From a virus: DNA of 64,000 bases. Within the stretch, counting starts at the first letter, position 1, and each line of letters begins with the position of its first letter. Positions 1-64,000 of this stretch are shown in pieces. The translations under genes were made by a program, and so were the position numbers. Below the pieces are notes generated by a model, which saw only the letters and a list, made by a program, of their open reading frames with translations, ran no database searches and was not told where the DNA came from. The stretch is from the IMG/VR virus record IMGVR_UViG_3300043640_000137, positions 1-64,000 of that record, one strand, 5' to 3'.

Positions 1-109
1 CTTGATAGCGCGCGCCCGCGCACGCCCCGATTATCGATGTACGCGCAACCCGGCTCGACTCTCACGCCATTAGCCCGTGGCGGCGACGGGAAAAGACCCG
101 TGTTGTTTT

Positions 110-475
110 TCACTTGCTCGACTCCTTTGCGGGTTGCTTGCGGCGCATGGCGCGGCAGAAGCTCATGACGATATGCACAATGACGGCGGCGCATACTGCA
201 ACGGCCGCAGGCATGGGCAACAGGAAGAAAGCCGCTCCGCCGATCAGTGCGAGCGCGCAACAAGCGAGCGCGGCCGTGGCGACCGCTGCAAGGGTGTTGG
301 CGACAAAGCGCGCGCTCAGCGACGCATGATTGTAGGCTTGGCTTTTCTGGAACGCGCTTAACGCTTTCGCGCGCGTATCCTTGACCGCGTGACCGTGCCG
401 GCCGCGCTTGCGGTGCGAGACAATCGACTCTGTCTCTTGTTCTCGGATCAAAGCTTCGCGCATTCCGTGGCTCAT
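110..475 (-). CDS. small membrane protein
   Basis: 121 residues. The N-terminal half is basic and hydrophilic. About residues 55-105 form two hydrophobic segments rich in Ala, Val and Leu, followed by a short basic tail, so an inner-membrane protein with two helices is likely. The start has AGGA seven bases upstream. It is the most downstream gene seen in the left minus-strand block. No family was recognised. Confidence 0.6.
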   Translation of the reverse strand: MSHGMREALIREQETESIVSHRKRGRHGHAVKDTRAKALSAFQKSQAYNHASLSARFVANTLAAVATAALACCALALIGGAAFFLLPMPAAVAVCAAVIVHIVMSFCRAMRRKQPAKESSK

Positions 476-498
476 GAAAAAATCCTAAAGCCTCTTTC

Positions 499-534
499 CG
501 TCCCTGTCTAGCCTTATTTAGTAGCGCTAGGGAC
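499..534 (-). other. hairpin before the membrane protein gene
   Basis: GTCCCTAGC and a matching GCTAG-AC-AGGGAC arm can pair across about 12 bases. The hairpin lies between the 73-residue gene and the membrane protein gene, and a T-run follows just before the next start. It may be a weak terminator or a leader structure. Confidence 0.3.
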
Positions 535-548
535 TTTTCCTTAAAATT

Positions 549-770
549 TTAATCAAGTGTCGCGCGTTGCGCCAGCGCTTGCGATATCGTGCCGGCGCAA
601 GCGAGCGAGTCCAGCCAATCGGTAAAGGCGCAACGCGTGTCGGTATCGTACATCGTGCCCTTGCCCGAATAGCTCGGAATCTTTCGCATTGTGACTCCGG
701 CAACGCCGTCATGACCCCGCCAGAACGCCGCGCGCAAAGCGCGTTGATTCGTTATCTGGTAATCAGTCAT
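549..770 (-). CDS. hypothetical small protein
   Basis: 73 residues. The ATG at 770 was chosen because AGGAG lies 8 bases upstream and because it overlaps the stop of the preceding gene (translational coupling). A longer in-frame form has no better signal. The sequence mixes aromatic and charged residues with no motif I recognise. Confidence 0.55.
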   Translation of the reverse strand: MTDYQITNQRALRAAFWRGHDGVAGVTMRKIPSYSGKGTMYDTDTRCAFTDWLDSLACAGTISQALAQRATLD

Positions 771-990
771 CGTGCTTGCTCCTATCGTCGCTCGCATGTT
801 CCGCGCTCGACTCCTTTGCCGACTCGATTCTTATTACCGTTTCGGTAGGGGCAAAGTCGCCCCAATTGCCGCCGTTAGCCTCATATCCAATCTGGATATA
901 GCTACCGTGATTTTCGATCATATCGACTCGGCCGTATGCCTCTAATACGTCGCCGATCTTTACGTCACTGGCGTTAACTTGTTCGCGCAC
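763..990 (-). CDS. hypothetical small protein
   Basis: 75 residues starting at GTG 990, seven bases after GGAG. The core (VKIGDVLEAYGRVDMIENHG) resembles a small beta-barrel or SH3-like fold, which is inference only. The C-terminus is acidic and polar. The end overlaps the next gene, as is usual in this block. Confidence 0.55.
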   Translation of the reverse strand: MREQVNASDVKIGDVLEAYGRVDMIENHGSYIQIGYEANGGNWGDFAPTETVIRIESAKESSAEHASDDRSKHDD

Positions 991-1192
991 TGTCCGACTC
1001 CTCAAAGGTTACGCCGCTATCGTCAAGGATCACTTGTCGCGCAAAGTCCCGTTCTTCGCTCGCGATTGGCGAGTCCGCCGTTGCGAAATATCCGGCTATG
1101 TCGCCCGCATGATGGTTGCGCGTCATGCCGTCGATTGCGTGCGCAAGTGCTTTCGAGCGGCGGACAGCTTGCCCGCGTAGCTTATAGATCAT
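974..1192 (-). CDS. hypothetical small protein
   Basis: 72 residues, with ATG eight bases after GGAG in a GGAGTC-type binding site. The N-terminus is basic and probably helical; the C-terminal half is acidic. It overlaps its downstream neighbour by 17 bases. No family was recognised. Confidence 0.55.
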   Translation of the reverse strand: MIYKLRGQAVRRSKALAHAIDGMTRNHHAGDIAGYFATADSPIASEERDFARQVILDDSGVTFEESDSARTS

Positions 1193-1935
1193 GCTTCCGA
1201 CTCCTCTTGCAGAATGCCGGCGCCGTAGTCGCGCGCAAGTTCTTCGATCCGGGCATACGCCTTGCGCGAGTCTTCGCGAAGCGAGCGAATATCCCGCCGC
1301 AGACTCTTAACTTGCTCGCGCAACGCTTTGCAGATATCGGGCGAGAATTGCCCGGCCGCGCGAATCTCCGCCGCGAGCGTTTTAATCGTCGCGCGAGTTT
1401 CGGCCGCGTCTTTCCGTGCCGTTTCTATCTCGCCGCGCTTTTCGCCTACTTCGAAGCGGGCGGACTCCGTGTCCTGATAGACGCGCTCGCGCTCCGCTTC
1501 ATTCTCGGCGAATCTATAAGCGGCCCTCGCCGCGTCTGTCGCGTCGCTTTCGTCTTTTGCCGGATAGATATCAGTTTCAAGGCATGCCGCCATTCCCGCG
1601 CCCATGGTCCAACCAATGAGGAACCCGCGCCCATGCGGCAAGCGAGCGACAACGGGAATCATCGTTTGGTCTTGGAAGCTGTCACAATAGAATCCCGTTG
1701 TATCGCGCAAGCGAGAATGACGCGGCAATAGATCGCTTGCGAGCGCGAGCCGAAGGTTGACGATAGACCCTGCCCTATCCATGGCGAGTCCCTTGCTTGA
1801 CTGATAGAAGCCAATGCCTTTGCGCTTCGCGGCCGAGCATGGAGTCCAAGTGTACGGGCCGGCATGCTTTCGACTCTCTGCGCGCTCTTTAAGCGAGCGG
1901 CGATAATCGATCATGGTGATTTTATCAAACAACAT
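1189..1935 (-). CDS. coiled-coil protein of unknown function
   Basis: 248 residues. Residues 1-130 look globular and include Trp, Cys and Gly-rich stretches. From about residue 140 to the end the sequence is heptad-like and rich in Glu, Arg, Ala and Lys, which predicts a long coiled coil. The ATG follows GGAGTC with good spacing. It is the largest protein of the left block. It overlaps the next gene by four bases. Confidence 0.6.
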   Translation of the reverse strand: MLFDKITMIDYRRSLKERAESRKHAGPYTWTPCSAAKRKGIGFYQSSKGLAMDRAGSIVNLRLALASDLLPRHSRLRDTTGFYCDSFQDQTMIPVVARLPHGRGFLIGWTMGAGMAACLETDIYPAKDESDATDAARAAYRFAENEAERERVYQDTESARFEVGEKRGEIETARKDAAETRATIKTLAAEIRAAGQFSPDICKALREQVKSLRRDIRSLREDSRKAYARIEELARDYGAGILQEESEA

Positions 1936-2110
1936 TGCCCGACTCCATAGCTTCGCGAATGAGTGTCTTAATCCCTGCCAGCGTATCGGCCGATAGCATA
2001 CCAGCCGTTTCGTGCCGCGCGGAGTAGCGCAAGCGCGAGCCGGGCTCCGTGTTACGAAAGATCGCGACGCCTTTGTAAAGACGCGGCGCCGTCATGCCGT
2101 TATCGCGCAT
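1925..2110 (-). CDS. hypothetical small protein
   Basis: 61 residues, starting at the stop codon of the 189-residue gene and overlapping the coiled-coil gene by 11 bases. A GGGG ribosome binding site precedes it. The YKGVAIFRN segment and polar C-terminus match nothing I recognise. Confidence 0.5.
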   Translation of the reverse strand: MRDNGMTAPRLYKGVAIFRNTEPGSRLRYSARHETAGMLSADTLAGIKTLIREAMESGNVV

Positions 2111-2679
2111 TAGACCGACCCCTTTTCGGCCGCTGCAATCGCAACATACGCAATCGCCTTCGCCTTATCATAGAGGCTATCGTGCGCCGTCGCGTTCATG
2201 ACGCTTAGAGCAATTTTCAGAGCGTCAAGTAGTTCCGGCCCATGCTCTTTCACGCGTCCCACCGCTTGCGCGGCGTTAAGCTCCGCGTCGCGCTTGGCTT
2301 GCGCTTCGCGGCATTGCCGCTTGTGCATCACGCGCGAGTACAGGAAGGCGCCGGCCGCGTCGCGCTCGAATGTTGCCGCCGCATCGCGAGCGCGCGCGAT
2401 AAGCTCGGCGTTTACTTTCGCCGCGCTATCAAGCTTGCGAGTCTCAAAGTATTCGCCCGTATGTTTATGCATGGCGTAGCGCACGCCTCGCGCAATCTGC
2501 GGCGGGTTCTTGTAAAGCCACGTTCCCGGCCCGTCTTCCGCCTCGCCCGTGTTCCGGTTCAGCCACATATGATAACGCGCGCCGTTGGCTTCAAAGGAAA
2601 GAGCGACGCGGGCATATTCGAATTGATCGCCCCGCCAATCAAAGCGCGCATTCTGAATAATGATCGTGTTCTTAGCCAT
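2110..2679 (-). CDS. hypothetical protein
   Basis: 189 residues. About residues 1-60 contain alternating aromatic and charged positions (beta-rich), and about 75-185 are Ala-rich and helical. The start has AAGGA at good spacing. The upstream 170-base gap makes it the likely first gene of a sub-operon. No domain was recognised. Confidence 0.6.
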   Translation of the reverse strand: MAKNTIIIQNARFDWRGDQFEYARVALSFEANGARYHMWLNRNTGEAEDGPGTWLYKNPPQIARGVRYAMHKHTGEYFETRKLDSAAKVNAELIARARDAAATFERDAAGAFLYSRVMHKRQCREAQAKRDAELNAAQAVGRVKEHGPELLDALKIALSVMNATAHDSLYDKAKAIAYVAIAAAEKGSV

Positions 2680-2822
2680 GGTCGAGTCCTTGGGCTTGTC
2701 AGTAGCTAGTGAGAGTAGAAGCCAATTTAAAAGGGAAGACAGAAACGGAAAGATTTTATCTAAATCTCAGCTTCCCTGGCTTCGCGAATGATTGCTTAAA
2801 GCCCTTGTTTTGGTTCCGTGTT

Positions 2823-2848
2823 GTAGGTGCGCAAAATTGCGTACCTAC
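2823..2848. promoter_or_regulatory. 26-bp near-perfect palindrome
   Basis: Arms of 12 bases (GTAGGTGCGCAA against TTGCGTACCTAC) with one mismatch and a two-base centre. It ends one base before the stop codon of the 64-residue gene. Its symmetry fits a dimeric repressor site; a 3'-end hairpin is also possible. Confidence 0.4.
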
Positions 2849-3043
2849 TTAAATCGCGTCGCGCCAATCCCGTTTCGCGCCTTGCGCCTCGATGGTAAAG
2901 CCAAGCTTTTCAATCTCGGCGAAGACGCTGACGCGTCGCGTCTTCGATCCGACGATAGCAGCAAAGCCGGCCGCAATCTCGTTTGCGGGGTCAAGCAACA
3001 AGCGGCCGTAGCATTCGCGAATGGTGATCTTACAAGCGCGCAT
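2849..3043 (-). CDS. hypothetical small protein
   Basis: 64 residues, strong GGAGTC-type binding site before the ATG. Compact alpha/beta composition with no Cys cluster beyond two scattered Cys. It lies upstream of the regulatory gap at 2680-2848. Confidence 0.55.
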   Translation of the reverse strand: MRACKITIRECYGRLLLDPANEIAAGFAAIVGSKTRRVSVFAEIEKLGFTIEAQGAKRDWRDAI

Positions 3044-3054
3044 CTTCGACTCCT

Positions 3055-3255
3055 CTAAGCGTCCATATCGTGATTGTGATCCGAAACTAGTGCATCAAGG
3101 TAGGATCGTTCCTGGCGCGATTGGCGCGCGTTCCTAGCAGCTTTGCGAGCATGAGCGATAAGCTGCGCTTCGTGCATGGCTTGCCTCTTAGCGCGCGCTT
3201 CCTTGCGTTCCCGTTGCTCGCGTCCAATGCGCTGATATGCGGTTTCCGTGATCAT
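3055..3255 (-). CDS. small highly basic protein
   Basis: 66 residues with a central run dominated by Arg, Lys, Ala and Glu (about residues 8-50), probably one long basic helix. The C-terminus carries a His/Asp-rich tail. The composition suggests nucleic-acid contact, which is inference. The start has an AAGGTGG site. Confidence 0.5.
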   Translation of the reverse strand: MITETAYQRIGREQRERKEARAKRQAMHEAQLIAHARKAARNARQSRQERSYLDALVSDHNHDMDA

Positions 3256-3267
3256 GCCACCACCTTG

Positions 3268-3495
3268 TTAGACTACGATTCCGAGTAACTGCCCTAACGC
3301 CGCGTCAAAGGCGACCATGCGCGCGCTTGCATTATATACCGCAAAAACCGCGCTTCCGATGGTGGCAACGTCGCCGCGCAAAGTCTCTATCTCTCGCTCA
3401 ATCATCGCGAGCGGCGACGCTTGTTGAGTCTGTATCGCGAATATCTGCGCTGAAAGGTTGGCGTTGCTCGCGAGGATATCAAATATGTTGCTCAT
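3268..3495 (-). CDS. hypothetical small protein
   Basis: 75 residues. ATG 3495 was chosen because it overlaps the previous stop (ATGA). The sequence is amphipathic and helical with few charges toward the C-terminus (GQLLGIVV), so it could associate with the membrane or form a small coiled coil. Confidence 0.5.
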   Translation of the reverse strand: MSNIFDILASNANLSAQIFAIQTQQASPLAMIEREIETLRGDVATIGSAVFAVYNASARMVAFDAALGQLLGIVV

Positions 3496-3713
3496 GCCGC
3501 GACACCGTGCGCGGTCGCCTTGCGATTGGCTTTGATCCATGACGCGCGCAACGCGACGTAAGCTAACTTTGCCGGCTCCGCGTCCATGGGCTGACCGTCA
3601 ATAGGCTTGCCGCGAAACGTCACCACAAATCGACGTGTGCCGCGTACCGGCCGAAGTCCATACGGCGTGCGCGCAAGCTCAATCTCGCGGTCTAGTGGAT
3701 TCGTGTGCATCAT
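3492..3713 (-). CDS. hypothetical small protein
   Basis: 73 basic residues beginning MMHTNPLDRE, preceded by a GAGAGTC-type site. The middle (RRFVVTFRGKPIDG) looks like a beta-hairpin. It ends in a coupled overlap with the next gene. Confidence 0.5.
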   Translation of the reverse strand: MMHTNPLDREIELARTPYGLRPVRGTRRFVVTFRGKPIDGQPMDAEPAKLAYVALRASWIKANRKATAHGVAA

Positions 3714-3721
3714 AGCGACTC

Positions 3722-3883
3722 TCAGAAATTCCAGGGTTGCGCGTTATGCTCGGCCGCGAGCTTCCGAGCTTGAACCTTGCCCGTGACCGCGACGCGGAGA
3801 ACTACGGACTCGAGTCGCGTTGTGGTGTCGCGCGATATCACAAGCTCTTTCATGGTGCGCGTTGCAAAGTAATGGGCTTTCAC
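3722..3883 (-). CDS. hypothetical small protein, GTG start
   Basis: 53 residues beginning at GTG 3883, which follows GGAG at eight bases. An internal ATG at 3853 lacks any binding site. The product is basic (KELVISRDTTTRLESVVLRV, then VTGKVQARKL). It fills an otherwise empty gap and has the strand, spacing and ribosome-binding style of its neighbours. Confidence 0.5.
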   Translation of the reverse strand: MKAHYFATRTMKELVISRDTTTRLESVVLRVAVTGKVQARKLAAEHNAQPWNF

Positions 3884-3918
3884 TGTCTCGCTCCGTTTGC
3901 CTGTCTCACTATGCGGCC

Positions 3919-3949
3919 AGCTACTTAAAGACTCGTTACCAGCTACATT
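3919..3949 (-). promoter_or_regulatory. paired AGCTACTT/AGCTACATT motif in the left block
   Basis: AGCTACTTAA at 3919 and AGCTACATT at 3941 lie in the 90-base gap upstream of the 53-residue gene. The same half-site borders promoters in the structural and replication blocks, which links this left block to the rest of the phage. A convincing -35/-10 pair was not seen here. Confidence 0.45.
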
Positions 3950-3973
3950 CTTTCGAATCAGTTTTAGACGATC

Positions 3974-4147
3974 CTAGTTTCCGTAAGCTGCGAACATGCG
4001 CGCGCCATCGGGCGAAAGGGTTTCAGCGAGAAGTGGGTGATCCGCGCTCCACTCCGCGAGGATGCGAGCCGCGTGTTTCGGCGAGCGGAGAGTCGAATAG
4101 AAGTGGCTGATCGGCTCGCGTGCTTTTGTAATTTCCCAAAGGATCAT
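3974..4147 (-). CDS. hypothetical small protein
   Basis: 57 residues from ATG 4147, which has GGAG nine bases upstream. A start at 4162 would add five residues. The sequence (ILWEITKAREPISHFYSTL) looks globular. No family was recognised. Confidence 0.5.
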   Translation of the reverse strand: MILWEITKAREPISHFYSTLRSPKHAARILAEWSADHPLLAETLSPDGARMFAAYGN

Positions 4148-4162
4148 TGCTGCGCGCTCCAT

Positions 4163-4354
4163 TTAGATCGCCGCGACAATGCGGCCGTTATATCCCGTGC
4201 CCGTGCGCACGATGCGCGCTAGGACCGTCGCGGCCGTCACGCGATTGTCGAAGCCTTGGACGACATCGGCGCCCGTGCTGGCGCAGGTAAAGCGGACTTC
4301 GAAGGGTGCAACCGGAGCGCGGCGACCGAAGGCGGGAAGGGAGAAGGTTTTCAT
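4163..4354 (-). CDS. hypothetical small protein, first gene of the left block
   Basis: 63 residues, ATG preceded by AAGGA. It is the first gene after the control region and therefore probably the first product of the leftward unit. The FEVRFTCASTGADVV segment suggests a beta-rich small domain. A TTGACA-like box about 100 bases upstream on the minus strand (near 4460) could serve it. Confidence 0.5.
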   Translation of the reverse strand: MKTFSLPAFGRRAPVAPFEVRFTCASTGADVVQGFDNRVTAATVLARIVRTGTGYNGRIVAAI

Positions 4355-4737
4355 CGGCTAGTTTCCTTGGCTGTCTCTGAAAAGAAAACTAGCTTGAAAG
4401 CTACCAGGACTCAAGCGTGGAATCATCGAGTCTCAAAGAAACTGACTCAATTGTAGCTTTCCTAGACTGTCAAAGACAGAGAGGGCAAACGCCGCGCCTG
4501 TCTCGCCGAATTTCTATTACTGTCTTTTCCTGACAACAGGGGAAAAGCCTTTAAAAGGTTTCTGAAACCCCTGAAAGGGAAAAGGCAAAGAATACAAGGG
4601 CATAGACAGGCAATAGGCTGATTTCCGGCTGACGGGGGCGGTAAAAAGCCTTTCAGGGGTTTTGAATGGCTGACAAACCCGGAAACGGGGTTTTATGTCT
4701 TTGATTCTGTTAACGAATCCCTTTTCGGGGTTTTGTA

Positions 4738-4798
4738 TATCCTATAGAAGGATTAAGACCGTTTTTTAGCAAACGGCCTAATCCCTTCTATAGTGGAT
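4738..4798. repeat. long inverted repeat (hairpin/cruciform)
   Basis: The arms run from CTATAGAAGG at 4742 through CCGTTT, and return as AAACGGCC to CTTCTATAG ending at 4793, with about 22 paired bases per arm, few mismatches and a loop of about six bases. ATCC/GGAT may extend it outward. It lies outside genes. An initiation site, a bidirectional terminator or a protein-binding cruciform would fit. Confidence 0.6.
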
Positions 4799-5003
4799 CG
4801 TTTAAAAGGGACGATGGCGGATGAAAGTGACGGGGCGAGGGCAGAGAGTGCCTAGCCGGGTTTCTAGGGCTTCTGCGACCCTGCCGGCGCCGATCCTAGG
4901 GGAATAGGGCTTAGGGCGCGATTGCCCGGCTTTCTGTCACTCGGAACTCTGCCGGCTCCGCCAGCTTCCTACCAGCCCCTTACCGATCCTCCGCCAGGGA
5001 GGC

Positions 5004-5304
5004 GCCCAGCACTGAAGCCGTTAACCATGTTGCCCTAGCAGAAAGCGACACGCGCGGCGTGGCCTCTGACGCCCTTGGTTTAAATCTTCACCATGATCGC
5101 CCAGCACTGAAGCCGTTAACCATGTTGCCCTAGCAGAAAACGACAAGCGCGGCGCATGCCCGGCCTTCGATGGTTTCAATCTTCACCATCGTTGCCCAGC
5201 ACCAAAGCCGTTAACCATGTTGGCCTAGGAGAAAACGACAACGCCGCCGCGCACCCGCCGCGCACCCCGCCGCGCATGGTTTAAATCTTAACCATGATTG
5301 CAGC
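5004..5304. repeat. three tandem repeats of about 95 bp
   Basis: GCCCAGCAC blocks begin at 5004, 5099 and 5194, exactly 95 bases apart. Each continues through GCCGTTAACCATGTT and CGACA and ends in a 20-bp dyad (5075, 5170, 5276; the last unit is about 11 bases longer). The middle of each unit diverges while the two motifs are kept. This architecture is typical of iteron or centromere-like sites, which is inference. Confidence 0.65.
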
Positions 5305-5879
5305 GCTTTGCTCGCGCGCGCTCGTCATGGCCTTGCCTGCCGGGCTGGCATGCTTTCGATTTTAACCATGACCCGGCACATCGCCGACGCTGGCGTCATG
5401 CCAAGCAATCCTTGCCTTGGAATGCTATGGTTAAGACTCTAATCATTCATGCCTTGCGATGCGACGTGCGAGCGCGCGGTCCGATGGTGAAGATTTTAAC
5501 CATAGCATGACGGGCATGGCTTGCGCTCGCATCGCTTCACCTTGCGCGCGGCAGGCATCGATCGCGTTAACCTTAACATCTTCACCATGCCGTGCTGCGC
5601 TCGCGCGTCGCGCTTCGTTAACCTTAATGCCTTAACCTTAATGCGTCGTTCACCTTAATGCGTTGTTAAGGTTAATGGCCCGTTAACCTTAACAAGTTAA
5701 CCATGTTATCGTTAATACCCCCCGTTAACCCTTTTCAAAAGCAGGGGGCACGTCGAACTCCCCAACGCTAGAGCCGTTTAAGTTTTGGTATGACCCTGGA
5801 CATAGACGGAAATAGACAGCCGAGGAAGGATTGCATGAATTTTCAATGGGGCGGCCGGCATGGTTAAAATCTTCACCAT
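5075..5879. repeat. dispersed 20-bp dyad, six copies
   Basis: The consensus ATGGTTAAAATCTTCACCAT is an imperfect palindrome. Copies are at 5075-5094, 5170-5189, 5276-5295, 5427-5446 (degenerate), 5484-5503 (reverse orientation) and 5860-5879. The last two are exact reverse complements of each other although they are 376 bases apart. Further half-sites lie at about 5357 and 5567-5588. Confidence 0.65.
5567..5735. repeat. cluster of TTAACC/GGTTAA words
   Basis: At least eight TTAACC or GGTTAA words occur in about 170 bases (for example TTAACCTTAATGCCTTAACC at 5619). TTAACC resembles one half of the CtrA site known in alphaproteobacteria, but the canonical TTAA-N7-TTAA spacing was not found, so the link is weak. 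Confidence 0.45.
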
Positions 5880-6226
5880 GGAGTTCCTGCTCAGAAATTT
5901 GGTTTGAAAATTTTTTGGATCGCCGCGCCGCGGATCGAGCTTCAAGCCCAGGCACGCACAAGAGCACATTGGCTTCTTCGTGCTACCGATCCAGCGGATA
6001 TGACGCACACGTAAGCCATCGACGACCTCGGTACTGCCGAGACCGTGGTCGGAATCCCGGCCGCGAGCACAGCGTCGGTACTGCCGACACCGCGGCAATC
6101 CGGTCCCCGCCGCCAGACTCGGACGCCGCGTGGCGTCTTGACAGCAGGGGAAAAATTTTCGCGCGACGAACGCGACACGCGAGAGGGTCCATACTAGGCT
6201 GGGCTTTGCGTCAGTAGGAGAGCAGC

Positions 6227-6616
6227 GTGATCCTCGTAATTCGGAGCGTCGTGATGCAAGACGCAGAAGTCCTATGGCTGTGGAGGAACGACGTCGAGAC
6301 ACGGGTGAACTCTCGATCGAGCGAGCCCGTGCCCTGGTCGGATCATGTCGCATGGTTAACGCGGCGTCTCGATCGAGCAGACCCTGCCCTCTTCATCGCC
6401 GAGCATGAAGGGCTCGCAGTCGCGACGTTCCGCGTCGATGATGACGGCGAACTGTCGTACACGGTCGCACCGGAGCATCGCGGGCGCGGCATCGCGTCGG
6501 CACTGCTGGTCCTCGTCGCCGAGCGCTTCGGCTCGCTGCGGGCAGAGATCAAGCACGACAACCTCGCCTCGATCCGCGCGGCCGAGAAGGCCGGACACCA
6601 CGTCGTCCTGATCTAG
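6227..6616 (+). CDS. GNAT-family N-acetyltransferase
   Basis: 129 residues from GTG 6227, preceded by AGGAG at six bases. About residues 85-100 contain VAPEHRGRGIASALL, which matches the acetyl-CoA-binding motif A of GNAT enzymes, and the end (NLASIRAAEKAGH) matches motif B. The N-terminal part (LWRNDVETR, WSDHVAWLTRRL) resembles the PseH/RimJ-like subgroup that acetylates amino-sugars or protein N-termini; the substrate cannot be read from sequence. It is the first plus-strand gene after the control region. Confidence 0.75.
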   Translation: MILVIRSVVMQDAEVLWLWRNDVETRVNSRSSEPVPWSDHVAWLTRRLDRADPALFIAEHEGLAVATFRVDDDGELSYTVAPEHRGRGIASALLVLVAERFGSLRAEIKHDNLASIRAAEKAGHHVVLI

Positions 6617-6684
6617 CTAAGCATCAAAAGGGCGATCGGATTGGGCTCGCGACGGGTAAACCCGCTGCGGGAATATAGAACGGC

Positions 6685-6731
6685 AGCTACATTCTTGTAT
6701 TGACAGAGGCGGCATCGTAGATCAATGTAGC
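6685..6731 (+). promoter_or_regulatory. promoter with upstream AGCTACATT motif
   Basis: AGCTACATTCTT (from 6685) lies 14 bases upstream of TTGACA (6700-6705). A weak -10 (AATGTA, 6724) follows 18 bases later and overlaps another TGTAGCT. The same composite occurs upstream of the capsid gene at 20288-20309. Confidence 0.5.
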
Positions 6732-6757
6732 TGTCGAGCTATATTGGATCGCGCCCG

Positions 6758-7153
6758 ATGATCTATCTCTCCTGTGATTGCCGCTTGCGCCTGCTGCCGA
6801 GCTTCCATCGGTACTTCGTGCAGGACACGGAGGGCCGAGAGACCGAGCACCGCATGTGGAATGCGACGTGGCTCACGTTCATGGTCGCGCACACGAGCAA
6901 AGACCTGTCCGAACGGATGATCTCGCTGCTGCGCAAGAGCGCGAAAGAGGTCGTCACCCTCGATAACCTCAAAGGCAAGATCGCCGCGGCTGTTGAGCGG
7001 CGCGTCAATCGACGGATGAGCGACTACGACGCGCAACGACTGTACGACCGCAAAGAAAACTCCGACCTCCGCGCGCAGAACAACAAGCTCTACCAAGAGA
7101 ACTGCGAGATGCGCTCGGCGATCCGCACGTTCAACAAAGTCGTGCAGCTATGA
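6758..7153 (+). CDS. hypothetical protein with C-terminal coiled coil
   Basis: 131 residues. About residues 1-60 are globular with Cys and aromatic residues; about 85-131 form an amphipathic helix with heptads (LYDRKENSDLRAQNNKLYQEN). No ribosome binding site is obvious before the ATG. The codon pattern is that of a real gene. Confidence 0.55.
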   Translation: MIYLSCDCRLRLLPSFHRYFVQDTEGRETEHRMWNATWLTFMVAHTSKDLSERMISLLRKSAKEVVTLDNLKGKIAAAVERRVNRRMSDYDAQRLYDRKENSDLRAQNNKLYQENCEMRSAIRTFNKVVQL

Positions 7154-7163
7154 GCGAGCGGTC

Positions 7164-7538
7164 ATGACGACGAGCATTGACGGCCCCGAGTGCAAGCACG
7201 GTCACTGCTACTTCGATCCGACGCCGTGCGCGGAGTGCAAGGACGAGCAGCGTCTCAGCCGCGAAGAGAAGGACGCCATGCAGGACGCGGTTGTGCGGCG
7301 CATGACGGACGCCCAGCCGCAGAGCCAGCGCGAAAAGCTGCTCGATCGTCTCTTCGGCAACCCGAACGTGAAGGTCGTCAACTTCAAGATCGACCGCGGC
7401 GAACGCCCGGCCAGCGCAGAAGAGATTTGCCGCCAGATCAACGGCGCGCTCGATCAGGTCGAGAGCGGTGAGATCGTCCCGACCGACGACTTTCCGGAAG
7501 ACGACGAAGCCACCATCGACGTGAGGGAAATCCCATGA
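7164..7538 (+). CDS. hypothetical protein with Cys/His cluster
   Basis: 124 residues. The N-terminus has CKHGHC-x7-CAEC, a plausible zinc knuckle like the one at the start of the deoxycytidylate deaminase at 48877. The rest is helical and acidic (DDFPEDDEATIDV). It overlaps the next gene by four bases. Confidence 0.55.
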   Translation: MTTSIDGPECKHGHCYFDPTPCAECKDEQRLSREEKDAMQDAVVRRMTDAQPQSQREKLLDRLFGNPNVKVVNFKIDRGERPASAEEICRQINGALDQVESGEIVPTDDFPEDDEATIDVREIP

Positions 7539-8137
7539 CCGAGAACAAATGCGTCTACGCGTACACGAACCCGTCGCACCCGCGCATGGGCTACGTCGGC
7601 TTCATCAACGTCAGCACGAACGCCAAGGGTGAGTTCGTCGTCAACGCGCGCACGGAAGGCCCCGGCGACCAGGGCTCCATGGTGCTGTCGCAGAACCACG
7701 CCGAGATGATGGCGCAGGCCATTCTCAAACAGATAGCCGATCAACGAGTGGCATCGCAGGATCAACGAGCGACATCGCAGGATCAGCACACGGCTGCGGT
7801 AGCCGAGGCTGAGCGCGCCGATGATGCCGCGACGGGCATGACGGTCGAGAGCGCCGCCAAGATCATCGCCGGGCACTACGGGGCCGACTACATCGTTACG
7901 ACTCTCGACGTTGACGAGCCCGGCTTACCGGCGATCGTGTCGGCCGCGAAAGGGTTCGTCCGCAACTACTGCGATCAAGAGAGCTTCACCGCGTACCAAT
8001 GCTACCTGAACCCACCGAGGGCGTGCGAAGTGCATGGATGGTGCCCTTGGGATGATCGCTGCAAGCTCGGATGCAGCGCGCGCCGTACACTTCGCACACC
8101 GATCGGGGCGAATGCCGGCGGCGGTCCTGGGTCGTGA
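7535..8137 (+). CDS. hypothetical protein
   Basis: 200 residues. Residues 1-65 look beta-rich; about 68-84 come from a short tandem DNA repeat (7739-7786) that gives DQRVASQDQRATSQDQ; about 95-145 (MTVESAAKIIAGHYGADYIV) look like a separate alpha/beta unit; the C-terminus is Cys-rich (CEVHGWCPWDDRCKLGC). Start and stop are both coupled to neighbours. Confidence 0.55.
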   Translation: MTENKCVYAYTNPSHPRMGYVGFINVSTNAKGEFVVNARTEGPGDQGSMVLSQNHAEMMAQAILKQIADQRVASQDQRATSQDQHTAAVAEAERADDAATGMTVESAAKIIAGHYGADYIVTTLDVDEPGLPAIVSAAKGFVRNYCDQESFTAYQCYLNPPRACEVHGWCPWDDRCKLGCSARRTLRTPIGANAGGGPGS

Positions 8138-8379
8138 CGCGCATCATCTTAGCGTGTGACTGGCCTGCCATCGTCGCCGCCGGGCTCTCGGTCTGCCTAG
8201 TCGGATACTTCGCAGCGGCGTCAGTTGGGTTCACACATGCGACGGGGCGTCCCGCGCCGGCAGAGCCCCTGCCCTACTGCATTCAGACAAGCATCGGCGT
8301 CGATGACGACGGTGGCATAGTGGTCTCGCACTACTTCGACATCTGCCGGAACGACGAAGACAAGCGGAGGCCGGCATGA
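8134..8379 (+). CDS. small single-span membrane protein
   Basis: 81 residues starting at GTG 8134, which overlaps the previous stop (GTGA). About residues 11-33 form one hydrophobic helix, followed by a polar domain with two Cys. A longer in-frame start lies inside the preceding gene and has no binding site. Confidence 0.5.
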   Translation: MTRIILACDWPAIVAAGLSVCLVGYFAAASVGFTHATGRPAPAEPLPYCIQTSIGVDDDGGIVVSHYFDICRNDEDKRRPA

Positions 8380-8531
8380 GCAAGACTCGAGACGACTTCA
8401 CTATCGTCCTCCTGATCATCGTCGCGCTGGGCGTCGGCGGCGCGGTCTCGGGATGGGCGAAGCGGCTGCCGTCACCGCCGCACCAGGATGACTACCGAGC
8501 GCTCTTCGTGCCGCATGTCGTGCAGCGGTGA
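8376..8531 (+). CDS. very small membrane protein
   Basis: 51 residues, ATG overlapping the preceding stop (ATGA). Residues 9-28 (TIVLLIIVALGVGGAVSG) form one hydrophobic helix, followed by a short charged tail. With the preceding gene it makes a coupled pair of single-span proteins of unknown role. Confidence 0.5.
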   Translation: MSKTRDDFTIVLLIIVALGVGGAVSGWAKRLPSPPHQDDYRALFVPHVVQR

Positions 8532-8541
8532 AGCTAACGTC

Positions 8542-8778
8542 ATGACCTTTCTCAAAGACATCAAGCAGCGTTGGCAGATCGCGGTGGACGGCAAGCCGGT
8601 CAGCCCGGTCTTCCCTTCATGGGACGAGGCTGCGAAGTGGGTTGTCGGCCGAGGGCTCGGCACGCTCGAACCGTTGGCGGCATTGGGATCGAAGAGCGTC
8701 GTGCTCGTTCACAAGAAGCCGTTCGAGACGTGGATGGACCATGACATCGCAGCGTTCGAGCTTAGCGAGATCGTCTGA
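8542..8778 (+). CDS. hypothetical small protein
   Basis: 78 residues from ATG 8542. Upstream in-frame codons belong to the preceding gene. The pattern KQRWQIAVDGKPVSPVFPSWDEAAKWV looks like a small alpha/beta domain. No family was recognised. Confidence 0.5.
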   Translation: MTFLKDIKQRWQIAVDGKPVSPVFPSWDEAAKWVVGRGLGTLEPLAALGSKSVVLVHKKPFETWMDHDIAAFELSEIV

Positions 8779-8885
8779 TCGGCGTTCCGCCAAGCTGACG
8801 GCAGAACGTATCGTACTGATATATTTCCTACGTAGTCTCACGCACTTGAGCCGCAGGAAAAAGACTCGTTAACTAGTTAGGCGGA

Positions 8886-8945
8886 TTGACGACTTCTTTT
8901 AGACTAGCTATTGTTTGTTTTGAAAAGAGTCGTCAGTCTTTTTTG
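8886..8945 (+). promoter_or_regulatory. promoter overlapping a terminator-like hairpin
   Basis: TTGACG (8886), a 17-base spacer with TAGCTA and TATTGT (8909) make a good promoter. The arms TGACGACT (8887-8894) and AGTCGTCA (8928-8935), followed by a run of six T, also make a hairpin with the form of an intrinsic terminator. Readthrough transcription from the left could stop here while initiation from the local promoter would not form the hairpin. Confidence 0.45.
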
Positions 8946-9050
8946 GAACGGCCAAATGGTGGGGCGCAGTATGAGAGTCGTCGGGTTCCCGCAGACGTGC
9001 AAGTCTCACCATCAAGGGTACGCTCATGCCGCGCTGACGAGTATCCTGTG

Positions 9051-9458
9051 ATGCAAACAGTGATCGCGTATCCCCCGAACTTCGAGGCGATCGTCGCGGC
9101 CTTTCCGAACGCAACACAGCGCGGCGTACTATTCGCCTACGGATCGCGCATCTTTAATCCATCCGGCGTAGACATCCCGCCGCAGTTTCTCGCGCACGAG
9201 AGCGTGCATGAGCAGCAGCATTCGGATATCGGCGGTCCCGAGGGATGGTGGGATCGCTACATTGATGATGTGGAATTTCGCGCGTCGCAGGAAGTGCCCG
9301 CACATGCGCGGGAGTACCGTGTCTACTGCGATATCGAGCGAGATCGGAACCGTCGCGCGAAGGCATTACATGCGATTGCCGTGCGGCTATCAGGGCCGCT
9401 CTACGGGAAAGTCATGACCTTCGGCGAGGCTCGATCCAAATTGTTGATGGGTGCATAA
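9051..9458 (+). CDS. putative zincin-type metallopeptidase
   Basis: 135 residues from ATG 9051; a GTG lies one codon upstream. The motif HESVHEQQH at about residue 45 fits HExxH, the zinc-binding and catalytic signature of zincins, with an extra His. The C-terminus is helical and basic. It is a short form compared with secreted peptidases and has no signal peptide. Activity is inferred from the motif only. Confidence 0.5.
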   Translation: MQTVIAYPPNFEAIVAAFPNATQRGVLFAYGSRIFNPSGVDIPPQFLAHESVHEQQHSDIGGPEGWWDRYIDDVEFRASQEVPAHAREYRVYCDIERDRNRRAKALHAIAVRLSGPLYGKVMTFGEARSKLLMGA

Positions 9459-9561
9459 GAAAATGCGGCCCCGTCAACCTTCTGTTAACGATTTGGGTAT
9501 CACCCTCCTCCATAGAAAGGCTGAAGACGGGGTTAACCGGCCAGCCAGTCAGAGAGGAAGG

Positions 9562-9882
9562 TCAGTGATGACGATCGGCGAGCGAGAAATCGACGGTCTC
9601 TTTCACGGGCGGAGGCTCAAGAGCCTTTTTGAACTCCTCGACCATGATTCCGATCTGCTGCTTGAGGGCAGCCTCGATATGTTCGACGTCATCCATAGAC
9701 CAGTCGTACGCGCCGCGCGCGAGATTGCCGATCAAGCGGATGCCATCGAGCGCGCTAAGGGTGCGCCCGTTACCAATGCGCAAAAACGCTTGACGTCGGG
9801 TTTCGTTCGGCGGAGGCGGCTTGCGACCGCGCTTTCCCTTTGCGGGAGTGGGATTAGAGGCTTTGGCCTTTCGTGCTGACAT
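9562..9882 (-). CDS. small DNA-binding candidate with AT-hook-like motif
   Basis: 106 residues from ATG 9882, which has AAGGAG nine bases upstream, the best binding site nearby. An in-frame extension to 10047 has no such support. The motif KGKRGRKPPPP at about residue 16 resembles an AT-hook; the remainder is helical (MDDVEHIEAALKQQ). It is the only minus-strand gene in the rightward block, so it may be a regulator transcribed separately. Confidence 0.6.
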   Translation of the reverse strand: MSARKAKASNPTPAKGKRGRKPPPPNETRRQAFLRIGNGRTLSALDGIRLIGNLARGAYDWSMDDVEHIEAALKQQIGIMVEEFKKALEPPPVKETVDFSLADRHH

Positions 9883-10187
9883 ATGTGCTTGCTCCTTCAT
9901 CTCAGACCGTTGTTGAACAGCTACTTCCATTTGGACGACCTCATTATTAAAACCGTCCTCATCCATATAAACCAAGGACGGAAAAGACACAAGGGGAAAC
10001 ATTGTGTCATATTCGTGGATTTTCATGCCCTTTTTAATTGAAAGCACCTTCTACATTCGTTAGTGTTTACTCCTGCGCGAAAAAGAATGACAAGGCTCGT
10101 ATAAAGCCGAGAGCTAAGGACAAGGCTGTTAAAAAAAAAGCCGAGAGCTACAGACGAGGCTAATGGGTGTTAAAGGAGACCTTTTTT
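9883..10187. other. intergenic region with short direct repeats
   Basis: Contains the divergent start regions of the 106- and 113-residue genes. Near 10090 and 10120 the words ACAAGGCT ... AAAGCCGAGAGCTA are repeated about 30 bases apart, the second with a run of A, and a shorter GACGAGGCTAA follows. Each unit can form a GGCT/AGCC stem. No gene is seen. Confidence 0.45.
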
Positions 10188-10529
10188 GTGACCAAGAACA
10201 AACTTATCGTCGTTCGTAAAATGCCGGGGCTCAGCATCAAGGTCGTAGCAGAGCGATGTGACCGGCTCGAAGTCTGGATATGCAACTGCTACGTTAACGA
10301 TGAACCTTTCGATCAGCGGCAAAGCGACGACGCATGGGCGACGGCACAGAGCATGATCATGGACGCGACCATCGAGCACGGAGAAGCGGTGGTGGAGTGT
10401 GAAGACGCGCCCCGGCTGAACATCGCGACCATTCTCACGGCTATCGCTACGAGTATAGCTGTCCCAGGGCTGATGCTGGCGGCCCACTTCGCAGGCGTCG
10501 TCAACTTCTCCACGTCGCTTGTTGTCTGA
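10188..10529 (+). CDS. hypothetical membrane-anchored protein
   Basis: 113 residues from GTG 10188, nine bases after AAGGAG. Residues 1-75 look cytoplasmic; about 80-108 contain a hydrophobic helix (TAIATSIAVPGLMLAAHFAGVV) near the C-terminus, so it may be tail-anchored. No family was recognised. Confidence 0.55.
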   Translation: MTKNKLIVVRKMPGLSIKVVAERCDRLEVWICNCYVNDEPFDQRQSDDAWATAQSMIMDATIEHGEAVVECEDAPRLNIATILTAIATSIAVPGLMLAAHFAGVVNFSTSLVV

Positions 10530-10537
10530 AACGCTTT

Positions 10538-10575
10538 GAATGTAGCTTGACTGCTACATTCATTGCTTCGATAGT
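10538..10575 (+). promoter_or_regulatory. promoter whose -35 sits in the centre of an AGCTACATT palindrome
   Basis: GAATGTAGC and GCTACATTC (10538-10561) flank TTGACT (10547-10552), which has GATAGT 17 bases downstream. A dimer bound to the palindrome would cover the -35 box. It would serve the 54- and 67-residue genes. Confidence 0.6.
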
Positions 10576-10660
10576 AACTCTTGTCCGCAGTACGCGGGAG
10601 CCGGCGGGGATATGAGAGCGAATGCAGCCTCTCGCCGGCTCGTGTATCAGGAGATCGAGC

Positions 10661-10825
10661 ATGTCGCCTATGCAGCTTGTCGCCGAAGCCGACAAAGTGC
10701 TCGATCAGCACCCGACGAAGAACGCAGTCCAAGAATGGTTGATGATCGCGAGCAAGACCGGCGAGGCTTTCAAGGGCCTCGCCGACATGGTTCGCATGCG
10801 CGCGATGATCAGGGGCATCCTGTGA
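10661..10825 (+). CDS. hypothetical small helical protein
   Basis: 54 residues from ATG 10661, seven bases after AGGAG. Helical throughout (LVAEADKVLDQHPTKNAVQEW). It overlaps the next gene by GTGA. No family was recognised. Confidence 0.5.
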   Translation: MSPMQLVAEADKVLDQHPTKNAVQEWLMIASKTGEAFKGLADMVRMRAMIRGIL

Positions 10826-11025
10826 CCATCGCTTCGAAGGGGCAAGCGCCGCGGGGCCGCGGTGCGCAGGAGAACGGTCGCTTCGTCGAGGTCAACGGCA
10901 CGCTGATCGAGCGCGACGCTGGCGTTTCGATGGCCCAGCGATTTGTGCCCATCGGCAACACGGGCCGCGCTTCTCGCGAGGTCAAAGGCGCCCTTCCCGA
11001 TCACACCAGAGCCGTCATAGTTTAA
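10822..11025 (+). CDS. hypothetical small protein
   Basis: 67 residues from GTG 10822, overlapping the previous stop. Basic, Gly- and Arg-rich N-terminus, then FVEVNGTLIERDAGVS. Upstream in-frame codons are out-of-frame sequence of the 54-residue gene and were excluded. Confidence 0.45.
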   Translation: MTIASKGQAPRGRGAQENGRFVEVNGTLIERDAGVSMAQRFVPIGNTGRASREVKGALPDHTRAVIV

Positions 11026-11034
11026 AATAGCTGA

Positions 11035-11063
11035 TTGACAGCTTTAAGTAGCTGCCATATGGT
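11035..11063 (+). promoter_or_regulatory. promoter with internal AGCTTTAAGTAGCT dyad
   Basis: TTGACA (11035-11040), 17-base spacer, TATGGT (11058-11063). CAGCT-N6-AGCTG (11039-11054) fills the spacer. It precedes a leader of about 130 bases and the first genes of the structural operon. Confidence 0.65.
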
Positions 11064-11095
11064 GCGAGTCCATCGTCATCTCACCTGGGGCTGCT

Positions 11096-11114
11096 GCCGT
11101 GCGTGAGGCTGGAT
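11096..11114 (+). repeat. 19-bp leader element, copy 1
   Basis: GCCGTGCGTGAGGCTGGAT lies in the untranslated leader downstream of the promoter at 11035. An identical 19-mer lies in the leader of the major capsid gene at 20358-20376, at a comparable distance from the promoter. See the separate finding. Confidence 0.6.
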
Positions 11115-11198
11115 GTGGCCTCCTTTTTCTCTTCTCAGGTGGGCTCATCCCAAGCGGGACGCGATGGACATTGAGCCGGCTTACCAGGAGCTTCCACC

Positions 11199-11483
11199 AT
11201 GCAAGACTATATCGTTCTCGGGCTGATCGTCTTGATGTTCGTGCTCGGCGTCATCGCAGGCGTTGCGCTCGATCATTGGGCCAAGCGCACCGGCAGCGTA
11301 GCGAACACCGTCGTCACGGATGCGGAAAGCGCGGGATCGCGGTTTGTGTCCGAAGCGACGCACATCGCCACGTTGGCGTCCGTCATCAAGGCCCTCATTC
11401 CGGCGTCGCTCACCAGCGGCGTTGCGACTGCGGCGGCGGCGGTGGTCGCTCCGGTGGTCGCTCCGGCGGTCCCCAAAGCTTAA
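11199..11483 (+). CDS. membrane-anchored small protein
   Basis: 94 residues; ATG follows AGGAG at eight bases. Residues 5-26 (IVLGLIVLMFVLGVIAGVAL) form a transmembrane helix; the remainder is Ala- and Val-rich, ending in a low-complexity AAAVVAPVVAPAVPKA tail. A role at the head of the structural operon is unknown. Confidence 0.55.
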   Translation: MQDYIVLGLIVLMFVLGVIAGVALDHWAKRTGSVANTVVTDAESAGSRFVSEATHIATLASVIKALIPASLTSGVATAAAAVVAPVVAPAVPKA

Positions 11484-11507
11484 CGGCGACGAGGGGGAGC
11501 GCGGGCG

Positions 11508-12170
11508 ATGACGGGTCTATCCGATTACTCCGCGGAAGCGCAGCTTAACTGGCTGACGGGAAAGCTGGCGGTGCCAGCCTTGCCGACAGTTTACCTCGCG
11601 CTCTTCACCGCCGCCGGCACCGACGACGGCTCCGGTTTCACCGAGCCAGCGGGTGCGAGCTACGCGCGCGTAGCAACGAGCCCAGCAGACTGGTCCGCGG
11701 CGAGCGGCACCGGGCCTTCCGGCAATCAGAACGGCGGCGCGTTCGTCTTCCCCACTCCGACCGAGGATTGGGGCTCAGTGCTCGCCTTCGGCTTGTATGA
11801 CCAACAGGTCGGCGGGAACCTCCTCTTCTCGTCGTTCCTCGGCGGCTTCCGCTGGCAGCCCGCATATGTCGCGCAGGGGACGCCCGGCACGTTCAACGTG
11901 AGCGCGCACGGCTTCATCATCGGCGACAAGCTCATCTTCTCCACGGAAATTTGCGGGCACGCGCCGGCACTGAGCCAAAGCAATCTGAACGGGCTGCTGA
12001 CCGTGGCGCACGCGCCAACGGCCGACACCTTCGACGTCACGAGCGGCGGTGGCGTTGTGAACGTCAGCGCGAGCGGCGGCGGCACGGTGCTGAAGGTCGC
12101 GGTCCAGAGTGTCCTCGCAGGAATCACCGTCAGCTTCGCTGCTGGCAACCTCACGCTGCTGGCAGCGTAA
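11508..12170 (+). CDS. virion protein, minor tail/fibre type
   Basis: 220 residues. The N-terminal half (ALPTVYLALFTAAGTDDGSG ... ASYARVA) has the pattern of a widespread phage structural family in which a VYLALFT strand precedes a YARV motif, often annotated as minor tail or Gp80-like. The C-terminus (about 125-220) is a beta-rich added segment. The next gene is a shorter member of the same type. Confidence 0.55.
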   Translation: MTGLSDYSAEAQLNWLTGKLAVPALPTVYLALFTAAGTDDGSGFTEPAGASYARVATSPADWSAASGTGPSGNQNGGAFVFPTPTEDWGSVLAFGLYDQQVGGNLLFSSFLGGFRWQPAYVAQGTPGTFNVSAHGFIIGDKLIFSTEICGHAPALSQSNLNGLLTVAHAPTADTFDVTSGGGVVNVSASGGGTVLKVAVQSVLAGITVSFAAGNLTLLAA

Positions 12171-12188
12171 CGAAAGGGAGTACGGACC

Positions 12189-12623
12189 ATGAGTGGTGAA
12201 AAAGGCAACACGCTTTCGGCCTCGCTGCTGAAGCTGATTTTTCAAGCTGTGGCGATTGCGAACATCGCGGACAACGCGGCAACGAGTCCGCTGACGAACC
12301 TGTGGGTGAGCTTGCACACCGCCGATCCGGGTGCCAGCGGCAGCCAGACCACGAGCGAAGCTGCGTACACCAGCTACGCGCGGCAGAGCGTTGCGCGCTC
12401 GTCGAGTGGATGGGCGATCTCGGGCGAGACGATCACGCCTGTCGCGAACATCACCTTCCCGGCAGCGACCGGCGGCGCCGAGACCGAGAGCTTCTTCGCG
12501 ATCGGCACAGCATCGAGCGGCGCGGGCGAAATCCTATACGCCGGCCCGATCTCGCCGACCATCGTCGTCGCCTCCGGCGTGACTCCGGTCCTGACGACCG
12601 CGAGCACCGTGACGGAAGGCTAA
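12189..12623 (+). CDS. virion protein, minor tail/fibre type
   Basis: 144 residues. LWVSLHTADPG, followed by AAYTSYARQSVARSSSGW and a beta-rich C-terminus, is typical of the same phage structural family as the preceding gene. Its place among fibre-like genes suggests a virion-surface or tail component. ATG is preceded by AAGGGAG. Confidence 0.6.
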   Translation: MSGEKGNTLSASLLKLIFQAVAIANIADNAATSPLTNLWVSLHTADPGASGSQTTSEAAYTSYARQSVARSSSGWAISGETITPVANITFPAATGGAETESFFAIGTASSGAGEILYAGPISPTIVVASGVTPVLTTASTVTEG

Positions 12624-12696
12624 CTTTATCGGTCCTGCCGCATAACGCTGAACGGCGACAAGCTTTTCGTCGTCGTTCGGCGGCGGGGAGCAGCAA

Positions 12697-14274
12697 ATGA
12701 CCCTCGGCGTATCGTGGTCCAATCAGACGTCGCCGAACACGAATACGTGGCGGTCGATCGTCTACGCCGATTCGCTCGGTATCTTCTTGGCTGTCGCGGA
12801 CGGCGGCGGTGCCGGCAAGTGTATGACCTCGCCGGACGGGCTCACCTGGACGGCGCGCACGATATCATCCGACAATTGGGGCGACGTTGCCTGGATTCCC
12901 GATATCGGGCTCTTCGTCGCTGTCGGCAATCCGCAGTCGAACACGGCGGTATCGACTTCGCCGGACGGCACGACCTGGACCGTTCGCTCGGGCGCAACCG
13001 GCGCGAACGCCTCGTGTATCGCTTGGGCGCACTCACTCGGATACATGATCGTCCCGATCCGTGGTGACGCGACGCACGTTTGGAAGTCGGTAGACGGTAT
13101 CAACTGGACCAAGCCGGCAATCACCGGCACGTTCACATCGACGGCCCAGCGCATCATCTGGGACGCAGGGCGCTCGCAGTTCGTCGCGGTCAGTGATGGC
13201 GGCGTCAGCGCGACGACCGGCGTATTCACGTCGCCGGATGGCATCGCGTGGACGCCGCGGACGACGCCGGCAACATACCAACTGTTTGCGATAGCGATGA
13301 ACCCGGCGGGCGATTACGTCGCGACGGCGCTCACCGGCACCGGCCGTGCTCTGAAGTCCACCGATGGCGGCGTGACGTGGGCGTCGCATACGACGGCTGA
13401 CGAAACGGCCGAGTGGGAAGGCGTCTGCTGGGATGCCACTGACGGAGTGTGGATTGCCGTCGCCGTTGTCGCTGCGAGCGCGGCCAAGTCGATCATGACG
13501 TCGCCGGACGGTGTGACGTGGACTTCGGTTGGAAGCGTTCCAGTGAACGTCAACTGGCGCGGTGTCGTTTACTCCGCGGCGAAGAACATGGCTGTCGCGG
13601 TCGCCGAAAGCGGCACTGCGGCCCAGCGCATTGCGACCAGCACGAGCGTCACAGGGGGATCGGTCGGCTCCGTGAGCGCAGCCGCGACGGTGACAGGCCA
13701 CGGCAACGCGGTGAAGAAGTCGGTCGTCGCCGCGGCGGGGCAGGCGACGGTCGCGGGGCATAGCGGCGCAACCAAACAAGCGGTCGGCAGTGCATCGGGG
13801 CATGCGACGGCCACGGGTATCAGCAACATCGTGCACACGGGCGCGGGCCAAGTGCTGCGCCAGCCAACGGTGCAAGGCGTCAGCGCGGCGACAAAGGATT
13901 CGGTTTTCACGATCAACGGGCACGCAACGGCTCACGGTGCCGGCTTCGCGACCGAAACGGTGCAATCGGTCGGCACGGTGGCGGGACGCGCGGCAGTCAG
14001 CGGCAAGTCGAACAACGACAAGGACGCAGTAGGCGCGGCGGCAGGCCACGCGACGGTGCTGGGCGTCGGATCATCGGTGATCCATCTGAAGGGCGCCGGC
14101 CAGTTGTTCGTCCTCGGCTACGCGCAGGCGTCGTACGACATCTTCCTTCGTGCGGTCGGTCTATCGCTCGTCGCTGGCGATGAGAAGCGCGTCGCCAACG
14201 CGAGGGGCATCCCGCTCGTCAGCCTGAAGGCGCAACAGTCAAAGACGTCGCTGAAGGCGAACGTGCAGGAGTAA
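12697..14274 (+). CDS. fibre protein: beta-propeller plus 20-residue repeats
   Basis: 525 residues in two parts. Residues 1-310 hold about six repeats centred on TSPDGxTWT or KSxDGxxW, the pattern of BNR/sialidase-like beta-propellers, which in phages often bind glycans. Residues 320-475 hold about seven repeats built on VG(S/A)AAGxATVxG, the same unit as in the protein at 39575. The C-terminal 50 residues are different and may anchor the protein. A receptor- or decoration-binding role is inferred. Confidence 0.6.
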   Translation: MTLGVSWSNQTSPNTNTWRSIVYADSLGIFLAVADGGGAGKCMTSPDGLTWTARTISSDNWGDVAWIPDIGLFVAVGNPQSNTAVSTSPDGTTWTVRSGATGANASCIAWAHSLGYMIVPIRGDATHVWKSVDGINWTKPAITGTFTSTAQRIIWDAGRSQFVAVSDGGVSATTGVFTSPDGIAWTPRTTPATYQLFAIAMNPAGDYVATALTGTGRALKSTDGGVTWASHTTADETAEWEGVCWDATDGVWIAVAVVAASAAKSIMTSPDGVTWTSVGSVPVNVNWRGVVYSAAKNMAVAVAESGTAAQRIATSTSVTGGSVGSVSAAATVTGHGNAVKKSVVAAAGQATVAGHSGATKQAVGSASGHATATGISNIVHTGAGQVLRQPTVQGVSAATKDSVFTINGHATAHGAGFATETVQSVGTVAGRAAVSGKSNNDKDAVGAAAGHATVLGVGSSVIHLKGAGQLFVLGYAQASYDIFLRAVGLSLVAGDEKRVANARGIPLVSLKAQQSKTSLKANVQE

Positions 14275-14279
14275 TCGCC

Positions 14280-14627
14280 ATGGCCATGCTCAATCAAAAT
14301 TTCACGATCTTCCAGGGCGACAACAACGTCCTCGTCGAGTTCACGGTGCTGGATGACACGGGAGCAACAGTCGATGTGTCGCTCGCGTCGTTCCAGTGGG
14401 CGTTCGCGCGCTCGGCGAAGAGCCGGCCGCTTATCGAGAAGAGTACGTCGGACGACATCGCTCTGTCCGATCCGCAGAATGGCCTCATCCAGATCGCGAT
14501 GCACGCCGCCGACACGCAGAGCCTCCCGGCCGGCAGCTTTTACCACGAGCTTGTGATGTCGATCGGCGCGAAAACCGAGACAGTCGCGATCGGAACGATG
14601 ACGCTCCTCGCATCGACGATCAAATAA
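14280..14627 (+). CDS. putative baseplate/fibre accessory protein
   Basis: 115 residues beginning NQNFTIFQGDNNVLVEFTVL, with alternating beta-strands and a DDTGATVDVS turn. This resembles the N-terminal domain of BppU-like baseplate proteins. The similarity was judged by eye. Confidence 0.4.
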   Translation: MAMLNQNFTIFQGDNNVLVEFTVLDDTGATVDVSLASFQWAFARSAKSRPLIEKSTSDDIALSDPQNGLIQIAMHAADTQSLPAGSFYHELVMSIGAKTETVAIGTMTLLASTIK

Positions 14628-14643
14628 GAAAAAGGGTACGGCG

Positions 14644-16254
14644 ATGGTGAAGGTAGACCTGGATAAGCCCGGTGCGATCTTGGAGCGTCGGGTTGTGGCA
14701 GAGGGCGTGGAGGGCAAAGCCGAGTGGCATCGCGTCCGCTTCGAGGATGGAATCACCGATCGCTGGCGCCCCTGGTTCACGAGCTACGTGCCGAACAAGC
14801 CGAGCTACGAGCCGGTGTTCCTTCCGCTCCCCGGATCGCAGTGGCTCTTCCTTGAATGCCCGATATTCGAGTGCCTGTTCGAGGGGACTCGCGGACCCGG
14901 CAAAACGATATCGCTCATCCAAGACTTCGTGAAGGATGTCGGCAAGGGCTACGGGTCAGCATGGCGCGGCATCCTCTTCCGTCGCGAGTACAAAGACCTC
15001 GACGACGTGGTGAAGAAGATCAAGGACGTGCTGCCGAAGATGTTCAACCAGGACGGCAAAGAGCACGTTCGGTTTCTGCAAAGCAAATCGGAGTACATGG
15101 CCATCTGGGACAGCGGCGAAGCGCTGCTGCTGCGCCATCTCGAAACCGAATCCGATTACGACAACTATCACGGCCATGAGTACCCCTGGCTCGGCTTCGA
15201 AGAGTTGACCCAATGGGAGGACAACGCGGCGTACCTGAAGATGCAGTCGTGCTGCCGGTCGTCGAAGCCCGGTCTGCCGTGCCGCGTGCGAGCGACCACT
15301 AACCCATATGGCCCCGGCCATAATTGGGTGAAGAAGCGGTTCCACTTGCCCGAGATGCGGGGTCAGGTCGTCCACGATCCGAACGGCATGAAGCGCGTCG
15401 CGATCCACGGCACCATGTACGAGAACTTCCTGCTGCTGCATGCGACGCCAATGTACGCAGCGCAGATCATGCAATCGACGAAGAACCCTGCCGAAGCGAA
15501 GGCGTGGCTCGAAGGCGATTGGAACGTCACGTCGGGCGGCATGATCGATGACCTCTGGCGTGCTGAGATTCATATCGTGCCGAACTTCCGCATCGGATTG
15601 ATCCCGCGCGGATGGACGATCACGCGCGCGTACGATCACGGACAGTCGCATCCCTTCGCGTGCGGATGGTGGCTCGAAAGCAACGGCGAGCCCGTTATCA
15701 TGAACGACCGGCTCACGGGCAGTCAGCACGTCCTCGGGCCGGTGCGCGGCGACCTCATTCTATGGATGGAATGGTACGGCACGAGCGGCGAGCCCAATAC
15801 GGGCATCCGGCTTATGACGTCGAAGATTGCGCAGGGCATCATCGATCGCGAACGAGACGAAGGCATCGCCGGCTACGTGGCGGCGGGACCGGCCGATACG
15901 GAAATTTTCAACAAGCTGTCGGATCGCAACAGCCGATCGCCGGCCGACGACTTCAGCGACAAGGGGATCGAGTGGGAACGCGCGGACAAATCGCCGGGCT
16001 CGCGCAAGCGTGGATGGGAGATTCTGCGCACGAAGCTTCAGGGCTCGCTTCCGAGCGCAGACGGATACCGCGAGCAGCCGGGCATTTTTGTCTGCGCTCG
16101 CTGCCGGCACTGGATCGACCTCGTGCCGCCCATGCCTCGCGATATCAACGACATGGACGACGTGCCGGAGAAATACGAGGACCATTCGGCGGATATGACC
16201 CGATATCGGCTCAGTCGGGGCGGCCCGTCCGGCATGTTCCGGCGCTCCTTTTGA
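14644..16254 (+). CDS. terL: terminase large subunit
   Basis: 536 residues. This is the motor that packages DNA into the procapsid and cuts it. The ATPase domain has Walker A GTRGPGKT (residues 81-88), a Walker B-like strand ending GFEEL (about 183-187) and a coupling motif region near TTNPYGPGH (about 219). The nuclease domain starts about AYDHGQSHPF (about 329) with its first acidic residue. Length is normal. The small-subunit-like gene lies downstream of the portal instead of upstream. Confidence 0.9.
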   Translation: MVKVDLDKPGAILERRVVAEGVEGKAEWHRVRFEDGITDRWRPWFTSYVPNKPSYEPVFLPLPGSQWLFLECPIFECLFEGTRGPGKTISLIQDFVKDVGKGYGSAWRGILFRREYKDLDDVVKKIKDVLPKMFNQDGKEHVRFLQSKSEYMAIWDSGEALLLRHLETESDYDNYHGHEYPWLGFEELTQWEDNAAYLKMQSCCRSSKPGLPCRVRATTNPYGPGHNWVKKRFHLPEMRGQVVHDPNGMKRVAIHGTMYENFLLLHATPMYAAQIMQSTKNPAEAKAWLEGDWNVTSGGMIDDLWRAEIHIVPNFRIGLIPRGWTITRAYDHGQSHPFACGWWLESNGEPVIMNDRLTGSQHVLGPVRGDLILWMEWYGTSGEPNTGIRLMTSKIAQGIIDRERDEGIAGYVAAGPADTEIFNKLSDRNSRSPADDFSDKGIEWERADKSPGSRKRGWEILRTKLQGSLPSADGYREQPGIFVCARCRHWIDLVPPMPRDINDMDDVPEKYEDHSADMTRYRLSRGGPSGMFRRSF

Positions 16255-16267
16255 ACCCCTTCTAGGA

Positions 16268-16297
16268 TTGACGTTGCCCAGCTACTTAATGTAGTCT
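16268..16297 (+). promoter_or_regulatory. promoter-like site with AGCTACTTAA motif
   Basis: TTGACG (16268), then AGCTACTTAATGTAGTCT (16280-16297), which is close to the symmetric form AGCTACTTAAGTAGCT. A good -10 is not evident at 17 bases, so this may be an operator or a weak promoter before the portal gene. Confidence 0.45.
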
Positions 16298-16321
16298 CCA
16301 AGCAGCTTTCGCCGAGGACCA

Positions 16322-17908
16322 ATGGCCAAGAAGCCCGCCCAACAGAAAGACGACCCGACTCTCGATCCGTCCACGGAGAGCATGGCCTATGTGGCTATGG
16401 CTCCGAAGTGGGCGATGATCTCGACGGTGCTCGGCGGTACGTCGGCTATGCGCGAGGCGGGCGAAGACTACCTGCCGCAGCATCCCCAGGAGGGCGAAGG
16501 GAACTATCAGGAGCGGTTGACCCGCTGCACGCTCTACAACATGACCGAACTCACGCTGAACTCGCTCGTCGGCAAGCCCTTCAGCGAGCCGCTTCGGCTG
16601 AAGGACGACGTGCCGCAGCAGATCGTGGATATCGCCGGCAACATCGACCTTCAAGGCAATGACGTTTCGGTCTTCGCGAGGCATTGGTTCAGTGAGTCGA
16701 TCGCGAAGGCGTTCTGCCATGTCTTGATCGACATGCCGCAGCTATCGCCGGAGGAAGCCGCGGGCCGCACGCGCGCGGACGACCTCGTGGACAACCGGCG
16801 CCCCTATTGGTGCCTGGTCTGCCCCGACGACTTGATCTTCGCCTCGTCCGAGGTCATCGGCGGTATCGAGGTACTGACTCATGTTCGCATCCGCGAGCAG
16901 TATGTCGAGCGCGTCGGCTTCGCTGAAGTCGTTCATCATCGCATTCGCATTTTGGAGCCCGGCCACTTCCAGGTCTGGGAGCTTCAGCAGGTTGATAATC
17001 GCAAAGAGCCGGAATGGGTGCCCATCCAGGAAGGCGAGACGGGCATCTCCTTCATTCCGATGGTGACGTTCTACGCGCATCGAGACGGCTTCATGACCGG
17101 CAAGCCGCCGCTCGAAGACCTCGCCTACCTCAACGTGCGGCACTGGCAGTCCACTTCGGACCAGATCAACGTGCTCACCGTCGCGCGGTTTCCGATGCTG
17201 GCTGTAGCCGGCGCGACCGAGCAGACCGGGAACACGATGGCCATCGGCCCGCGCCAACTTCTCGGCACGAAAGACCCGAACGGGAAGTACTACTACGTCG
17301 AGCACACGGGCAAGTCGATCGACGCGGGTCAGAAAGACCTCGAAGACATCGAACAGAAGATGGCCTCCTATGGTGCTCAGTTCCTACGTCGCGCGCCCGG
17401 CGCCCAGACTGCGACGGCGCGCGCCCTCGACACCGCTGAGTCGATGAGCCCGCTCCAAGATATGTCTGTCCGCTTCGTGGGCGTCATCAAGGAAGCGCTG
17501 CGCCTTACCGCGCTGTGGATGGGCCTTGACGATGGCGGCAGCGTAGAGTTGGCCGTTGACTTCGGCCCGAGCGAGACCGATCAGGCTGTATTGCAGGCAC
17601 TCGTTGCGGCACGCGCCAGCGGCGATCTCTCGCGCGAAGACTTCTTGGAGCGCTTGAAGCAACTCGACATCCTGAGCGAAGAGTTCGATCCGAAGGTCAA
17701 CCTGCTGCGCCTCTATTGGGAAGCGACGGCGGCCGGCATCGACCCAGAAGATATCAATCCCGAGGACATCCTGTCGCTCGGCAAGCCATCGGCCAAGCTC
17801 CTGGCGCCTCCCCCTCCGCCTCCTCCGGCTGATCCTGCGCCTGTTCCAGGCAAGGGTGCCAAGGACAAAACGGGTGACGGCCAGGGCGACGGCGGCGCTG
17901 CGGAATGA
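16322..17908 (+). CDS. portal protein (DUF4055-like)
   Basis: 528 residues. The layout matches the DUF4055 family of siphovirus portals: an N-terminal helical region (to about 120), the core with PYWCLVCPDDLIFAS and LAYLNVRHWQSTSDQINVL, and a helical crown with DISQKM-like segments. The C-terminus has a run of Pro and a Gly/Asp-rich tail. The portal forms the dodecameric ring at the packaging vertex. Position after the large terminase supports the call. Confidence 0.8.
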   Translation: MAKKPAQQKDDPTLDPSTESMAYVAMAPKWAMISTVLGGTSAMREAGEDYLPQHPQEGEGNYQERLTRCTLYNMTELTLNSLVGKPFSEPLRLKDDVPQQIVDIAGNIDLQGNDVSVFARHWFSESIAKAFCHVLIDMPQLSPEEAAGRTRADDLVDNRRPYWCLVCPDDLIFASSEVIGGIEVLTHVRIREQYVERVGFAEVVHHRIRILEPGHFQVWELQQVDNRKEPEWVPIQEGETGISFIPMVTFYAHRDGFMTGKPPLEDLAYLNVRHWQSTSDQINVLTVARFPMLAVAGATEQTGNTMAIGPRQLLGTKDPNGKYYYVEHTGKSIDAGQKDLEDIEQKMASYGAQFLRRAPGAQTATARALDTAESMSPLQDMSVRFVGVIKEALRLTALWMGLDDGGSVELAVDFGPSETDQAVLQALVAARASGDLSREDFLERLKQLDILSEEFDPKVNLLRLYWEATAAGIDPEDINPEDILSLGKPSAKLLAPPPPPPPADPAPVPGKGAKDKTGDGQGDGGAAE

Positions 17909-17920
17909 GGAAGCTATACC

Positions 17921-18271
17921 ATGTCAGATGTTCCGAAGCGCATCGTCTACAGCTACCGCGGTTTCGAGGTAAAGGTTCTCGAACCGAAAGAGCTTGAAGT
18001 AGAATACGGCCGGTACGGCGGTTTCGACGGCAAGCACACGCTGTTCCTGACGACGACGGATGTCCCGGCATGGGACCAAGCCGACACGCTCATCCATGAG
18101 TACCTTCACGGCGTAGCCTCCACACTGGGACTGTTCAAAAACATGAATCATGAGATGCACCACGAAGAGCGCATCGTCCACGCGTTCTCGACCGCGATCT
18201 CGGAACTCATTCACCGCAATCCCGACGTCCTGACGTGGCTGACAGAGAAATTGGGGACTGATCGTGGGTGA
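17921..18271 (+). CDS. HExxH metallopeptidase-like protein
   Basis: 116 residues. HEYLHGVA at about residue 56 fits HExxH; a second acidic His-Glu segment (HHEERIVHAF, about residues 82-91) is well placed to supply the third ligand, as in IrrE/ImmA-like small zincins. It sits between portal and a small protein in the packaging cluster, where maturation proteases occur, but no such role can be shown from sequence. Confidence 0.55.
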   Translation: MSDVPKRIVYSYRGFEVKVLEPKELEVEYGRYGGFDGKHTLFLTTTDVPAWDQADTLIHEYLHGVASTLGLFKNMNHEMHHEERIVHAFSTAISELIHRNPDVLTWLTEKLGTDRG

Positions 18272-18539
18272 AGTGGTTGAGCTTGATACCGACCGCACCT
18301 TTCTTGTGAAGAGACTCCAGGGGCTCCTCGAAAGTGCGAAAACGGGAGAGCTACAGGTGCTCATCGCGGCGACGGTGTACGACAACGGCAAAGTCGGCTT
18401 CGTGCATAGCGGCGCGCTCTCGTCGAGCGGCGATTCGATCACGGCGTATGCGTCGATCGTCGGCATGGTCAGCGCGCTACACCATGACGTGACTCAGACG
18501 CTGCATGGGATGCTCGAAAGCGAAGAAGACGATGAGTGA
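18264..18539 (+). CDS. hypothetical small protein
   Basis: 91 residues from GTG 18264, overlapping the previous gene by eight bases and the next by eight. Helical N-terminus, then VLIAATVYDNGKVGFVHSGA (beta) and an acidic end. Conserved in position within the packaging cluster only by inference. Confidence 0.55.
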   Translation: MGEVVELDTDRTFLVKRLQGLLESAKTGELQVLIAATVYDNGKVGFVHSGALSSSGDSITAYASIVGMVSALHHDVTQTLHGMLESEEDDE

Positions 18540-19071
18540 CGATAAGAAGGAGAGCATCCAGCAGGTAAACGCCGCGAAGAAGCGCCGGAAGTTCTTGGAC
18601 ACGCTCGCGCAGACGGGCAAGGTCGCCTTCTCTGCGCGCGCCGCCGGGTACAAGGATTCGATGCAGCTTTATCACTATCGTCGAGATCACGAGGATTTCG
18701 CGAAGGAATGGGGCGACGCTGAGACCGTGGCGGCTGAACTGCTGATAGACGAGGCGACGCGCCGCGCCGTCGAGGGTGTCGATAAGCCGATCGTCTACAA
18801 GGGCGAGGTCGTAGGCTACGAGAAGGAATACAGCGATCAGCTTTTGATGTGCTTGCTGCGCGCGAAGCGGCCGGATCAGTTCGGCAATAACGTCCAGGTG
18901 AGCGGTGCGATCAGCCACGCGATCGGCGTTGCGATCCTGCCGATGCGGGCTGCATCGATTGAAGAATGGGAGCGCGCCGCGCTCGATGTCAGCGTTAACC
19001 AGAGGCTCCTCACGCCGCCCAAGGACGTGACGCCGGTAGCCACGGCTACACCGGAGCTAGTCCGCCGGTAG
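18532..19071 (+). CDS. terminase small-subunit-like protein
   Basis: 179 residues from ATG 18532. The segment KFLDTLAQTGKVAFSARAAGYKDSMQLYHYRRDHEDFAKEW resembles the helix-turn-helix of small terminase subunits that recognise packaging sites, and LLIDEATRRAVEGVDKPIVYKG is a usual continuation. Placement after the portal is unusual but the domain is distinctive. Confidence 0.65.
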   Translation: MSDDKKESIQQVNAAKKRRKFLDTLAQTGKVAFSARAAGYKDSMQLYHYRRDHEDFAKEWGDAETVAAELLIDEATRRAVEGVDKPIVYKGEVVGYEKEYSDQLLMCLLRAKRPDQFGNNVQVSGAISHAIGVAILPMRAASIEEWERAALDVSVNQRLLTPPKDVTPVATATPELVRR

Positions 19072-19084
19072 CTACTCTCCTAGG

Positions 19085-19113
19085 TTGACAAGCTACTTAA
19101 TATAGATGAGTAT
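19085..19113 (+). promoter_or_regulatory. promoter-like site with AGCTACTTAA motif
   Basis: TTGACA (19085-19090) is followed directly by AGCTACTTAATATAGAT. The candidate -10 at 17 bases (GAGTAT) is weak. It precedes the 74-residue and scaffold genes. Confidence 0.5.
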
Positions 19114-19140
19114 GGTTAACTTGACCCTTGGAGGCTTGCC

Positions 19141-19365
19141 ATGTCCGTTCTCAAGCATACCGCTCGCAAGGCGCTGAAGCCCTCGGACTTCGCGCTGCCT
19201 CCTAACGGATATCCGATCGAGGATATGTCGCACGCCCGGAACGCCGATGCGCGGGCCGCTCAGGAATACAAGGCCGGCAAGCTCTCGAAGAAGGATGAGC
19301 AGACCGTCTTCAGCAAGGTTCACAGCCGATATCCGTCCATCCGGCAGAACGGCCCGATGGCGTAA
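19141..19365 (+). CDS. small phage protein, DUF6582-like
   Basis: 74 residues. NGYPIEDMSHARNADARAAQEYKAGKL resembles small phage proteins in which YPI-D-HARNA precedes a helix. It lies just upstream of the scaffold. A function in head assembly is possible but not shown. Confidence 0.5.
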   Translation: MSVLKHTARKALKPSDFALPPNGYPIEDMSHARNADARAAQEYKAGKLSKKDEQTVFSKVHSRYPSIRQNGPMA

Positions 19366-19426
19366 CGAGTTCGCAACCGAGGTCGCAGGGAATCAACCCA
19401 GCGGCCTCTTCCAATCGGAGATGATG

Positions 19427-20248
19427 ATGTGGAATTTCAAGAAGAATGCTGTCGTGACCGACTTAGAATCGGTGCCCGAGCAGTACCGTGGTCTCTATGT
19501 CGAGGGCACGGGCGAGAACGCCGGCAAGTTCGTGGTCAGCCCGGTCGTGGTGCAGCTTGCCAACGACTACGACGGCGTGAACACCGCGCTCGCGGATGAG
19601 CGCAACAAATCGAAGAACAAGAACACGGAAGCGGCGACGTTCCGCACGCAACTCACGAAGTTCCAGGAGCTTGCGCAGTCGCTCGGCCTCACGGTCGAGG
19701 AAGGCGCCGATCTGGCCGAGATTCTGAAAGGCCACGTCGATGGCCTGAGCGATCAGGTCAAGGGCGGCAAAGAGGCCAAGATCAATCTCGACAAGGTGAA
19801 CGCCGAGTGGACCAAGAAGCTCGGCACCGCGGTCGATAGCGAGAAGGGCAAGACCTCGAAGATGCAGAACTCCCTCGAACGGCATCTGATCGGTCAGGCC
19901 GCGACCGCCGCGCTGGCGTCTGCCGGTGGCAGCACCGAGCTTCTGCTGCCGCATGTTCGGACGAGCGTGAAGGTCGTGCAGGACGGTGAGGACTTTGTTG
20001 CTCGGGTCGTCGATGGCCAGGGCGACATCCGTACCAACGGCGCGGGCCAGCCGATGTCGGTCGCCGAACTCGTTGCCGAGATGAAGACGCAGGCGTCGTT
20101 TGCGCCGGCATTCAAATCCGAAGTCAAGGGCGGCTCCGGCAAGCAGCCGGGCACCGAGCGTCCGGCGTTGAAGCTCGGCCAGGGCGAAGCGAAGACGGCC
20201 AACGACAAGATCGCGGCGGGTCTCGCGGCTCGCGGCGTCAAAGAATAA
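19427..20248 (+). CDS. head scaffolding protein
   Basis: 273 residues from ATG 19427, six bases after GGAG; two further ATGs lie just upstream. About residues 45-160 are strongly charged and helical with coiled-coil character (LADERNKSKNKNTEAATFRTQ), followed by an Ala-rich helix and a basic C-terminus, the usual layout of scaffolds that guide capsid assembly and then leave. Its place directly before the major capsid gene supports this. Confidence 0.7.
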   Translation: MWNFKKNAVVTDLESVPEQYRGLYVEGTGENAGKFVVSPVVVQLANDYDGVNTALADERNKSKNKNTEAATFRTQLTKFQELAQSLGLTVEEGADLAEILKGHVDGLSDQVKGGKEAKINLDKVNAEWTKKLGTAVDSEKGKTSKMQNSLERHLIGQAATAALASAGGSTELLLPHVRTSVKVVQDGEDFVARVVDGQGDIRTNGAGQPMSVAELVAEMKTQASFAPAFKSEVKGGSGKQPGTERPALKLGQGEAKTANDKIAAGLAARGVKE

Positions 20249-20287
20249 AGACAGCTTCAGACGGGATAAGGGAGAGCGGCGTCAGGC

Positions 20288-20332
20288 AGCTACATTCTTC
20301 TGCTTGACAGCTACTCTCTCTTATGGTTAATA
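20288..20332 (+). promoter_or_regulatory. major capsid promoter with AGCTACATT and AGCTACTC motifs
   Basis: AGCTACATTCTT (20288), TTGACA (20304-20309), a 17-base spacer starting GCTACTC, and TTAATA (20327-20332). The arrangement of AGCTACATTCTT followed by TTGACA copies the site at 6685. A TAGCTGG lies just downstream at 20341. Confidence 0.6.
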
Positions 20333-20357
20333 TCGTAAAGTAGCTGGCGTGCTCCGT

Positions 20358-20376
20358 GCCGTGCGTGAGGCTGGAT
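20358..20376 (+). repeat. 19-bp leader element, copy 2
   Basis: Identical to 11096-11114. It lies within the leader of about 145 bases between the promoter at 20304 and the capsid start at 20479. Confidence 0.6.
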
Positions 20377-20478
20377 CGGACACGAGGACGAGATCGCTGC
20401 TGCGCCGGTTGAGCCGGACAGCGCGGGCCGACCTCAGAGCCGACGTCCCAACGCAACACGATTTCATGGAGCGCCATC

Positions 20479-21450
20479 ATGGCTTCAGTAACTCTCGCCG
20501 AGTCGTCCAAACTGTCTCAGGACCAGTTGGTCCAGGGCGTCATCGAGAACATCATCACGGTCGATCGTTTCTTCGACGTGCTGCCGTTCGACGGTATTTC
20601 GGGCAATGCTCTCGCGTACGATCGCGAAAACACGCTGGCCACTGTCGCGACGACCGGCGTCGGCGATGCGGACGGCGCGATTGGTCCGACCGCTTCGGGC
20701 ACCAATTCGACCGAGCGCTTGGCCGCGAAGAGTGCCGCGACCTTCACGCAGGTCACTTCGACCCTGACGACCATCATGGGCGATGCCGAGGTCAACGGCC
20801 TCATCCAGGCGACCCGTTCGAACCAGAACAACCAGACGTCGGTGCAGATCGCGTCGAAGTCGAAGGCGGCCGGTCGCAAGTTCCGCGACATGCTGATCAA
20901 CGGCGACGGCACCAACTTCACCTTCGCGGGCTTGCTCGCGCTCTGCGGCTCCGATCAGGTCGTGCTGGCCGGCGGCACCCTGGGCACGCAGGCGGCCCTC
21001 GCGTTCGAAGACATGGACGCTGTGATGGACCTCGTGGTCGATAAGGACGGTCAGGTCGATTACCTCGTGATGCACGCCCGCACGCTGCGCAGCTACAAAG
21101 CCCTGCTGCGCGCGCTCGGCGGCGCCAACATCGGCGAAGTGGTCCAGTTGCCGTCCGGTGCGGAAGTGCCCGCCTACAGCGGCGTGCCGATCTTCCGTAA
21201 CGACTTCGTGCCGGTCAATCAGACGGTCTCGACCTCCACGGCCACCAGTGTCATCGCTGGCACGCTGGACGATGGCTCGCGCAAGCAGGGCATCGCCGGT
21301 CTGACAGCCGACAGCGCCGCGGGCCTCATGGTCGAAGACGTCGGCGTCTCGCAGACCAAGGACGAGCGCATCTGGCGTGTCAAATGGTACTGCGGCCTCG
21401 CCCTCTTCTCCGAAAAGGGCCTCGCGATGCTGACCCAGGTCAGCAACTAA
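20479..21450 (+). CDS. major capsid protein, HK97-like fold
   Basis: 323 residues. The sequence begins with a helical N-arm, has the beta-rich spine (GNALAYDRENTLATVATTG) and the spine helix and P-domain pattern with VDYLVMHARTLRSYKALLRALGG, and ends with DERIWRVKWYCGLALFSEKGLAML, typical of HK97-type major capsid proteins without a large N-terminal prohead domain. A separate scaffold is encoded upstream. A strong terminator follows. Confidence 0.85.
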   Translation: MASVTLAESSKLSQDQLVQGVIENIITVDRFFDVLPFDGISGNALAYDRENTLATVATTGVGDADGAIGPTASGTNSTERLAAKSAATFTQVTSTLTTIMGDAEVNGLIQATRSNQNNQTSVQIASKSKAAGRKFRDMLINGDGTNFTFAGLLALCGSDQVVLAGGTLGTQAALAFEDMDAVMDLVVDKDGQVDYLVMHARTLRSYKALLRALGGANIGEVVQLPSGAEVPAYSGVPIFRNDFVPVNQTVSTSTATSVIAGTLDDGSRKQGIAGLTADSAAGLMVEDVGVSQTKDERIWRVKWYCGLALFSEKGLAMLTQVSN

Positions 21451-21464
21451 AGCAGACAGGAGAT

Positions 21465-21484
21465 GGGGCGGCTTCGGCCGCCCC
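21465..21484 (+). terminator. terminator hairpin after the capsid gene
   Basis: GGGGCGGC-TTCG-GCCGCCCC, a perfect eight-base stem with a C(UUCG)G tetraloop, followed by TCTTAC. The T-tract is short but the stem is very stable; it would terminate or process the capsid message. Confidence 0.75.
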
Positions 21485-21530
21485 TCTTACTTCCAAGACC
21501 CTGCATTAAAGTGGGGCTGTGGAGAGATAG

Positions 21531-22196
21531 ATGGTAGATTTACAGCGCGTCGAACTCGTGCTCGTCGGGCCTTATGCCGGCAAGACGATCACCCTCAACG
21601 GACATCGCTACGTGGGCGGCATCGCCCGGATCGACGTTCGAGCGGAGCAGATTGAATTGCTTCTTCGGTCAGCGGCGCGCAGCTACAACGCGTACCCAGC
21701 AGGATCGGAAGCGCTGGCGCAGGCACAAGAGCGGAGCAGGGGCAATGGGCGCGCTGGTACTGACGAAGCGAAAGGGTCTGAAGATCGGCGACTACAGCCT
21801 GCTCTCGGCGAAGTTCGTCTCCGGCCCGAGCATCCCGCAGCCCAAGTACCAGACGTACACGGGCGCGGAGATGATGCAGATTCGCGAAGTGCCGTTTGGG
21901 ATAGTGCCAATCGGGACCGATACGCGGACACCCGGATACCTCGGCAAGCGCACCACGGGGAACACGCGGAGCACCATTCGGCCGCAGGGCCGGAGGTAAA
22001 CCTGAAGCTGCTGGCGTCCGTCAGGTCGCTCGATCACGACAACGATGAACTCTGGACCGCAGAGGGGCTGCCGAAGCTGAGCGCCGTCGAAGAAGCGTAC
22101 GGCAGCGCCGGGCTCACGCGCGAGGACGTCGAGACGGTGGCGCCGGCATGGAGCCGCGAGAAGGCATCCGCGGCAGCGCTCGACGCCCTGTTCTGA
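21531..22196 (+). CDS. post-capsid head protein with an overprinted linker
   Basis: 221 residues if read as one frame. Residues 1-70 (VELVLVGPYAGKTITLNGHRY ... SYNAYPAGSEAL) and about 155-221 (LASVRSLDHDNDELWTAEGLPKL ... TREDVETVAP) look like true small domains with high GC at third codon positions. The intervening 85 residues are low-complexity and polar, with random-looking third positions, and coincide with another gene in a different frame. No ATG, GTG or TTG opens the last domain, so it must be made by readthrough of this frame or by a -1 shift from the nested gene. Confidence 0.6.
   Translation: MVDLQRVELVLVGPYAGKTITLNGHRYVGGIARIDVRAEQIELLLRSAARSYNAYPAGSEALAQAQERSRGNGRAGTDEAKGSEDRRLQPALGEVRLRPEHPAAQVPDVHGRGDDADSRSAVWDSANRDRYADTRIPRQAHHGEHAEHHSAAGPEVNLKLLASVRSLDHDNDELWTAEGLPKLSAVEEAYGSAGLTREDVETVAPAWSREKASAAALDALF
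21745..21999 (+). CDS. gene nested out of frame in the post-capsid gene
   Basis: 84 residues in the +1 frame relative to the containing gene. The ATG is eight bases after GGAG. Third codon positions are overwhelmingly G or C here, whereas those of the containing frame are not. The product is basic with a beta-rich core (IGDYSLLSAKFVSGPSIP, then IREVPFGIVPIGTDT). It ends CGG AGG TAA, where a -1 slip would re-enter the outer frame. No family was recognised. Confidence 0.6.
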   Translation: MGALVLTKRKGLKIGDYSLLSAKFVSGPSIPQPKYQTYTGAEMMQIREVPFGIVPIGTDTRTPGYLGKRTTGNTRSTIRPQGRR

Positions 22197-22205
22197 GACA
22201 CAGGC

Positions 22206-22234
22206 TTGCAAAAAAGCTGCTTGTGAGCTACTAT
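22206..22234 (+). promoter_or_regulatory. promoter with AGCTGC and AGCTAC words
   Basis: TTGCAA (22206), 17-base spacer containing AGCTGC and ending TGAGC, TACTAT (22229-22234). One of the best matches to a sigma-70-type promoter in the window. It serves the 111-residue structural gene. Confidence 0.65.
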
Positions 22235-22269
22235 CACTGTCTGACCAACCTTTTTCGACGGAGAGCCAT

Positions 22270-22605
22270 ATGACCGTTACCCCGAAGACCTATCTGTTCG
22301 AGCACACTGCCAACATGGGCGGCCATACGGTCGATGGTATCACCGCCATGATCGCCGTCGTCGATCACGCGATCGACACCACCGATGCGCTCAAAAAGGC
22401 GCGCGCTGTGACGCTCGCGAATACCGCCGGCCGCGCCGTGCCGGTCGGCTACTTCGACACGCTGAAGCTCCTGAACGCGGCGCCGGTTGCGAGCGAGTTC
22501 TGGATCGCGGTCGGCGACAATACCGTGCTCGGTCGCTTCCAGACCGACGAGACGATCGCGACCGTTGCGTCCGGTGTCGAGCAGGAAACGGCCGTCAACG
22601 ACTAA
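22270..22605 (+). CDS. probable virion protein, separately transcribed
   Basis: 111 residues, mostly beta with no charged low-complexity parts. It has its own promoter (22206) and its own strong terminator (22629), an arrangement expected for an abundantly made protein such as a head decoration protein. The sequence itself was not recognised. Confidence 0.55.
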   Translation: MTVTPKTYLFEHTANMGGHTVDGITAMIAVVDHAIDTTDALKKARAVTLANTAGRAVPVGYFDTLKLLNAAPVASEFWIAVGDNTVLGRFQTDETIATVASGVEQETAVND

Positions 22606-22628
22606 CGGTCAGCGCCCGCTCTCTTGGG

Positions 22629-22660
22629 AGACGGTGGGGTTCGCGCCTCACCGTCTTTTC
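22629..22660 (+). terminator. intrinsic terminator
   Basis: AGACGGTG (22629-22636) pairs with CACCGTCT (22649-22656) around a 12-base loop that can add GG/CC pairs, then TTTTCTTTC. Stem plus T-rich tail is classic. Confidence 0.8.
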
Positions 22661-22680
22661 TTTCGAAAGGTGCCTGAGCG

Positions 22681-23337
22681 ATGGCCGCGACTTTCACGAT
22701 CGAAGATGGGTCCGGCATCGCAAACGCGAATGCCTATTCGCCGGTCGTCTTCGTTGACGACTACCACGACTCCTGTGGCAACTCCGTCTGGCAGACGCTC
22801 GACGATAGCACGAAGACGACCTCGATCGTCCGCGCCACCTTCTACATCGACAAGCGGTTCGGCCGCAAATTCCGTGGGTACAAACAGAACATCCAGCAGC
22901 CGTTGCAGTGGCCGCGTCTCGACGCGTTCGACGACTCCGGCTTCATGTACGGCAATGACGGCAAGCTGCCGTTGCAACTCCTGAAGGCGTGCGCCGAGTA
23001 CGCGCTACGCGCCGCGCTCTATATGACGCTGGCACCTGATCCGCTGCTGCCGGCTCCGGCGCAGGACCTCTCCGATGCCGCGGGTCCGCGCGCAACCGAA
23101 ACAATCTCCGGCACCGTCACGCGCAAGCTGCAACGGGTCGGCCCGCTCGAAGAAGAGACTGCGTACGAGACCAACGCGATGTCGCTCTCGCGCCGGCAGG
23201 GCACCGAGGGCAACCGCGTCGTTCAATCCACGCTCGTCAACGACTTCAACATTCCCGAATATCCCGAGGCCGATATGTGGCTCGAAGAGCTTATTCGCAC
23301 CGGCGGGGTTGCAGCGTCGCTGAGCCGAGGCGATTAA
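22681..23337 (+). CDS. head-tail adaptor, DnaT-like family
   Basis: 218 residues. The sequence begins FTIEDGSGIANANAYSPVVFVDDYH and continues with LQWPRLDA and KACAEYALRA, which is typical of phage proteins annotated as DnaT-like ssDNA-binding but located at the head-completion position. The name reflects a sequence family; here a connector role is more likely. Confidence 0.65.
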   Translation: MAATFTIEDGSGIANANAYSPVVFVDDYHDSCGNSVWQTLDDSTKTTSIVRATFYIDKRFGRKFRGYKQNIQQPLQWPRLDAFDDSGFMYGNDGKLPLQLLKACAEYALRAALYMTLAPDPLLPAPAQDLSDAAGPRATETISGTVTRKLQRVGPLEEETAYETNAMSLSRRQGTEGNRVVQSTLVNDFNIPEYPEADMWLEELIRTGGVAASLSRGD

Positions 23338-23340
23338 GCA

Positions 23341-23715
23341 ATGGCCATAGATTACACCAAGTTCGCGACGCTGGCGCAGACGCTCATCAACGCGAATGGG
23401 CGCACGCTTACGATCTCGCTACGACCGCGCGCCGCCGCCGACGCGACGAAGCCGTGGGACGGCCCGAACGTCGCCGCCTCGACGAACATCAATGTGCTCG
23501 GCGTCTTCGATAAGACGGAGCAGACCGACAAGAAGGGCGATCTCGTGCGCGACGGCATCATGGTCGCATATGTCGCCGCGGCCGACACTGATCCCGCGCT
23601 CGTCGAGCAGTACGACATGCTCACGGACGGGACTGATACCTGGAAGATCGAGAGCGTGCAGATCATCGCGCCGGGCGCGACGCGCATCCTTTACGTCCTC
23701 ACCTTGAAATCGTGA
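23341..23715 (+). CDS. putative head closure protein
   Basis: 124 residues, beta-rich (GRTLTISLRP, INVLGVFDKTEQTDKKGD, DTWKIESVQIIAPG). A small beta-barrel protein at this place in the order adaptor, closure, terminator is the usual head-closure or neck component. Assignment is mainly by position. Confidence 0.6.
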   Translation: MAIDYTKFATLAQTLINANGRTLTISLRPRAAADATKPWDGPNVAASTNINVLGVFDKTEQTDKKGDLVRDGIMVAYVAAADTDPALVEQYDMLTDGTDTWKIESVQIIAPGATRILYVLTLKS

Positions 23716-23726
23716 GCTATTGAACG

Positions 23727-24164
23727 ATGCCCTATGCCTCAATCAATGCCGCCGAAGACGCGATCCTCACGCTGTTTAAGACGGCGTGGGATCAGGTCTC
23801 GCCTCCCGTGCCGGCAGTCTACGACAACGTAGCGCAGGAAGCCCCTCGCGCCGGCACCACATGGGTTCGGGTGCAGATCAAGCACAACCCCGGAGCCGGT
23901 GGCCAGACGACGATCGGCGGCGCCCCCGGAGCCAAGCGGTTCACCCGGTACGGGCACGTCGTCTGCGAGCTATTCGTGCCGACTGGCAAGGGCAAGTCCG
24001 CCTACACCAACCTCACCGATACGCTGCTTGCGATATTCGAAGGCAAAACGGCCAGTTTCGGCGGCGCGTTCTTCTACAACGTGCGCCCGAGCGAGGTCGG
24101 CCAGGACTGCGACTGGTTCCAGGTCAACGTCCTCGCAGAGTTCCAGTGGGACCAAATACGCTAA
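23727..24164 (+). CDS. putative tail terminator (DUF4128-like)
   Basis: 145 residues. N-terminal helix (AAEDAILTLFKTAWDQ), then strands (TTWVRVQIKHNPG, VVCELFVPTGKGKS) and a C-terminal strand, matching the small alpha/beta tail-terminator fold. It directly precedes the tail tube gene. Confidence 0.6.
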   Translation: MPYASINAAEDAILTLFKTAWDQVSPPVPAVYDNVAQEAPRAGTTWVRVQIKHNPGAGGQTTIGGAPGAKRFTRYGHVVCELFVPTGKGKSAYTNLTDTLLAIFEGKTASFGGAFFYNVRPSEVGQDCDWFQVNVLAEFQWDQIR

Positions 24165-24207
24165 TGTAGCTTCCCAGCTTGACTAACAGGCTGGATAGCT
24201 AGTAACT
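24161..24207 (+). promoter_or_regulatory. promoter with paired TAGCT motifs
   Basis: AATGTAGC (24163), AGCTTGACT with TTGACT at 24179, a 17-base spacer containing GATAGCTA, and a weak -10 GTAACT (24202). It precedes the tail tube gene. Confidence 0.5.
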
Positions 24208-24263
24208 TACCCTAAGAAGCCCTGGCGCCCGCCTTTAGGCCGGCTTGCTATTGGAGATCGCAG

Positions 24264-25814
24264 ATGACCGTTTTGAAAAAAATCGACTCCAACGTCACGG
24301 GGCTCAGCTACGCAGAGGAAGCCAGCCTGGGCGTCCTTCCTGGCAGTCCAGTTTGGGTTCCGATGGAGCCGAACACCTACTCCAATTTCGGCGGTCAGCT
24401 TACGACCGTCGCGCGCGAGCCGATCAACGCCGGCCGCCAGCGTCGCAAAGGCACCGTGGTCGATCTCTCGGCCGGTGGCTCGATCAACACCGATCTCACG
24501 CAAACCAATATCCAAGACCTGCTTCAGGGCTTCTTCTTCGCCGACCTCCGCAAGAAGTACGAGCACGCTGCGTCGGCCGTCACGACCGGCCCGAACCTGT
24601 ACGATGTCGCTTCAACCGCGGGTGTCGTGGCCGGTTCGCTCCTGTTCGCGAGCGGCTTCACGAACGCGGCCAACAATGGTCTGCACACGGTCGCGAGCCT
24701 CGTCGCCAGTACCTCGGTCACGGTGACGGAAGCAACTGCGGCCGAGGGTTCGCCGCCGGCAACCAATTTGCTTGTGCGCGTCGGTCATGAAGGGGCTTCG
24801 GGCGACCTCACCATCGACGTGAGCGGCACGCTACCGGCGATGAAGAGCACGACGCTTGATTTCACCACGCTCGGGCTGGTTCCCGGTGAGTGGCTGTTCA
24901 TCGGCGGTGACACGTCTGACACTCAGTTCCTCAACGCGGTAAATAGCGGCTTCGCGCGCATCCATTCGGTCGCGGCGCATCAGATCAACTTGGACAAGGT
25001 GCAGGACACCTTCGTCACCGATGCAGGCACCGCCAAGACCGTCCAGTTCTTCTTCGGTCGCGTGCTGAAGAACGAAGCCAACGATCCGACGCTGATCAAG
25101 CGCCGCACATATCACATCGAGCGCACGTTGGGCGTACCCGATGATGCGCTGCCGAGCGGCGTGCAGGCCGAGTACCTGATCGGCTCCGTGCCGAGCACCG
25201 CCAAGTTCAACTTCAAGACGGCGGCGAAGATCGACCTCGACTTGGATTTCGTCGGCACCGACAATACCCAGGTCTCGAACACCGATGGGTTGCTCGCGGG
25301 CGACCGCCCGGTGCTTGTCTCGGCAGACGCCTTCAACACGTCGAGCGACTTTGCCCGACTGAAGATGTCGGTCCTCGATCCGGCGTCGTCGAACCCCTCG
25401 CCGCTGTTCGCCTTCCTGAGCGACTTCACCGTGACGATCGACAACAAGCTCTCGCCGAACAAGGCGATCTCCGTGCTCGGCGCGTTCGAAGTCACCGCCG
25501 GCTTCTTCAACGTCGATGCGACGGCGACCGCCTACTTCAGCGAGGTTGCGGCGGTCCAGGCCGTGCGCGACAACGCCGACGTGACGATCGACTACGCGCT
25601 CGTGAAGAACGAGACCGTGGGTTTGGAGACCGTCGCGCAGGGCATCGTCATGGACATCCCGCTCGTCTCGCTCGGTGACGGCCGCTTGAACGTCGCGATC
25701 AATGCGCCGATCACGCTCGCGCTCACGATCCCGGCCGCTGGCGATCGGGTGTTCAATCACACGATGTTGATGTCGTTCTTCGATTATCTGCCGCAGGCGG
25801 CGTTGCCGGCGTGA
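24264..25814 (+). CDS. major tail tube protein
   Basis: 516 residues, longer than a minimal tube subunit (about 200-300). The N-terminus (SYAEEASLGVLPGSPVWVPMEPNTYSNFG) and C-terminus (IPLVSLGDGRLNVAINAPITL) match large siphovirus tube proteins with extra inserted domains; about residues 100-250 hold an Ala/Gly/Thr-rich insertion that may be surface-exposed. It polymerises into the hollow tail. Its own promoter and place before the chaperones support the call. Confidence 0.75.
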   Translation: MTVLKKIDSNVTGLSYAEEASLGVLPGSPVWVPMEPNTYSNFGGQLTTVAREPINAGRQRRKGTVVDLSAGGSINTDLTQTNIQDLLQGFFFADLRKKYEHAASAVTTGPNLYDVASTAGVVAGSLLFASGFTNAANNGLHTVASLVASTSVTVTEATAAEGSPPATNLLVRVGHEGASGDLTIDVSGTLPAMKSTTLDFTTLGLVPGEWLFIGGDTSDTQFLNAVNSGFARIHSVAAHQINLDKVQDTFVTDAGTAKTVQFFFGRVLKNEANDPTLIKRRTYHIERTLGVPDDALPSGVQAEYLIGSVPSTAKFNFKTAAKIDLDLDFVGTDNTQVSNTDGLLAGDRPVLVSADAFNTSSDFARLKMSVLDPASSNPSPLFAFLSDFTVTIDNKLSPNKAISVLGAFEVTAGFFNVDATATAYFSEVAAVQAVRDNADVTIDYALVKNETVGLETVAQGIVMDIPLVSLGDGRLNVAINAPITLALTIPAAGDRVFNHTMLMSFFDYLPQAALPA

Positions 25815-25923
25815 TCGGTGACGGCGGAAGCGTGATCTGAAATTCGGTCAAGGCCGGCTTCCGGTCTTAGGCCATAAAAAAGGGTGCCGGCTACGGCATG
25901 CACCCGCATAACCAGGAGACGGG

Positions 25924-26433
25924 ATGATGATGAGCGATACGAAAGATGACGAGGTAGTGCGCCAGATCGAGCACGAAGACGTGCGTGCGGAAGTCGTCGA
26001 GGCGTTCCCGCCGAAGAAGTCGATCTACGACGTGTTCGGCACCGATACCGCGCGGGAGAAGAGCGGCGCGGTCTTCGAATATGGAGACATCAAAGTGCGT
26101 GTGGCGCGAGCCGGCGGCGCCAATGATCGCTTCACCCGCCTCACGATCCAGAAGATGCAGCCGTACCGCCGCATGCTTCAGGCACAGCAGAACAAGCTCG
26201 ACGCCAACACGATCGCCCTCCTGCGGACGATTCAGACCGAGGTCTTCGCGGAGACTGTCGTGCTCGGATGGGACGGCATCGCCGATCGCGAAGGCAAAGA
26301 CATCCCGTTCTCGAAGGTGAACTGTCTGCAACTGCTTCAGCAGCTTCCCGACTTCTTCGACCAGCTATCCGGCTTCGCTCAGGACATGAGCAACTTCCAG
26401 AGCAGCGTGGACGAAAGCGACGTAAAAAACTAA
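25924..26433 (+). CDS. tail assembly chaperone, short form
   Basis: 169 residues ending at TAA 26431. Charged and helical (YRRMLQAQQNKLDANTIALL) with an acidic tail. It corresponds to lambda gpG: short and long products bind the tape measure protein during tail assembly. A slippery sequence lies just before the stop. Confidence 0.75.
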   Translation: MMMSDTKDDEVVRQIEHEDVRAEVVEAFPPKKSIYDVFGTDTAREKSGAVFEYGDIKVRVARAGGANDRFTRLTIQKMQPYRRMLQAQQNKLDANTIALLRTIQTEVFAETVVLGWDGIADREGKDIPFSKVNCLQLLQQLPDFFDQLSGFAQDMSNFQSSVDESDVKN

Positions 26434-26771
26434 CCGACGTCCTTCTCTACGACTTAGAGCAAGGACAGGTTGAAGAGATCATCGTCCGGCAGGCGGTGCG
26501 GAACAAGACGGCGGTCCCCGAAAAGGTCGCCAACGCACCGTCGCTCCTGCCTGGGCTGGATTTTTTCTACACGGCGTTCCTCCAACTCTGCACATGCAGG
26601 GCGATTGGCTTCAGTGTCGGGCCGATCCCCTGGACCGCAGTCAGCGAATACGCGCGCCGGCACCAATTGATCGACGATGACTTCGAGACCTTCGCGGTGG
26701 TGTTGAAACGCCTCGATAGCGTCTACCTCGATCACCAGGACAAGAAGCGGCAAAAAGACCAGAAGAAGTAG
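25924..26771 (+). CDS. tail assembly chaperone, -1 frameshift fusion
   Basis: About 282 residues, made by a -1 shift at 26424-26430 into the frame ending at 26771. The added domain (LTDVLLYDLEQGQVEEIIV ... DSVYLDHQDKKRQKDQKK) has no ribosome binding site or sensible start of its own; its upstream in-frame codons are shadow sequence. This is the lambda G-GT arrangement. Confidence 0.75.
26424..26430 (+). other. programmed -1 frameshift site
   Basis: A AAA AAC in the frame X XXY YYZ, directly before TAA of the short chaperone. After slippage the next codons are CTA ACC GAC, entering the second chaperone domain. Confidence 0.8.
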
Positions 26772-26800
26772 CTGGTAAACGGCTAGGCAGCCTGTTAATC

Positions 26801-26830
26801 TAGCTGTCCATCCACTTTATGTAGCTGCGG
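26801..26830 (+). promoter_or_regulatory. TAGCT motif pair before the tail-joining gene
   Basis: TAGCTGTCC (26801) and TATGTAGCTG (26818) lie 10-40 bases before the next start. TATGTA could be a -10 but the -35 (TTAATC) is poor. An operator role is as likely. Confidence 0.35.
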
Positions 26831-26839
26831 GAGGGAGTC

Positions 26840-27283
26840 ATGGTTTCGATCGCGCTCTTCCCGCAACGCATGAACCTCCGGGCGTCCCAGGTGATAGCCG
26901 CGGCGACGCGCGCGGTCCAGGCGGCGGCCAAGGTCGCGGTGAAGACCGTTACCGAGACCACGCCGGCAGACACCGGGCAGGCACGCTCGAACTGGATCAC
27001 GACTCGCGACATCAAGTTCACCGGCACGATCCCGGCGTACTCGCCCGGCAGCCATCTCGGCATCGGTGAAAGTGCGAATGCCGGCGCTGCGCAGGCGCAA
27101 GGCAACATCGCGATCGACAGCTTCAATGCGAAGTCGAACAAGAGCGTCATCATCCAGAACAACCTCCCGTACATCGAAGGGCTCAACGACGGCTCGGTCT
27201 CGCGCCAGTCGAGCCAGATGGTTCCGCGGGCTTTGCAGGCGGCCGTTGTCGCCGTGAAGGCCATCAAGATTTTCGGGGATTGA
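26840..27283 (+). CDS. HK97 gp10-like tail completion/joining protein
   Basis: 147 residues. Helical N-terminus with AATRAVQAAAKVAVKTVTETTPADTGQARSNW, where TPADTGxxRxxW is the hallmark of the gp10-like neck/tail family. Here it lies after the chaperones, not before the tube gene. Confidence 0.65.
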   Translation: MVSIALFPQRMNLRASQVIAAATRAVQAAAKVAVKTVTETTPADTGQARSNWITTRDIKFTGTIPAYSPGSHLGIGESANAGAAQAQGNIAIDSFNAKSNKSVIIQNNLPYIEGLNDGSVSRQSSQMVPRALQAAVVAVKAIKIFGD

Positions 27284-27285
27284 TC

Positions 27286-27558
27286 ATGGGCTACCCGCAA
27301 GCTTTTGCCCTTCTCGGCGCAAAAACGCAAACCTACATCGCGGCTGCGATGGTCTCGAAGCGTCTCGACACGCCGAACTCGCTTGTCTCGGCGGTCGTCG
27401 AAGGGCTCAGCAAGGCGACAATTGACGGGATGGACAGCGGCGCGCTGTGCAAGCGTATGCCGGGCCTCGACGTTGTGACGCCGGTTGCGATCGAAGCGCT
27501 GCTCGTCAGCGGCACCGTGCCGGCGACTGCCGACACGTTTGAAGCGGCGTTGCCGTAA
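27286..27558 (+). CDS. hypothetical small protein before the tape measure
   Basis: 90 residues from ATG 27286 (GGGGAT upstream). Helical, Ala- and Val-rich, no charge clusters. Its position between joining protein and tape measure suggests a tail-assembly role, not otherwise supported. Confidence 0.5.
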   Translation: MGYPQAFALLGAKTQTYIAAAMVSKRLDTPNSLVSAVVEGLSKATIDGMDSGALCKRMPGLDVVTPVAIEALLVSGTVPATADTFEAALP

Positions 27559-27563
27559 CCGCC

Positions 27564-30500
27564 ATGGCAAGTGAACGCCTGGACATCATCATTAGCGCGG
27601 TCGGCGGCCAAGCCGCGGCGTCCGAGATCAGCAGCATCGGCGGTGCGGCTGAGAAGACGACCTCACTGCTCGGATTCCTGCGCGCGGCGCTCGTCGCTAT
27701 TGCGGCAGTCGAGATCGTGACGCAGTTCACGGAGATGGCAGACGTCTTCACGAACGTCCAGAACCGTCTCGTGCTCGTCACCAACGGCGTGCAGCAGGCC
27801 AACAACGTCTTCAACGGCCTCTACGCGGTCGCGCAGCAGACGCGGCAGCCGCTCGAAGCGACGGCCGACGTGTTCACGCGCGTTGCCCGGTCGGCCGAGG
27901 GCCAGACGCTCACCTTTAACCAGTTGCTCGACGTGACGAAGGGCTTGAACGAAACGCTATTGCTCTCGGGCGCGTCCGGCACGCGTGCGAAGCAGGGCCT
28001 CACCGAGTTGGCCGAGGGCTTGGGCCTCGGCGTGTTGCAAGGCCGCCAGTTGCGCGCCTTGATCACCGACATTCCCGAACTCGCGAACGTCATCGGCAAG
28101 AAGGTCGGTATCGCCGGCTCGCAGTTGTTCGAGTTCGCGCAGCAGAACCCCGGTAAGCTGACGCCTGATCTGATCATCAAGGCGATCGAAGAGGCGCTGA
28201 CTGAGTTGCAGGCGCGGTTGGCGCGCACCGGCCTCACCTTCGGCCAGACCTTCGACCGTATGGCCAATTCTCTCGACGTGTTCCTCGGCCGGCTCGCGCA
28301 GGGGACCGGCGCTGCGCAGAAGCTCGATACCGTGTTGCAGTTTATCGTCGCGCACGCCGGCCAAATCGTTGCGGCGCTGGCGGCGTTCGCGGGCATCGTC
28401 GCTTTCAACTTCATCGTCGGTCAAGCACTTGCACTCGGTACTGCGCTTGCGGGCGTGTTCGGCATCGTCACGCGGCTCCTCAGCGTGTTCGGGCTGATCC
28501 TCGTGCCGTTTCAGCTTTTCCGTACGATAGCGATCGCCATAGGCGCGATCACATTCCTGCCGCTGGCGGCGGCGTTCAGCCTCATCTCCGGGATCGTTGT
28601 GGCCATGGCCAACCCGGTCAAGGCACTGGCTGCGGCATTCGATCTGTTGAAAGTCGCGGTCCTTACCAACCCGCTCTTCCTGACGGGCGCGGCTGTTATC
28701 GCTGCGGCAGTTGTCGCGTTCTATGTATTCCATGACCAGATAACGGGGATTGTGAATAGCCTCGGCGGGATATCGGGTATCTGGAACACCATCGTAAACG
28801 GCGCGGCTGCTGCGGTCACGGTCATCATCGCGGAGTGGCGGCAACTGCCCGCCGTCTTCGACGACATAGGCAATCAGATCACGCAGAAGCTCGTGAATGC
28901 CTGGACGACTGCCAAGGACAAAGCAACCTTGATCATGGAGGGCCTGAAGCACCCGCTCTCGGCAACGATTGACGTGCTCAACGGCACGCCGTCGCCGCCG
29001 GCTCCGGCAACCACGCCGCCGGTTGTTGCCAACCCCGAGGCGGGTGCCGCGCAAGGGCTGCTCGACGACTTCAACAAGAATTTCGCGGCGCGTCAGGCGA
29101 CGGGAACGAACGTCGTCAACACGGGGATCGAGGCTGCCATCGCGAAGGGTAAGCAGATGGTCGCATCGCTCACCAGCCTCACGGCGGGGACGGGCGGTGC
29201 CGAAAATGCGGGCGCGAGCGGCAGTGATCATCCGCAGTCTTCGGGGGATGTAGCCGATCTTGACGCCCTTTCGAAGAAGGCGCAGTCCCTTCTCGCGTCC
29301 GTGAGTCCGCTGATCGCGTTGCAGCAGAAGATGGCCGATACGAGCAAGGCCGTTGGTGAAGCGAGCCGGTACTATGCCGATCAAGTCACGTTCCTCACGC
29401 AGCAGATCGACGCTGGCAAAGACTCAGATGGCCACTACGCGAAGAACCTCGAACAGGTCCGGCAGAACCAGCAGCTTCTCAGCACGGTCATGGGCGATAC
29501 GGAGCGCAAGACTGCGGGCCTCTCGACTTCTACCGACCAGTACGCGCAGAAGTTCCAGGTGCTCAACCAAGTGCTCAAAGACGGTAAGATCAGCCAGGAA
29601 GAATACAACCAGACCATTCAGAAGGACAGCATCGCCTTCCTCGCCACGCAGACGGATGCGCAGTCGGGGGTCGCGCGCACGTTCCTGAAGATGCAGGAGC
29701 AGACCGCCGACGCTGCGTCGGGCATCGAGAAGGCGCTGACGGGTGCGTTCGATGCGGCGAACGATGCTGTTGTCCAATTCGTCACGACGGGCAAAGTCCA
29801 GATCACCGATCTCGCCAACACGATCGAGTCAGGATTGTTGAAGCAGGCGTTGACGGGCCTCGAAGGTGATTTCGGCGCGCAACTCGGCTTCGGCTCGAAG
29901 CAAGGCGGCAACGGTGCGGTCGCCTCGATCTTCAACGGCATCAAGGGACTCATCCCCGGCCTCGGCGGCAGCAGCGGTGATCCGTCCTCCAAGGGCGGCA
30001 TGGACAAGCTCAACGACATAATCAGCGGATCAGGGCTGACGTCTGCGCAGGGCATGCCCGTCTACGTGACCAACGCAGCCGGAGGCATCCCTGGCCTCGG
30101 GGGCGGGTCGAACCCGCTGGCCGGCGCGGAGAAAGCGGCGTCCCCGGACGGAAGCGGCGGTGGCTTCTTCGACTCCATCGGCAGCTTCTTCAAGGGCGCC
30201 GGCAGCGATGTGAGCGATATCCTTAGCAAGATCGGCGGCGGCATCGAGAGCGGCGCGTCTAGCCTCGCTTCGGGCGCGGGCAGCTTGGCCTCAGAAGCGG
30301 GGCCGTTGATCTCTAGCCTGTTCGGCTATGCGTCGGGCGGTAGCTTTCAGGTCGGCGCGGGGACGTCGCTCGGCGATACGAACGGCACGGACAACCGGCT
30401 CATCGCCTTCCGCGCTCGTGACGGTGAGACGGTCAGCGTCACGCCTCCGGGTCAGCGCTCGGGCGGCAGCGGAGTCACCGTCATCCAGAACATCAACACG

Positions 30501-30596
30501 CCTGACGCCAGCAGCTTCCGTGCATCGCAAGGCCAGCAAGCTTCGGGTGCGTATGTCGCACTCGCGCGCGCCACGCGCCGGAACAATATGGGATAA
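27564..30596 (+). CDS. tape measure protein
   Basis: 1010 residues. The N-terminal 230 residues match the tape-measure domain (FTEMADVFTNVQNRLVLVTNG, LNETLLLSGASGTRAKQGL, GRQLRALITDIPELANVIGKK). About residues 256-390 hold several long hydrophobic segments expected to enter the host membrane during DNA ejection. The rest is helical and Ala/Gly/Ser-rich. At about 0.15 nm per residue a tail near 150 nm is expected (rule of thumb). Confidence 0.85.
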   Translation: MASERLDIIISAVGGQAAASEISSIGGAAEKTTSLLGFLRAALVAIAAVEIVTQFTEMADVFTNVQNRLVLVTNGVQQANNVFNGLYAVAQQTRQPLEATADVFTRVARSAEGQTLTFNQLLDVTKGLNETLLLSGASGTRAKQGLTELAEGLGLGVLQGRQLRALITDIPELANVIGKKVGIAGSQLFEFAQQNPGKLTPDLIIKAIEEALTELQARLARTGLTFGQTFDRMANSLDVFLGRLAQGTGAAQKLDTVLQFIVAHAGQIVAALAAFAGIVAFNFIVGQALALGTALAGVFGIVTRLLSVFGLILVPFQLFRTIAIAIGAITFLPLAAAFSLISGIVVAMANPVKALAAAFDLLKVAVLTNPLFLTGAAVIAAAVVAFYVFHDQITGIVNSLGGISGIWNTIVNGAAAAVTVIIAEWRQLPAVFDDIGNQITQKLVNAWTTAKDKATLIMEGLKHPLSATIDVLNGTPSPPAPATTPPVVANPEAGAAQGLLDDFNKNFAARQATGTNVVNTGIEAAIAKGKQMVASLTSLTAGTGGAENAGASGSDHPQSSGDVADLDALSKKAQSLLASVSPLIALQQKMADTSKAVGEASRYYADQVTFLTQQIDAGKDSDGHYAKNLEQVRQNQQLLSTVMGDTERKTAGLSTSTDQYAQKFQVLNQVLKDGKISQEEYNQTIQKDSIAFLATQTDAQSGVARTFLKMQEQTADAASGIEKALTGAFDAANDAVVQFVTTGKVQITDLANTIESGLLKQALTGLEGDFGAQLGFGSKQGGNGAVASIFNGIKGLIPGLGGSSGDPSSKGGMDKLNDIISGSGLTSAQGMPVYVTNAAGGIPGLGGGSNPLAGAEKAASPDGSGGGFFDSIGSFFKGAGSDVSDILSKIGGGIESGASSLASGAGSLASEAGPLISSLFGYASGGSFQVGAGTSLGDTNGTDNRLIAFRARDGETVSVTPPGQRSGGSGVTVIQNINTPDASSFRASQGQQASGAYVALARATRRNNMG

Positions 30597-30601
30597 CGGT
30601 G

Positions 30602-31624
30602 ATGGGCTTTTTTGACGTGCGTCTGCCGGAGGATATCGAGCGCGGTGCGATCGGTGGCCCTGGCTTCAAAACGACGGTGCTTCAACTCGCTTCCGGCGCC
30701 GAGCAGCGCGTCGTGAACTGGAACCGCTCGCGCGCCAAGTACAACATCTCGTACGGGATCACGAACAAGAGCGATCTCGATCCGGTCATCAATATGTTCT
30801 ACGCGATGCAGGGCATGGCCAGCGGCTTCCGCTTCAAGGATTGGGGCGACTTCCAGATCGGAGACACGCATAGCGGCGACACCGACACGGCGCAGGAGAT
30901 CGGGCTCGGCGATGCGGTGAACGCCGCCTTCCAAATCTTCAAGCGATACGACGTGACGGTCACGTTCTACGATCGCATCGTCTACAAGATTGTCAGCGGA
31001 ACGCTGCGCCTCTTCGTCGATGGCGCTGAGCAGATAGAGAACGTCCAATACACCGCGAACTATGCGACGGGCCTTATCACGTTCCTGGCCGGCCACATCC
31101 CAGGCACGAAGGCCACCAACTCGTTGACCCTCGCGACCATCGTCGGCATCGCGAGCGAGACGGTGACGCTCGGCTCGATCACGTACGAGTTCGTGTCGGC
31201 GCTGACCGGCGCGGCCAACGAAGTTAAGATCGACATCAACGCCAACAACACGGCGAACAACCTCGCCGCCGCGGTTAACGGCTCCGCGGGCGCCGGCACA
31301 ATATACGGCACGGGTACAGTCGCGAGCGGCTCGGTAGTAGCGGTCAACGTCGCAGGGGAGATCACGTTCACCGCGCGCACGGGAGGCGTCGGTGGCAACG
31401 CGGTCGCGTGCAGCGGAACGCTCACCGATCCCAGCAACGTGTTCGGCAATACGGACGGCCATCTGAACGGCGGCACTTCGCCCGCGGTCTCTGTGATGGC
31501 GGAGTTCGATGTGCCGGTACGCTTCGATAGCGATGACCTCGGCGTCAACACGCAAGTCTATTCGAACGAAGCGGTGATCGAGATTCCGCAGATCAATCTC
31601 GTCGAACTTCGCGAGAACAGCTAA
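30602..31624 (+). CDS. distal tail protein (DUF2460), with inserted domain
   Basis: 340 residues. About residues 1-165 (FDVRLPEDIERGAIGGPGF, NWNRSRAKYNISYGI, YRFKDWGDFQ-like core) and the end (AEFDVPVRFDSDDL) match DUF2460, the distal tail protein also present in gene transfer agents. About residues 168-297 are inserted and match the small beta-rich tail domain of the type ETVTLGSITYEFV ... GGVGGNAVACSG ... GGTSP. GTG 30599 is an alternative start. Confidence 0.7.
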   Translation: MGFFDVRLPEDIERGAIGGPGFKTTVLQLASGAEQRVVNWNRSRAKYNISYGITNKSDLDPVINMFYAMQGMASGFRFKDWGDFQIGDTHSGDTDTAQEIGLGDAVNAAFQIFKRYDVTVTFYDRIVYKIVSGTLRLFVDGAEQIENVQYTANYATGLITFLAGHIPGTKATNSLTLATIVGIASETVTLGSITYEFVSALTGAANEVKIDINANNTANNLAAAVNGSAGAGTIYGTGTVASGSVVAVNVAGEITFTARTGGVGGNAVACSGTLTDPSNVFGNTDGHLNGGTSPAVSVMAEFDVPVRFDSDDLGVNTQVYSNEAVIEIPQINLVELRENS

Positions 31625-32898
31625 TGGCCAAGAGCGCTTCATCGGGGCTATTAGCCGACTTGCAGCAGGACGTCGCGGGACTAGCGACGCTATGGACCAT
31701 CACGCGCAAAGACGGCGTGACGCTCCGCTTCACCGATCTCGACACCGACGTCTTGTTCGACGGCGACACATACTCGGCCGCGGTCGGCTACACGCGCACG
31801 GCAATCGAAAGCCAAGTTGGCACGAGCGTCGATAATGTGGACGTCACCGGCTTCTTCAACGATGACGCTATATCCGAGCACGACTTGCGCGCGGGCCGGT
31901 ATGACTACGCGAATGTGTCGATCCGTCTCGTGAACTGGCAGAACCTCGCGAACGGCCCGATGACGATCCGCACGGGTACGCTCGGCGAAGTCAACTTCTC
32001 AGACAACGGTCAATACTCTGTAGAGATTCGTGGACTCACGCAGGCGTACACGACGATCATCGGTGTTCTCGTGCAGGCTGAGTGCCGCGCGAACGTCGGC
32101 GATCTCCACTGCAAGATTCCGCTCAAGCCCCCGGTCGTGAAGCGCGGTATCGCGTATGCCGTGGGCCAGTTCGTCCGCGCGCCAGTGGCGGTTTCGGGTA
32201 TCGCCAACCCGGACATCGCGTCGATCGTCGCCGGTCTGATCACCGAAGATTACGACAACCGCATTTATGTCTGCGCGACTGCTGGCACGACCGATGCGAC
32301 GACTCAGCCTGTTTACGATGAGACGGTAGGCGACGGCACAACGGACGGGTCTGCGGTCTTCGAAGCGATGGAATCGTGGACGCGCAGCGCCGTCGTCGCG
32401 AGCGTTGTCGGAGACGATCGCACGTTCACGATCACCGTTGATGAGCCCCGTGCGTCTTCTGCGACGCAAGATGCCGAGAACTCGGCCGAGCTTTCCATCC
32501 TTCAGTCGATGGTATCGGTCGAGCAAGCCATGATCGCGACGGCGACGAGCACAGATGTCAACGGCAATACGATTTATGAGTCGCTTAACACGCCTAGCGC
32601 GACGCCGGCAGCACCGTGGTTCACCTACGGCGCGGTCGGCTGGGACACAGGCTTGAATGCCGGGCTCGCGATGGAAATCAAAGGCTGGGATGCGACGACC
32701 AACAAGGTCACGGTCTACCTCGCGATGCCGTACACGGTCGCGGTCGGCGACAAGCTCTCGATCTATCCGGGATGCACGAAGCTCGTGCCGGCGTGCGCCA
32801 ACAAGTTCAACAATGTCCTCAATTACCGCGGTGAGCCCTACGTACCGGGCCAGGACGCGATCCTCGCGTATCCGACACCGCCCGGAACGAGTGGCTGA
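31624..32898 (+). CDS. tail-tip protein, BR0599/DUF2163 family
   Basis: 424 residues. The N-terminal half (TLWTITRKDGVTLRFTDLDTDVLFDGDTY ... GTLGEVNFSDNGQYSVEIRGL, then CRANVGDLHCKI) and the end (YPGCTKLVPACANKFNNVLNYRGEPYVPGQD) are diagnostic of this family, which forms part of the baseplate hub in gene transfer agents. About residues 175-260 include an extra segment with the YVCATAGTT ... DGSAVF pattern also found in the fibre at 37720. Confidence 0.75.
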   Translation: MAKSASSGLLADLQQDVAGLATLWTITRKDGVTLRFTDLDTDVLFDGDTYSAAVGYTRTAIESQVGTSVDNVDVTGFFNDDAISEHDLRAGRYDYANVSIRLVNWQNLANGPMTIRTGTLGEVNFSDNGQYSVEIRGLTQAYTTIIGVLVQAECRANVGDLHCKIPLKPPVVKRGIAYAVGQFVRAPVAVSGIANPDIASIVAGLITEDYDNRIYVCATAGTTDATTQPVYDETVGDGTTDGSAVFEAMESWTRSAVVASVVGDDRTFTITVDEPRASSATQDAENSAELSILQSMVSVEQAMIATATSTDVNGNTIYESLNTPSATPAAPWFTYGAVGWDTGLNAGLAMEIKGWDATTNKVTVYLAMPYTVAVGDKLSIYPGCTKLVPACANKFNNVLNYRGEPYVPGQDAILAYPTPPGTSG

Positions 32899-32900
32899 AC

Positions 32901-33326
32901 ATGAAACGCACTGAAGTAGTCGCCGAGGTTCGCAAGCTGAAGGGCGTTGCCTGGAAGCATGAAGGGCGCACGCGTCACGGTATCGACTGTGCCGGTGTCG
33001 TCATCGTGGTCGGCAATGCGTTCGGCCAGTATAAGTTTCAGCCGCTCGCGAACTACACGCGGCGGCCGGATGGCACATACGTTTCGCACTTCCGCCGGCA
33101 TCTCATCGAGAAGCCTGTTGCGCGAGCTAAGGATGGCGATGTCGTGCTCTTCTCGGAAAGCACGCATCCATGCCACTGCGGCATCATCACGACGATGTAT
33201 GGCAAGCCGGCGGTTGTGCATGCGCATGCACTGCGCGGCACGGTGATCGAAGAAACATTGGTGTCCGCGGAGTCCGTCGTCGGTCAGCCGACGTTCTGCT
33301 TTGCGTACCCCGGCATTGAGGACTGA
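32901..33326 (+). CDS. NlpC/P60-type tail peptidase
   Basis: 141 residues. Catalytic Cys in IDCAGVV (about residue 30), His in HPCHCGII (about residue 92) and a following His-rich strand fit the NlpC/P60 cysteine peptidase fold that cuts peptidoglycan stem peptides. In gene transfer agents and siphoviruses the same position holds the tail-tip wall hydrolase that opens the cell wall for DNA delivery. Confidence 0.8.
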   Translation: MKRTEVVAEVRKLKGVAWKHEGRTRHGIDCAGVVIVVGNAFGQYKFQPLANYTRRPDGTYVSHFRRHLIEKPVARAKDGDVVLFSESTHPCHCGIITTMYGKPAVVHAHALRGTVIEETLVSAESVVGQPTFCFAYPGIED

Positions 33327-33329
33327 CCG

Positions 33330-36300
33330 ATGGCGTCATTAGGATTCGGCATTGTAGGCGGCGTTATTGGTGCCTTCTTCGGCATGCCGCAGCTTGGCTT
33401 CGTGCTGGGCTCCGTGCTCGGCACATTGCTGTTTCCGCCGAAAGGCCCTCCGGGCACAGAGGGTCCGCGCCTCGGCGATCTGAGCGTCATGATCTCCTCT
33501 TACGGCGCGGCGATTCCGAAGGCGTGGGGCACGTTCCGCATGGCCGGCAACGTGATATGGGGAACCCCTATCGTCGAGCAAAAGCTGACGACCAAGGTCA
33601 AGCAGGGTAAAGGGTTCCTGACTCCCTCTACCACGGAGACCACCTATAACTATTACGGCAACTTCCAGGTCGCTTTCGCGCAGGGGCCAGCAAGCGGCGT
33701 CGTTCGTATCTGGGCCGACAAGAAGATCATCTATGACGGTCGAGCCAACGCGGGCGGCCTCGTGCTGCCAGGGCTCAACTTCCGCTTCTACGGCGGCTCT
33801 GAAGAGGAAGTGCCGGACTCGATCGTCGAGGCGAATGTCGGCGCAGGTCTGGCGCCAGGGAACCGCGGTATTTGCACGATCGTATTCGACACGCTCCCAC
33901 TCGCCGCGTTCGGCAACCGCATACCCTCGATCGAGGCGGAGATCGCATTCGACTCCAATGAGGCCAACACGTCGCGCGCCGGCATCGCGAACACTGAGGG
34001 CATCTTCGCTAGTACCCCCCTCGGTAGCGCGATGGCCGTCGATCGGTCGCGGCGCCTCATATACACAATCGGTTCGGGCGGCACTGGGGACGCTGGGCTG
34101 CGCATATTCAACATGGACACGCTCGTCGAAATCCGTCAGCGGTCTCAGGCCGACATCTTCGCGAACAGTTCGGCGCTGAGCGCGGCTCCCTCTAACGGGT
34201 TCAATTTTGAGGGCGGCTTCACTGTCGGCGGCGGTGGGTTCATCTACACGGGGCTCGGCGATTCGAATTACGATCCGATCGTTTCGATTGATCCGAATGT
34301 TTTGATGGTGGCAGGGCACGGGGCCGGGGTGCTCGGTGATTTTGGTAACTTGTCGGGAGACATCCCGGCGGTGTGGTCGCTGGCAGAAGCCTCGGGCCTA
34401 GCAGTGCTTGATCCCATTGCGGGTCTTACAACGCCGCGATACCTCGCCGGTCTGACACTAGCATCGTCTTCTCTCGCATCGAAGTTCGTCATTTCCCAAG
34501 ACACTGACTTCGGGTTCCTTCCTGTGTTCGGTGTGAACTTGGGAGGCAACGGGGGCGATGGGACTTCTCTTTCGCTGACGGGGGCGACGCAGTGGCCCGT
34601 CCTTCGCCGCGCACGCGGCATCGCAGTAGACTACAATCCCGCGGATACGGAGGGGGGTGCTGCGCGCTGGTGGGTCGGAGACCAAGAGCTTGCCGGGGGT
34701 AACACGTCCCTCGCGATCCTCCGGTACACGATCGACGAGAGTGGGTTCAACGTCATTTTGAAGACCACGCTCGATCCCGCCGCATGGTTCAATGATGCTG
34801 CGGCCGGAACGCACGCAATCGGCCCCATCGTCGATCAGCGCGACGGCGGGCTCCTCTTCCTCGTGCAGCCATCGAACACCAGTGGTTGCTACGTGCTGAA
34901 GTGGGCGGACAACGGGACTGACGGCGGGACGGGGACCAACGGTCTTCAATGGGTTCTGAGAACAGAGACGGGCTGGCCGCAAGATGAGAACACGATCTGC
35001 CATGAGTCGCAGGTATCTTCGAGCCGCTTCGGGTTCTTCGACGGGACCAGCGCCGCGCTGATCGACACGTCGGTCGGCAAGATACTGGTCGATCAGGCGG
35101 TCGCGCTACCTTCGGGATGGGAGGTATCGGTCGGTCAGACGCAGTTCTATGACGGTGACTCGCAGAGCGTCTATACGTTCACGAATCAGAGCAGCACCGG
35201 CATCGGCCAAATATACCTCGGCCGAGTCACGGGTGAGAGCGCATCGCTCGATGCGATCGTCGGCGACATTTCGAGCCTCGCCGGCTTGAAGGCTAGTCAG
35301 ATCGACGTGTCCCGGCTCACGTCAACCGACGTCCAGGGCTTCGCTCTCGCGCAGCAGATGGCCGCGAGTGACGCGCTTCAGCCGCTGCTCACGGCGTATG
35401 TGATCGACACGATTGAGACAGACGGCAAGGTCGTCTTCGTCCCGCGCGGTAATGACTCTGCCGCATCGTACACGAAGAGCGATCTCATGTTCGACAGCGA
35501 CAGTGCGTCCAGCGTCTTTCAGGAGACGCGTATGCAGGAGTGGGAGCTTCCGCAGTCGCTCTCGATCAACTTCATCGACCCTGCTCTCGACTACCAACCG
35601 AACTCGGTCTCGGTCTCGCGCGTCGGTGCGCCCGCTGTAGGCACGATCGCAGCGTCGAGCCCCGATGCCGAGCAGTTCCAGGTTCCAACTATCACGGTCG
35701 GCTCAGTGGCGGCCCAGGCCGCGAACCTCGCTATCGTGATGGGCGCCACCGAAGCGGTGCAGCTTGCAGAACGGCTGCTCTACACGGCTTGGAATGAGCG
35801 AATGTCGGAGGCGTTCCGTGGCTCGATCAGCATGCTCGAACGCGATCCTGGTGACGTGATCACAGTTGACCTTGAAAACGGAACGGTGCTCACCCTGCGC
35901 TTGACGAAGGCGACGCTGAACGCCGACTACAGCACCAACTTCCAAGCGACGGTACAGGATAAGACGACGCTCGTTGCGACGAAGACTTCGTTGGGCGGCT
36001 TCGGCATGCCGCAGCAAGTTCCGCCGGGTCAGGGCAAGACGCAACTCTTCGTCTTCGATATACCGCTGCTGCGCGATATCGACGACACGAACGGCGTCGC
36101 TTCGCGGCTCTACGTCGGCATGAACGGGTACACGAACAACTGGCCCGGTGGCGTGCTGTGGCGCTCGACGGACGGAGGCGCGACGTACGCATTGACCGGC
36201 ACGCGAGCCGTTGTCGGCTGTGCAAACGGATACGTCGTTGGCGGGTTCCTGCCGGCCACTGACGCTCCCTTCCAGACGGATCGTAAGACCGCGCTTCGAG

Positions 36301-36995
36301 TCGTCATGAACGAGGGCGAACTGGAAAGTGAAACGCAGTCGAACTTCTTGAACAACGCCAACGTCGCGATCATTGGCGATCCCTTCCTCGGTAATTGGGA
36401 AGTCGTACTGTTCCGTGATGCCGTGCAGCAGGACGATGGATCGTACCTCGTCAGCACGATCATGCGCGGTCGGCGTGGTACGGAGGGGCAAGTCAATACA
36501 CACGGAACCGGCGAGTTCATCATCGTCCCGACTGCGGCGGCCTTCTCGACGTACGTGATGGCCCTCAATGACCTGGGCGACCCTGCGTTCTTTCGAGGCG
36601 TCGGTCTCACCGAGCTTGTCGAGGATGCGGATACGGTGACGTTGACACCGAGAGGCAACGATCTGAAGCCGTACGCGCCCTGCCATCTGAAGGCCGCGAA
36701 GTCCGGCAGCGATATCGCGATCACTTGGGTTCGCCGCAACCGGACGCTCGGTGGCTTGAGAGACCTCACCGGAACGGTCCCGATGACCGAGGCAACCGAA
36801 AGCTACTCGATCGACATCTTCAACGGGAGCAGCGTTGTTCGTACGTTGACAGCTACTTCTCCCACTGTTACTTATACAAGCGCCAATATCACAGCAGATT
36901 TTGGTAGCTTGCCAGCCACATTAACCTTCGCGGTCTACCAAATCAGCGCCGCCATCGGTCGCGGGTTCCAGGCGAAGACGACGATCACCCTATAG
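33330..36995 (+). CDS. tail hub / tail-tip protein with large insertion
   Basis: 1221 residues. N-terminal hydrophobic Gly-rich segment (FGIVGGVIGAFFGMPQLGF) and YGAAIPKAWGTFRMAGNVIW are typical of the large hub protein. The canonical sequence stops near residue 205 (SIEAEIAFDS) and resumes near 639 (LDAIVGDISS ... YVIDTIETDGKVVFVPRG). The roughly 430 residues between are Gly- and beta-rich, probably an inserted propeller-like receptor domain. The C-terminus has beta domains ending in a fibronectin-like stretch. Confidence 0.7.
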   Translation: MASLGFGIVGGVIGAFFGMPQLGFVLGSVLGTLLFPPKGPPGTEGPRLGDLSVMISSYGAAIPKAWGTFRMAGNVIWGTPIVEQKLTTKVKQGKGFLTPSTTETTYNYYGNFQVAFAQGPASGVVRIWADKKIIYDGRANAGGLVLPGLNFRFYGGSEEEVPDSIVEANVGAGLAPGNRGICTIVFDTLPLAAFGNRIPSIEAEIAFDSNEANTSRAGIANTEGIFASTPLGSAMAVDRSRRLIYTIGSGGTGDAGLRIFNMDTLVEIRQRSQADIFANSSALSAAPSNGFNFEGGFTVGGGGFIYTGLGDSNYDPIVSIDPNVLMVAGHGAGVLGDFGNLSGDIPAVWSLAEASGLAVLDPIAGLTTPRYLAGLTLASSSLASKFVISQDTDFGFLPVFGVNLGGNGGDGTSLSLTGATQWPVLRRARGIAVDYNPADTEGGAARWWVGDQELAGGNTSLAILRYTIDESGFNVILKTTLDPAAWFNDAAAGTHAIGPIVDQRDGGLLFLVQPSNTSGCYVLKWADNGTDGGTGTNGLQWVLRTETGWPQDENTICHESQVSSSRFGFFDGTSAALIDTSVGKILVDQAVALPSGWEVSVGQTQFYDGDSQSVYTFTNQSSTGIGQIYLGRVTGESASLDAIVGDISSLAGLKASQIDVSRLTSTDVQGFALAQQMAASDALQPLLTAYVIDTIETDGKVVFVPRGNDSAASYTKSDLMFDSDSASSVFQETRMQEWELPQSLSINFIDPALDYQPNSVSVSRVGAPAVGTIAASSPDAEQFQVPTITVGSVAAQAANLAIVMGATEAVQLAERLLYTAWNERMSEAFRGSISMLERDPGDVITVDLENGTVLTLRLTKATLNADYSTNFQATVQDKTTLVATKTSLGGFGMPQQVPPGQGKTQLFVFDIPLLRDIDDTNGVASRLYVGMNGYTNNWPGGVLWRSTDGGATYALTGTRAVVGCANGYVVGGFLPATDAPFQTDRKTALRVVMNEGELESETQSNFLNNANVAIIGDPFLGNWEVVLFRDAVQQDDGSYLVSTIMRGRRGTEGQVNTHGTGEFIIVPTAAAFSTYVMALNDLGDPAFFRGVGLTELVEDADTVTLTPRGNDLKPYAPCHLKAAKSGSDIAITWVRRNRTLGGLRDLTGTVPMTEATESYSIDIFNGSSVVRTLTATSPTVTYTSANITADFGSLPATLTFAVYQISAAIGRGFQAKTTITL

Positions 36996-37004
36996 GACAT
37001 CACC

Positions 37005-37718
37005 ATGGGCAACCTTTCCGTCGATCAAGTCGTGGCGAGCCAAGATAACAAGGAAACGACCATCAACGATGCTACCGCGGTACTCGAAGACGCGTTAACC
37101 GAACTGTTCGCGAAGACGCTCACAAGCCTCACCAGCCCGATCACGTTGACGACCGACGAGTGGCTGCGTGCGATCCGTGTGGACTTCACCGGGGCGCTGA
37201 CAGGAGACTTCGTTGCTCACGCGCCGGCCGTGAAGAAGCTCTCGATCATCTCGAACCTCACGACCGGCGGCTTCGACGTGAAGGTCGATATCGCGAGCGG
37301 CAATGGGGTCACGGTGCATCCCGGCCAACAGAAGCTCGTCTATGCTGACGGCACGAACGTCGTGCTCGTGCAAGACATGTCGCAGCTTGTCGGCACATTT
37401 ATCCCTGGCCTGCCGGGCGACGGTGCGCAAGTGCTGCGGTTCCTCGCGCCGTTCGACTTCACGATCAAGAAGGCGCTGGCCGGCGCGCGGGCGACAGCGA
37501 AGACTAATCCGACTGCGACGGCGACGTTCTCATTGCAGAAGAACGACACGCAGTTCGGCACGATTGCGATCGGCACCAGCGGCGCTGTGACGCTGACGAA
37601 CACGGCCGACGTGACCTTCACCGACGACACCGACATCTTCTCGATCGTGGCGCCGAGCCCGCAGGACGTGACTCTCGCGGATGTCTCGCTGATCGTGCCG
37701 ATCATTCGGAGCACTTGA
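37005..37718 (+). CDS. tail fibre-associated protein
   Basis: 237 residues, beta-rich with a helical start (VDQVVASQDNKETTINDATAVLEDAL), a motif seen at the start of phage proteins that attach fibres. The C-terminal half looks like a beta-sandwich. Position between hub and fibre supports a tail-tip role. Confidence 0.5.
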   Translation: MGNLSVDQVVASQDNKETTINDATAVLEDALTELFAKTLTSLTSPITLTTDEWLRAIRVDFTGALTGDFVAHAPAVKKLSIISNLTTGGFDVKVDIASGNGVTVHPGQQKLVYADGTNVVLVQDMSQLVGTFIPGLPGDGAQVLRFLAPFDFTIKKALAGARATAKTNPTATATFSLQKNDTQFGTIAIGTSGAVTLTNTADVTFTDDTDIFSIVAPSPQDVTLADVSLIVPIIRST

Positions 37719-37719
37719 T

Positions 37720-39570
37720 ATGACAAATTACTATGTCTCCTCGGTCGCCTTCACCGCTGTCTCGACGTGGGCCGCGCTGACCAGCGGCGTTGCGACGGCG
37801 GTCTCGCTCGGGCAGTACGTGCGCAACACGAGTCCCGCTGCGGATGCGACCGGCGTGGATAGTAACCAGCGCGTATGGAAGTGTACGACCGCGGGTACGA
37901 CAAGCACGACGGAGCCCACGGCATGGAGCACCACGTCTCCCGGCAACGATGGATCGACCACGACGGATGGTACGGTCGTCTGGACCGAAGTCATGGGCCG
38001 TGAGGCCGAGCAGGTAGCCGGTACGTGGCATGCACCGGCACCCGACGTCCGCTCGATGATCACTTGTAAGAACCCGACTGCCGGCGACACAATCTTCATC
38101 TCTAGTGATCACGCCGAGACATACACCGTCCCGAGCTTCGTTGCCTTCTCACCAACTACCAACGTCGCGGCATCCCGCAACGTCAGATACATATCTGTGT
38201 CACGTACCGGCACGCACTTGCCTCCCATCGCAGCAGACATAACGAGCGGCGCGTCCCTCTCCGCAGCGATTGCGGCTACCAGCGTCACCTACGGCCTGCA
38301 ATGGGCATACTACAGCGGCATCACGTTCCATCTTACCGACACGGGTGCCCAGAATAACCAGATCAAGTTCGAAGGTTCGAGCGGGACGAATCCTTCTGGG
38401 CAGAAGTGCATACTGGAAAACTGCTTGCTCTTGATTGACTCGACGGGGCTGTCCTCATCCATTGTGATCGGCGACGCCTCCGCGGGCAGCGCGCTTGTGG
38501 AATGGATCAATACCGCGATCAAATACACGGGTGTTGCGGCATCCCCCGCTATCGCGCTTATGCAGTTCGCGAGTTTGATCTGGCGGGATACCCCGAGCAA
38601 CGCCGTGCAGGGAACGGCGCCGGATTCGCTACTTGGAGTCAACACCGTGGGCTCGAACACTCAGGGCTTCGCAACATTGCGCGGCCTTGATCTTTCAGGA
38701 TGCGGAGCGGGAAAACTAATCAACCCGGTCTCTACCGTGGGACCGACTCGCATCTCGCTTGAAAACTGCAAGCTCTCTGCGACCGTCACGGACGCTAACA
38801 TTATCGCCAAAACGAAAGGCAGCACTGACGACGCGCTATGCCTCTCCGTCGATAACTGCGACAACAGCACGAGTGGCCGGAACTGGCGCATGTTCCGTGC
38901 GTACTCGATGGGCATAGTCAAATCCGTCAGCAGCCCCGCACGAGATACCGGCGCGTCAGATGGGGTGACGGGCATCTCGTGGGCTTTCAGCAGTATTAGC
39001 GACACGCGCTTCGGAACGCTGCCCAACGTCTCGCTGCAAGGGCCTCAGATCGTGCGGCGGTACGACACGACCGGCTCTTCCAAGACCCTCACCGTTGAGA
39101 TGCTGTATAACGGCACCGCGTTGCTGACCAATGCCCAAGCATGGATCGAGGCCGAAGTTCTCGGCACGGCAGGCGTTCCGCTCTCGGGGACTATTTCGTC
39201 TGGGATCGCGACCCCACTGACCACCGCGGGCAACCTATCGACGAGCACGAAGACATGGGATGCGCCTGCGCGCGTCAACTCGCACGCTTACGTGCTCGGC
39301 GATGTGATATCCACAACGAGCAATGTCGGCCCGGTCTTCTTCTGCACAACCGCAGGCACGAGTGCGTCGTCTGAGCCCGGAGGGTACGCATCGGCAGTCG
39401 ATGGCGGTAGCGTGACGGATGGCACCGCTCACTTCCGCGCCGGCTTCCGCATGAGCGCGAGCGTGACATTCACGGCCCAGGTCAAAGGGATGGTGCGTGT
39501 GATACCGAGGTTCGCCGTCACTAACGACGCCTTCCACTTTTTCGTCGATCCCATGCTGACGATTACGTGA
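37720..39570 (+). CDS. tail fibre/tailspike-like protein
   Basis: 616 residues. Near the N-terminus (RVWKCTTAGTTSTTEP ... DGTVVWTEV) and again near residue 560 (VFFCTTAGTSASSEP ... DGTAHFRA) it has a short module widespread in phage fibres. Between them is a long run of repeated strands and turns (GSALVEWINTAIKYTG, ISLENCKLSA, LSVDNCDNS) consistent with a beta-helix. No catalytic motif was seen. Receptor binding is inferred. Confidence 0.6.
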   Translation: MTNYYVSSVAFTAVSTWAALTSGVATAVSLGQYVRNTSPAADATGVDSNQRVWKCTTAGTTSTTEPTAWSTTSPGNDGSTTTDGTVVWTEVMGREAEQVAGTWHAPAPDVRSMITCKNPTAGDTIFISSDHAETYTVPSFVAFSPTTNVAASRNVRYISVSRTGTHLPPIAADITSGASLSAAIAATSVTYGLQWAYYSGITFHLTDTGAQNNQIKFEGSSGTNPSGQKCILENCLLLIDSTGLSSSIVIGDASAGSALVEWINTAIKYTGVAASPAIALMQFASLIWRDTPSNAVQGTAPDSLLGVNTVGSNTQGFATLRGLDLSGCGAGKLINPVSTVGPTRISLENCKLSATVTDANIIAKTKGSTDDALCLSVDNCDNSTSGRNWRMFRAYSMGIVKSVSSPARDTGASDGVTGISWAFSSISDTRFGTLPNVSLQGPQIVRRYDTTGSSKTLTVEMLYNGTALLTNAQAWIEAEVLGTAGVPLSGTISSGIATPLTTAGNLSTSTKTWDAPARVNSHAYVLGDVISTTSNVGPVFFCTTAGTSASSEPGGYASAVDGGSVTDGTAHFRAGFRMSASVTFTAQVKGMVRVIPRFAVTNDAFHFFVDPMLTIT

Positions 39571-39574
39571 CGCC

Positions 39575-40033
39575 ATGACGACCGAACAATATCTCATCCC
39601 AGGCGGCGGCTTCTACAACGACAGCGGCACACCGGCCGACTACCTCATACCGGGCGGCTCACTGTCCGTTGATACGTCTTCGAGCGCGAGCACGGTTAAC
39701 GGCGTCGGATCGGCGGCCGGTGTAGCCGCAGTCAGTGGAGCGTCCGTCACAACGGTATCTCGGGCGGGCTCGGCGGCCGGCAAGGCCACGGTCAGCGGAG
39801 CTTCCATCGCGGTGGTATCCAGAGTCGGCTCGGCGGCCGGCAAGGCCACGGTCAGCGGAGCATCCCTTGCTGCGGCAGTTAGAGCGGGCTCGGCGGCTGG
39901 CAAAGCCACGGTCAGCGGAGCCGCCTTCTCGCTGGCATCTCGGGCGGGCTCGGCGGCCGGCAAAGCCACGGTCAACGCGGTCAGCCTCGGCGCGGCCGGA
40001 AGCCAGCCAGTTCTCCTCATGTTTGGTTTCTAA
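39575..40033 (+). CDS. fibre-tip-like protein with 20-residue repeats
   Basis: 152 residues. The first 45 residues have two copies of YLIPGGxxx; then five repeats of about 20 residues built on (A/V)GSAAGKATVSGAS, and a short hydrophobic end. The repeat is the same as in the C-terminal part of the propeller protein at 12697. Low-complexity repeats of this type may form an extended fibrous segment. Confidence 0.6.
   Translation: MTTEQYLIPGGGFYNDSGTPADYLIPGGSLSVDTSSSASTVNGVGSAAGVAAVSGASVTTVSRAGSAAGKATVSGASIAVVSRVGSAAGKATVSGASLAAAVRAGSAAGKATVSGAAFSLASRAGSAAGKATVNAVSLGAAGSQPVLLMFGF
39707..39990 (+). repeat. 60-bp tandem repeats within the fibre gene
   Basis: Units start at 39707, 39767, 39827, 39887 and 39947 (last partial), exactly 60 bases apart. 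The block GGCTCGGCGGCCGGCAA followed by GCCACGGTCAGCGGAGC is nearly invariant, while the remaining bases vary. The unit length is in frame, so copy number can change without disrupting the protein. Confidence 0.8.
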
Positions 40034-40045
40034 ACCGGCCAGTTC

Positions 40046-40117
40046 ACGTAGCTCGGCTACGTATATTCCATATTCTTCCGCTATTGTATTTGCCCATCTT
40101 GTCAGTTAATGTAGCTG
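40046..40117 (+). promoter_or_regulatory. operator-like palindrome and TTGTCA/TAGCT site before the lysis genes
   Basis: ACGTAGC-TCG-GCTACGT (40046-40062) is a perfect palindrome of the recurrent motif type; TATATT follows at 40062. A second site has TTGTCA (40099) and TTAATGTAGCTG (40106-40117), which touches the start codon at 40119. The layout would let a regulator control entry into the lysis operon. Confidence 0.5.
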
Positions 40118-40118
40118 A

Positions 40119-40376
40119 ATGGGCGTGACCAAAGGCATCCTCATCGATCTGTTCACCAACTCGGAAGGCCATCGCGCCGACGAGATGGCTTCGCTGTCGA
40201 TTGTCGGCGTGCTCGTGTTCATCGGCCTCGCGATTTACAGCGTTGCATACAAGGGCTCGGCCTTCGATCCGACAGGATACGGCACGGGCCTCGGTGCGGC
40301 GATCGGCGGTGCAGCGGTCGGCATCGGCCTGAAGGGCAAGATGGAGCGCGACATCGGCAAAGACGGAGAAAAATGA
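40119..40376 (+). CDS. candidate holin
   Basis: 85 residues with two hydrophobic segments, about 26-44 (SIVGVLVFIGLAIYSVAY) and 53-71 (GYGTGLGAAIGGAAVGIGL), and a short basic/acidic tail. Size, topology and position before the spanins and endolysin fit a holin. The ATG lacks a clear ribosome binding site and touches the operator-like motif. Confidence 0.5.
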   Translation: MGVTKGILIDLFTNSEGHRADEMASLSIVGVLVFIGLAIYSVAYKGSAFDPTGYGTGLGAAIGGAAVGIGLKGKMERDIGKDGEK

Positions 40377-40864
40377 TGTTCGGACTCAGCACGATCAAGC
40401 TCATCGGCATTGGCCTCGGGGTCGTTGCCATCATCGGCGTCATCTTCGCCGGCTACCGCTTCGTATCGAATCAGATCGACGACCGGGTGAACGGCGCCGT
40501 CGTCGCAACTCAGTCTCAGGATGCGGCACGTATCAATGCCGTCACTGCTGCGCAGACCGCCGCGGAGGCGAAAGCCAACGCCGCTCAGGAAGCGCAGACC
40601 ATGCAGCGTCTCAACGATCTTGGCCATGCACAGCAGCAGAATGCGAGCAAGGCGCAGGACATTTCCGGGAGCCTTCATCATGACTTCTCTGCGTCCTCTT
40701 CGCCTGACGGCGATGCTTCTGCCGCTCGCGATGATTTCGATCGGCTTAACCGCATGCTCGAATGCGCTTCCGGGGCTGCTGGCAGTTGTGTCAGCGCCGA
40801 AGCTGGCCCCGCCGATGCGGCCCAGCCCGGAAGCTCCGGCGCCGGTAAAGCTCCGCGATCTTAA
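40373..40864 (+). CDS. inner-membrane spanin (Rz-like)
   Basis: 163 residues. One N-terminal transmembrane helix (about 8-28), then a long Ala/Gln-rich periplasmic helix (about 45-105) typical of Rz, then a low-complexity C-terminus. The outer-membrane partner starts inside this gene in another frame, the usual Rz/Rz1 overlap. Confidence 0.7.
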   Translation: MMFGLSTIKLIGIGLGVVAIIGVIFAGYRFVSNQIDDRVNGAVVATQSQDAARINAVTAAQTAAEAKANAAQEAQTMQRLNDLGHAQQQNASKAQDISGSLHHDFSASSSPDGDASAARDDFDRLNRMLECASGAAGSCVSAEAGPADAAQPGSSGAGKAPRS

Positions 40865-41072
40865 CTGGCAGGTCGTCGTCGATCCCAAGACGCACGAGCC
40901 CGTCTTCGGGCTCAGCGTCCAGGGCCTCTACGACCTCGAAGGCAACGAAGTGATGCTCGGCCAGTGGATCGGCGACTCGAAAGCCGTGATCGAGTTTTAT
41001 CGTGCCGACAACGCCGCTGCCAATGCGGAGAATGCACCTTCAAGCTCCGCAAAGGATGCGGGCAAAAAGTAA
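40680..41072 (+). CDS. outer-membrane spanin lipoprotein (Rz1-like)
   Basis: 130 residues from ATG 40680, eight bases after GGGAG. A signal peptide (MTSLRPLRLTAMLLPLAMI) ends in the lipobox LTAC at about residue 26; a Pro-rich stretch (PKLAPPMRPSPEAPAPVK) follows, as in Rz1. It is longer than usual, with a C-terminal domain of about 75 residues (LNWQVVVDPKTHEPVFGLS). Overlaps the inner spanin by 185 bases. Confidence 0.7.
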   Translation: MTSLRPLRLTAMLLPLAMISIGLTACSNALPGLLAVVSAPKLAPPMRPSPEAPAPVKLRDLNWQVVVDPKTHEPVFGLSVQGLYDLEGNEVMLGQWIGDSKAVIEFYRADNAAANAENAPSSSAKDAGKK

Positions 41073-41116
41073 TCCTCGGACGATGGGTTGCGCAGTTTCA
41101 GTGTTCGAGGCGTGTC

Positions 41117-41497
41117 ATGGGCGAGTTCGATGTCGAGACTATGCTGCGGAACCTCACCCTGGATGTGCGAGACCTCCGCAAAGAGGTAGCCGCGATCCCG
41201 GAGAAGGCTGCCGAGGCCGCGCGTCGTGAAGCGCGCACCGCGCTCCTGAAGGTCGGGCTCGATACTACCAACGCGACGGAGCACCAGCGCGACATGGCTC
41301 TCGTCAGCGAAATCCGTGACATGGCCGAGCAGGGCAAGTTCTTCGAGCCGCTTCGTGCCGCGACCGACTGGAAGATCGCACAGGACGTCGTGAAGAGGGC
41401 CGGCCTCAAAGCCGCTACCGCGAGCCTCGTGGCGGCAGCGATCGGACTCTTCTGGCTCGGCTTCTCCGACAAGCTGCGGAGCATGTTTCACCTATGA
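41117..41497 (+). CDS. membrane protein with helical domain
   Basis: 126 residues from ATG 41117, six bases after GAGG. Residues 1-95 are charged helices (DVRDLRKEVAAIPEKAAEAARREART); about 100-122 form one transmembrane segment (ATASLVAAAIGLFWLGFSDKL). The pattern resembles small phage proteins of the DUF6127 type next to lysis genes; a second holin or pinholin is possible. Confidence 0.5.
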   Translation: MGEFDVETMLRNLTLDVRDLRKEVAAIPEKAAEAARREARTALLKVGLDTTNATEHQRDMALVSEIRDMAEQGKFFEPLRAATDWKIAQDVVKRAGLKAATASLVAAAIGLFWLGFSDKLRSMFHL

Positions 41498-41829
41498 TCA
41501 AAGCTATCGTCGCCTGGACCCTTTGGGTACAGCCGGCACAGTGGTCCGAGCAAGTGGAACCGTTCTACATCGGCGTGTCTTTCCTTTGCCCTCACTGTGA
41601 TCATACGGATTGCCCAGAGTGCGGAGCGCATCGCGGCAAAAGGTTGGCCGTGCGTTTCTGGCCGCCTATCGATCCCGGATCATGGGAGCCGCGGGTCACG
41701 CCGATTCCTCATGTCGGGTTTCATACCCGTGTGAGCGGCGACACCTTCGAGGCCCTTACCCTATCGCCGAGTGTGGGACTCGATCCTCACTGGCACGGTC
41801 ACATCGTCAACGGGGTACTGAAGCCATGA
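41494..41829 (+). CDS. conserved phage protein with zinc-binding pattern, chimeric start
   Basis: 111 residues. CPHC-x6-CPEC and the end LSPSVGLDPHWHGHIVNG match a conserved phage family (DUF6527-like, by memory). The first 11 residues (MIKAIVAWTLW) are encoded by a 25-bp segment that is repeated exactly in the next gene, so the start may have been replaced by local recombination. Confidence 0.55.
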   Translation: MIKAIVAWTLWVQPAQWSEQVEPFYIGVSFLCPHCDHTDCPECGAHRGKRLAVRFWPPIDPGSWEPRVTPIPHVGFHTRVSGDTFEALTLSPSVGLDPHWHGHIVNGVLKP

Positions 41830-41879
41830 GCATTACGCTTGCTCGCGCACTCGGAGCTATCGTCGCCTGGACCCTTTGG
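41502..41879 (+). repeat. duplicated gene-start segment
   Basis: The same 25 bases occur at 41502-41526 and 41855-41879, both encoding AIVAWTLW. A second shared block of 14 bases (TCTACATCGGCGTG) follows at 41564 and 41893 in both genes, encoding YIGV. Order and frame are conserved although the surrounding sequence differs. Confidence 0.75.
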
Positions 41880-42080
41880 ACGCTGCTCGGAATCTACATC
41901 GGCGTGACCGTGTGGATGGACCTCTTCGCCTTCGCCGAGGCGAAGTGCGGGACCGTCATGTTCTCGTTGACGTGGCCGATCTTCGCATTCGGCGGGCACA
42001 CGGGACTCGACGCTTGGGGACCGTACCTCTGGGTCGAGTATCACATCGCCGGCTTCTGCGTCTGGTACTGGCCATTATGA
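41826..42080 (+). CDS. small membrane protein
   Basis: 84 residues, ATG overlapping the previous stop. About residues 8-35 (ALGAIVAWTLWTLLGIYIGVTVW) form a transmembrane helix; a second partly hydrophobic segment ends the protein (HIAGFCVWYWPL). It contains the intact hydrophobic context of the duplicated AIVAWTLW segment and may be its source. Confidence 0.5.
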   Translation: MSITLARALGAIVAWTLWTLLGIYIGVTVWMDLFAFAEAKCGTVMFSLTWPIFAFGGHTGLDAWGPYLWVEYHIAGFCVWYWPL

Positions 42081-42544
42081 GGCAGTCGAATGTTCTCGCT
42101 TGCGTTCTGGACGCGGAAACGCTCGACCCGCGTGCATGGGACGACTTCCCCGAATGGAGACGCGTCTTCCTGTCCGAGCGCAATGACCGGCTCTTCGCGA
42201 TCGTTGACCGGCAGGAATACGACTTCGCGCAACAGTTCTCCTGGGCCTGCCACAAGCAGGGAGGCTGGCGGTATCCCAACTACTACGCGCGTCGCACGGC
42301 CGGGCGCAACGAGGACGTTTCACACGGTACGCCGTTTTATCTCCATGTCGAAATCATGAAGCTTGTCGCGCCGTCGCCGTCGCCGAATCACACGATTGCC
42401 GATCATCGTAACGGCAACACGCTCGACTGCCGGCGCTGCAATCTCCGCTGGGTGACGCTGACCGAGAACCGAGCGAACCGCCATGGCTTTTGGAGAGGTC
42501 GCGGACCCGAGCAAGCGTGGAACGGATGGAAGGAAGCATCATGA
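42077..42544 (+). CDS. HNH homing endonuclease
   Basis: 155 residues, ATG overlapping the previous stop. About residues 110-140 read HTIADHRNGNTLDCRRCNLRW, close to the HNH consensus in which D-H-x-NGN-x-LDNR-x-x-NLR binds metal and DNA. Such free-standing endonucleases cut intron- or gene-free alleles and spread with the flanking DNA. It interrupts the lysis module between a membrane protein and the endolysin. Confidence 0.75.
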   Translation: MRQSNVLACVLDAETLDPRAWDDFPEWRRVFLSERNDRLFAIVDRQEYDFAQQFSWACHKQGGWRYPNYYARRTAGRNEDVSHGTPFYLHVEIMKLVAPSPSPNHTIADHRNGNTLDCRRCNLRWVTLTENRANRHGFWRGRGPEQAWNGWKEAS

Positions 42545-42723
42545 GCGATTGGGGCTTCGCATTCTCAGCCGAATGGGCCAGCACACCTTGGACGGTGGGT
42601 GCGTGGCCTTTGCCGATGCTCTGCATATTCCGTGGTCAAGAGACTCACGATCTACACGTCAAGGTCGGCCGGCTGCTCCTGACGATCGTCTGCCGCAAGG
42701 GAGGGTTCTGCCGTGGTGACTGA
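42541..42723 (+). CDS. hypothetical small protein
   Basis: 60 residues, ATG overlapping the HNH stop. Trp-rich start (SDWGFAFSAEWASTPWTVGAW), beta-rich end with two Cys. It overlaps the endolysin start by 11 bases, so it is translationally linked to lysis. No family was recognised. Confidence 0.5.
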   Translation: MSDWGFAFSAEWASTPWTVGAWPLPMLCIFRGQETHDLHVKVGRLLLTIVCRKGGFCRGD

Positions 42724-43429
42724 AACAATCGACGATATGGCCTTCGACATCGTGCAGCGCGAAGGCGGCTACGTGAACGACTCGGCGGACAAGGGCGGCC
42801 CGACGAACCACGGCATCACGCTCGCCGTCGCGAAGAAGCACGGGTACAGCGATGTGCAGCAGATCACGGTGCCGATCGCCGAGCAGATCATGATCGCCGA
42901 CTACTTCACCGCGCCCGGCTTCGATAAGTTGCCGGCGGTGATCCAGCCGCAGATGTTCGACATCGCCGTGAACTCCGGCGCGGGCGAAGCGGTGAAGCTG
43001 CTGCAACACGCGCTCGTGAGCCTCGGCGGTGATACGATCGTGGTGGACGGCGTACTCGGCCCTAAGACGATTGAGATACTTGACGCGGCGTGCAGCTATC
43101 ACGGCGAGGCCGATGTGGATGACGCGATCGTGGACGCCCGCATCGCCTTCTACCGATCGCTCGTCGCGGCCGACCCGGCGGAGCAGCAGTTCCTCAATGG
43201 ATGGACCGCTCGGGCCAAGACCTTCGAGATGGTCAAGGGCACCAAGCTTGTGACGCCGGCAACGACGCTGCCCATCACGGCTACCGCGCCGCCGGCAGGC
43301 GTCCAGGTCTCGAAGTCGGTTCAGGTGGTGTCGCAGGCGACGGCCCCGGCTCCGGCATGTGCGTCGGCCAGCCGGTGGACCTTCGAAGCGCTGCTCTCGA
43401 AATTGGGTCTTGCCCCAAGTCTGGTCTAG
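42713..43429 (+). CDS. endolysin: glycoside hydrolase 108 with peptidoglycan-binding domain
   Basis: 238 residues from GTG 42713, eight bases after GGGAGG. The N-terminus holds VQREGGYVNDSADKGGPTNHGIT, the active-site region of GH108 muramidases with the catalytic Glu at about residue 17. About residues 85-175 (GAGEAVKLLQHAL ... VDGVLGPKTIEIL) match the C-terminal peptidoglycan-binding domain of this family. No signal peptide, so export needs the holin. Confidence 0.85.
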   Translation: MVTETIDDMAFDIVQREGGYVNDSADKGGPTNHGITLAVAKKHGYSDVQQITVPIAEQIMIADYFTAPGFDKLPAVIQPQMFDIAVNSGAGEAVKLLQHALVSLGGDTIVVDGVLGPKTIEILDAACSYHGEADVDDAIVDARIAFYRSLVAADPAEQQFLNGWTARAKTFEMVKGTKLVTPATTLPITATAPPAGVQVSKSVQVVSQATAPAPACASASRWTFEALLSKLGLAPSLV

Positions 43430-43436
43430 GATAAGC

Positions 43437-43470
43437 GAACGGCCCCATCGCGGGACAGGGCCGTTCCTTC
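43437..43470 (+). terminator. terminator after the lysis genes
   Basis: GAACGGCCC (43437-43445) pairs with GGGCCGTTC (43458-43466), then CTTCTC. It ends the rightward unit. A second hairpin (CCGTCAGG at 43490, CCTGACGG at 43526) lies between the convergent genes and may act on the minus-strand gene. Confidence 0.75.
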
Positions 43471-43564
43471 TCAAGCGTTACGCTCGCCACCGTCAGGGTA
43501 GGGGCTGGTAGTGGGGGACTCCCGACCTGACGGACCCCGAAGATGCGTCGTCCCGCTGCCGGCG

Positions 43565-43927
43565 TCAATGCCCCAGGCACAGGTGGTTGTAGACGAACCC
43601 GCCGACCTGGGCCTTGTACGGCGTGCGGGCGATCGTCGGGTCGGTCAGGTACGCTGTGCCGTCCGAGAGATCGACGACGAAGGCCGAGTCGGCCGACATG
43701 CCTCCGAAGCCATTGCGTGCCGAGATCGAGCCGCAGACGGCCTTCACGGGCTCGCCGCGGGCGTTCCGGGCTCCTGGCAAGACCGCAGCCGTGGCGAAGC
43801 GTGCGGACCCAGGATCGCGAAGCTCGGTGAGGGCTAGAGCTTTAGCGGCTTCGACCGGATCGTTCTCTGCGTGCGCCTCTGGGGCCAGCAGCAGCAGCAT
43901 CAAAGCCAGGATCAACAGGTATCGCAT
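43565..43927 (-). CDS. secreted small protein, possible lysogenic-conversion gene
   Basis: 120 residues. Residues 1-20 (MRYLLILALMLLLLAPEAHA) are a clear signal peptide with an Ala-x-Ala cleavage site. The mature part has three Cys (CGS ... CLGH) and beta character. It is isolated between the endolysin and attP on the minus strand, where prophage-expressed cargo genes are often found. Confidence 0.6.
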   Translation of the reverse strand: MRYLLILALMLLLLAPEAHAENDPVEAAKALALTELRDPGSARFATAAVLPGARNARGEPVKAVCGSISARNGFGGMSADSAFVVDLSDGTAYLTDPTIARTPYKAQVGGFVYNHLCLGH

Positions 43928-43992
43928 GTCAGGGTCTCCTCGTGGCTGGCGGCTACCGTGCAGGGAAGACGTGAACGAACGATTAAGCCGCT

Positions 43993-44225
43993 ACATCCTT
44001 GCTAACATCCTGCTACGACGTGAACAGAAGCGGAAAACGATGTCGAAAAACGTCGAGCCGTGTCGAAGGATACCGCAGAATTGCGCCGTATGTCGAAAAG
44101 CTCGTACTAGGCTCTTGCTTTCGGGAGGCAGGGGCCGGAGGTTCGAATCCTCTCACTCCGACCAATAAAATCAACAACTTAGCAAATCGGCACCGCCCAA
44201 CATCCTTGCTAACATCCTGCTACGA
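43993..44225. other. attP site with tRNA 3' fragment and arm repeats
   Basis: Two exact copies of a 26-bp repeat (43993-44018 and 44200-44225), each itself two near-copies of ACATCCTGCTA, flank about 180 bases. Between them, about 44116-44164 copies the 3' end of a tRNA: GGAGGTTCGAATCCTCT (T-arm), CACTCCG (acceptor strand) and ACCA. It most resembles a tRNA-Pro. The anticodon arm has two extra bases and the 5' half is missing. Three TGTCGAA words (44045-44095) lie on the left side. This fits a lambda-type attP: core plus arm sites, next to the integrase. Confidence 0.8.
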
Positions 44226-44358
44226 GGCGCGGGGCCGGTGTTTCGACCGGGTGCCAGTGACCGCAAGCTGGACACGCTTTAGCGACGATCACGCGGCTGC
44301 CCGTCCAGCCACACTTAGGACAGAGGACCGGCTTCTTCGGTCGCCAGTTGCGGCCCAT
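44209..44358 (-). CDS. small zinc-ribbon protein
   Basis: 49 residues from ATG 44358. CPKCGW-x11-CPACGH is a clear two-CxxC zinc ribbon. Its last codons overlap the right arm repeat of attP. It is three bases downstream of the 74-residue gene, in the integrase operon. Confidence 0.6.
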   Translation of the reverse strand: MGRNWRPKKPVLCPKCGWTGSRVIVAKACPACGHWHPVETPAPRLVAGC

Positions 44359-44361
44359 GGC

Positions 44362-44586
44362 TTACCGCCGGCCCCGATTGGTCGCGGCTTCACGGCGCTT
44401 GATCTCGGCGAACATCTCGTCGCATTTCAAATTGCCGTGCTTCGTGACGAAGTGGCTGAGCTTCATGCGGCCGTCGATCCGGCGCACCTGATCCCGGCTG
44501 CTGGTCAGGACGGTCAGCCGGTCGAACTCGGCAAGCTCGGACTCGGTGTACGAGATCATCTCTACGGTTCTCTGCTCGGCCATCAT
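44362..44586 (-). CDS. small protein downstream of integrase
   Basis: 74 residues; ATG overlaps the integrase stop (ATGA). Helical and charged (SYTESELAEFDRLTVLTSSRDQVRRIDGRMKL). Position suggests a recombination accessory factor, but no domain is visible. Confidence 0.5.
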   Translation of the reverse strand: MMAEQRTVEMISYTESELAEFDRLTVLTSSRDQVRRIDGRMKLSHFVTKHGNLKCDEMFAEIKRREAATNRGRR

Positions 44587-45755
44587 CGTTGCTCCATCGC
44601 TTTGAGGACGCGTTCGTTCCGGCCGGGCGCGAGATGTCCGTATGTCCGCTCGACCATCTCTCCGCTCATGTCGATAAACTGACCGACGTCGGCGTAGGGC
44701 AAGCCCCGCTGTACGAGCCACGAGGCGCAGGAGTGACGGAGCGTGTGCGGCGTCGCCAGTCGGAGCTTGCGGGCAGACTCGATCCACTGGTCTCGGTCCA
44801 TTGGTGACGTGGCCTTGGCAGCAGCCTTGTCGGCGATCTTCGTGGCCTCTTCACACGCGGTCCTGAATGAGCGCTTCAGGTTCTTCATCGTCGAGCCTTC
44901 ATATTCGAGCACATACGAAGTCGTCCGCTTGCGCAGATACCGGAGCAGGGTGAGGAGGCGCCGCGGAATCTCAGCCCGGCCTTTCCGCTTCTTGCTCTCG
45001 ACTGCGCGCCGACCTTGGAAGTCGATGCGACAGCCCGGTAGATCGACGTGACCGGCGATAGGGTTCGCCTGCCATTGCAGCTTCAGGATCGCTTGCTTGC
45101 GACGGCCCATGTAGAAGCCGATGAGGATGAAGTACGGCAGATGAGCTTTCGCCTTCTTCTGCCGGCGGGCAGCGACGACCAGCGTCGCGATCTCGGTGCG
45201 ATCGAGCCAGATGTCTTTCGACGGTGACTTAGGTGGTAGCTCGACCGGAACCGACTGTGTGAGCTTGCCTTCCGCGACGCAGTAGTTGATCGCAGCGATG
45301 AGTGTGCCGAGTTCCTTGCGTGCGGTGCCGGCTGCCATGCCTGCGTCCACGCGAGACTTCACATACGCGCGGCATGTCCTCGGTGTGATGGCAGAGAGGT
45401 ACTGGTCCGTCCACCACAACACGAGCGCGGTGATGCAGTACGCGATGCGACCAGGGTCTTCGACGGTAGGCGCATGCTCTTCGCCGTAGACGGCAAGAAC
45501 GTCAGCGATCGTTACCTGATCGGGACGACGAGCCCCGTTCCATTTGAGCGCTCGGCTGTTGAGGAAGTCGCCGAGTTCGCCTTCAGCCTTCGCGCGATGC
45601 TCAAAGCTCGCGCCTGTGCTCCGCTCGTGTGGCCGCCTGCGTTCGGACCAGACGATGTACCAAATGTACTGGGTGAAGCCTTTGCGCGGCTTGGCTCCGT
45701 GCTTGGTGTCGGGTCCGAAGAGGATGAGTCGAGGGCCGGGGTTTGGCCGCGGCAT
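44583..45755 (-). CDS. int: tyrosine recombinase integrase
   Basis: 390 residues. N-terminal arm-binding part (MPRPNPGPRL ... YIVWSERRRPHERSTGASF), core-binding helices (about 85-170), and catalytic domain with Arg in GRRKQAILKL (about 214), HTLRH (about 337-341) and the nucleophile Tyr in TYGHLAP (about 372). Integration into a tRNA gene fits the adjacent attP. The ATG lies 11 bases after AGGAG inside the excisionase-like gene. Confidence 0.9.
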   Translation of the reverse strand: MPRPNPGPRLILFGPDTKHGAKPRKGFTQYIWYIVWSERRRPHERSTGASFEHRAKAEGELGDFLNSRALKWNGARRPDQVTIADVLAVYGEEHAPTVEDPGRIAYCITALVLWWTDQYLSAITPRTCRAYVKSRVDAGMAAGTARKELGTLIAAINYCVAEGKLTQSVPVELPPKSPSKDIWLDRTEIATLVVAARRQKKAKAHLPYFILIGFYMGRRKQAILKLQWQANPIAGHVDLPGCRIDFQGRRAVESKKRKGRAEIPRRLLTLLRYLRKRTTSYVLEYEGSTMKNLKRSFRTACEEATKIADKAAAKATSPMDRDQWIESARKLRLATPHTLRHSCASWLVQRGLPYADVGQFIDMSGEMVERTYGHLAPGRNERVLKAMEQR

Positions 45756-45946
45756 GGTTTGGTCTGCTCCTGTATGTAGCGCTTCAGTGCTGCGCCCGTG
45801 ATGAGCGTCGTTGCGCCGATGCGAACGACCTCCAACTTGCCACCGTAGGCGGCGCGCTTCAAGCTCTGTGGCTTCACATCTTCATGGATAAGTGTTGCCG
45901 CTTGCTTGAAAGAGTACCGATTATCATCGACGATGGCGCTGAGCAT
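45512..45946 (-). CDS. excisionase-like helix-turn-helix protein
   Basis: 144 residues as an open frame. About residues 11-61 (YSFKQAATLIHEDVKPQSLKRAAYGGKLEVVRIGATTLITGAALKRYI) match the small helix-turn-helix domain of excisionases. The last 80 residues are Ser/Thr/Ala-rich and overlap the integrase start by 244 bases in another frame; they look like incidental translation. Start overlaps the previous stop region. Confidence 0.65.
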   Translation of the reverse strand: MLSAIVDDNRYSFKQAATLIHEDVKPQSLKRAAYGGKLEVVRIGATTLITGAALKRYIQEQTKPCRGQTPALDSSSSDPTPSTEPSRAKASPSTFGTSSGPNAGGHTSGAQARALSIARRLKANSATSSTAERSNGTGLVVPIR

Positions 45947-46161
45947 TAGGGAAGCTCCCGACCGAGGATGACGCGGTAGTCACCGAAGAGGATGTCCTGA
46001 AGCTCAGAACCTTTGCTACGGCCGTAATAGCGGTGATACCAGGGCAGACGCGGGCCGTCGCCGAAACGCCAGCCACCGGACTCCGACACGAGCAGCGTGA
46101 AGCTAAACGCCAGTGTTAAGCGGGTGCCAGGGACGAGGAAGTCGATCAGGCGGCGGGCCAT
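45946..46161 (-). CDS. hypothetical small protein
   Basis: 71 residues with a hydrophobic stretch (TRLTLAFSFTLLVSESGG) and an aromatic, basic middle (RLPWYHRYYGRSKG). Adjoins its neighbours with one-base overlaps. No family was recognised. Confidence 0.5.
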   Translation of the reverse strand: MARRLIDFLVPGTRLTLAFSFTLLVSESGGWRFGDGPRLPWYHRYYGRSKGSELQDILFGDYRVILGRELP

Positions 46162-46421
46162 TACGAAGGCTCAACCCGCAGAGACACTGGAACCTGCCAG
46201 CCGATGACGCGGAGCACGACTTGGCCGCCGGCATTGAGCAGTGCGAGTTCTTCGGGCGACGGCTGCCACGCGCTATCGCAGTGCTTCACGTGCTGCTGCC
46301 CGAATGAATCGTAGAACTCCGCGCGGATAGGAAGGCGCCCGCAGGTGCCATCACGCTTCGCGTCCCAATCGCTCGGCGCTCCGGGGTTCGCGTTGGCTCC
46401 GGCAATAGCTTTCGGTGTCAT
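46161..46421 (-). CDS. hypothetical protein
   Basis: 86 residues from ATG 46421, six bases after GGAGG; a longer in-frame start lies in upstream genes. WDAKRDGTCGRLPIRAEFYDS and QVVLRVIGWQVPVSLRVEP look beta-rich. Coupled (ATGA) to the tiny gene upstream. Confidence 0.55.
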   Translation of the reverse strand: MTPKAIAGANANPGAPSDWDAKRDGTCGRLPIRAEFYDSFGQQHVKHCDSAWQPSPEELALLNAGGQVVLRVIGWQVPVSLRVEPS

Positions 46422-46495
46422 TGTATTCCTCCAACTCTCAAAAGGATGTGCCAGACCATTGCGCACACGAGGCATATTCCAAGGAACCTAAGCAT
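46418..46495 (-). CDS. tiny membrane peptide
   Basis: 25 residues: MLRFLGICLVCAMVWHILLR and five more. It is one hydrophobic helix. The ATG lies in the stop region of the gene before it and its TGA overlaps the ATG of the gene after it, so it f its exactly into the coupled gene chain. Such peptides are easily missed; reality is uncertain. Confidence 0.4.
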   Translation of the reverse strand: MLRFLGICLVCAMVWHILLRVGGIQ

Positions 46496-46691
46496 CGTGG
46501 CTCCGGCGGTAGTTAGCGACGAGCGGCGCAAGGTCTGCGGCCGTGCCCAGGAAGCTCTCGAAGTCGGCGCAGCAGTCGAGCATGTCTTCCGCGACGGCCA
46601 GATCGGTCTCGCCTTCGATCTCGTAGCCGTTTTCGATGCGGTGCCCGAGCGCTTCCATGACGATCGCGTGGTAGTGAGCAGCGACGGCCAT
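46488..46691 (-). CDS. hypothetical small acidic protein
   Basis: 67 residues from ATG 46691, seven bases after GGGAG; ATG 46697 is two codons upstream. Helical and acidic (IENGYEIEGETDLAVAEDMLDCCADFESFL). No family was recognised. Confidence 0.5.
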   Translation of the reverse strand: MAVAAHYHAIVMEALGHRIENGYEIEGETDLAVAEDMLDCCADFESFLGTAADLAPLVANYRRSHDA

Positions 46692-47041
46692 CACCATTCT
46701 CCCGGAGGCGGATCGTCTTCTGTGAGGCCCGCGTTGAACCACGCCTGGAACCACTCCCACGCGCCGAGCGTGCCGGTCGAGACAGCTATGCCGGCAGCTT
46801 CGAGCAGCGTGTAGCCGCAGAACTTCTCTTCTTCAGCCGGCGGAGCGTTGGCCATGCACAGCGCGAGATCAGCGATAGCTCCGTTCTGATCGGCGCCGGC
46901 TCGTGTCTGTGCAAGCTGTTCTTCCAGTTCCTCGATACGGTCGGCAGCGAGGTTAAGGGACTCCATAATGTGGATCGGGTTTCGGTCGATGTTGTCACCG
47001 ACCTCGAAGGAGACTTTGCGGAGCCCTGCTGCCGTCACCAT
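46691..47041 (-). CDS. hypothetical protein
   Basis: 116 residues from ATG 47041, eight bases after GGAG. About residues 25-65 form an acidic helix (LNLAADRIEELEEQLAQTRAG); the C-terminus is Trp-rich and acidic (GAWEWFQAWFNAGLTEDDPPP). Starts in the stop region of the previous gene. Confidence 0.55.
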   Translation of the reverse strand: MVTAAGLRKVSFEVGDNIDRNPIHIMESLNLAADRIEELEEQLAQTRAGADQNGAIADLALCMANAPPAEEEKFCGYTLLEAAGIAVSTGTLGAWEWFQAWFNAGLTEDDPPPGEW

Positions 47042-47229
47042 CACCAAAGCTCCCGTGCGTTGCGGAGCATGTCCCGCGTGAAGATGAATGGCAGCGACCC
47101 CGCGTTGATGACGCCGTTCAACAGCGCGACTGCCGGAACCCACGTAAAGGTGTAGAGCAGGATGAACGGGAAGACCTCGATCGAGATGGTGCAGGCGTAG
47201 TGGAGCGCGATGTCGGTGCCGTCAGTCAT
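47041..47229 (-). CDS. small membrane protein
   Basis: 62 residues with about 30 hydrophobic residues in the middle (ISIEVFPFILLYTFTWVPAVALL), probably one or two helices. Coupled on both sides by overlapping start and stop codons. Confidence 0.55.
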   Translation of the reverse strand: MTDGTDIALHYACTISIEVFPFILLYTFTWVPAVALLNGVINAGSLPFIFTRDMLRNARELW

Positions 47230-47401
47230 GGGTTCCCGTACCTTTCACGGACTGATGATGATAATCGCCGCACTGCCAAGCGCGACGGCGAGCGCCGAAC
47301 GTGAACTCGAAATTCTTCCGGCCCATGACGTACCACCACACAAGAGGGCGGCGGGGGACGCGATGCTGCCAGAACTTCGAGCGGCTGAGATCACAGGTCA
47401 T
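47222..47401 (-). CDS. hypothetical small basic protein
   Basis: 59 residues from ATG 47401 (overlaps the previous TGA). Arg-, His- and Trp-rich (SKFWQHRVPRRPLVWWYVMGRKNFEFTFGARRR). A longer in-frame form lies in the upstream gene and was not chosen. Confidence 0.45.
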   Translation of the reverse strand: MTCDLSRSKFWQHRVPRRPLVWWYVMGRKNFEFTFGARRRAWQCGDYHHQSVKGTGTHD

Positions 47402-47559
47402 GGGCCGGTTCCGAACAGAGAGTCGAACAAGTCCCACATCGCATCGACGGAGTGCGTGATCCCCGCGGCAACGCAATTGCCGAAGTGCATGAACTCATAT
47501 TCGACACGGCCGGCGTGCTCGATGAACGAGAGCCAGTATCCCCGCTCTGTGCCGATCAC
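47398..47559 (-). CDS. hypothetical small protein, GTG start
   Basis: 53 residues from GTG 47559, six bases after AGGAG. The sequence (ERGYWLSFIEHAGRVEYEF, CVAAGITHSVDAMWDLFDSL) is well-formed, the GTGA and ATGA overlaps link it to both neighbours, and it fills an otherwise empty 150-base interval. Confidence 0.55.
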   Translation of the reverse strand: MIGTERGYWLSFIEHAGRVEYEFMHFGNCVAAGITHSVDAMWDLFDSLFGTGP

Positions 47560-47780
47560 GACGGTCTCCTCTCGCCCGTCTCGAACATCTCGCGGCCGTC
47601 GAGCGAGTGATGGACGGTGACGCCTTCGTCATCGGTAGGGTTGCACCAGCAAGGGCCGTCCGCTTCCGAGTCAGGCAAGATGTGCGGACGCAGATCGTCG
47701 ATCGGGTAGACGACCCGAGTGGTCACAGGCCCGTTCAGCGAGTCGCCGTAGGAGCTTGCCTTCCAACCGCCGAAGGTCAT
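47556..47780 (-). CDS. hypothetical small protein
   Basis: 74 residues with two Cys in GPCWCNP and a polar C-terminus (EGVTVHHSLDGREMF). The stop overlaps the GTG of the next gene. No family was recognised. Confidence 0.5.
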   Translation of the reverse strand: MTFGGWKASSYGDSLNGPVTTRVVYPIDDLRPHILPDSEADGPCWCNPTDDEGVTVHHSLDGREMFETGERRPS

Positions 47781-47781
47781 G

Positions 47782-48018
47782 TCAGCCGGCTCCCGTGTAG
47801 GATCGACGCGTCTGCATCTTCGGCGTCGTCCATTTGGTGATCGCGCCGTTCGCCGCCTGCGTGGTGACGTGCTTGATGCGGAACTCGTTCTGCAAGCGCC
47901 GAAGCGCGATGCGGGCGGTCTTGTTGTCCACGCCGAACTTCTCGGCTATGTCGTCGGTCGAGGCTTCACCCTGCTCACGGATGAAAGCCACGACCTCATC
48001 GTCTTTGTGCAAGCCCAT
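47782..48018 (-). CDS. winged-helix DNA-binding protein
   Basis: 78 residues. ASTDDIAEKFGVDNKTARIALRRLQNE is a typical helix-turn-helix (DeoR/MarR-like), followed by a wing. A GAGGG site lies upstream. A local regulator is likely; a candidate for binding the phage-wide motif but nothing ties it to that. Confidence 0.65.
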   Translation of the reverse strand: MGLHKDDEVVAFIREQGEASTDDIAEKFGVDNKTARIALRRLQNEFRIKHVTTQAANGAITKWTTPKMQTRRSYTGAG

Positions 48019-48027
48019 GATACCCTC

Positions 48028-48660
48028 TTAATGGATCGTGCGGCGCGTGGTATCCTTCACGCGACGGCTGCGCTTGGCAGGGATGTCGGCACCGTTGCCG
48101 ATCGCGCGGAAGGCTTCGCCGTTCATGACGGACGTGCCGAGCGCAGCCATGTCCTCTTGAAAGCCTTCTTGATCGCGGAAGGTGTAAGCGGGCTTCGGGT
48201 TCGGATACTTGTCGATGAGCGCCGCGGCCTTTTGATTGAGCGCGAGCAGCCAGCCCTTCGGAGCGTGCGGCGGGCGGTCATCGATCAGCTTGCCGTAAAT
48301 CTGCGCGGAGCGGAGCACCACGAGGCAGGCAGCGGCCTTGGTGAGATGCGACAGGCCGGACTCCTCATCGGTGTCTTCGCCTTCCCACCACGCGGGCATG
48401 TGCCGAGCCATGATCGCGTCGTAGTAGACGGAAGCGCGGACGCCCGCGATGAGGTAGTTGTGCCGGCCGTACTTCAGCGCGCCTTCGAGCATCGCGACGC
48501 CGATCTCCAAGATCATCGGCATGGGCACGGTCGAGAGGTACGCCTTCTTGACGCCGACCGAATCCTTCGGGTTGGTGGATTTGCTCGTCAGCTTGACGAC
48601 CTCACCGCTAATGCGAGGGCCGACACCGCGGACACTGGCTCGTTTTAGGGTCTTGACCAT
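48028..48660 (-). CDS. dATP/dGTP diphosphohydrolase-like protein
   Basis: 210 residues. About residues 30-120 (NPKDSVGVKKAYLSTVPMP, LEGALKYGRHNYL, YYDAIMARHMPAWWEGEDTDEESGLSHLTKAAACLVVL) match the phage family annotated dATP/dGTP diphosphohydrolase N-terminal (formerly DUF5664). Some relatives act in altered deoxynucleotide pools of phages. The rest is basic. Substrate unknown. Confidence 0.6.
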   Translation of the reverse strand: MVKTLKRASVRGVGPRISGEVVKLTSKSTNPKDSVGVKKAYLSTVPMPMILEIGVAMLEGALKYGRHNYLIAGVRASVYYDAIMARHMPAWWEGEDTDEESGLSHLTKAAACLVVLRSAQIYGKLIDDRPPHAPKGWLLALNQKAAALIDKYPNPKPAYTFRDQEGFQEDMAALGTSVMNGEAFRAIGNGADIPAKRSRRVKDTTRRTIH

Positions 48661-48664
48661 AATT

Positions 48665-48868
48665 TCACCTATTCAGCAAAGAGACGAAAATGTCGGGAGA
48701 GCCGGCCGCTGCTACTGTCCGGCCCGTTGTCGCGCTTGATGCGGTCGATCGCATCGGCAGCCTGATTGACAGCGAGGAGCAGAGCGGTCTCCGGTGAGCG
48801 GTGCGCAGCCGATCAGAGTGCGGATGCGTTTGTCCCTCGGCGCGCAGTTGCTTGGTCGTGATGACCAT
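48665..48868 (-). pseudogene. gene apparently broken by two frameshifts
   Basis: The start (MVITTKQLRAE) is in one frame; the following region reads best as DKRIRTLIGCAPLTG one frame later; and the end (ETALLLAVNQAADAIDRIKR ... SRHFRLFAE, stop at 48669) in the third. GC at third codon positions moves with these frames. The first change looks like one extra G in GAGGGAC, the second like a lost GA in GGAGACC. Sequencing error cannot be excluded. The 67-residue open frame is otherwise unconvincing. Confidence 0.5.
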
Positions 48869-48876
48869 AATTTCAC

Positions 48877-49617
48877 CTATGAGGGAATCGAGAGGTTGAT
48901 CTCGTCGAGCGTCGGGAAGATGCGGAAGTTGACGGCGGCTTCCTTGAAGAGCGTGACCACGCGATCGAAGTCAGCCTTCCACTTCGGATCGTCGAGACGC
49001 ATCGCATAGCCGAAGACATGCGTGATGCCGGCCTGGACGATGGCTCGGCCGCAATCCATGCACGGAACCCAGGTGCAGTAGAGCGTCGAGCCTTCGAGCG
49101 GTGTGCCGCGGCGAGCAGCGAGATAGATCGCGTTGCGCTCGGCGTGCTCGGTCCAGAAATACTTCTCGGGACGCTCGTGACGCTCGGGCGCCGTATCGTC
49201 GATGCCGGCGGGGAAGCTGTTGTATCCGGTCGAGAGCGTGGCGTTGTCCCGGCCAACGATGACGCAGCCGATCTGAGTCGAGCGGTCCTTGCTGCGCAGT
49301 GCCGCCACTCGCGCCATCGTCATGTGGTAGTGATCCCAGTCGGGGATGCGACGGGAGCCGTCATTATTGAAACCGGGCTCGAAGGCGTACTCGGATGGAA
49401 CGACGGAGTATTCGCTGGCCTCGGATGCCGCGAAGCCAGGATGCTCGGCTTTGCAGTCGGGGCATTCCACGGCGCTCATGATGCGGCGCCCGTGCTTGCA
49501 TAAGTGACGACTTAACGATAGGCCGACATCGAGACGGTCACGCAAGGTTGCGCCTTCGTCCTCGCACTTGAAGCACTTCAGCGTCAGCCGTGTGCCGTGC
49601 TTGCAGAGGAGTGCCAT
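48877..49617 (-). CDS. deoxycytidylate (dCMP) deaminase
   Basis: 246 residues from ATG 49617. The catalytic domain has HAERNAI (about residue 157) and PCMDCGRAI (about residue 186), the zinc site that turns dCMP into dUMP for dTTP synthesis. The first 60 residues hold extra Cys/His pairs (CKHGTRLTLKCFKC, CKHG ... CPDCK) that look like two zinc knuckles, an unusual addition. Confidence 0.8.
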   Translation of the reverse strand: MALLCKHGTRLTLKCFKCEDEGATLRDRLDVGLSLSRHLCKHGRRIMSAVECPDCKAEHPGFAASEASEYSVVPSEYAFEPGFNNDGSRRIPDWDHYHMTMARVAALRSKDRSTQIGCVIVGRDNATLSTGYNSFPAGIDDTAPERHERPEKYFWTEHAERNAIYLAARRGTPLEGSTLYCTWVPCMDCGRAIVQAGITHVFGYAMRLDDPKWKADFDRVVTLFKEAAVNFRIFPTLDEINLSIPS

Positions 49618-49619
49618 GG

Positions 49620-49925
49620 TCAGAACCCTTCCCGACGCGGTGCGCCGTTCTCTTCCATGCAGGCGACGCCAAGGGCAGTCACCTTGCGGATGAAGTCGAG
49701 CACCTTGTTCTTTGCATCCGGCCCCCATGAAGTCGCGGCAATGCGCTTCGCTTCGTCGAGGTACACGTCCATGTAAAGGATGAACTCATCGACCGAATGG
49801 CTCGGAGCACCGTTGTCGCGGCTCTTGCGCATGTTCTGGTACGCGCGCTCGCTATCCACCGCCTCGTAAGCCGATTGCCGCTCGACCGAACGGGGGTAGA
49901 TGAGAGCACCGATGTTCTGGGTCAT
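49620..49925 (-). CDS. conserved-type phage hypothetical protein
   Basis: 101 residues. EAVDSERAYQNMR ... SVDEFILYMDVYLDEAKRIAA ... VLDFIRKVTALGVACMEENGAP resembles a helical family common in phage early regions, function unknown. ATG overlaps the previous stop. Confidence 0.6.
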   Translation of the reverse strand: MTQNIGALIYPRSVERQSAYEAVDSERAYQNMRKSRDNGAPSHSVDEFILYMDVYLDEAKRIAATSWGPDAKNKVLDFIRKVTALGVACMEENGAPRREGF

Positions 49926-50047
49926 AGTACGTGGAACCTTCTAGCGAAGTGGTAGAGGAGGATCAGGGCACCGAGGCAGACAGCAGCCTTGAAGAGATCG
50001 CCTTGCTGCCACGCCCAAATCCGTACATTCCAGACGAGACCGCGCAT
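49922..50047 (-). CDS. tiny membrane protein
   Basis: 41 residues from ATG 50047, next to the stop of the gene before. Residues 18-34 (FKAAVCLGALILLYHFA) form one hydrophobic helix flanked by basic residues. Confidence 0.5.
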   Translation of the reverse strand: MRGLVWNVRIWAWQQGDLFKAAVCLGALILLYHFARRFHVL

Positions 50048-50048
50048 G

Positions 50049-50315
50049 TCAGAACCCTTGTGCCGGCTTGAAGATGATCCCGATGACGAGGACCACCAGG
50101 AGGATGAAGGCGATGTTGGAAAGGTCGCAGGGCAGCAGCTTGCCCGTCTCCTCATCGCCGCCGCATGACCCGCACATGAGGTCGAGCAGCCGGTCATTGC
50201 CCCACTGCGTCCACATCCACCGGAAGCGCGTGCTGTAGTGAAGGTTGTCGTGCAAGGTCAGCAGCAGCATCGCCGTGTTGAGCCAGAGGGTGCGGAGAAA
50301 AAGGGTCTTGACCAT
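50049..50315 (-). CDS. small membrane protein
   Basis: 88 residues with a C-terminal hydrophobic helix (NIAFILLVVLVIGIIF, about residues 66-83), an N-terminal semi-hydrophobic segment and CGSCGG between. The start MVKTL lies in a sequence shared with the gene at 48660 (GGGTCTTGACCAT on the plus strand). Confidence 0.5.
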   Translation of the reverse strand: MVKTLFLRTLWLNTAMLLLTLHDNLHYSTRFRWMWTQWGNDRLLDLMCGSCGGDEETGKLLPCDLSNIAFILLVVLVIGIIFKPAQGF

Positions 50316-50319
50316 AAAA

Positions 50320-50547
50320 TCACCGCCGCGGTTTCAGGTATTCGACTTCGAGAGACTCCAAGGCGTTGAGCACGGCCTTGATGTCCCGCTGTGCGACGCT
50401 GGTGCTTGCATGGACCAGCAGCACGATCGCTCGCTCGTTGAGCCTGCCGGCGCGCAGCCTCTTCACGCCTTGCGACATCTCGACGATCGCTGCGGCGAGG
50501 ACTTCGCTCGGAGTCTCGTCGGGCGTCACGACTATGCTGCGGGTCAT
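50320..50547 (-). CDS. hypothetical small helical protein
   Basis: 75 residues, helical throughout (PSEVLAAAIVEMSQGVKRLRAGRLNERAIVLLVH). Overlaps its upstream neighbour by four bases. No family was recognised. Confidence 0.5.
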   Translation of the reverse strand: MTRSIVVTPDETPSEVLAAAIVEMSQGVKRLRAGRLNERAIVLLVHASTSVAQRDIKAVLNALESLEVEYLKPRR

Positions 50548-50741
50548 CGGCCTACCCTCTTGATGCGCGAGATGTGGATCGGCGCGTAAGGCAGGCCCTC
50601 CATCGCGTGCATGGCTCGGTCGGCAGCCGTGTCGATGAGGCTGCGAACCTCTTCACGCGTGAGATGCTGCGTGTCCACCGAGATCGTGATGTCGATCTTC
50701 GCGTGGGGCGTATCGGCGGCGAGCCGGGTTGAGCGCCTCAC
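50544..50741 (-). CDS. hypothetical small protein
   Basis: 65 residues from GTG 50741, overlapping the previous stop. KIDITISVDTQHLTREEVRSLI looks like a beta-alpha unit. No family was recognised. Confidence 0.45.
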   Translation of the reverse strand: MRRSTRLAADTPHAKIDITISVDTQHLTREEVRSLIDTAADRAMHAMEGLPYAPIHISRIKRVGR

Positions 50742-51319
50742 CGGACGTACGCCTCGGCCGGCATGCGACCTTGCGCATCGAGCGCGTAAAGGGTGCGGGC
50801 TTTGTTGCCGAAGCCGTAGGAGTATCCCACGGGCGGCTTCCGACCAGCGGAGTCGGGGTTGCCGTTGCCGTTGCCGGTGCGGGGGTAGTGGGGTCCTTGC
50901 GCCAGTCGCGCGACAAGCTCCTCGACGCTGAAGAAGACGCCGCCGGACGCGAAGTTATACATGACGTCGTAGCGCTCGGGCATCGGACCTTCGATCAGGA
51001 TGAAGCCCTGCTTGCCGCAGCCGATCATGTAGCCGAGTTCCAGATGGCCGCTCTTGCCGGCGGGCATCAAGAGAACGGCCGTGTCCTGCGCGTCGAGATG
51101 TCGCTTGTCGAAGTCGAACACGTCCTGCGCGTGGGGCGCGGCGAGCGCTTCCGAGTACGTGCGACCGCGCTGCGTCTCGTAGCGCTGCCAGCAGTCGTCA
51201 GCCTCGGGACCAGCGGCGAACCAGTCGTCGAACACGGCATGCCCGCTACGGCGAAGCTCAGCGGAGACAAGGGGGACGCGCTCGTTGCGTAGCGATCCGA
51301 TCAGATAGATTTTTCGCAT
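50738..51319 (-). CDS. nucleoside 2-deoxyribosyltransferase-like protein A
   Basis: 193 residues. IYLIGSLRNERVPLVSAEL, FDDWFAAGPEADD and GHLELGYMIGCGKQGFILI match the deoxyribosyltransferase superfamily, whose members move the deoxyribose between bases or cleave nucleotides. The C-terminal 50 residues (Gly/Asn/Pro-rich, then YGFGNKARTLYAL) are extra. A second relative lies at 51604. Confidence 0.65.
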   Translation of the reverse strand: MRKIYLIGSLRNERVPLVSAELRRSGHAVFDDWFAAGPEADDCWQRYETQRGRTYSEALAAPHAQDVFDFDKRHLDAQDTAVLLMPAGKSGHLELGYMIGCGKQGFILIEGPMPERYDVMYNFASGGVFFSVEELVARLAQGPHYPRTGNGNGNPDSAGRKPPVGYSYGFGNKARTLYALDAQGRMPAEAYVR

Positions 51320-51600
51320 GACACTTCCTCGACGACCGGAAACGACGCGTACCGGCTGATAAAATTGGCTGGGATATTCTTGCCGATCTCGTGTGCGAGT
51401 CCGGTGGGATCGGTGTATTCGAGACCACGGAGGTCATTGACCTTCATGACCTTCAACACGCCTTCCTTCGCAAGCTCGTCGAGCACCTTCTTCATACGCG
51501 CGCCGATACGGGACGCTGTGTTGAAGGTGAGCTTGGTCGCGGACTGGTGCTTCCAGAACACGGCGCAGACTGCTCGCGCGCTTTCGGTGAGAACGACCAC
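51301..51600 (-). CDS. probable winged-helix protein
   Basis: 99 residues from GTG 51600. Helical with SRIGARMKKVLDELAKEGVLKVMKV, the look of a small winged-helix domain. It lies between the two deoxyribosyltransferase-like genes and overlaps the first by 19 bases. Confidence 0.45.
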   Translation of the reverse strand: MVVLTESARAVCAVFWKHQSATKLTFNTASRIGARMKKVLDELAKEGVLKVMKVNDLRGLEYTDPTGLAHEIGKNIPANFISRYASFPVVEEVSCEKSI

Positions 51601-51603
51601 GGG

Positions 51604-52140
51604 CTAAAGCCCCGGTGTGAGCAGATGCGCCGCGATGATCGCGGCCTCTTCGAGCGTCGGCACGATGTAGCCGGCGATGGCCTGGATCATGCCGTGCCAA
51701 TGCGGGTTCACCAGCGGAACCTCTTCATCGGGGCGAGGATTCGAGCGGAACATCTGACCGTCTCGCTCGATGACGAGGATGACCGGCTTGCGGTAGGCGT
51801 GCGCGAGGCCGAACTCGATCGCAGTGCCGACCGATGCCTTCTCGGCGCCGAGGAAGTTCGCGATCATGAGATCGCAGTTCATGACGTCGTTGCCGTCGCG
51901 ACACATGATGCCCTTGGCCGTGGCCATGGCGTGTTGCGGGTACATGTTGGGATCGCCGACGAGGATGCCCGCGTCCTTCAGAAAGGACTTGCCGCGCATC
52001 GGCGACAGCGTGCGAATGTGGTCCGGCAGAAGCTTCGCGAGGTCCGCGCGCCAACCAAGAGCCGAGTCCTGGTAGTTGAGGCCGGTGATCGGCCCAGCCG
52101 TGTAGACGGTTTTCTGAGGGTACGGCAGGAGGTTCAGCAT
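51604..52140 (-). CDS. nucleoside 2-deoxyribosyltransferase-like protein B
   Basis: 178 residues, ATG six bases after GGAG. VYTAGPITG, CDLMIANFLGAEKASVGTAIEFGLA and RKPVILVIE fit the same superfamily as the neighbour at 50738, in a more typical form with the conserved Glu in TAIEFG. Its own promoter lies upstream (52190). Confidence 0.65.
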   Translation of the reverse strand: MLNLLPYPQKTVYTAGPITGLNYQDSALGWRADLAKLLPDHIRTLSPMRGKSFLKDAGILVGDPNMYPQHAMATAKGIMCRDGNDVMNCDLMIANFLGAEKASVGTAIEFGLAHAYRKPVILVIERDGQMFRSNPRPDEEVPLVNPHWHGMIQAIAGYIVPTLEEAAIIAAHLLTPGL

Positions 52141-52170
52141 CGTCGTCTCCGTTTCAATCCTAGGAAGCTG

Positions 52171-52240
52171 TTGCTCAGCTATTATTAAGACTGTAACGGA
52201 AAGGTTTTTGGCTGTCTAGCCTTTTTAAGTAGCTGATCGG
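52171..52240 (-). promoter_or_regulatory. minus-strand promoter with flanking TAGCT motifs
   Basis: On the minus strand TAGACA (plus 52213-52218), 17 bases, TACAGT (plus 52190-52195). CAGCTACTTAA (plus near 52225-52235, overlapping the end of the next gene) and AGCTGAGC (near 52173) flank it. Confidence 0.55.
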
Positions 52241-52461
52241 TGTTTTATCCAGAGCGTCCGCGCGCTCATGGTGCCGAGGACCGTTTCAAGGAGGAAGAGG
52301 TACATCGGCCACGGCTGAACGAAGAAGGTCCAGGCGGCCCAGATGATGCAGCCGAGAAGGAGCAACGCCGACGCGAGCTTCACGTTGCGCGCCATCGTCC
52401 AATAACCGCCGAAGATAACGGCGGCGCCGACAAGCTGGATCGCGTCGGAGATGCTTAACAT
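52225..52461 (-). CDS. membrane protein with three helices
   Basis: 78 residues from ATG 52461. Hydrophobic segments about 6-22 (DAIQLVGAAVIFGGYW), 28-48 (VKLASALLLLGCIIWAAW) and 52-66. No family was recognised. Confidence 0.55.
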   Translation of the reverse strand: MLSISDAIQLVGAAVIFGGYWTMARNVKLASALLLLGCIIWAAWTFFVQPWPMYLFLLETVLGTMSARTLWIKHRSAT

Positions 52462-52463
52462 GA

Positions 52464-52844
52464 TCAATCTTTCTTATGGCTCAGGCTGCCGAACTCGTTG
52501 ACGCGTTGCGGGCGCAGACCGTTGATCGCGTGCTTGTCTTCGGTGCTGGCGTGGATTTCCGCCGATGAGATGCCTGCGAGGCCGGCATATATTCTGAGGC
52601 AGATGCGAACGTCGCAAAGCTCTTTGACCGCTTCGACAATGCTCGGCTTCGTGCCTCGCGCGACCTCTTTAATGACCGCCTGCTGGACCACGGCCTCGAT
52701 CTGGTGAGGCGGAACACCAGCGGCGAAGCAGAACTCGACGTATTCTTCGAGTCCCTTCAGAGCCATCGGCCGCGATGCCGGCTCGACGCCGCCGGATGCT
52801 TCAAGGAACTGTCGGCGATACTGCTCGGCGAACTTATTGATCAT
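52464..52844 (-). CDS. MazG-like nucleotide pyrophosphohydrolase candidate
   Basis: 126 residues, ATG six bases after AGGAG. LEEYVEF (about residue 32) and VKELCDVRICLRIYAGLAG (about residue 73-91) resemble the paired EExxE and ExxD helices of all-alpha NTP pyrophosphatases. The fit is partial. It belongs with the nucleotide genes nearby. Confidence 0.45.
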   Translation of the reverse strand: MINKFAEQYRRQFLEASGGVEPASRPMALKGLEEYVEFCFAAGVPPHQIEAVVQQAVIKEVARGTKPSIVEAVKELCDVRICLRIYAGLAGISSAEIHASTEDKHAINGLRPQRVNEFGSLSHKKD

Positions 52845-53091
52845 CGTTCTCTCCTAGTGACAGCAGTCGGGGGCAGTCGTCCCAATCGATGAAGCCATGC
52901 GGACACGGCGGCGTATATCTGTCGTGCGGGTTCGTCCGAACCGGCGTCGCGATGCTGTCCTTCAGGCAGCACGGCTGGCCCTTCATGCACGGCACTTCCA
53001 TCGGGCACACGCCGATGCCGCTGGCGGGACAATCCTGGCGACGGCTGCCGTCCAGGAGTCGCCACTTCAGCCGCTTCAGAAATCGCCGCAT
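52834..53091 (-). CDS. small Cys-rich basic protein
   Basis: 85 residues from ATG 53091, overlapping the previous stop. Basic N-terminus (RRFLKRLKWRLLDGSRRQ), then eight Cys including CPMEVPCMKGQPCC and CPHGFIDWDDCP. Probably metal-binding. Confidence 0.5.
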   Translation of the reverse strand: MRRFLKRLKWRLLDGSRRQDCPASGIGVCPMEVPCMKGQPCCLKDSIATPVRTNPHDRYTPPCPHGFIDWDDCPRLLSLGENDDQ

Positions 53092-54806
53092 CACCCGCTC
53101 CCTTTCGCGCGCCACTTGCCGTTCCAGAACGTGACGATCGCGCGCTTGCCGTTCTCGTAGGTGAGAATCTGCGAGTGCGACCACGAACTCGGGCCGTGTG
53201 TCCAGTCGGGATCGAGCACGCCGCAAGTGCCGGACGTGAAGACGCCATCGACGATCGAGGCCGAATGCTCGTGACCGCGGTTCATGCGGCGGCCCATGCG
53301 AGCGTAGGCCAGCGGGCTACCAGGGCGGCCGTTGGGGCCGGTGTCGCCGTGCATACCGTTCTCGATGCCGCCGTGATCGTCGGGGCACAGGATGAAGCTC
53401 TCGTCTTCTGCGAGGAACTGCGCCAGCTTCTCGGGCTTCGCGACGCCGATCTCCCGAAGCGCAAGGTAGAGGTAGTTCGGGCTCAGGCCACGGTGGATGC
53501 AGTCGTAGACACGAGCCGACATCGCAAGCCAGAACTCGCAGTTCACCGGGTCTTCGCGGCCGTCTTGCTCCTGAAGCCAGCGAGCGAGATGGTGATGATG
53601 GTTGCTATCGACGATGACGCTCTTGCACCACGGCCGGAAGGCGAGCCGGAGGAACGCTGCGACGTCGGTCACTTCTTTGCGGATGTCCTCGGCGCCTTGG
53701 ATGTAGCGGCGGAACATCGTGTGCGGGTTCTTCATCTCGTGATGCGAGCGACCGCGGAAGTGGAGAACGTCGTGGAGGAACTGGTACTCCGGCTTCAACT
53801 CATCGAGCATGCCGTTGGCGCCCCAGGCGATATCGTACGCGCCTTTGTCGCCCTCAGCGACGTGGATGTCGCCCCAGGTGATGCCCTTGACGCGATGGCC
53901 GGTCGTGACCTCGCCGTCCTTCACCCGCATGTCGTAGGCGTAGATCACGCCTTCGCTGTTCGCGTTGAGTTGGATAGGGAACCAGTCGCCGTCGCTATCG
54001 ACCTGGACGAGCAGCCCACCGTAGCAATGATGGAACTCGGCCTTCAGCCCTTCCTTGCGCTGGATGTAGTTGCGCTGCGTGAGGGTGCCGGTGGTGTAGT
54101 TGAATTTCGCCGGCTCCCCTCGGGCCGACGCGATCGACTGCATCTGAATCTTGACGTGAGGGAAGATGCCCGAGCGACGGCCGGTGTAGACTTCGAGCCC
54201 GGAGAGCGGTCGTACCGCGGTCGGCAGGATGTTCATCTCGCCGCACCAGACGAGCCCAGGCGCAAGCTCCTCACGGGTGTCGCAAAGGTACGGCTCGATC
54301 CGAGAATCCCACCAGCGGTCCTCGCTGCCGCCCAGGCGCTCGCGTTTGGTGAACGCCCCTTTGTCACCCTTCGCGCCGAGGCCCAGCTTCATATAAGCGA
54401 ACCGGGAGACGAGCAGATCGGCGTCGAGGTAGTCCTTCAGCGCGAGCATGTTCTGCCACAGCTTCTCGTGCAGCTTCGTGTTGTTCTGCGCGCACGTCAG
54501 GATGTAGGAGTAGACCTGACCTTCAGGCGGCGTCTCGAAACCGCCCGGCTGCATGGCGCGAAGCTGACCACCGGGCCGCGGCTTCGATTTCGGTGTCGCA
54601 TTCGCAACGACATCTTTGTGTTGGGTCTTCGGCTTCGCACCGACCGACAGAGGCTCCATGAGTCCTTCCGCCACGGCGGCGTGATACACTTTGAGGAAGC
54701 TGACCCACGACATGTTGTCGTCGGTGCCGCGGATCGAGCGCCACGATGCTTTGAGGCTGCCCTTTTCTTTGTAGAGCTTCACGAGCTTCTTCGGTGTCAT
54801 GGCCAT
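53091..54806 (-). CDS. calcineurin-like metallophosphoesterase, T5 A1-like
   Basis: 571 residues from ATG 54806, eight bases after GGAG. The C-terminal half carries the metal-site motifs of metallophosphoesterases: GDIH (about 329), VDSNHHHH (about 405) and GHEH (about 530). The overall pattern (VLHFRGRSHHEMKNPHTMF, WCKSVIVDSNHHHHLARW) resembles the A1 protein of phage T5 and relatives. About residues 1-110 hold a helical DNA-binding-like start and a linker. A nuclease role is likely but unproven. Confidence 0.65.
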   Translation of the reverse strand: MAMTPKKLVKLYKEKGSLKASWRSIRGTDDNMSWVSFLKVYHAAVAEGLMEPLSVGAKPKTQHKDVVANATPKSKPRPGGQLRAMQPGGFETPPEGQVYSYILTCAQNNTKLHEKLWQNMLALKDYLDADLLVSRFAYMKLGLGAKGDKGAFTKRERLGGSEDRWWDSRIEPYLCDTREELAPGLVWCGEMNILPTAVRPLSGLEVYTGRRSGIFPHVKIQMQSIASARGEPAKFNYTTGTLTQRNYIQRKEGLKAEFHHCYGGLLVQVDSDGDWFPIQLNANSEGVIYAYDMRVKDGEVTTGHRVKGITWGDIHVAEGDKGAYDIAWGANGMLDELKPEYQFLHDVLHFRGRSHHEMKNPHTMFRRYIQGAEDIRKEVTDVAAFLRLAFRPWCKSVIVDSNHHHHLARWLQEQDGREDPVNCEFWLAMSARVYDCIHRGLSPNYLYLALREIGVAKPEKLAQFLAEDESFILCPDDHGGIENGMHGDTGPNGRPGSPLAYARMGRRMNRGHEHSASIVDGVFTSGTCGVLDPDWTHGPSSWSHSQILTYENGKRAIVTFWNGKWRAKGSG

Positions 54807-55063
54807 TGTCGGCGCTCCATAAAAGCAACAAGAATCTCGCCGTGGCACGCCTTCGGCTTGCACACGCATCCAATCGTTTTGTCGGTGAGAACTTCGCGGG
54901 CGCGTTCAACAATCTCCGGGTGATCGCGAAGGTGTTGCGCGTAGAGCATGAGACACTTATCCCGGCCGTAGACTTCGACGCGAAACGGATTGCTGAAAAT
55001 GCTCGGCCGCAAGATCGACACGTCGTAGCGTTCGCCGCTTCGGATGTTGATCACACGAGTCAT
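54797..55063 (-). CDS. DUF4326 protein
   Basis: 88 residues from ATG 55063. RPSIFSNPFRVEVYGRDKCLMLYAQHL and CVCKPKACHGEILV match DUF4326, a small family of phage proteins with conserved Cys and His residues and unknown function. A longer form from GTG 55177 would lack family similarity in its extra part. Confidence 0.65.
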   Translation of the reverse strand: MTRVINIRSGERYDVSILRPSIFSNPFRVEVYGRDKCLMLYAQHLRDHPEIVERAREVLTDKTIGCVCKPKACHGEILVAFMERRQWP

Positions 55064-55189
55064 GGAGTGCCGAGCAAGGTGTAGACGCTCGCCTGCCGGT
55101 TCGTTGGCCACAGACAGAAACGGAGAAAATGATCTGTGTTCGCCCCAATCCTTGGTGCTTCCGTTGACACTCGGCACTCCACTTTCTCA

Positions 55190-55237
55190 AACGTACAATA
55201 GGCCCTGGCAGGAGTCAATGTAGCTCGATAGCTATTT
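55190..55237 (-). promoter_or_regulatory. minus-strand promoter with TAGCT motifs
   Basis: On the minus strand TTGACT (plus 55213-55218), 17 bases, TACGTT (plus 55190-55195). AATGTAGCTCGATAGCTATT (from plus 55217) lies just upstream and overlaps the end of the RuvC-like gene. Confidence 0.55.
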
Positions 55238-55705
55238 GATAATTCCGGTAAGCTTTTGATAACCGTACAGAGCTATAAGCGCTGCTTCGGCGATGCCGTC
55301 CTTGTACCCGCCGCGAGGACCGATGAAGTCCTTGGTCTGCTTAGGGAACAGTTCCATGATGCGGATCACGGACGTTGACTTGTCGGCCTTGACCTTCATG
55401 GCCGGCTTCCAGACAGACGGCGAAGCCTCGGTGATTGGCGTGCGCGACGCTTGGAAGATGCCAGTGATGCGGCCCGTGGCGTATCCAAAGTTGAACATGC
55501 TCACCGTGCCTTGGTCGGGACGGGCGCCTACCTTCTCGATGAAGAGATGGTCGGCCGGCAGGATCAGGATATCGAGCAAGTCCATAAGCTCGGGCCACAC
55601 GACGAACTTGCCGGCCTTCGGGATTTCGAGAGTTACAAGCGACGTGCCGTCGTACTTTGCGACGCCACCGCTCTTGCCTGGATCGACACCAACAACGCTA
55701 AGCAT
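55232..55705 (-). CDS. RuvC-like Holliday junction resolvase
   Basis: 157 residues. VVGVDPGKSGGVA (first catalytic Asp), LFIEKVGARPDQG (Glu) and a C-terminal acidic pair in DGIAEAALIALYG (about 140) fit the RuvC/RNase H fold of phage resolvases that cut branched DNA before packaging. Confidence 0.75.
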   Translation of the reverse strand: MLSVVGVDPGKSGGVAKYDGTSLVTLEIPKAGKFVVWPELMDLLDILILPADHLFIEKVGARPDQGTVSMFNFGYATGRITGIFQASRTPITEASPSVWKPAMKVKADKSTSVIRIMELFPKQTKDFIGPRGGYKDGIAEAALIALYGYQKLTGIIK

Positions 55706-55723
55706 GGTTCAAGCCTTCCTCGA

Positions 55724-56497
55724 TTATTGATTGATGGCAGCGAGGTCGTTTAGGTCGAAGGCTGCGGCCTCTTCGTCTTCGATACGTTGCCGCGCAACAT
55801 CGACATACTTCGACTCTTTTTCGATTCCGATGAACCGCCGGCCTTCACGAAAAGCGGCCAATGCCGTTGTTCCCGACCCGATACAACTGTCGAGAATAAC
55901 GGCGTTACGCTCTGTGTATGTTCGGATCAGATACCGAAAGAGATCAACCGGCTTTTGAGTCGGATGAAGGCCGACTTGAGAACTGTGCTTCGGGAACAGC
56001 AAAATCGACTTCGGGTATTTCAACCCGCTAAGGTCATCCGGCGCACGGCCCGAAATCAGCCTCGTCTCGGATACGTTCTTCGTCGATCCGCCCTGCTTAT
56101 GGTTGGGCCGTCCCGGCGTCATCTGCGGGTTGTAGGAGCACTGCTTATCGTAAAACACCAGCACGCTTTCATGCTGCTTTAACGGTTGCCGCTTCGCGTT
56201 CGCGAAGTTAGTCGGGTTCACTTTGTCCCAGACCCATTCGTATTTGAACATCTTGGGGTTGGACATGACCAGCGCACTTGTGAACGGCTGGCTCGCCGTT
56301 AACACGATTGCCGACCCCGGCTTGATAACGCGCTTGTACTGTTCCCACAGCGGCTCGAACTGAACCACCGCGTCCCACGGGCAATACGTAGTTCCGTATG
56401 GAAGATCGCAGAGGATCATGTCCACGCAAGCGTCGGGAATGCGCCGCATGACGGCAAGGCAGTCGCCTTCGTGGATTTTGTTGATCAAGGCGTCCAT
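55724..56497 (-). CDS. DNA methyltransferase (N6-adenine/N4-cytosine type)
   Basis: 257 residues from ATG 56497, seven bases after GGAAGG. Motif IV DLPYGTT precedes motif I DSCIGSGTTALAAFREGRRFIGIE, the order of beta-class amino-methyltransferases. The HPTQKPVDLF box is also typical. Target sequence unknown. No restriction enzyme is adjacent, so self-protection or regulation is more likely than restriction. Confidence 0.8.
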   Translation of the reverse strand: MDALINKIHEGDCLAVMRRIPDACVDMILCDLPYGTTYCPWDAVVQFEPLWEQYKRVIKPGSAIVLTASQPFTSALVMSNPKMFKYEWVWDKVNPTNFANAKRQPLKQHESVLVFYDKQCSYNPQMTPGRPNHKQGGSTKNVSETRLISGRAPDDLSGLKYPKSILLFPKHSSQVGLHPTQKPVDLFRYLIRTYTERNAVILDSCIGSGTTALAAFREGRRFIGIEKESKYVDVARQRIEDEEAAAFDLNDLAAINQ

Positions 56498-56499
56498 AA

Positions 56500-59400
56500 T
56501 CACGCCTTCCGATACCTCTGCCCGCACCAGCCCTCGACGTTGATGGGGCAGCCGGGCAACCATGCTGGTGTCACCATCATCAAGTCCTCGAACTCTCGCT
56601 GCGTGCCGTGGCTCGCTTCGGCTTCCGAGATCACTTCGTCATGGACGGTGAGCACGATCGGATACTGCGCAACCTCGACGCGGCCCATCGCTTCGGCCAG
56701 GATGTCGCGCGAGATCGCCTGCACCACGTTCTCCGTGAGCATGCCGCCGTATGTGCGAATGAAATTCCAACGGCCGCCGAGCTTGCTATCCCGGCCCCAA
56801 TAGCCGATCTGCTTCTTGTTCCAGGGCTTGCCGTCGCGGCCGAACATCTGAACAGTGTCGAGCCGTGGCTCGCGATACCAGAGCTTGCGGCCGTTCGGCA
56901 GCTTGCACGAAAGCCATGTGCCCGCTGCATCTGTCTCGACCTGATACGTGATGCCGTTGAAGTCGAAGGCTCGGCCGGGATACATGACCGCGCTGACCGC
57001 GGCTTCTTCGAGCCCGTACCAAAGCAGCTTCACTTTCGGGAAGCTCTCGCGATAACCGTTGACGAGAAACTGTGCCTGCTCGTCGGTGAGGATGACCTTG
57101 TAGTCTTTCTTCGCCTGCTCTTGCAGCCGTTGCCAGCCCATCTGGTATCCGCAGTTGCTCGCGCAGAGCGGAAGGCCACCGCCGGGCGATCTAACGAAGA
57201 AGCGGTGCCGCGGCCCGCATTCGATCAGATCGTACACGTTCACGGGAGCGTCGGTTGAGCACTTGCTGCGATCGCGTCGCCATGCGGACGTTGCCGATTT
57301 CGTAATTGCCGTCGTTGTTGACGCGATCAATTTCGAGAGAAGGGTTGTTCCAGCCGGCAACCATTTGAATGTCGATAAGGAAGTTGCGCCGATCGAGCCA
57401 GTCGATGCAGACTTGGATTCCTCGCGCGCCGTAGTCGATGAAGCCAGGGTTATCGGAGTTGAGGCATCGGGAGAGCATACCGGCGTGGCGAGAAGCCCAC
57501 ATATTGCGGAGAGTGTCGTCAGGCATGACGTCGCCGTAGCCTTCGTTCTCTCGTATCCACTTCGCAGTCGCTTTCTTAGCGCACGCATTGCATCGCGTGG
57601 TGCGAGCGCTTCGAAGGTTTGAGATGTTGACCTGCGTTTCTGAACCGCAAACGCACACGGCGTAGACAGCGGTGATCCCACCGCGCGGGCCTGCTCGGAA
57701 GCCGGCAATCGTGAGATCGCCCAATCGTGAACCGACTGTTGGTATCTCGCGCTCGCGTTGACGACCGCAGACGCGGGCACCCAATCGTCGGGGGTCATCA
57801 TCATATGATCCGGCGTAACCCCAATCCCCGCTAAGCGGGTTGTCGGTTTCTTTCCTTGGTAATGAGGACCGTCGTGGTTCACCCATTCTTCACCGTCCCA
57901 TACCTTGTCAGCCGTGGTCACATCGACGATACGAATCCAACCTCGATCCGTAAGGACTTCGGTGTCGGCCTCGAAGCAGCCGAGGATCGTGATCTTGCCT
58001 AGCTGCCGCTCGTTCGGGTCTTTCTCTTTGTCGATCGGCCGGTTGTAGAGCTTCTGCGCCATGACGCAGTAGATGTCTGGGCCTTCTTTGCGATCCGACT
58101 TCAGGAAAGCTTCGAGCGCGTCTTCCTCCCCGGCGAGCCACATCGTCACGCGCGCCTCGATCGCGCTGAAGTCGGCGACGCGGTAGGTCTTGCCCTTGGC
58201 CGCGATGAACATGCCGCGAAGCGCAGACGCGATTGCGTCCATCGGATCGCCGTAGAACATCGTGAGCAGATCGGCGCTGCGGCACTTGATGGCCGCGATC
58301 AGGGGCTCGATGCCCTTCTTGACGATCTTCGGGTTGCCACGGGGGAAGTTGTGCGGCTGCACGAGGCGCCCAGCCCAGCGGCCGGTGCCGGCGCCGTGGT
58401 ACTGCATCATCCCGCGAACACGGCCGTCCTCGCACATGCAGTCGATCATGCGCTTCAGCTTCTTCGTCGAGCCGCGCGACAACTGCTGGCGGATACGGAG
58501 GACGCGCTTGACCTTGGGCCACGCCTCGTTGTTCTCGCTGTCGTCCAGCGGTGGGCCGCCGTTGTCGCCGATACCGGCGATCTCGTCCTCGTCCTCTTCC
58601 GGCTCTTCGTCGAAGTCTTCGTCGCCCTGGTCGATCGCTTGCTCGACGATATCCTTCGATAAGCTTTCGAGAATCACGCCGTTCTTCGCCGCCCACTCTT
58701 TGATCTTCGCGACTTGGTTGCCGGTCGTAACCTCGCCGCCCGTCAGAGTCATCAACTCGGCGGTGAGTCTCGTCTCGACGTCGTGAATGATGCTGAGCGC
58801 GGATTGGACCGCTTCGATATCAACGCGAACGCCACGCCAGTTGATCTTTTGGTCGAGTACCCAGATCACGTACTCGGCGTCGTCCATGTCGCCTATCGTT
58901 TGGCCGAGAAGGTCTTCCGCCTCGACGTCTTGATCGCAGTAGTCCTGAAGCGCCTGGAAGAGCGTACGGTCGTCGCCCCATTCGCTCGGCGTCGGCCCGT
59001 TGGCATCCGCCCATAGCGTCGGGATCGGCGGCAGGTTGAGGACCGCTTGGTAATGTGCATCCTTCTGCTCTTGCGTTGGCTTGGGCTTCTTCGGCAGCGG
59101 GTGAACGCCGTGCTGCTCAGCCCACGCGAGGATGTCCGCCTTCAGCGGCTTGCGCGGTTTGCTGAGCTTCTGAAGGAGGTACTTGCCGTGCTTATCTTTC
59201 TGGACGTCGAGATCGAGAACGCGGCCGACTTCATCCAGGCCGAGAGGCAAGGCGCGTTGTGCGCAGCGAGCTTGCGTGTCGTACCAGCGCTTCGGCATCG
59301 GAATGCCGAGCTTCTTGTGCAGTTGGTTCAGCCAGATCGACTGCTCGAACAGCGCGTTGTGCGCCTCGATCGTGCCGCCCTTCTCTACGAAGTCGATGAG

Positions 59401-59589
59401 TTCTTGGGGGAACGGCAGGCCCGGCTTCCACCGGCCACGTTTACCGCCCGGCAGCTTATACGACATCGTTTGGATGTGCGTGGACGGATGCTCGGAATAC
59501 TTCACGGCGCCGACGTTTTTAAGATCAGCCTCACTGCCGGTCTCAAAATCGACGGTGGCGCGATGAGCGCTGAGGAGCCGGTTGCTCAC
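56500..59589 (-). CDS. DNA polymerase I-type replicative polymerase with intein
   Basis: 1029 residues before splicing. A 3'-5' exonuclease domain starts with VDFETG (residues 13-18). Polymerase motif A is ADFSAIE (about 471); motif B is split: QLGKITILG is followed by the intein and then CGYQMG; motif C is HDEV (about 983). GTG 59589 overlaps the stop of the neighbouring gene. Removal of 275 intein residues leaves 754, normal for this phage polymerase. The active-site location of the intein means splicing is required for activity. Confidence 0.85.
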   Translation of the reverse strand: MSNRLLSAHRATVDFETGSEADLKNVGAVKYSEHPSTHIQTMSYKLPGGKRGRWKPGLPFPQELIDFVEKGGTIEAHNALFEQSIWLNQLHKKLGIPMPKRWYDTQARCAQRALPLGLDEVGRVLDLDVQKDKHGKYLLQKLSKPRKPLKADILAWAEQHGVHPLPKKPKPTQEQKDAHYQAVLNLPPIPTLWADANGPTPSEWGDDRTLFQALQDYCDQDVEAEDLLGQTIGDMDDAEYVIWVLDQKINWRGVRVDIEAVQSALSIIHDVETRLTAELMTLTGGEVTTGNQVAKIKEWAAKNGVILESLSKDIVEQAIDQGDEDFDEEPEEDEDEIAGIGDNGGPPLDDSENNEAWPKVKRVLRIRQQLSRGSTKKLKRMIDCMCEDGRVRGMMQYHGAGTGRWAGRLVQPHNFPRGNPKIVKKGIEPLIAAIKCRSADLLTMFYGDPMDAIASALRGMFIAAKGKTYRVADFSAIEARVTMWLAGEEDALEAFLKSDRKEGPDIYCVMAQKLYNRPIDKEKDPNERQLGKITILGCFEADTEVLTDRGWIRIVDVTTADKVWDGEEWVNHDGPHYQGKKPTTRLAGIGVTPDHMMMTPDDWVPASAVVNASARYQQSVHDWAISRLPASEQARAVGSPLSTPCAFAVQKRRSTSQTFEALAPRDAMRALRKRLRSGYERTKATATSCLTTLSAICGLLATPVCSPDASTPITLASSTTAREESKSASTGSIGATSLSTFKWLPAGTTLLSKLIASTTTAITKSATSAWRRDRSKCSTDAPVNVYDLIECGPRHRFFVRSPGGGLPLCASNCGYQMGWQRLQEQAKKDYKVILTDEQAQFLVNGYRESFPKVKLLWYGLEEAAVSAVMYPGRAFDFNGITYQVETDAAGTWLSCKLPNGRKLWYREPRLDTVQMFGRDGKPWNKKQIGYWGRDSKLGGRWNFIRTYGGMLTENVVQAISRDILAEAMGRVEVAQYPIVLTVHDEVISEAEASHGTQREFEDLMMVTPAWLPGCPINVEGWCGQRYRKA
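57154..57978 (-). mobile_element. intein in polymerase motif B
   Basis: Residues 538-812 of the polymerase. It begins CFEADTEVLTDRGWIRIVDV and carries block B as TPDH (near residue 602); it ends VYDLIECGPRHRFFV ... CASN followed by Cys+1. These are the N- and C-terminal splicing blocks of a Cys1/Asn-type intein. Only about 75 N-terminal and 35 C-terminal residues look like real intein sequence; the middle is Ser/Thr/Arg/Ala-rich and coincides with the HNH gene in another frame. Confidence 0.75.
57191..57886 (-). CDS. HNH-type homing endonuclease nested out of frame in the intein
   Basis: Open frame of 231 residues in a frame different from the polymerase; convincing protein from about residue 53. 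GSRLGDLTIAGF, the CVCG and CNAC pairs, then YGARGIQVCIDWLDRRNFL and LEIDRVNNDGNYEIGNVRMA form the recognised core of free-standing homing endonucleases ([20 protein letters not shown] type). The true start is uncertain: ATG 57886 is the only ATG; TTG codons lie near the domain. The last 25 residues overlap the intein C-block. Confidence 0.65.
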   Translation of the reverse strand: MGEPRRSSLPRKETDNPLSGDWGYAGSYDDDPRRLGARVCGRQREREIPTVGSRLGDLTIAGFRAGPRGGITAVYAVCVCGSETQVNISNLRSARTTRCNACAKKATAKWIRENEGYGDVMPDDTLRNMWASRHAGMLSRCLNSDNPGFIDYGARGIQVCIDWLDRRNFLIDIQMVAGWNNPSLEIDRVNNDGNYEIGNVRMATRSQQVLNRRSRERVRSDRMRAAAPLLR

Positions 59590-59909
59590 GGGTACGCGCC
59601 CGATGACATGTTTTCGGCGACGGATCGCACGCGGCTCGGATAGTCCTCTTCCTTCAAGTTGAACCCGGTGCCGGCTCTCAGCGAGGCGGTGTCAACCAAG
59701 TCCATGTTGAAGTGATCGACTTCGAGCGAGTCCATCGCGTCGAGCAGATCGTGGCAGAGCTTGTCATAGAACTCATCCGAGACAAGTGACTCGTTCAGGT
59801 GATAGTAGGCGTAGCTCGTGACCAGATACCAAGGCACGAGCATCGACGGCCCGTAGTTGAGCACGGCGACCTCGCACAGGCTCTCGATCTTCTCGCGGTC
59901 AATCGCCAT
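59586..59909 (-). CDS. hypothetical protein with ligase-like N-terminal pattern
   Basis: 107 residues. LVTSYAYYHLNESLVSDEFYDKLCHDLL resembles the Y-x-YY-x-x-SDxxYD segment of domain Ia of NAD-dependent DNA ligases, here as a small stand-alone protein. Whether this is homology is unsure. Coupled to polymerase and the next gene by overlaps. Confidence 0.45.
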   Translation of the reverse strand: MAIDREKIESLCEVAVLNYGPSMLVPWYLVTSYAYYHLNESLVSDEFYDKLCHDLLDAMDSLEVDHFNMDLVDTASLRAGTGFNLKEEDYPSRVRSVAENMSSGAYP

Positions 59910-60156
59910 GACGCAGCGCCTTGATCGCTTTGCTCACGCCTGCGAGAGCCTTTGCGCGGCGTCGAGCGGCCGTGCGTCGCCGGTCCTCGCGAACACTCAT
60001 CTCAATGTGTCGGGATCGAAGGCGGAACCGGAGCGTGTGGACCTTCGTGCAGTCGCAGCAGCAAAAGCGGAACCCCTTGCGTGATGGCTGAAGCCAATAG
60101 CCCTCGGGCTTCTCCACGCCGTCTACGAACACCACGTACTGCTTTTTACGTGCCAT
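59899..60156 (-). CDS. small basic protein with Cys cluster
   Basis: 85 residues. KGFRFCCCDCTKVHTLRFRLRSRHIEMSVRED looks like a zinc-binding beta unit; the C-terminus is Arg/Ala-rich and helical (RRRTAARRRAKALAGVSKAI). Nucleic-acid binding is plausible. Confidence 0.55.
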   Translation of the reverse strand: MARKKQYVVFVDGVEKPEGYWLQPSRKGFRFCCCDCTKVHTLRFRLRSRHIEMSVREDRRRTAARRRAKALAGVSKAIKALRHGD

Positions 60157-60285
60157 GGTGCGCGCGTCTCCGGGAAAGGAAAAGGTGAGCGGCTAATGGA
60201 GTTGCACCACTTAGCCCGGATATAGGCCACCGCTCGCAGTTTGGGTCTCACCCTTGGGAGGAATAATGAGACCGCCTTCGTTAAA

Positions 60286-60534
60286 TCAGTCGAGATGGAT
60301 CAGCGTGACTTCCGTCGTCGCGTTGCAATTCACCGCGTCGTAATGGCCGAAGCTCTTGACGTGAACGACGTGCGGCGTAGTCGTGTCCGGCACGAGGTCA
60401 ATGTCTGCGAGGATGATGCTACGAACTTGCGGCGGGATACCGTTGTCGAGGACGTGAACGCCGTCCTTCTCCGTGAGCAGCGCCGTGTACGCCGCAGCTT
60501 TCGAGGAGAAGTATTTGTCGATATTCCACGACAT
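60286..60534 (-). CDS. hypothetical small protein
   Basis: 82 residues from ATG 60534, six bases after GGAG. SWNIDKYFSSKAAAYTALLTEKDG, then beta strands ending VTLIHLD. Downstream, 60157-60285 has no convincing gene; GGTCTCA and TGAGACC (60242-60273) can form a hairpin there. Confidence 0.5.
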   Translation of the reverse strand: MSWNIDKYFSSKAAAYTALLTEKDGVHVLDNGIPPQVRSIILADIDLVPDTTTPHVVHVKSFGHYDAVNCNATTEVTLIHLD

Positions 60535-60659
60535 GACGATCTCCGGGTTTGGAAAAAAGCGCGGAGGGCTTCGCACCCTGCCTTGCCGACCCTCGTGTCG
60601 GTTGCACTTCCTGAGCCTTACGAGCGCAGGAGCGGGTCTTCTTCCGGTCGAGACCGGAT

Positions 60660-61376
60660 TTAGAACGGGATTTCGTCGTCGAGGCCGGCCATCGGGTTGT
60701 GCTCGGACTTGCCGCCCTGCACACCGTCGAACCGGCTCATGAGACCGCCGCCGCCACCGCCGATCGGATCGCCGGTACGCACGAGACGGGCCGAGTTGAT
60801 GTAGAACTTCAGGAACTTGCCCTGAGCGGTCTTCGTCGCCTTGACCACGATCTCGCCGATGCCGTAGCCACCGCCGCGGAACGCCTGCTTGGCTTTCGCC
60901 ATATCGACGTCCGAAGCACGGTTCAGCGTGACCACCTTGCCACCGTCACGCATCGAGAGCAGCGGCGGGTAGTCCTGGTTGGCCGAGACCTTGATGATCT
61001 TCATGCCCTTGTAGTGGCTGAAGTCAGCGACCTTCTTCTTCTCGGCAGCCGCCTTCTCTTTCTTCTCGGCGAGTTGATCGCCGTCGATGATCGGCCAGTT
61101 GAGTTCGCTGGCAGCGACCGCTTCTTTGACGTTGATGTCGGGCCATTCCTCTTTCGCGACTGCGACGAGCATAAGCGCGAGGGAGACCTCGACGAGATTG
61201 CCGTTCTGATCTTCCAGGAATTTGCCGATCATGTCGGGCTTCAGGATAAGCTCCGACGAGAAGGTAGGATCGCCCTTGGCCTTGCCATTCTCTTCGTAGG
61301 CTTTGGCCGTAACGAGGGAGTTCGAGTAACAGAACCGAACCTCCGGGGTAAGCAAGCGTCGTGATGCACCAGCCAT
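60660..61376 (-). CDS. single-stranded DNA-binding protein, Enc34/DUF2815-like
   Basis: 238 residues, ATG seven bases after GGAG. RFCYSNSLVTAKAYEENGKAKGDPTF and YPPLLSMRDGGKVV, then a strand-rich part with GEIVVKATKTAQGKFLKFYINSARLV match DUF2815 SSB proteins. The acidic tail ending DDEIPF is like that of bacterial SSB and would recruit replication partners. Confidence 0.75.
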   Translation of the reverse strand: MAGASRRLLTPEVRFCYSNSLVTAKAYEENGKAKGDPTFSSELILKPDMIGKFLEDQNGNLVEVSLALMLVAVAKEEWPDINVKEAVAASELNWPIIDGDQLAEKKEKAAAEKKKVADFSHYKGMKIIKVSANQDYPPLLSMRDGGKVVTLNRASDVDMAKAKQAFRGGGYGIGEIVVKATKTAQGKFLKFYINSARLVRTGDPIGGGGGGLMSRFDGVQGGKSEHNPMAGLDDEIPF

Positions 61377-61436
61377 GTCAGTTCTCCAAGGTCATTAAGT
61401 TGAAAAAGCCAAATGAGTAAATTCAGCTTGTCCAGA

Positions 61437-61483
61437 TTTCTATGCTAGTTTCCCCGACTGGTCAAGCTATTTTAAGTAGCTTG
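61437..61483 (-). promoter_or_regulatory. promoter of the SSB gene with motif palindrome
   Basis: On the minus strand TTGACC (plus 61460-61465), 17 bases, TAGAAA (plus 61437-61442). CAAGCTA and TAGCTTG arms (plus 61463-61483) overlap the upstream edge of the -35 box; the palindrome centre is TTTTAAG. Confidence 0.65.
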
Positions 61484-61489
61484 GAAGGG

Positions 61490-61621
61490 TTAATTTTTGG
61501 GGCGGCTCTTGACCAGCTTGCGGTGGTACTGCCGGGCCTCGTACCAGCGGCGCACCCACACGGGACGCGTGCCCGAGCCCGAGACGTTGATCCACATGAA
61601 GGGACGCTGGCGACAGACCAT
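61490..61621 (-). CDS. small basic protein
   Basis: 43 residues from ATG 61621, 15 bases after the previous stop. Trp- and Arg-rich (FMWINVSGSGTRPVWVRRWYEARQYHRKLVKSRPKN overall character). It lies between the 70-residue gene and the SSB promoter. Confidence 0.45.
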   Translation of the reverse strand: MVCRQRPFMWINVSGSGTRPVWVRRWYEARQYHRKLVKSRPKN

Positions 61622-61636
61622 GATCAGCAGAGCGGC

Positions 61637-61849
61637 TTACGGCAGATCGGGCAGTGTCGTGTCTCCGGGCACCAGTAGCAGGCGCCGCCGAAGGCGTGCC
61701 TCACCCTCTGCCACCAACTGAATGATCGCATCGTTCGTCTCCACATCTAAACCGGCGTCTTCGAGTAGACCGAGAACCGTTTCTTCCAATGTGCTTGGCG
61801 CGTTGTCGGGTTCGTTCGGTCCTGCGTCATCAAAACGACGAGCAGTCAT
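61637..61849 (-). CDS. hypothetical small acidic protein
   Basis: 70 residues, overlapping the previous gene by four bases. Acidic helix (TLEETVLGLLEDAGLDVETNDAIIQLVAEGEARLRRRLLL). No family was recognised. Confidence 0.55.
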   Translation of the reverse strand: MTARRFDDAGPNEPDNAPSTLEETVLGLLEDAGLDVETNDAIIQLVAEGEARLRRRLLLVPGDTTLPDLP

Positions 61850-63132
61850 TCGGGGATGTCCACGCCGCGCAGCCGATCTTCCGTGAGCATCACGTCGAAC
61901 TTGCTCATGAGAGGCACATGCGCCTCGCGCTTATCATCGTCTCGCGCCAGCGTCAGGCCGCTATCGGGCATGTAGCCCCACACGCGAACGAATTTACTGG
62001 CGCCGTCGAGGTTCTTTTCAAGCTGTGCCGGCGAGAGGAGTGCTGGCTTCGTGAACGCTTCGTCGCCCCACTTCGCGCGTGCTGCGTCATCGACGCTGAC
62101 GACGGACTTCGTGCCATCTTCGGCCGTGATCTCCATCGACTTTTTGTAGACGCGGTTTGCTTTCTGCTTCACAAGCTTGTGGCCCTTGACCGTAGAGCCG
62201 CTGAGCGCGCGTCGCAGCGCTTCTTCCTGCATGCGTTCAAGTTGCCGGCGGATGATGTCGCCCTTGACCAGGAAATCACCAAGCTCTTCGTCGGTCAGCG
62301 TCTCGGGGTCGCTGGCGATGTTGAAGTTGGAAAGCTCGCTGTTCACCAGCGGGCAAGAGTTGGCATACTTCGCGGGGCAGAAGCGGCACCACTTGCCCAG
62401 CGTGAGCAGCGCATCGGGATCGCGGGTGTCCTGCATCGCCGGCACGGCTTCGTTCTCGAACCAGCCTGTGATCGCGGCAGCCGTGGTCTCGAACTCGCGG
62501 ATGCGGCCTTTCGGATGCGGCATGCGCGGCTGCACGATCGTCAGGATGACCTTCTCGACGTCGGCGGCGCCGGGCAGGTTCTCGATCGCCAGTGCGGCGT
62601 AGTATTTCGGTTGCGGGTAATCCGGCTCGACGCAGACCATGCCGTTCTTGTAGTCGATGACGTAGAGCAGCTTCAGCTTGCGGACGTGCAGCATGCAGTC
62701 CGACGTGCCGTAGGCATCTTCGTCGAGGACGGAGCCCATGCCTTTTTCGACATATAGCACCGGATCGAAGTCTTTATACTTCGTGATGAGATCGCGGATA
62801 TAGGTGAGATACCGCTGCACGGAGTCAGCCATCTCTTGGTCGCACTCGAAGGTCCAGTCATCGACCTTCAGCTTCGTGCCCATGTGCTCCCAGGCTTCGG
62901 TGCCGGCGTCGAGGGATGTCTGGCAGATCGTGTGTGCGGCAGTACCGAGCGCAGCGGCCGGGGAGCCACGCTGCATCAATTCGGGGCTGGCCTGCGTGAG
63001 CTTGCGAATGAGGTTATTGCTGCCCTTGCAGTGCATCCAGCGATCCGCGCTGCTGGCGCCGACCTTGGAGTGATGAATCTCTTCGACCTTGACGAGCGGG
63101 GCAAGGGACGAAAGGTTGGCGCCGTCAGGCAT
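61846..63132 (-). CDS. DUF2800 PD-(D/E)XK nuclease-like protein
   Basis: 428 residues. SKVGASSADRWMHCKGS at the start, VIDYKNGMV (about residue 157, the D-(D/E)xK-like core), YAALAIENL and the CRFCPAKYANSC cluster (about 247-258) are the hallmarks of DUF2800, related to Cas4/RecB nucleases with a possible Fe-S cluster. The C-terminal third is helical and charged. Next to SSB, it probably acts in recombination or replication. Confidence 0.75.
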   Translation of the reverse strand: MPDGANLSSLAPLVKVEEIHHSKVGASSADRWMHCKGSNNLIRKLTQASPELMQRGSPAAALGTAAHTICQTSLDAGTEAWEHMGTKLKVDDWTFECDQEMADSVQRYLTYIRDLITKYKDFDPVLYVEKGMGSVLDEDAYGTSDCMLHVRKLKLLYVIDYKNGMVCVEPDYPQPKYYAALAIENLPGAADVEKVILTIVQPRMPHPKGRIREFETTAAAITGWFENEAVPAMQDTRDPDALLTLGKWCRFCPAKYANSCPLVNSELSNFNIASDPETLTDEELGDFLVKGDIIRRQLERMQEEALRRALSGSTVKGHKLVKQKANRVYKKSMEITAEDGTKSVVSVDDAARAKWGDEAFTKPALLSPAQLEKNLDGASKFVRVWGYMPDSGLTLARDDDKREAHVPLMSKFDVMLTEDRLRGVDIPE

Positions 63133-63431
63133 TAGACCACTCCTGCTGAGGCTGCGCTGACGCGCGTCCAGACGATGGCATTGTGGCCACTCTCGTTCGG
63201 ACGGCGCTCTCCCGTGTCGATCACGTCCCCGCTATGCACGAGTTCGCTGACGCGTGGTCGGATCGCCAGGATGCTTCTGCCTATATCGGCAGCGATCTCA
63301 TCGGCGGTCATGCGCCGGCCGGTAAGAACGTCGCTGACGCGATCTCGAAGGTTGCTCGCTCGCGGTGCGATAGCCGCCGCTGCGATTGCGGAAGTCTCGC
63401 GGGCTTTGAACCCAGGCTCGTTCGGATACAT
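63132..63431 (-). CDS. winged-helix protein
   Basis: 99 residues from ATG 63431, six bases after GGGAG; ATG 63437 is an alternative. LRDRVSDVLTGRRMTADEIAADIGRSILAIRPRVSELVHSG looks like a winged helix, followed by a wing (IDTGERRPNESGHNAIVW). Replication or regulation is likely. Confidence 0.6.
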   Translation of the reverse strand: MYPNEPGFKARETSAIAAAAIAPRASNLRDRVSDVLTGRRMTADEIAADIGRSILAIRPRVSELVHSGDVIDTGERRPNESGHNAIVWTRVSAASAGVV

Positions 63432-63551
63432 CGTCATCTCCCTGTTGGCGCCCATCTCCCCAGGAGCCCGCCGCTGTGCCTAGACGGTGGTCCCTTGTCG
63501 GGGCCGGCTAGAGCGGTGTTGCTCCTGGGGCGGGACTTCTGAGCGGCGGCT

Positions 63552-64000
63552 TTACGCCATCGCCTCCATCTCGATCTCGTCCTTCACGGTCTGAAGATCG
63601 GCCTCGGGCAGTTCCGAGGTACGAGCAACGCCGTGCTGTGCGAGGATGTCTTTGATCTTCGCGACCGCGACCTTCTTGCTCTGCACGGTCTTCGTGATGA
63701 ACGCCTGCAAGCCATCGGCCGTCAGCTTGTCATCGTCGCCCGCCGCAGCGCCTTTGCCCGCATTCTGCGTCGTCGGCGCCGGATCGTCGGGGATGTCGCT
63801 CGCCGCGGCGCCGTTGGCGGCCGGCTTCGTGGTTGCAGCGGCGCCCTTGCCGGCAGTCGTGTCATCCGGGATTTCATCGACGGCCGGGTCTTTACGTTCG
63901 CCGCCCGTGCTGATGTTGTCCGGCTTCGGCGCCGCCTCGGCCGGCACTTCGCCCGAAGTGCCCTTCGGCGCCTTGTCGGCCTTCGGAGGCTTGTCGGCCT
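63552..64000 (-). CDS. partial gene, C-terminal part only
   Basis: The frame stays open to the right edge, so the start is outside. Low-complexity Ala/Pro/Lys/Gly linkers (KPPKADKAPKG, TTKPAANGAAASD, two copies of IPDD) precede a helical domain (LQAFITKTVQSKKVAVAKIKDILAQHGVARTSEL). The helical part resembles C-terminal domains of phage recombination proteins, but this is a weak impression. Confidence 0.5.
   Translation of the reverse strand, partial: ADKPPKADKAPKGTSGEVPAEAAPKPDNISTGGERKDPAVDEIPDDTTAGKGAAATTKPAANGAAASDIPDDPAPTTQNAGKGAAAGDDDKLTADGLQAFITKTVQSKKVAVAKIKDILAQHGVARTSELPEADLQTVKDEIEMEAMA

Follow-up and report, generated by a model that had tools for sequence, protein, structure and literature searches.

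What is the function of the 1.9-kb stretch that separates the two divergent halves of this phage genome? The window analyzed here comprises bases 1-64,000 of an 88,524-base IMG/VR virus record, a metagenomic contig. A preliminary description had pointed to a repeat-rich, gene-free region between divergent transcription units and had read it as the layout of an origin, a centromere-like partition site or an immunity region. The region is there and its motifs appear to be under selection, but these three layouts miss what is probably its main identity. Its CtrA-type words suggest a CtrA-responsive control region through which phage gene expression, or possibly replication, would follow the cell cycle of the host.

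Genome map and the gene-free gap

Gene calling left 1,872 bp without a gene (Table 1). The next-largest intergenic gap is 434 bp, so this is the sole large intergenic region of the genome. No ORF of at least 25 aa within the gap has convincing coding potential, and a hidden gene similar to DELTA_120 was rejected for this reason. Coding strands diverge at the gap, with genes up to 4354 on the minus strand and those from 6227 on the plus strand. Rightward genes span 6,227-43,429, and all remaining called genes are leftward save two small exceptions (9562-9966 and 59908-60084). The leftward arm carries the replication genes and the rightward arm the structural genes.

The first and last 121 bases of the record (1-121 and 88404-88524) overlap with one mismatch. 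The map is therefore very probably circular and complete at about 88.4 kb, though the record is classed as linear. The head and packaging genes are those of a YuA-like siphophage, with terminase, portal and capsid in order; identity to the YuA-like phages of Pseudomonas and Bordetella is about 50% for terL, 53% for the portal and 66% for the capsid. The phage also encodes a solitary N6/N4 DNA methylase (PF01555; 55724-56497) whose resemblance to CcrM is partial, with a score far under the cut-off for that enzyme. GANTC shows moderate depletion (259 observed vs 366 expected).

Table 1. Features of the gap. Positions are those of the window.
Feature	Positions	Strand	Basis
Gene-free divergent control region	4355-6226		about four times the next-largest gap; ORFs inside lack convincing coding potential
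Long imperfect hairpin, 23-bp arms, 6-base loop	4742-4793		DNA fold, z = -5.1
95-bp unit 1, conserved core with GTTAACCATG	5004-5050	+	repeat comparison
Dyad copy 1, TTGGTTTAAATCTTCACCAT	5075-5094	+	up to 4 mismatches to consensus
95-bp unit 2, conserved core with GTTAACCATG	5099-5145	+	98% to unit 1
Dyad copy 2	5170-5189	+	up to 4 mismatches to consensus
Unit 3 core with GTTAACCATG, full unit 106 bp	5194-5240	+	89% to unit 1
Dyad copy 3, contains TTAACCAT	5276-5295	+	up to 4 mismatches to consensus
Dyad copy 4, contains TTAACCAT	5350-5369	+	up to 4 mismatches to consensus
Dyad copy 5, degenerate, contains TTAACCAT	5427-5446	-	up to 4 mismatches to consensus
Dyad copy 6, exact reverse complement of copy 8	5484-5503	-	sequence comparison
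Five TTAACCTTAA words (5567, 5618, 5632, 5666 reversed, 5683)	5567-5692		word search
Dyad copy 7, right half only, fused to TTAACCTTAA word	5569-5588	+	up to 4 mismatches
Full CtrA-type site TTAA-N7-TTAA	5655-5669	+	pattern search
Full CtrA-type site TTAA-N7-TTAA(C)	5672-5686	+	pattern search
Stand-alone TTAACCAT half-site	5697-5704	+	word search
Dyad copy 8, exact reverse complement of copy 6	5860-5879	+	sequence comparison

CtrA-type words are concentrated in the gap

The most enriched 8-mer of the gap, found de novo and without any prior, was TTAACCAT. The word matches the half-site of CtrA, a response regulator that governs the cell cycle in Alphaproteobacteria; the full CtrA site is TTAA-N7-TTAAC (PMC3692519; PMC6180460). 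Nine of the 12 copies in the genome lie inside the gap, while shuffling predicts 0.38 for the entire 64-kb window. TTAACC, which had been described as dense, occurs 15 times in the gap compared to 0.87 expected from an even spread, and two exact TTAA-N7-TTAA sites with the canonical full-site geometry begin at 5655 and 5672.

Five of the nine TTAACCAT copies in the gap are dyad halves, and so are not independent, and three are tandem copies. Counts were therefore repeated with the dyads cut out and the units collapsed. In this reduced gap, TTAACC (7 vs 0.73 expected), GTTAAC (6 vs 0.27) and TTAACCTTAA (4 vs 0.0) each exceeded all 1,000 shuffles, and the two TTAA-N7-TTAA sites were matched by one shuffle in 1,000.

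We used normalized positional entropy to further describe the clustering. Values were 0.45 for TTAACCAT (random 0.96, minimum 0.81), 0.65 for TTAA-N7-TTAAC with one mismatch (random 0.94, minimum 0.80) and 0.71 for TTAACCAT with one mismatch (random above 0.9). These fall below 0.75, the published cut for a low-entropy class of CtrA-site-rich alphaproteobacterial phages (PMC9437464), a cut set with a different matrix from the consensus words used here. One-mismatch TTAA-N7-TTAA, the TTAACCTTAA-only reading, gave 0.82 and lies above the cut. In that class the sites occupy an intergenic gap or terminal repeat; here, they occupy the 1,872-bp divergent gap and an array at 85.27 kb. The class is also defined by a CtrA-encoding alphaproteobacterial host, typically entered by pili or flagella. 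Together with the Brevundimonas relatives discussed below, the array points to such a host for this phage.

The array at 85.27 kb is small, lies outside the window (at about 85268-85340 of the record) and is upstream of the leftward gene 84717-85070. It comprises five TTAAGGTTAACG-like words with alternating spacers and includes TTAA-N7-TTAA twice (85270 and 85303 of the record). Three GATTCGGTGGAACC-type repeats precede it at about 85092-85200.

Other words and repeats in the gap

CtrA-type words are nearly absent from the half of the gap that includes 4540-4735, a segment left of the long hairpin with repeated CCTTTNNGGGGTTTT-like words and short hairpins. At the left edge, five AGACAG/CTGTCT words and one CTGTC-AAA-GACAG palindrome fall within 240 bp (4371-4610); it is possible that they form a separate operator for the leftward arm. 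Near-identical copies of TGACARCAGGGGAAAA, possibly promoter-like, occur in the same orientation towards both gap edges (4528-4546 and 6136-6154).

The long hairpin of the preliminary description was recovered by DNA folding (Table 1). The description of three units exactly 95 bases apart proved accurate for the 47-bp cores but not for the full third unit, which has an 11-bp expansion of its GC-rich middle. The claim that motifs are kept while the middle diverges also stands: identity between units 1 and 2 falls from 98% in the core to 58% in the middle and is 79% for the dyad segment.

A 20-bp dyad is restricted to the gap

The dyad had been reported in six copies, two of them exact reverse complements. 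The dyad and the reverse-complement pair are real, and the number rises to eight when up to four mismatches to the consensus ATGGTKAARATYTTMACCAT are allowed. No copy was found elsewhere in the 88.5 kb, and dinucleotide shuffles gave a mean of 0.0025 and at most one; the count of eight is somewhat generous, as the consensus was built from the counted copies themselves. Information per column is 1.58 bits in the dyads compared to 0.57 and 0.48 in the flanks. Conservation is thus limited to the 20 bases, and this holds with the tandem copies left out.

The dyad is probably a second type of site in the region; its ligand would be either CtrA, through inverted half-sites, or a different protein of the host or phage. 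We place slightly short of an even chance on the dyads being operators of such another protein, which would form a mixed switch by acting with CtrA or competing against it. This is a refinement of the CtrA reading and not its opposite. The strongest dyad half, ATCTTMACCAT, reaches past the CtrA word, and five of eight copies contain TTCACCAT, in which TTCA disrupts the TTAA core. The copies at 5075 and 5170 lack any TTAACC. Furthermore, the halves are inverted around a 4-bp spacer, whereas CtrA full sites are direct and spaced by 7. On the other hand, ACCAT is common to the dyad and the CtrA words, and the two often overlap.

A search of related phages, suggested in the preliminary description, did not find the dyad at up to three mismatches in any of seven phage records compared, five of which have CtrA arrays. 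Within the full set of records compared, only this phage carries the dyad. Nine matches to the half form AT.TT[AC]ACCAT lie in this gap, and the other gaps compared have between zero and two. A small helix-turn-helix protein of 112 aa, encoded at 70314-70652 of the record, is, by type only, a candidate binder. There is no dyad upstream of its gene, and so no sign of autoregulation.

Two further explanations of the dyad were rejected. For the XRE motif of Caulobacter and phiCbK, no HTH_3 above the cut-off was found in this phage. For a general viral enrichment of inverted TTAACCAT pairs at N4, the 20-bp match length was absent among the loci listed. No IMG/VR relatives of two gap-flanking proteins were found through which to trace the history of the dyad, and the relative closest by capsid (L257, 89%) ends before the gap.

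A model for CtrA-responsive control

No CtrA-like winged helix and no CtrA or GcrA homologue was found among the phage products, so the ligand would be the host's. Host CtrA would bind the TTAACCAT half-sites, GTTAACCTTAA words and TTAA-N7-TTAA full sites between the two arms. When phosphorylated CtrA is plentiful, in swarmer or late predivisional cells, the gap would be bound and the outward promoters either repressed or activated. Phage development would then be timed to the host cell cycle, a behavior termed 'lytic deferment'. CtrA binding at this gap, a regulatory sign and a set of controlled genes are what we infer from the sequence; as both repression and activation are known in other phages, the sign cannot be read from it. 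The weakest link is the target: consensus searches found no promoters or terminators above chance, and the array is at least 348 bp from the nearest start codon, that of the first rightward gene. This weak link leaves room for an effect on replication instead.

With eight private inverted 20-bp operators next to the CtrA array, the region could also be a two-input switch that combines the cell cycle with a phage or second host signal. We offer this tentatively and consider it less likely than not.

Origin, immunity and partition

It is possible, but rather unlikely, that the gap is (or is also) a replication origin, perhaps gated by CtrA. The Caulobacter chromosomal origin is bound by CtrA and has multiple CtrA sites in one non-coding region. 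The gap shares this arrangement and, as the sole large non-coding region, has a long hairpin, an AT-rich stretch at 4.7 kb and iterated words. It differs from the Caulobacter origin in that no exact copy of the DnaA box TTATCCACA was found anywhere in the 88.5 kb. GC skew, which had been proposed as a check, gave a mixed answer. The cumulative minimum is near 3.6 kb, close to the gap and in favor of an origin reading, but the skew is weak and confounded with gene strand, and its maximum (68 kb) is off a simple half-way terminus. In addition, over 20 kb of the circular map separates the gap from the primase and helicase genes.

An immunity region of a temperate phage, with the dyads as repressor operators, is improbable. 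The phage does encode a tyrosine recombinase (44583-45755; phrog_1, E=2e-30), and operator-like words are repeated between divergent arms. However, neither gap edge has a repressor-like gene: the first rightward gene encodes an acetyltransferase (GNAT), the left edge has small unknown genes, and no helix-turn-helix match was found in the flanking genes scanned. The recombinase lies at the far end of the leftward arm (44.6-45.8 kb), and while the phage may be temperate, the gene may instead serve another purpose.

A centromere-like partition site is very improbable: the dyads are iterated and the first four have near-integral helical spacing (95, 106 and 74 bp), but the remaining iterated words are CtrA words, and no ParA- or ParB-like protein was seen among the proteins covered by the general scan. 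Least probable of all is a host repeat family or unrelated insertion acquired by the phage, since, although IMG/VR contains nothing that matches the 95-bp unit, the dyad matches listed from IMG/VR and GTDB bacterial genomes are chance-like (one per contig, in unrelated phyla) and relatives have a gap of different sequence at the corresponding place.

Relationship to phages with CtrA arrays

Gaps and terminal repeats rich in CtrA sites were described in alphaproteobacterial phages by Mascolo et al. 2022 (PMC9437464), who proposed that such arrays originated repeatedly. CtrA binding was demonstrated for Delta, phiCbK and Cp1R7A-A1, with repression in Delta (gel shift and reporter) and activation in phiCbK and Cp1R7A-A1 (PMC9437464). 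The phage studied here has the CtrA words, their extreme clustering and their position, and the same words stand at the equivalent place in CtrA-bound phages. Among 50,697 phage records, the only DNA matches of the gap were GTTAACC arrays, in terminal repeats of three phiCbK-like Caulobacter phages. Word counts showed that TTAACCAT, TTAACCTTAA and GTTAAC are common to this gap, Delta, Fanboy, BabaJaga, MMDA13 and the RBC63 terminal repeat. GTTAACC is wholly absent from YuA and CN1, the relatives on Pseudomonas and Bordetella.

Uncultured relatives found via the capsid protein extend this pattern. As in this phage, two of them have arrays that lie 13-15 kb upstream of the capsid gene: G008, with 10 TTAACCAT in 472 bp, and G001, in which 1 kb holds about 20 GTTAAC. 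Against the CtrA reading, several closer relatives with long contigs (G002 and G004) have none. On the capsid tree the array requires at least four changes, in keeping with the repeated origin proposed by Mascolo et al. 2022, with the caveat that many contigs are fragments, so that missing data may account for part of the absences. In the G001 gap, iterated GTTGCCCGGGCATC-like palindromes occupy the left side (L407 5300-5560), and nothing like them was found in the window.

The closest counterparts are the Brevundimonas phages Delta, Fanboy and BabaJaga. They share with this phage the YuA-like head genes, an 86-88 kb circular map, divergent arms and a 1.2-1.9 kb gap full of TTAACCAT, TTAACCTTAA and GTTAAC, with about 30 TTAA words, yet capsid identity is only 53-56%. 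By the same count, TTAA-N7-TTAA occurs twice here and six times in Delta, which has a small ORF adjoining its sites and lacks both the 20-bp dyad and the 95-bp units. Sphingomonas phage vB_StuS_MMDA13 (MN820898) also has a gap between opposite arms (1,186 bp, with GTTAACCAT direct repeats and GTTAACCTTAA), but it belongs to a different phage group and has fewer sites and no dyad. In the phiCbK-like Caulobacter phages (e.g. RBC63, PV231352), the GTTAACC array matches the gap at 77% over 78 bp; these are jumbo phages with the array in long terminal repeats and, again, no dyad.

The small set of phages thought to take their developmental timing from host CtrA gains an independent, sequence-diverged case, along with two further uncultured relatives that carry such arrays (G001 and G008). 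The dyad raises the question of whether CtrA can act through half-sites in inverted orientation, or a second signal is integrated by these phages. Compared with the known systems, the gap would be a further instance of a type of control region described only recently, with an unexplained operator-like dyad in addition.

Follow-up and report, generated by a model that had tools for sequence, protein, structure and literature searches.

How should one read a phage gene in which the coding signal abandons its reading frame midway, only to resume it before the end? The question is raised by the locus following the major capsid gene in the virus record IMGVR_UViG_3300043640_000137, an 88.5-kb sequence of which we have analyzed the first 64,000 nucleotides (hereafter called the window; table 1). 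A sequence-only reading of the locus had described a three-part pattern, in which the coding signal moves from an outer frame to the +1 frame and back again, and had proposed either an overprinted sequence or a gene requiring a double frameshift. GC content by codon position does switch in mid gene and then back, as described: between about 21741 and 21890 the GC-rich position is the first of the outer codons, equivalent to the third of the nested codons (0.87-0.93), while GC at the outer third position falls to 0.43-0.47, from high values on both sides (0.63-0.80, and 0.77-0.90 from about 21921). These switches correspond to the start and the stop of a nested open reading frame (ORF), and the outer frame is, as had been stated, free of internal stops over its 221 codons. 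We consider, with a probability of about 95%, that two genes share this DNA: an outer gene encoding one protein and a separate nested gene translated by internal initiation.

Table 1. Features of the capsid-proximal locus, in window coordinates
Feature	Position	Strand	Details
Major capsid gene	20479-21450		phrog_212; upstream of outer gene
Outer gene	21531-22196	+	221 aa; phrog_6213 family; directly 3' of major capsid gene
Outer N-terminal alpha/beta domain	21531-21752	+	residues 1-74; AlphaFold2 pLDDT ~92-97 over residues 1-70
Presumed Shine-Dalgarno site of nested gene	21733-21742	+	GGAG 21733-21736; AGGGG 21738-21742
Nested overprinted gene	21745-21999	+	84 aa, pI 10.8; +1 frame of outer gene; ATG 21745, TAA 21997-21999
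Outer disordered linker, dual-coded	21753-21995	+	residues 75-155; pLDDT ~45-54; flat substitution phases in relatives
Most conserved nested motif, GTDTRTPGY	21913-21939	+	nested P55, G57, T58, D59 invariant in 16-sequence alignment
Outer C-terminal helical domain	22002-22190	+	residues 158-220, in N-domain frame; pLDDT ~93-97 over most
Head-tail adaptor gene Ad1	22681-23337		phrog_477; downstream of outer gene

The outer gene and its relatives

The outer protein matches the phrog_6213 profile along its full length (residues 8-215 against positions 7-192 of 194, E 7.2e-30), and its gene lies immediately after that of the major capsid protein and before the head-tail adaptor, the position expected for this family. 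As a tblastn query it matched 226 phage records, 80 of which have 80% or more of the query covered in a single frame. Among its homologues are gp19 of M6, gp58 of YuA, and MP1412_58, each encoded shortly 3' of the major head protein gene. The Yuavirus members of phrog_6213, a family of unknown function, have the same conserved ends, the same post-capsid place, and a single frame; their identity to the window protein is around 33%, and they too contain a nested +1 ORF. A single frame runs through N-terminal domain, linker, and C-terminal domain in Yuavirus and Vojvodinavirus, and likewise in dozens of uncultured phages; the three are therefore parts of one gene. Homologues of this kind had been taken beforehand as a potential indication of sequencing or assembly errors, an argument which does not apply here because relatives possess both the single outer frame and the nested one. 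The C-terminal domain, for which the sequence-only reading had invoked either readthrough of the linker or a -1 slip at CGG AGG TAA, requires no start codon of its own: readthrough agrees with the homologues, whereas no conserved signal accompanies the proposed slip.

The homologues of Bradleyvirinae and Pamexvirus (Ab18 ORF55, Bosavirus, Mallos, phiH1) have the same N- and C-terminal domains, again in post-capsid position, but no nested ORF that matches the profile presented below; Ab18, Epa5, and phiH1 have a short linker. The C-terminal domain also occurs alone, in proteins of phrog_10966 and phrog_17843; in phages 9g, CAjan, and MiCath it stands by itself at the start of post-capsid proteins. 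A search of viral contigs with the single query P0001 produced no matches, whereas an alignment-based search did retrieve loci.

An AlphaFold2 model of the outer protein, built from an alignment of 30 sequences, predicts an ordered domain at either end and disorder in the linker between them, the disordered stretch coinciding with the nested gene. The linker is of low complexity and its sequence is poorly conserved; its pI ranges from 4.1 to 5.9 among relatives, that of the window being less acidic than most. Fold searches with the outer protein returned nothing significant from the PDB and, among viral models, only relatives of unknown function. In the YuA record gp58, the outer gene, is labelled hypothetical, while gp56, gp57, and gp59 are labelled particle or structural proteins.

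A few observations concern the genes nearby. The YuA record carries a strong promoter of the -24/-12 type annotated within gp57, just upstream of gp58 (locus L006, 1225-1372). For the Ad1-like gene, Pfam returns the model DnaT_2, the name of which is likely to be misleading for annotation. The major capsid protein matches the SrpI-like encapsulin model of Pfam (E 6e-6), and a similar resemblance to encapsulins has been described for the Yuavirus Lydia (PMC11946847).

Constraint on both frames of the linker

The nested ORF recurs well beyond the window. In M6, a +1-frame ORF of 61 amino acids lies in the linker and ends with GVYPMGTDNRRS, where the window has GIVPIGTDTRTP; the Yuavirus product, with a predicted mass of about 6.5 kDa, includes the peptides YTATFSPTGTGLKPVTR and PGVYPMGTDNR. 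The ORF is also present in YuA and MP1412, in the Bordetella phages MW2, CN1, and FP1, in the Stenotrophomonas phages Bhz59 and Sonora, and in twelve IMG/VR loci retrieved with a nested profile. A profile of 16 nested sequences was then scanned in six frames over every locus collected, including 80 retrieved by the outer protein only. It matches 60 loci, some of which are copies of each other (setting aside the window copy and two deposits that are broken or chimeric leaves 45 distinct overlap sequences); every match falls within the outer gene, and 59 of the 60 are in its +1 frame, the sole exception being EKU1, whose deposit is broken at the nested locus. In that deposit (L034, PV844354) the outer gene is interrupted by frame errors and a feature is annotated on the opposite strand. 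Another record, ERS-1 (L035, PP337211), is labelled as an Escherichia phage and contains a segment resembling Yuavirus, which points to a chimera or to contamination.

Divergent ORFs scoring below the threshold were recognized by eye in the same place (L069, L071, L078, L086, L096, L060, and L065); they end with GTDRAP, or start with MSAYRISLQKT or MAAYKIRLART behind good Shine-Dalgarno (SD) sites, which suggests a distribution of the nested gene wider than that captured by the profile. A direct tblastn search with the 84-residue product of the window found no phage record, presumably because it has diverged too far from its Yuavirus counterparts, whose records are found by the M6 version. Scanned in six frames, the profile detected no standalone, non-nested homologue among the loci collected; a scan of bacterial genomes gave a single nested case (L116), together with a match due to chance (L117).

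The length of the nested ORF is uninformative, since 82% of synonymous shuffles of the outer gene of the window remain open, and we have discarded it as evidence. In contrast, the nested product of the window, itself one of the 16 training sequences, scores 85.6 bits against the profile, while 300 synonymous shuffles reach at most 26.7 bits (z 13). Across 35 loci, none of 10,500 shuffles of the outer genes attained the observed nested score; 24 of these loci lie outside the profile, having been retrieved by the outer protein, and score 21-90 bits (0/300 each, z 6-18). Hence, the nested protein is conserved beyond what the outer protein forces.

Substitution patterns agree with this result. In 30 close pairs, each outer codon position receives a similar share of the changes in the overlap, while the flanks have the usual excess at the third. 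In six non-overlapping close pairs, changes at the outer third position are 74/123 in the flanks and 9/44 in the overlap (Fisher P 7e-6), a drop in share from 60% to 20%, while those at the nested third position are 31/123 in the flanks and 23/44 in the overlap (P 0.001). Conversely, permuting the nested codons often closes the outer frame (summed log10 probability of all frames being open -22.8, over 43 non-independent sequences); the outer frame is open despite this and is therefore maintained too. Substitution phases and the reverse shuffle thus reveal purifying selection in both frames. An Rfam search for an RNA element in the overlap gave no match.

The nested gene had been credited with its own GGAG and ATG, and this holds in the relatives: the ATG is conserved, and sites of the AAGGAGGT type are found at the equivalent SD position. 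SD sites of at least 5 nt precede 77% of the nested starts in 43 sequences, compared with 10.9% of other ATGs and 8.3% of all positions; the sequences used in this test and in the reverse shuffle are related, so that the pooled values make the independent evidence look stronger than it is. The SD site of the window is itself weak, below those of most relatives.

Two genes or one

The simplest reading of the locus is internal initiation at the nested ATG. The outer gene would be translated from 21531 through 22196 into one protein, whose N-terminal domain is connected to the helical C-terminal one by a long, acidic, disordered linker, while an internal ribosome-binding site would direct translation from 21745, in the +1 frame, of a separate basic protein ending at 21999; we infer that both proteins are produced. 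The nested protein would set most codons in the overlap, which may be tolerated because the outer protein would need there just a flexible, stop-free, and mostly acidic spacer.

Could the two frames be joined instead by programmed frameshifting, with a +1 slip into the nested frame, a -1 slip back, or both, to yield fusion proteins? The window would allow such a fusion, its +1 frame being open for 69 codons upstream of the nested ATG, but in Yuavirus, Vojvodinavirus, and Sonora a stop interrupts this frame four codons before the ATG, and nested homology begins at the conserved ATG after the SD site. Moreover, straight reading of the outer frame joins the N- and C-terminal domains in the 60 loci, save the broken or chimeric deposits, and no conserved slippery site was noticed in a casual look at relatives. 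We consequently regard frameshifting as very improbable; overprinting, the other half of the earlier alternative, stands with the one-frame homologues and the conserved nested product. It is also distinctly improbable that the outer linker is passively read, so that only the terminal domains and the nested gene matter and the outer protein is perhaps made in two pieces. Its low complexity and variable sequence would suit this possibility, but the nested protein by itself would leave the outer frame open much less often than is observed. The SD-like GGAGGTAA that precedes the C-terminal domain in the window, at the nested stop, is not general in relatives, and therefore supports neither a -1 slip nor a separate start for this domain.

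Composition offers another route to a nested ORF, since an acidic, GC-rich linker with abundant Gly, Asp, and Glu gives a long basic ORF when read in the +1 frame. Shuffles of outer codons indeed often leave this frame open, with a similar positive charge (expected mean 11.6, observed 10.8). Yet chance openness cannot supply a conserved sequence, a start, an SD site, and the substitution pattern, and the window retains GTDTRTPG even if its outer RYADTRIPR departs from the usual GDGHxDxG, so that a mere by-product is hardly tenable. Sequencing or assembly indels within a single gene, of which the broken frame of EKU1 might be an example, have a practically negligible chance of explaining an arrangement that recurs in the isolates M6, YuA, MP1412, MW2, CN1, FP1, Bhz59, and Sonora and in many IMG/VR contigs.

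Role, origin, and significance of the nested gene

If the nested gene is translated on its own, what might its product do? The nested proteins are basic across relatives (pI 9.6-12.0), and their model, a beta hairpin with a tail, is of low confidence (mean pLDDT 70.6, pTM 0.26). The nested product has no match in PHROGs and no sequence or fold match in the PDB, and Pfam gave one weak, sub-threshold match in one of 30 members. From gene position only, one may tentatively propose that the product is an accessory protein, small and basic, which takes part in head assembly or belongs to the virion. The opposite charges of nested protein and linker are mostly a consequence of the frame offset; linkers nonetheless average a more negative charge than is imposed in this way (-9.7 versus -5.9 expected), though that of the window does not. 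It is unlikely that the basic nested protein binds the acidic outer linker, as a self-complementary pair made from the same bases and acting in head assembly; were this true, one stretch of DNA would encode two mutually binding partners of opposite charge used to build the head.

When the presence of the nested gene is mapped on a quick unrooted tree of capsid proteins, with the divergent ORFs recognized by eye counted as present, two changes are sufficient, the groups without it being Bosavirus/Pamexvirus/Mallos and Abidjanvirus/Epaquintavirus. Standalone homologues were not found, and there are outer genes devoid of the nested one; both facts fit an origin by overprinting of a linker that already existed, with later losses, the direction of change not being proven. 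Small virion proteins of phrog_19293 (ORF56 of Ab18, L013 1693-1923, and its Mallos counterpart, L008 2141-2377) are encoded next to outer genes devoid of nested gene, and start with a short motif resembling the nested TAxEM segment. A relocation of the nested gene to these sites was considered and rejected, for the resemblance is confined to a 12-column motif (probability 5.5%); it is probably due to chance, possibly to a shared binding motif.

Complete genes nested in another frame, with their own start, are known in phages, as for E within D of phiX174 and Rz1 within Rz of lambda; the case of the phrog_6213 linker is thus a new example, differing in that the outer gene belongs to the head module and is overlapped in its disordered linker only. 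The nested product showed no lysis features. In hepatitis B virus, the surface gene overlaps the spacer of the polymerase. This spacer lies between polymerase domains (PMC9093120), so that a second gene likewise covers an inter-domain spacer, in an unrelated virus with unrelated proteins, and the comparison is one of analogy only.

In the intact annotated records that we examined the outer gene alone is annotated, and none of the 60 phage records listed as matching the nested stretch of M6 has more than one annotated feature there, several carrying no annotation. The searchable literature, which did not include the original YuA proteome paper, contained no description of the nested gene. Being contained entirely within a gene read in a different frame, a protein-coding gene conserved across a phage group, with YuA, M6, and many Pseudomonas phages among its members, seems to have escaped annotation. 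Overprinting is here cleanly restricted to the disordered linker of the outer protein, and relatives lacking the nested gene are available for comparison; what an overlapping gene costs, how it arose, and what it does thus become testable in laboratory phages. Head modules that are thought to be fully annotated may conceal genes.
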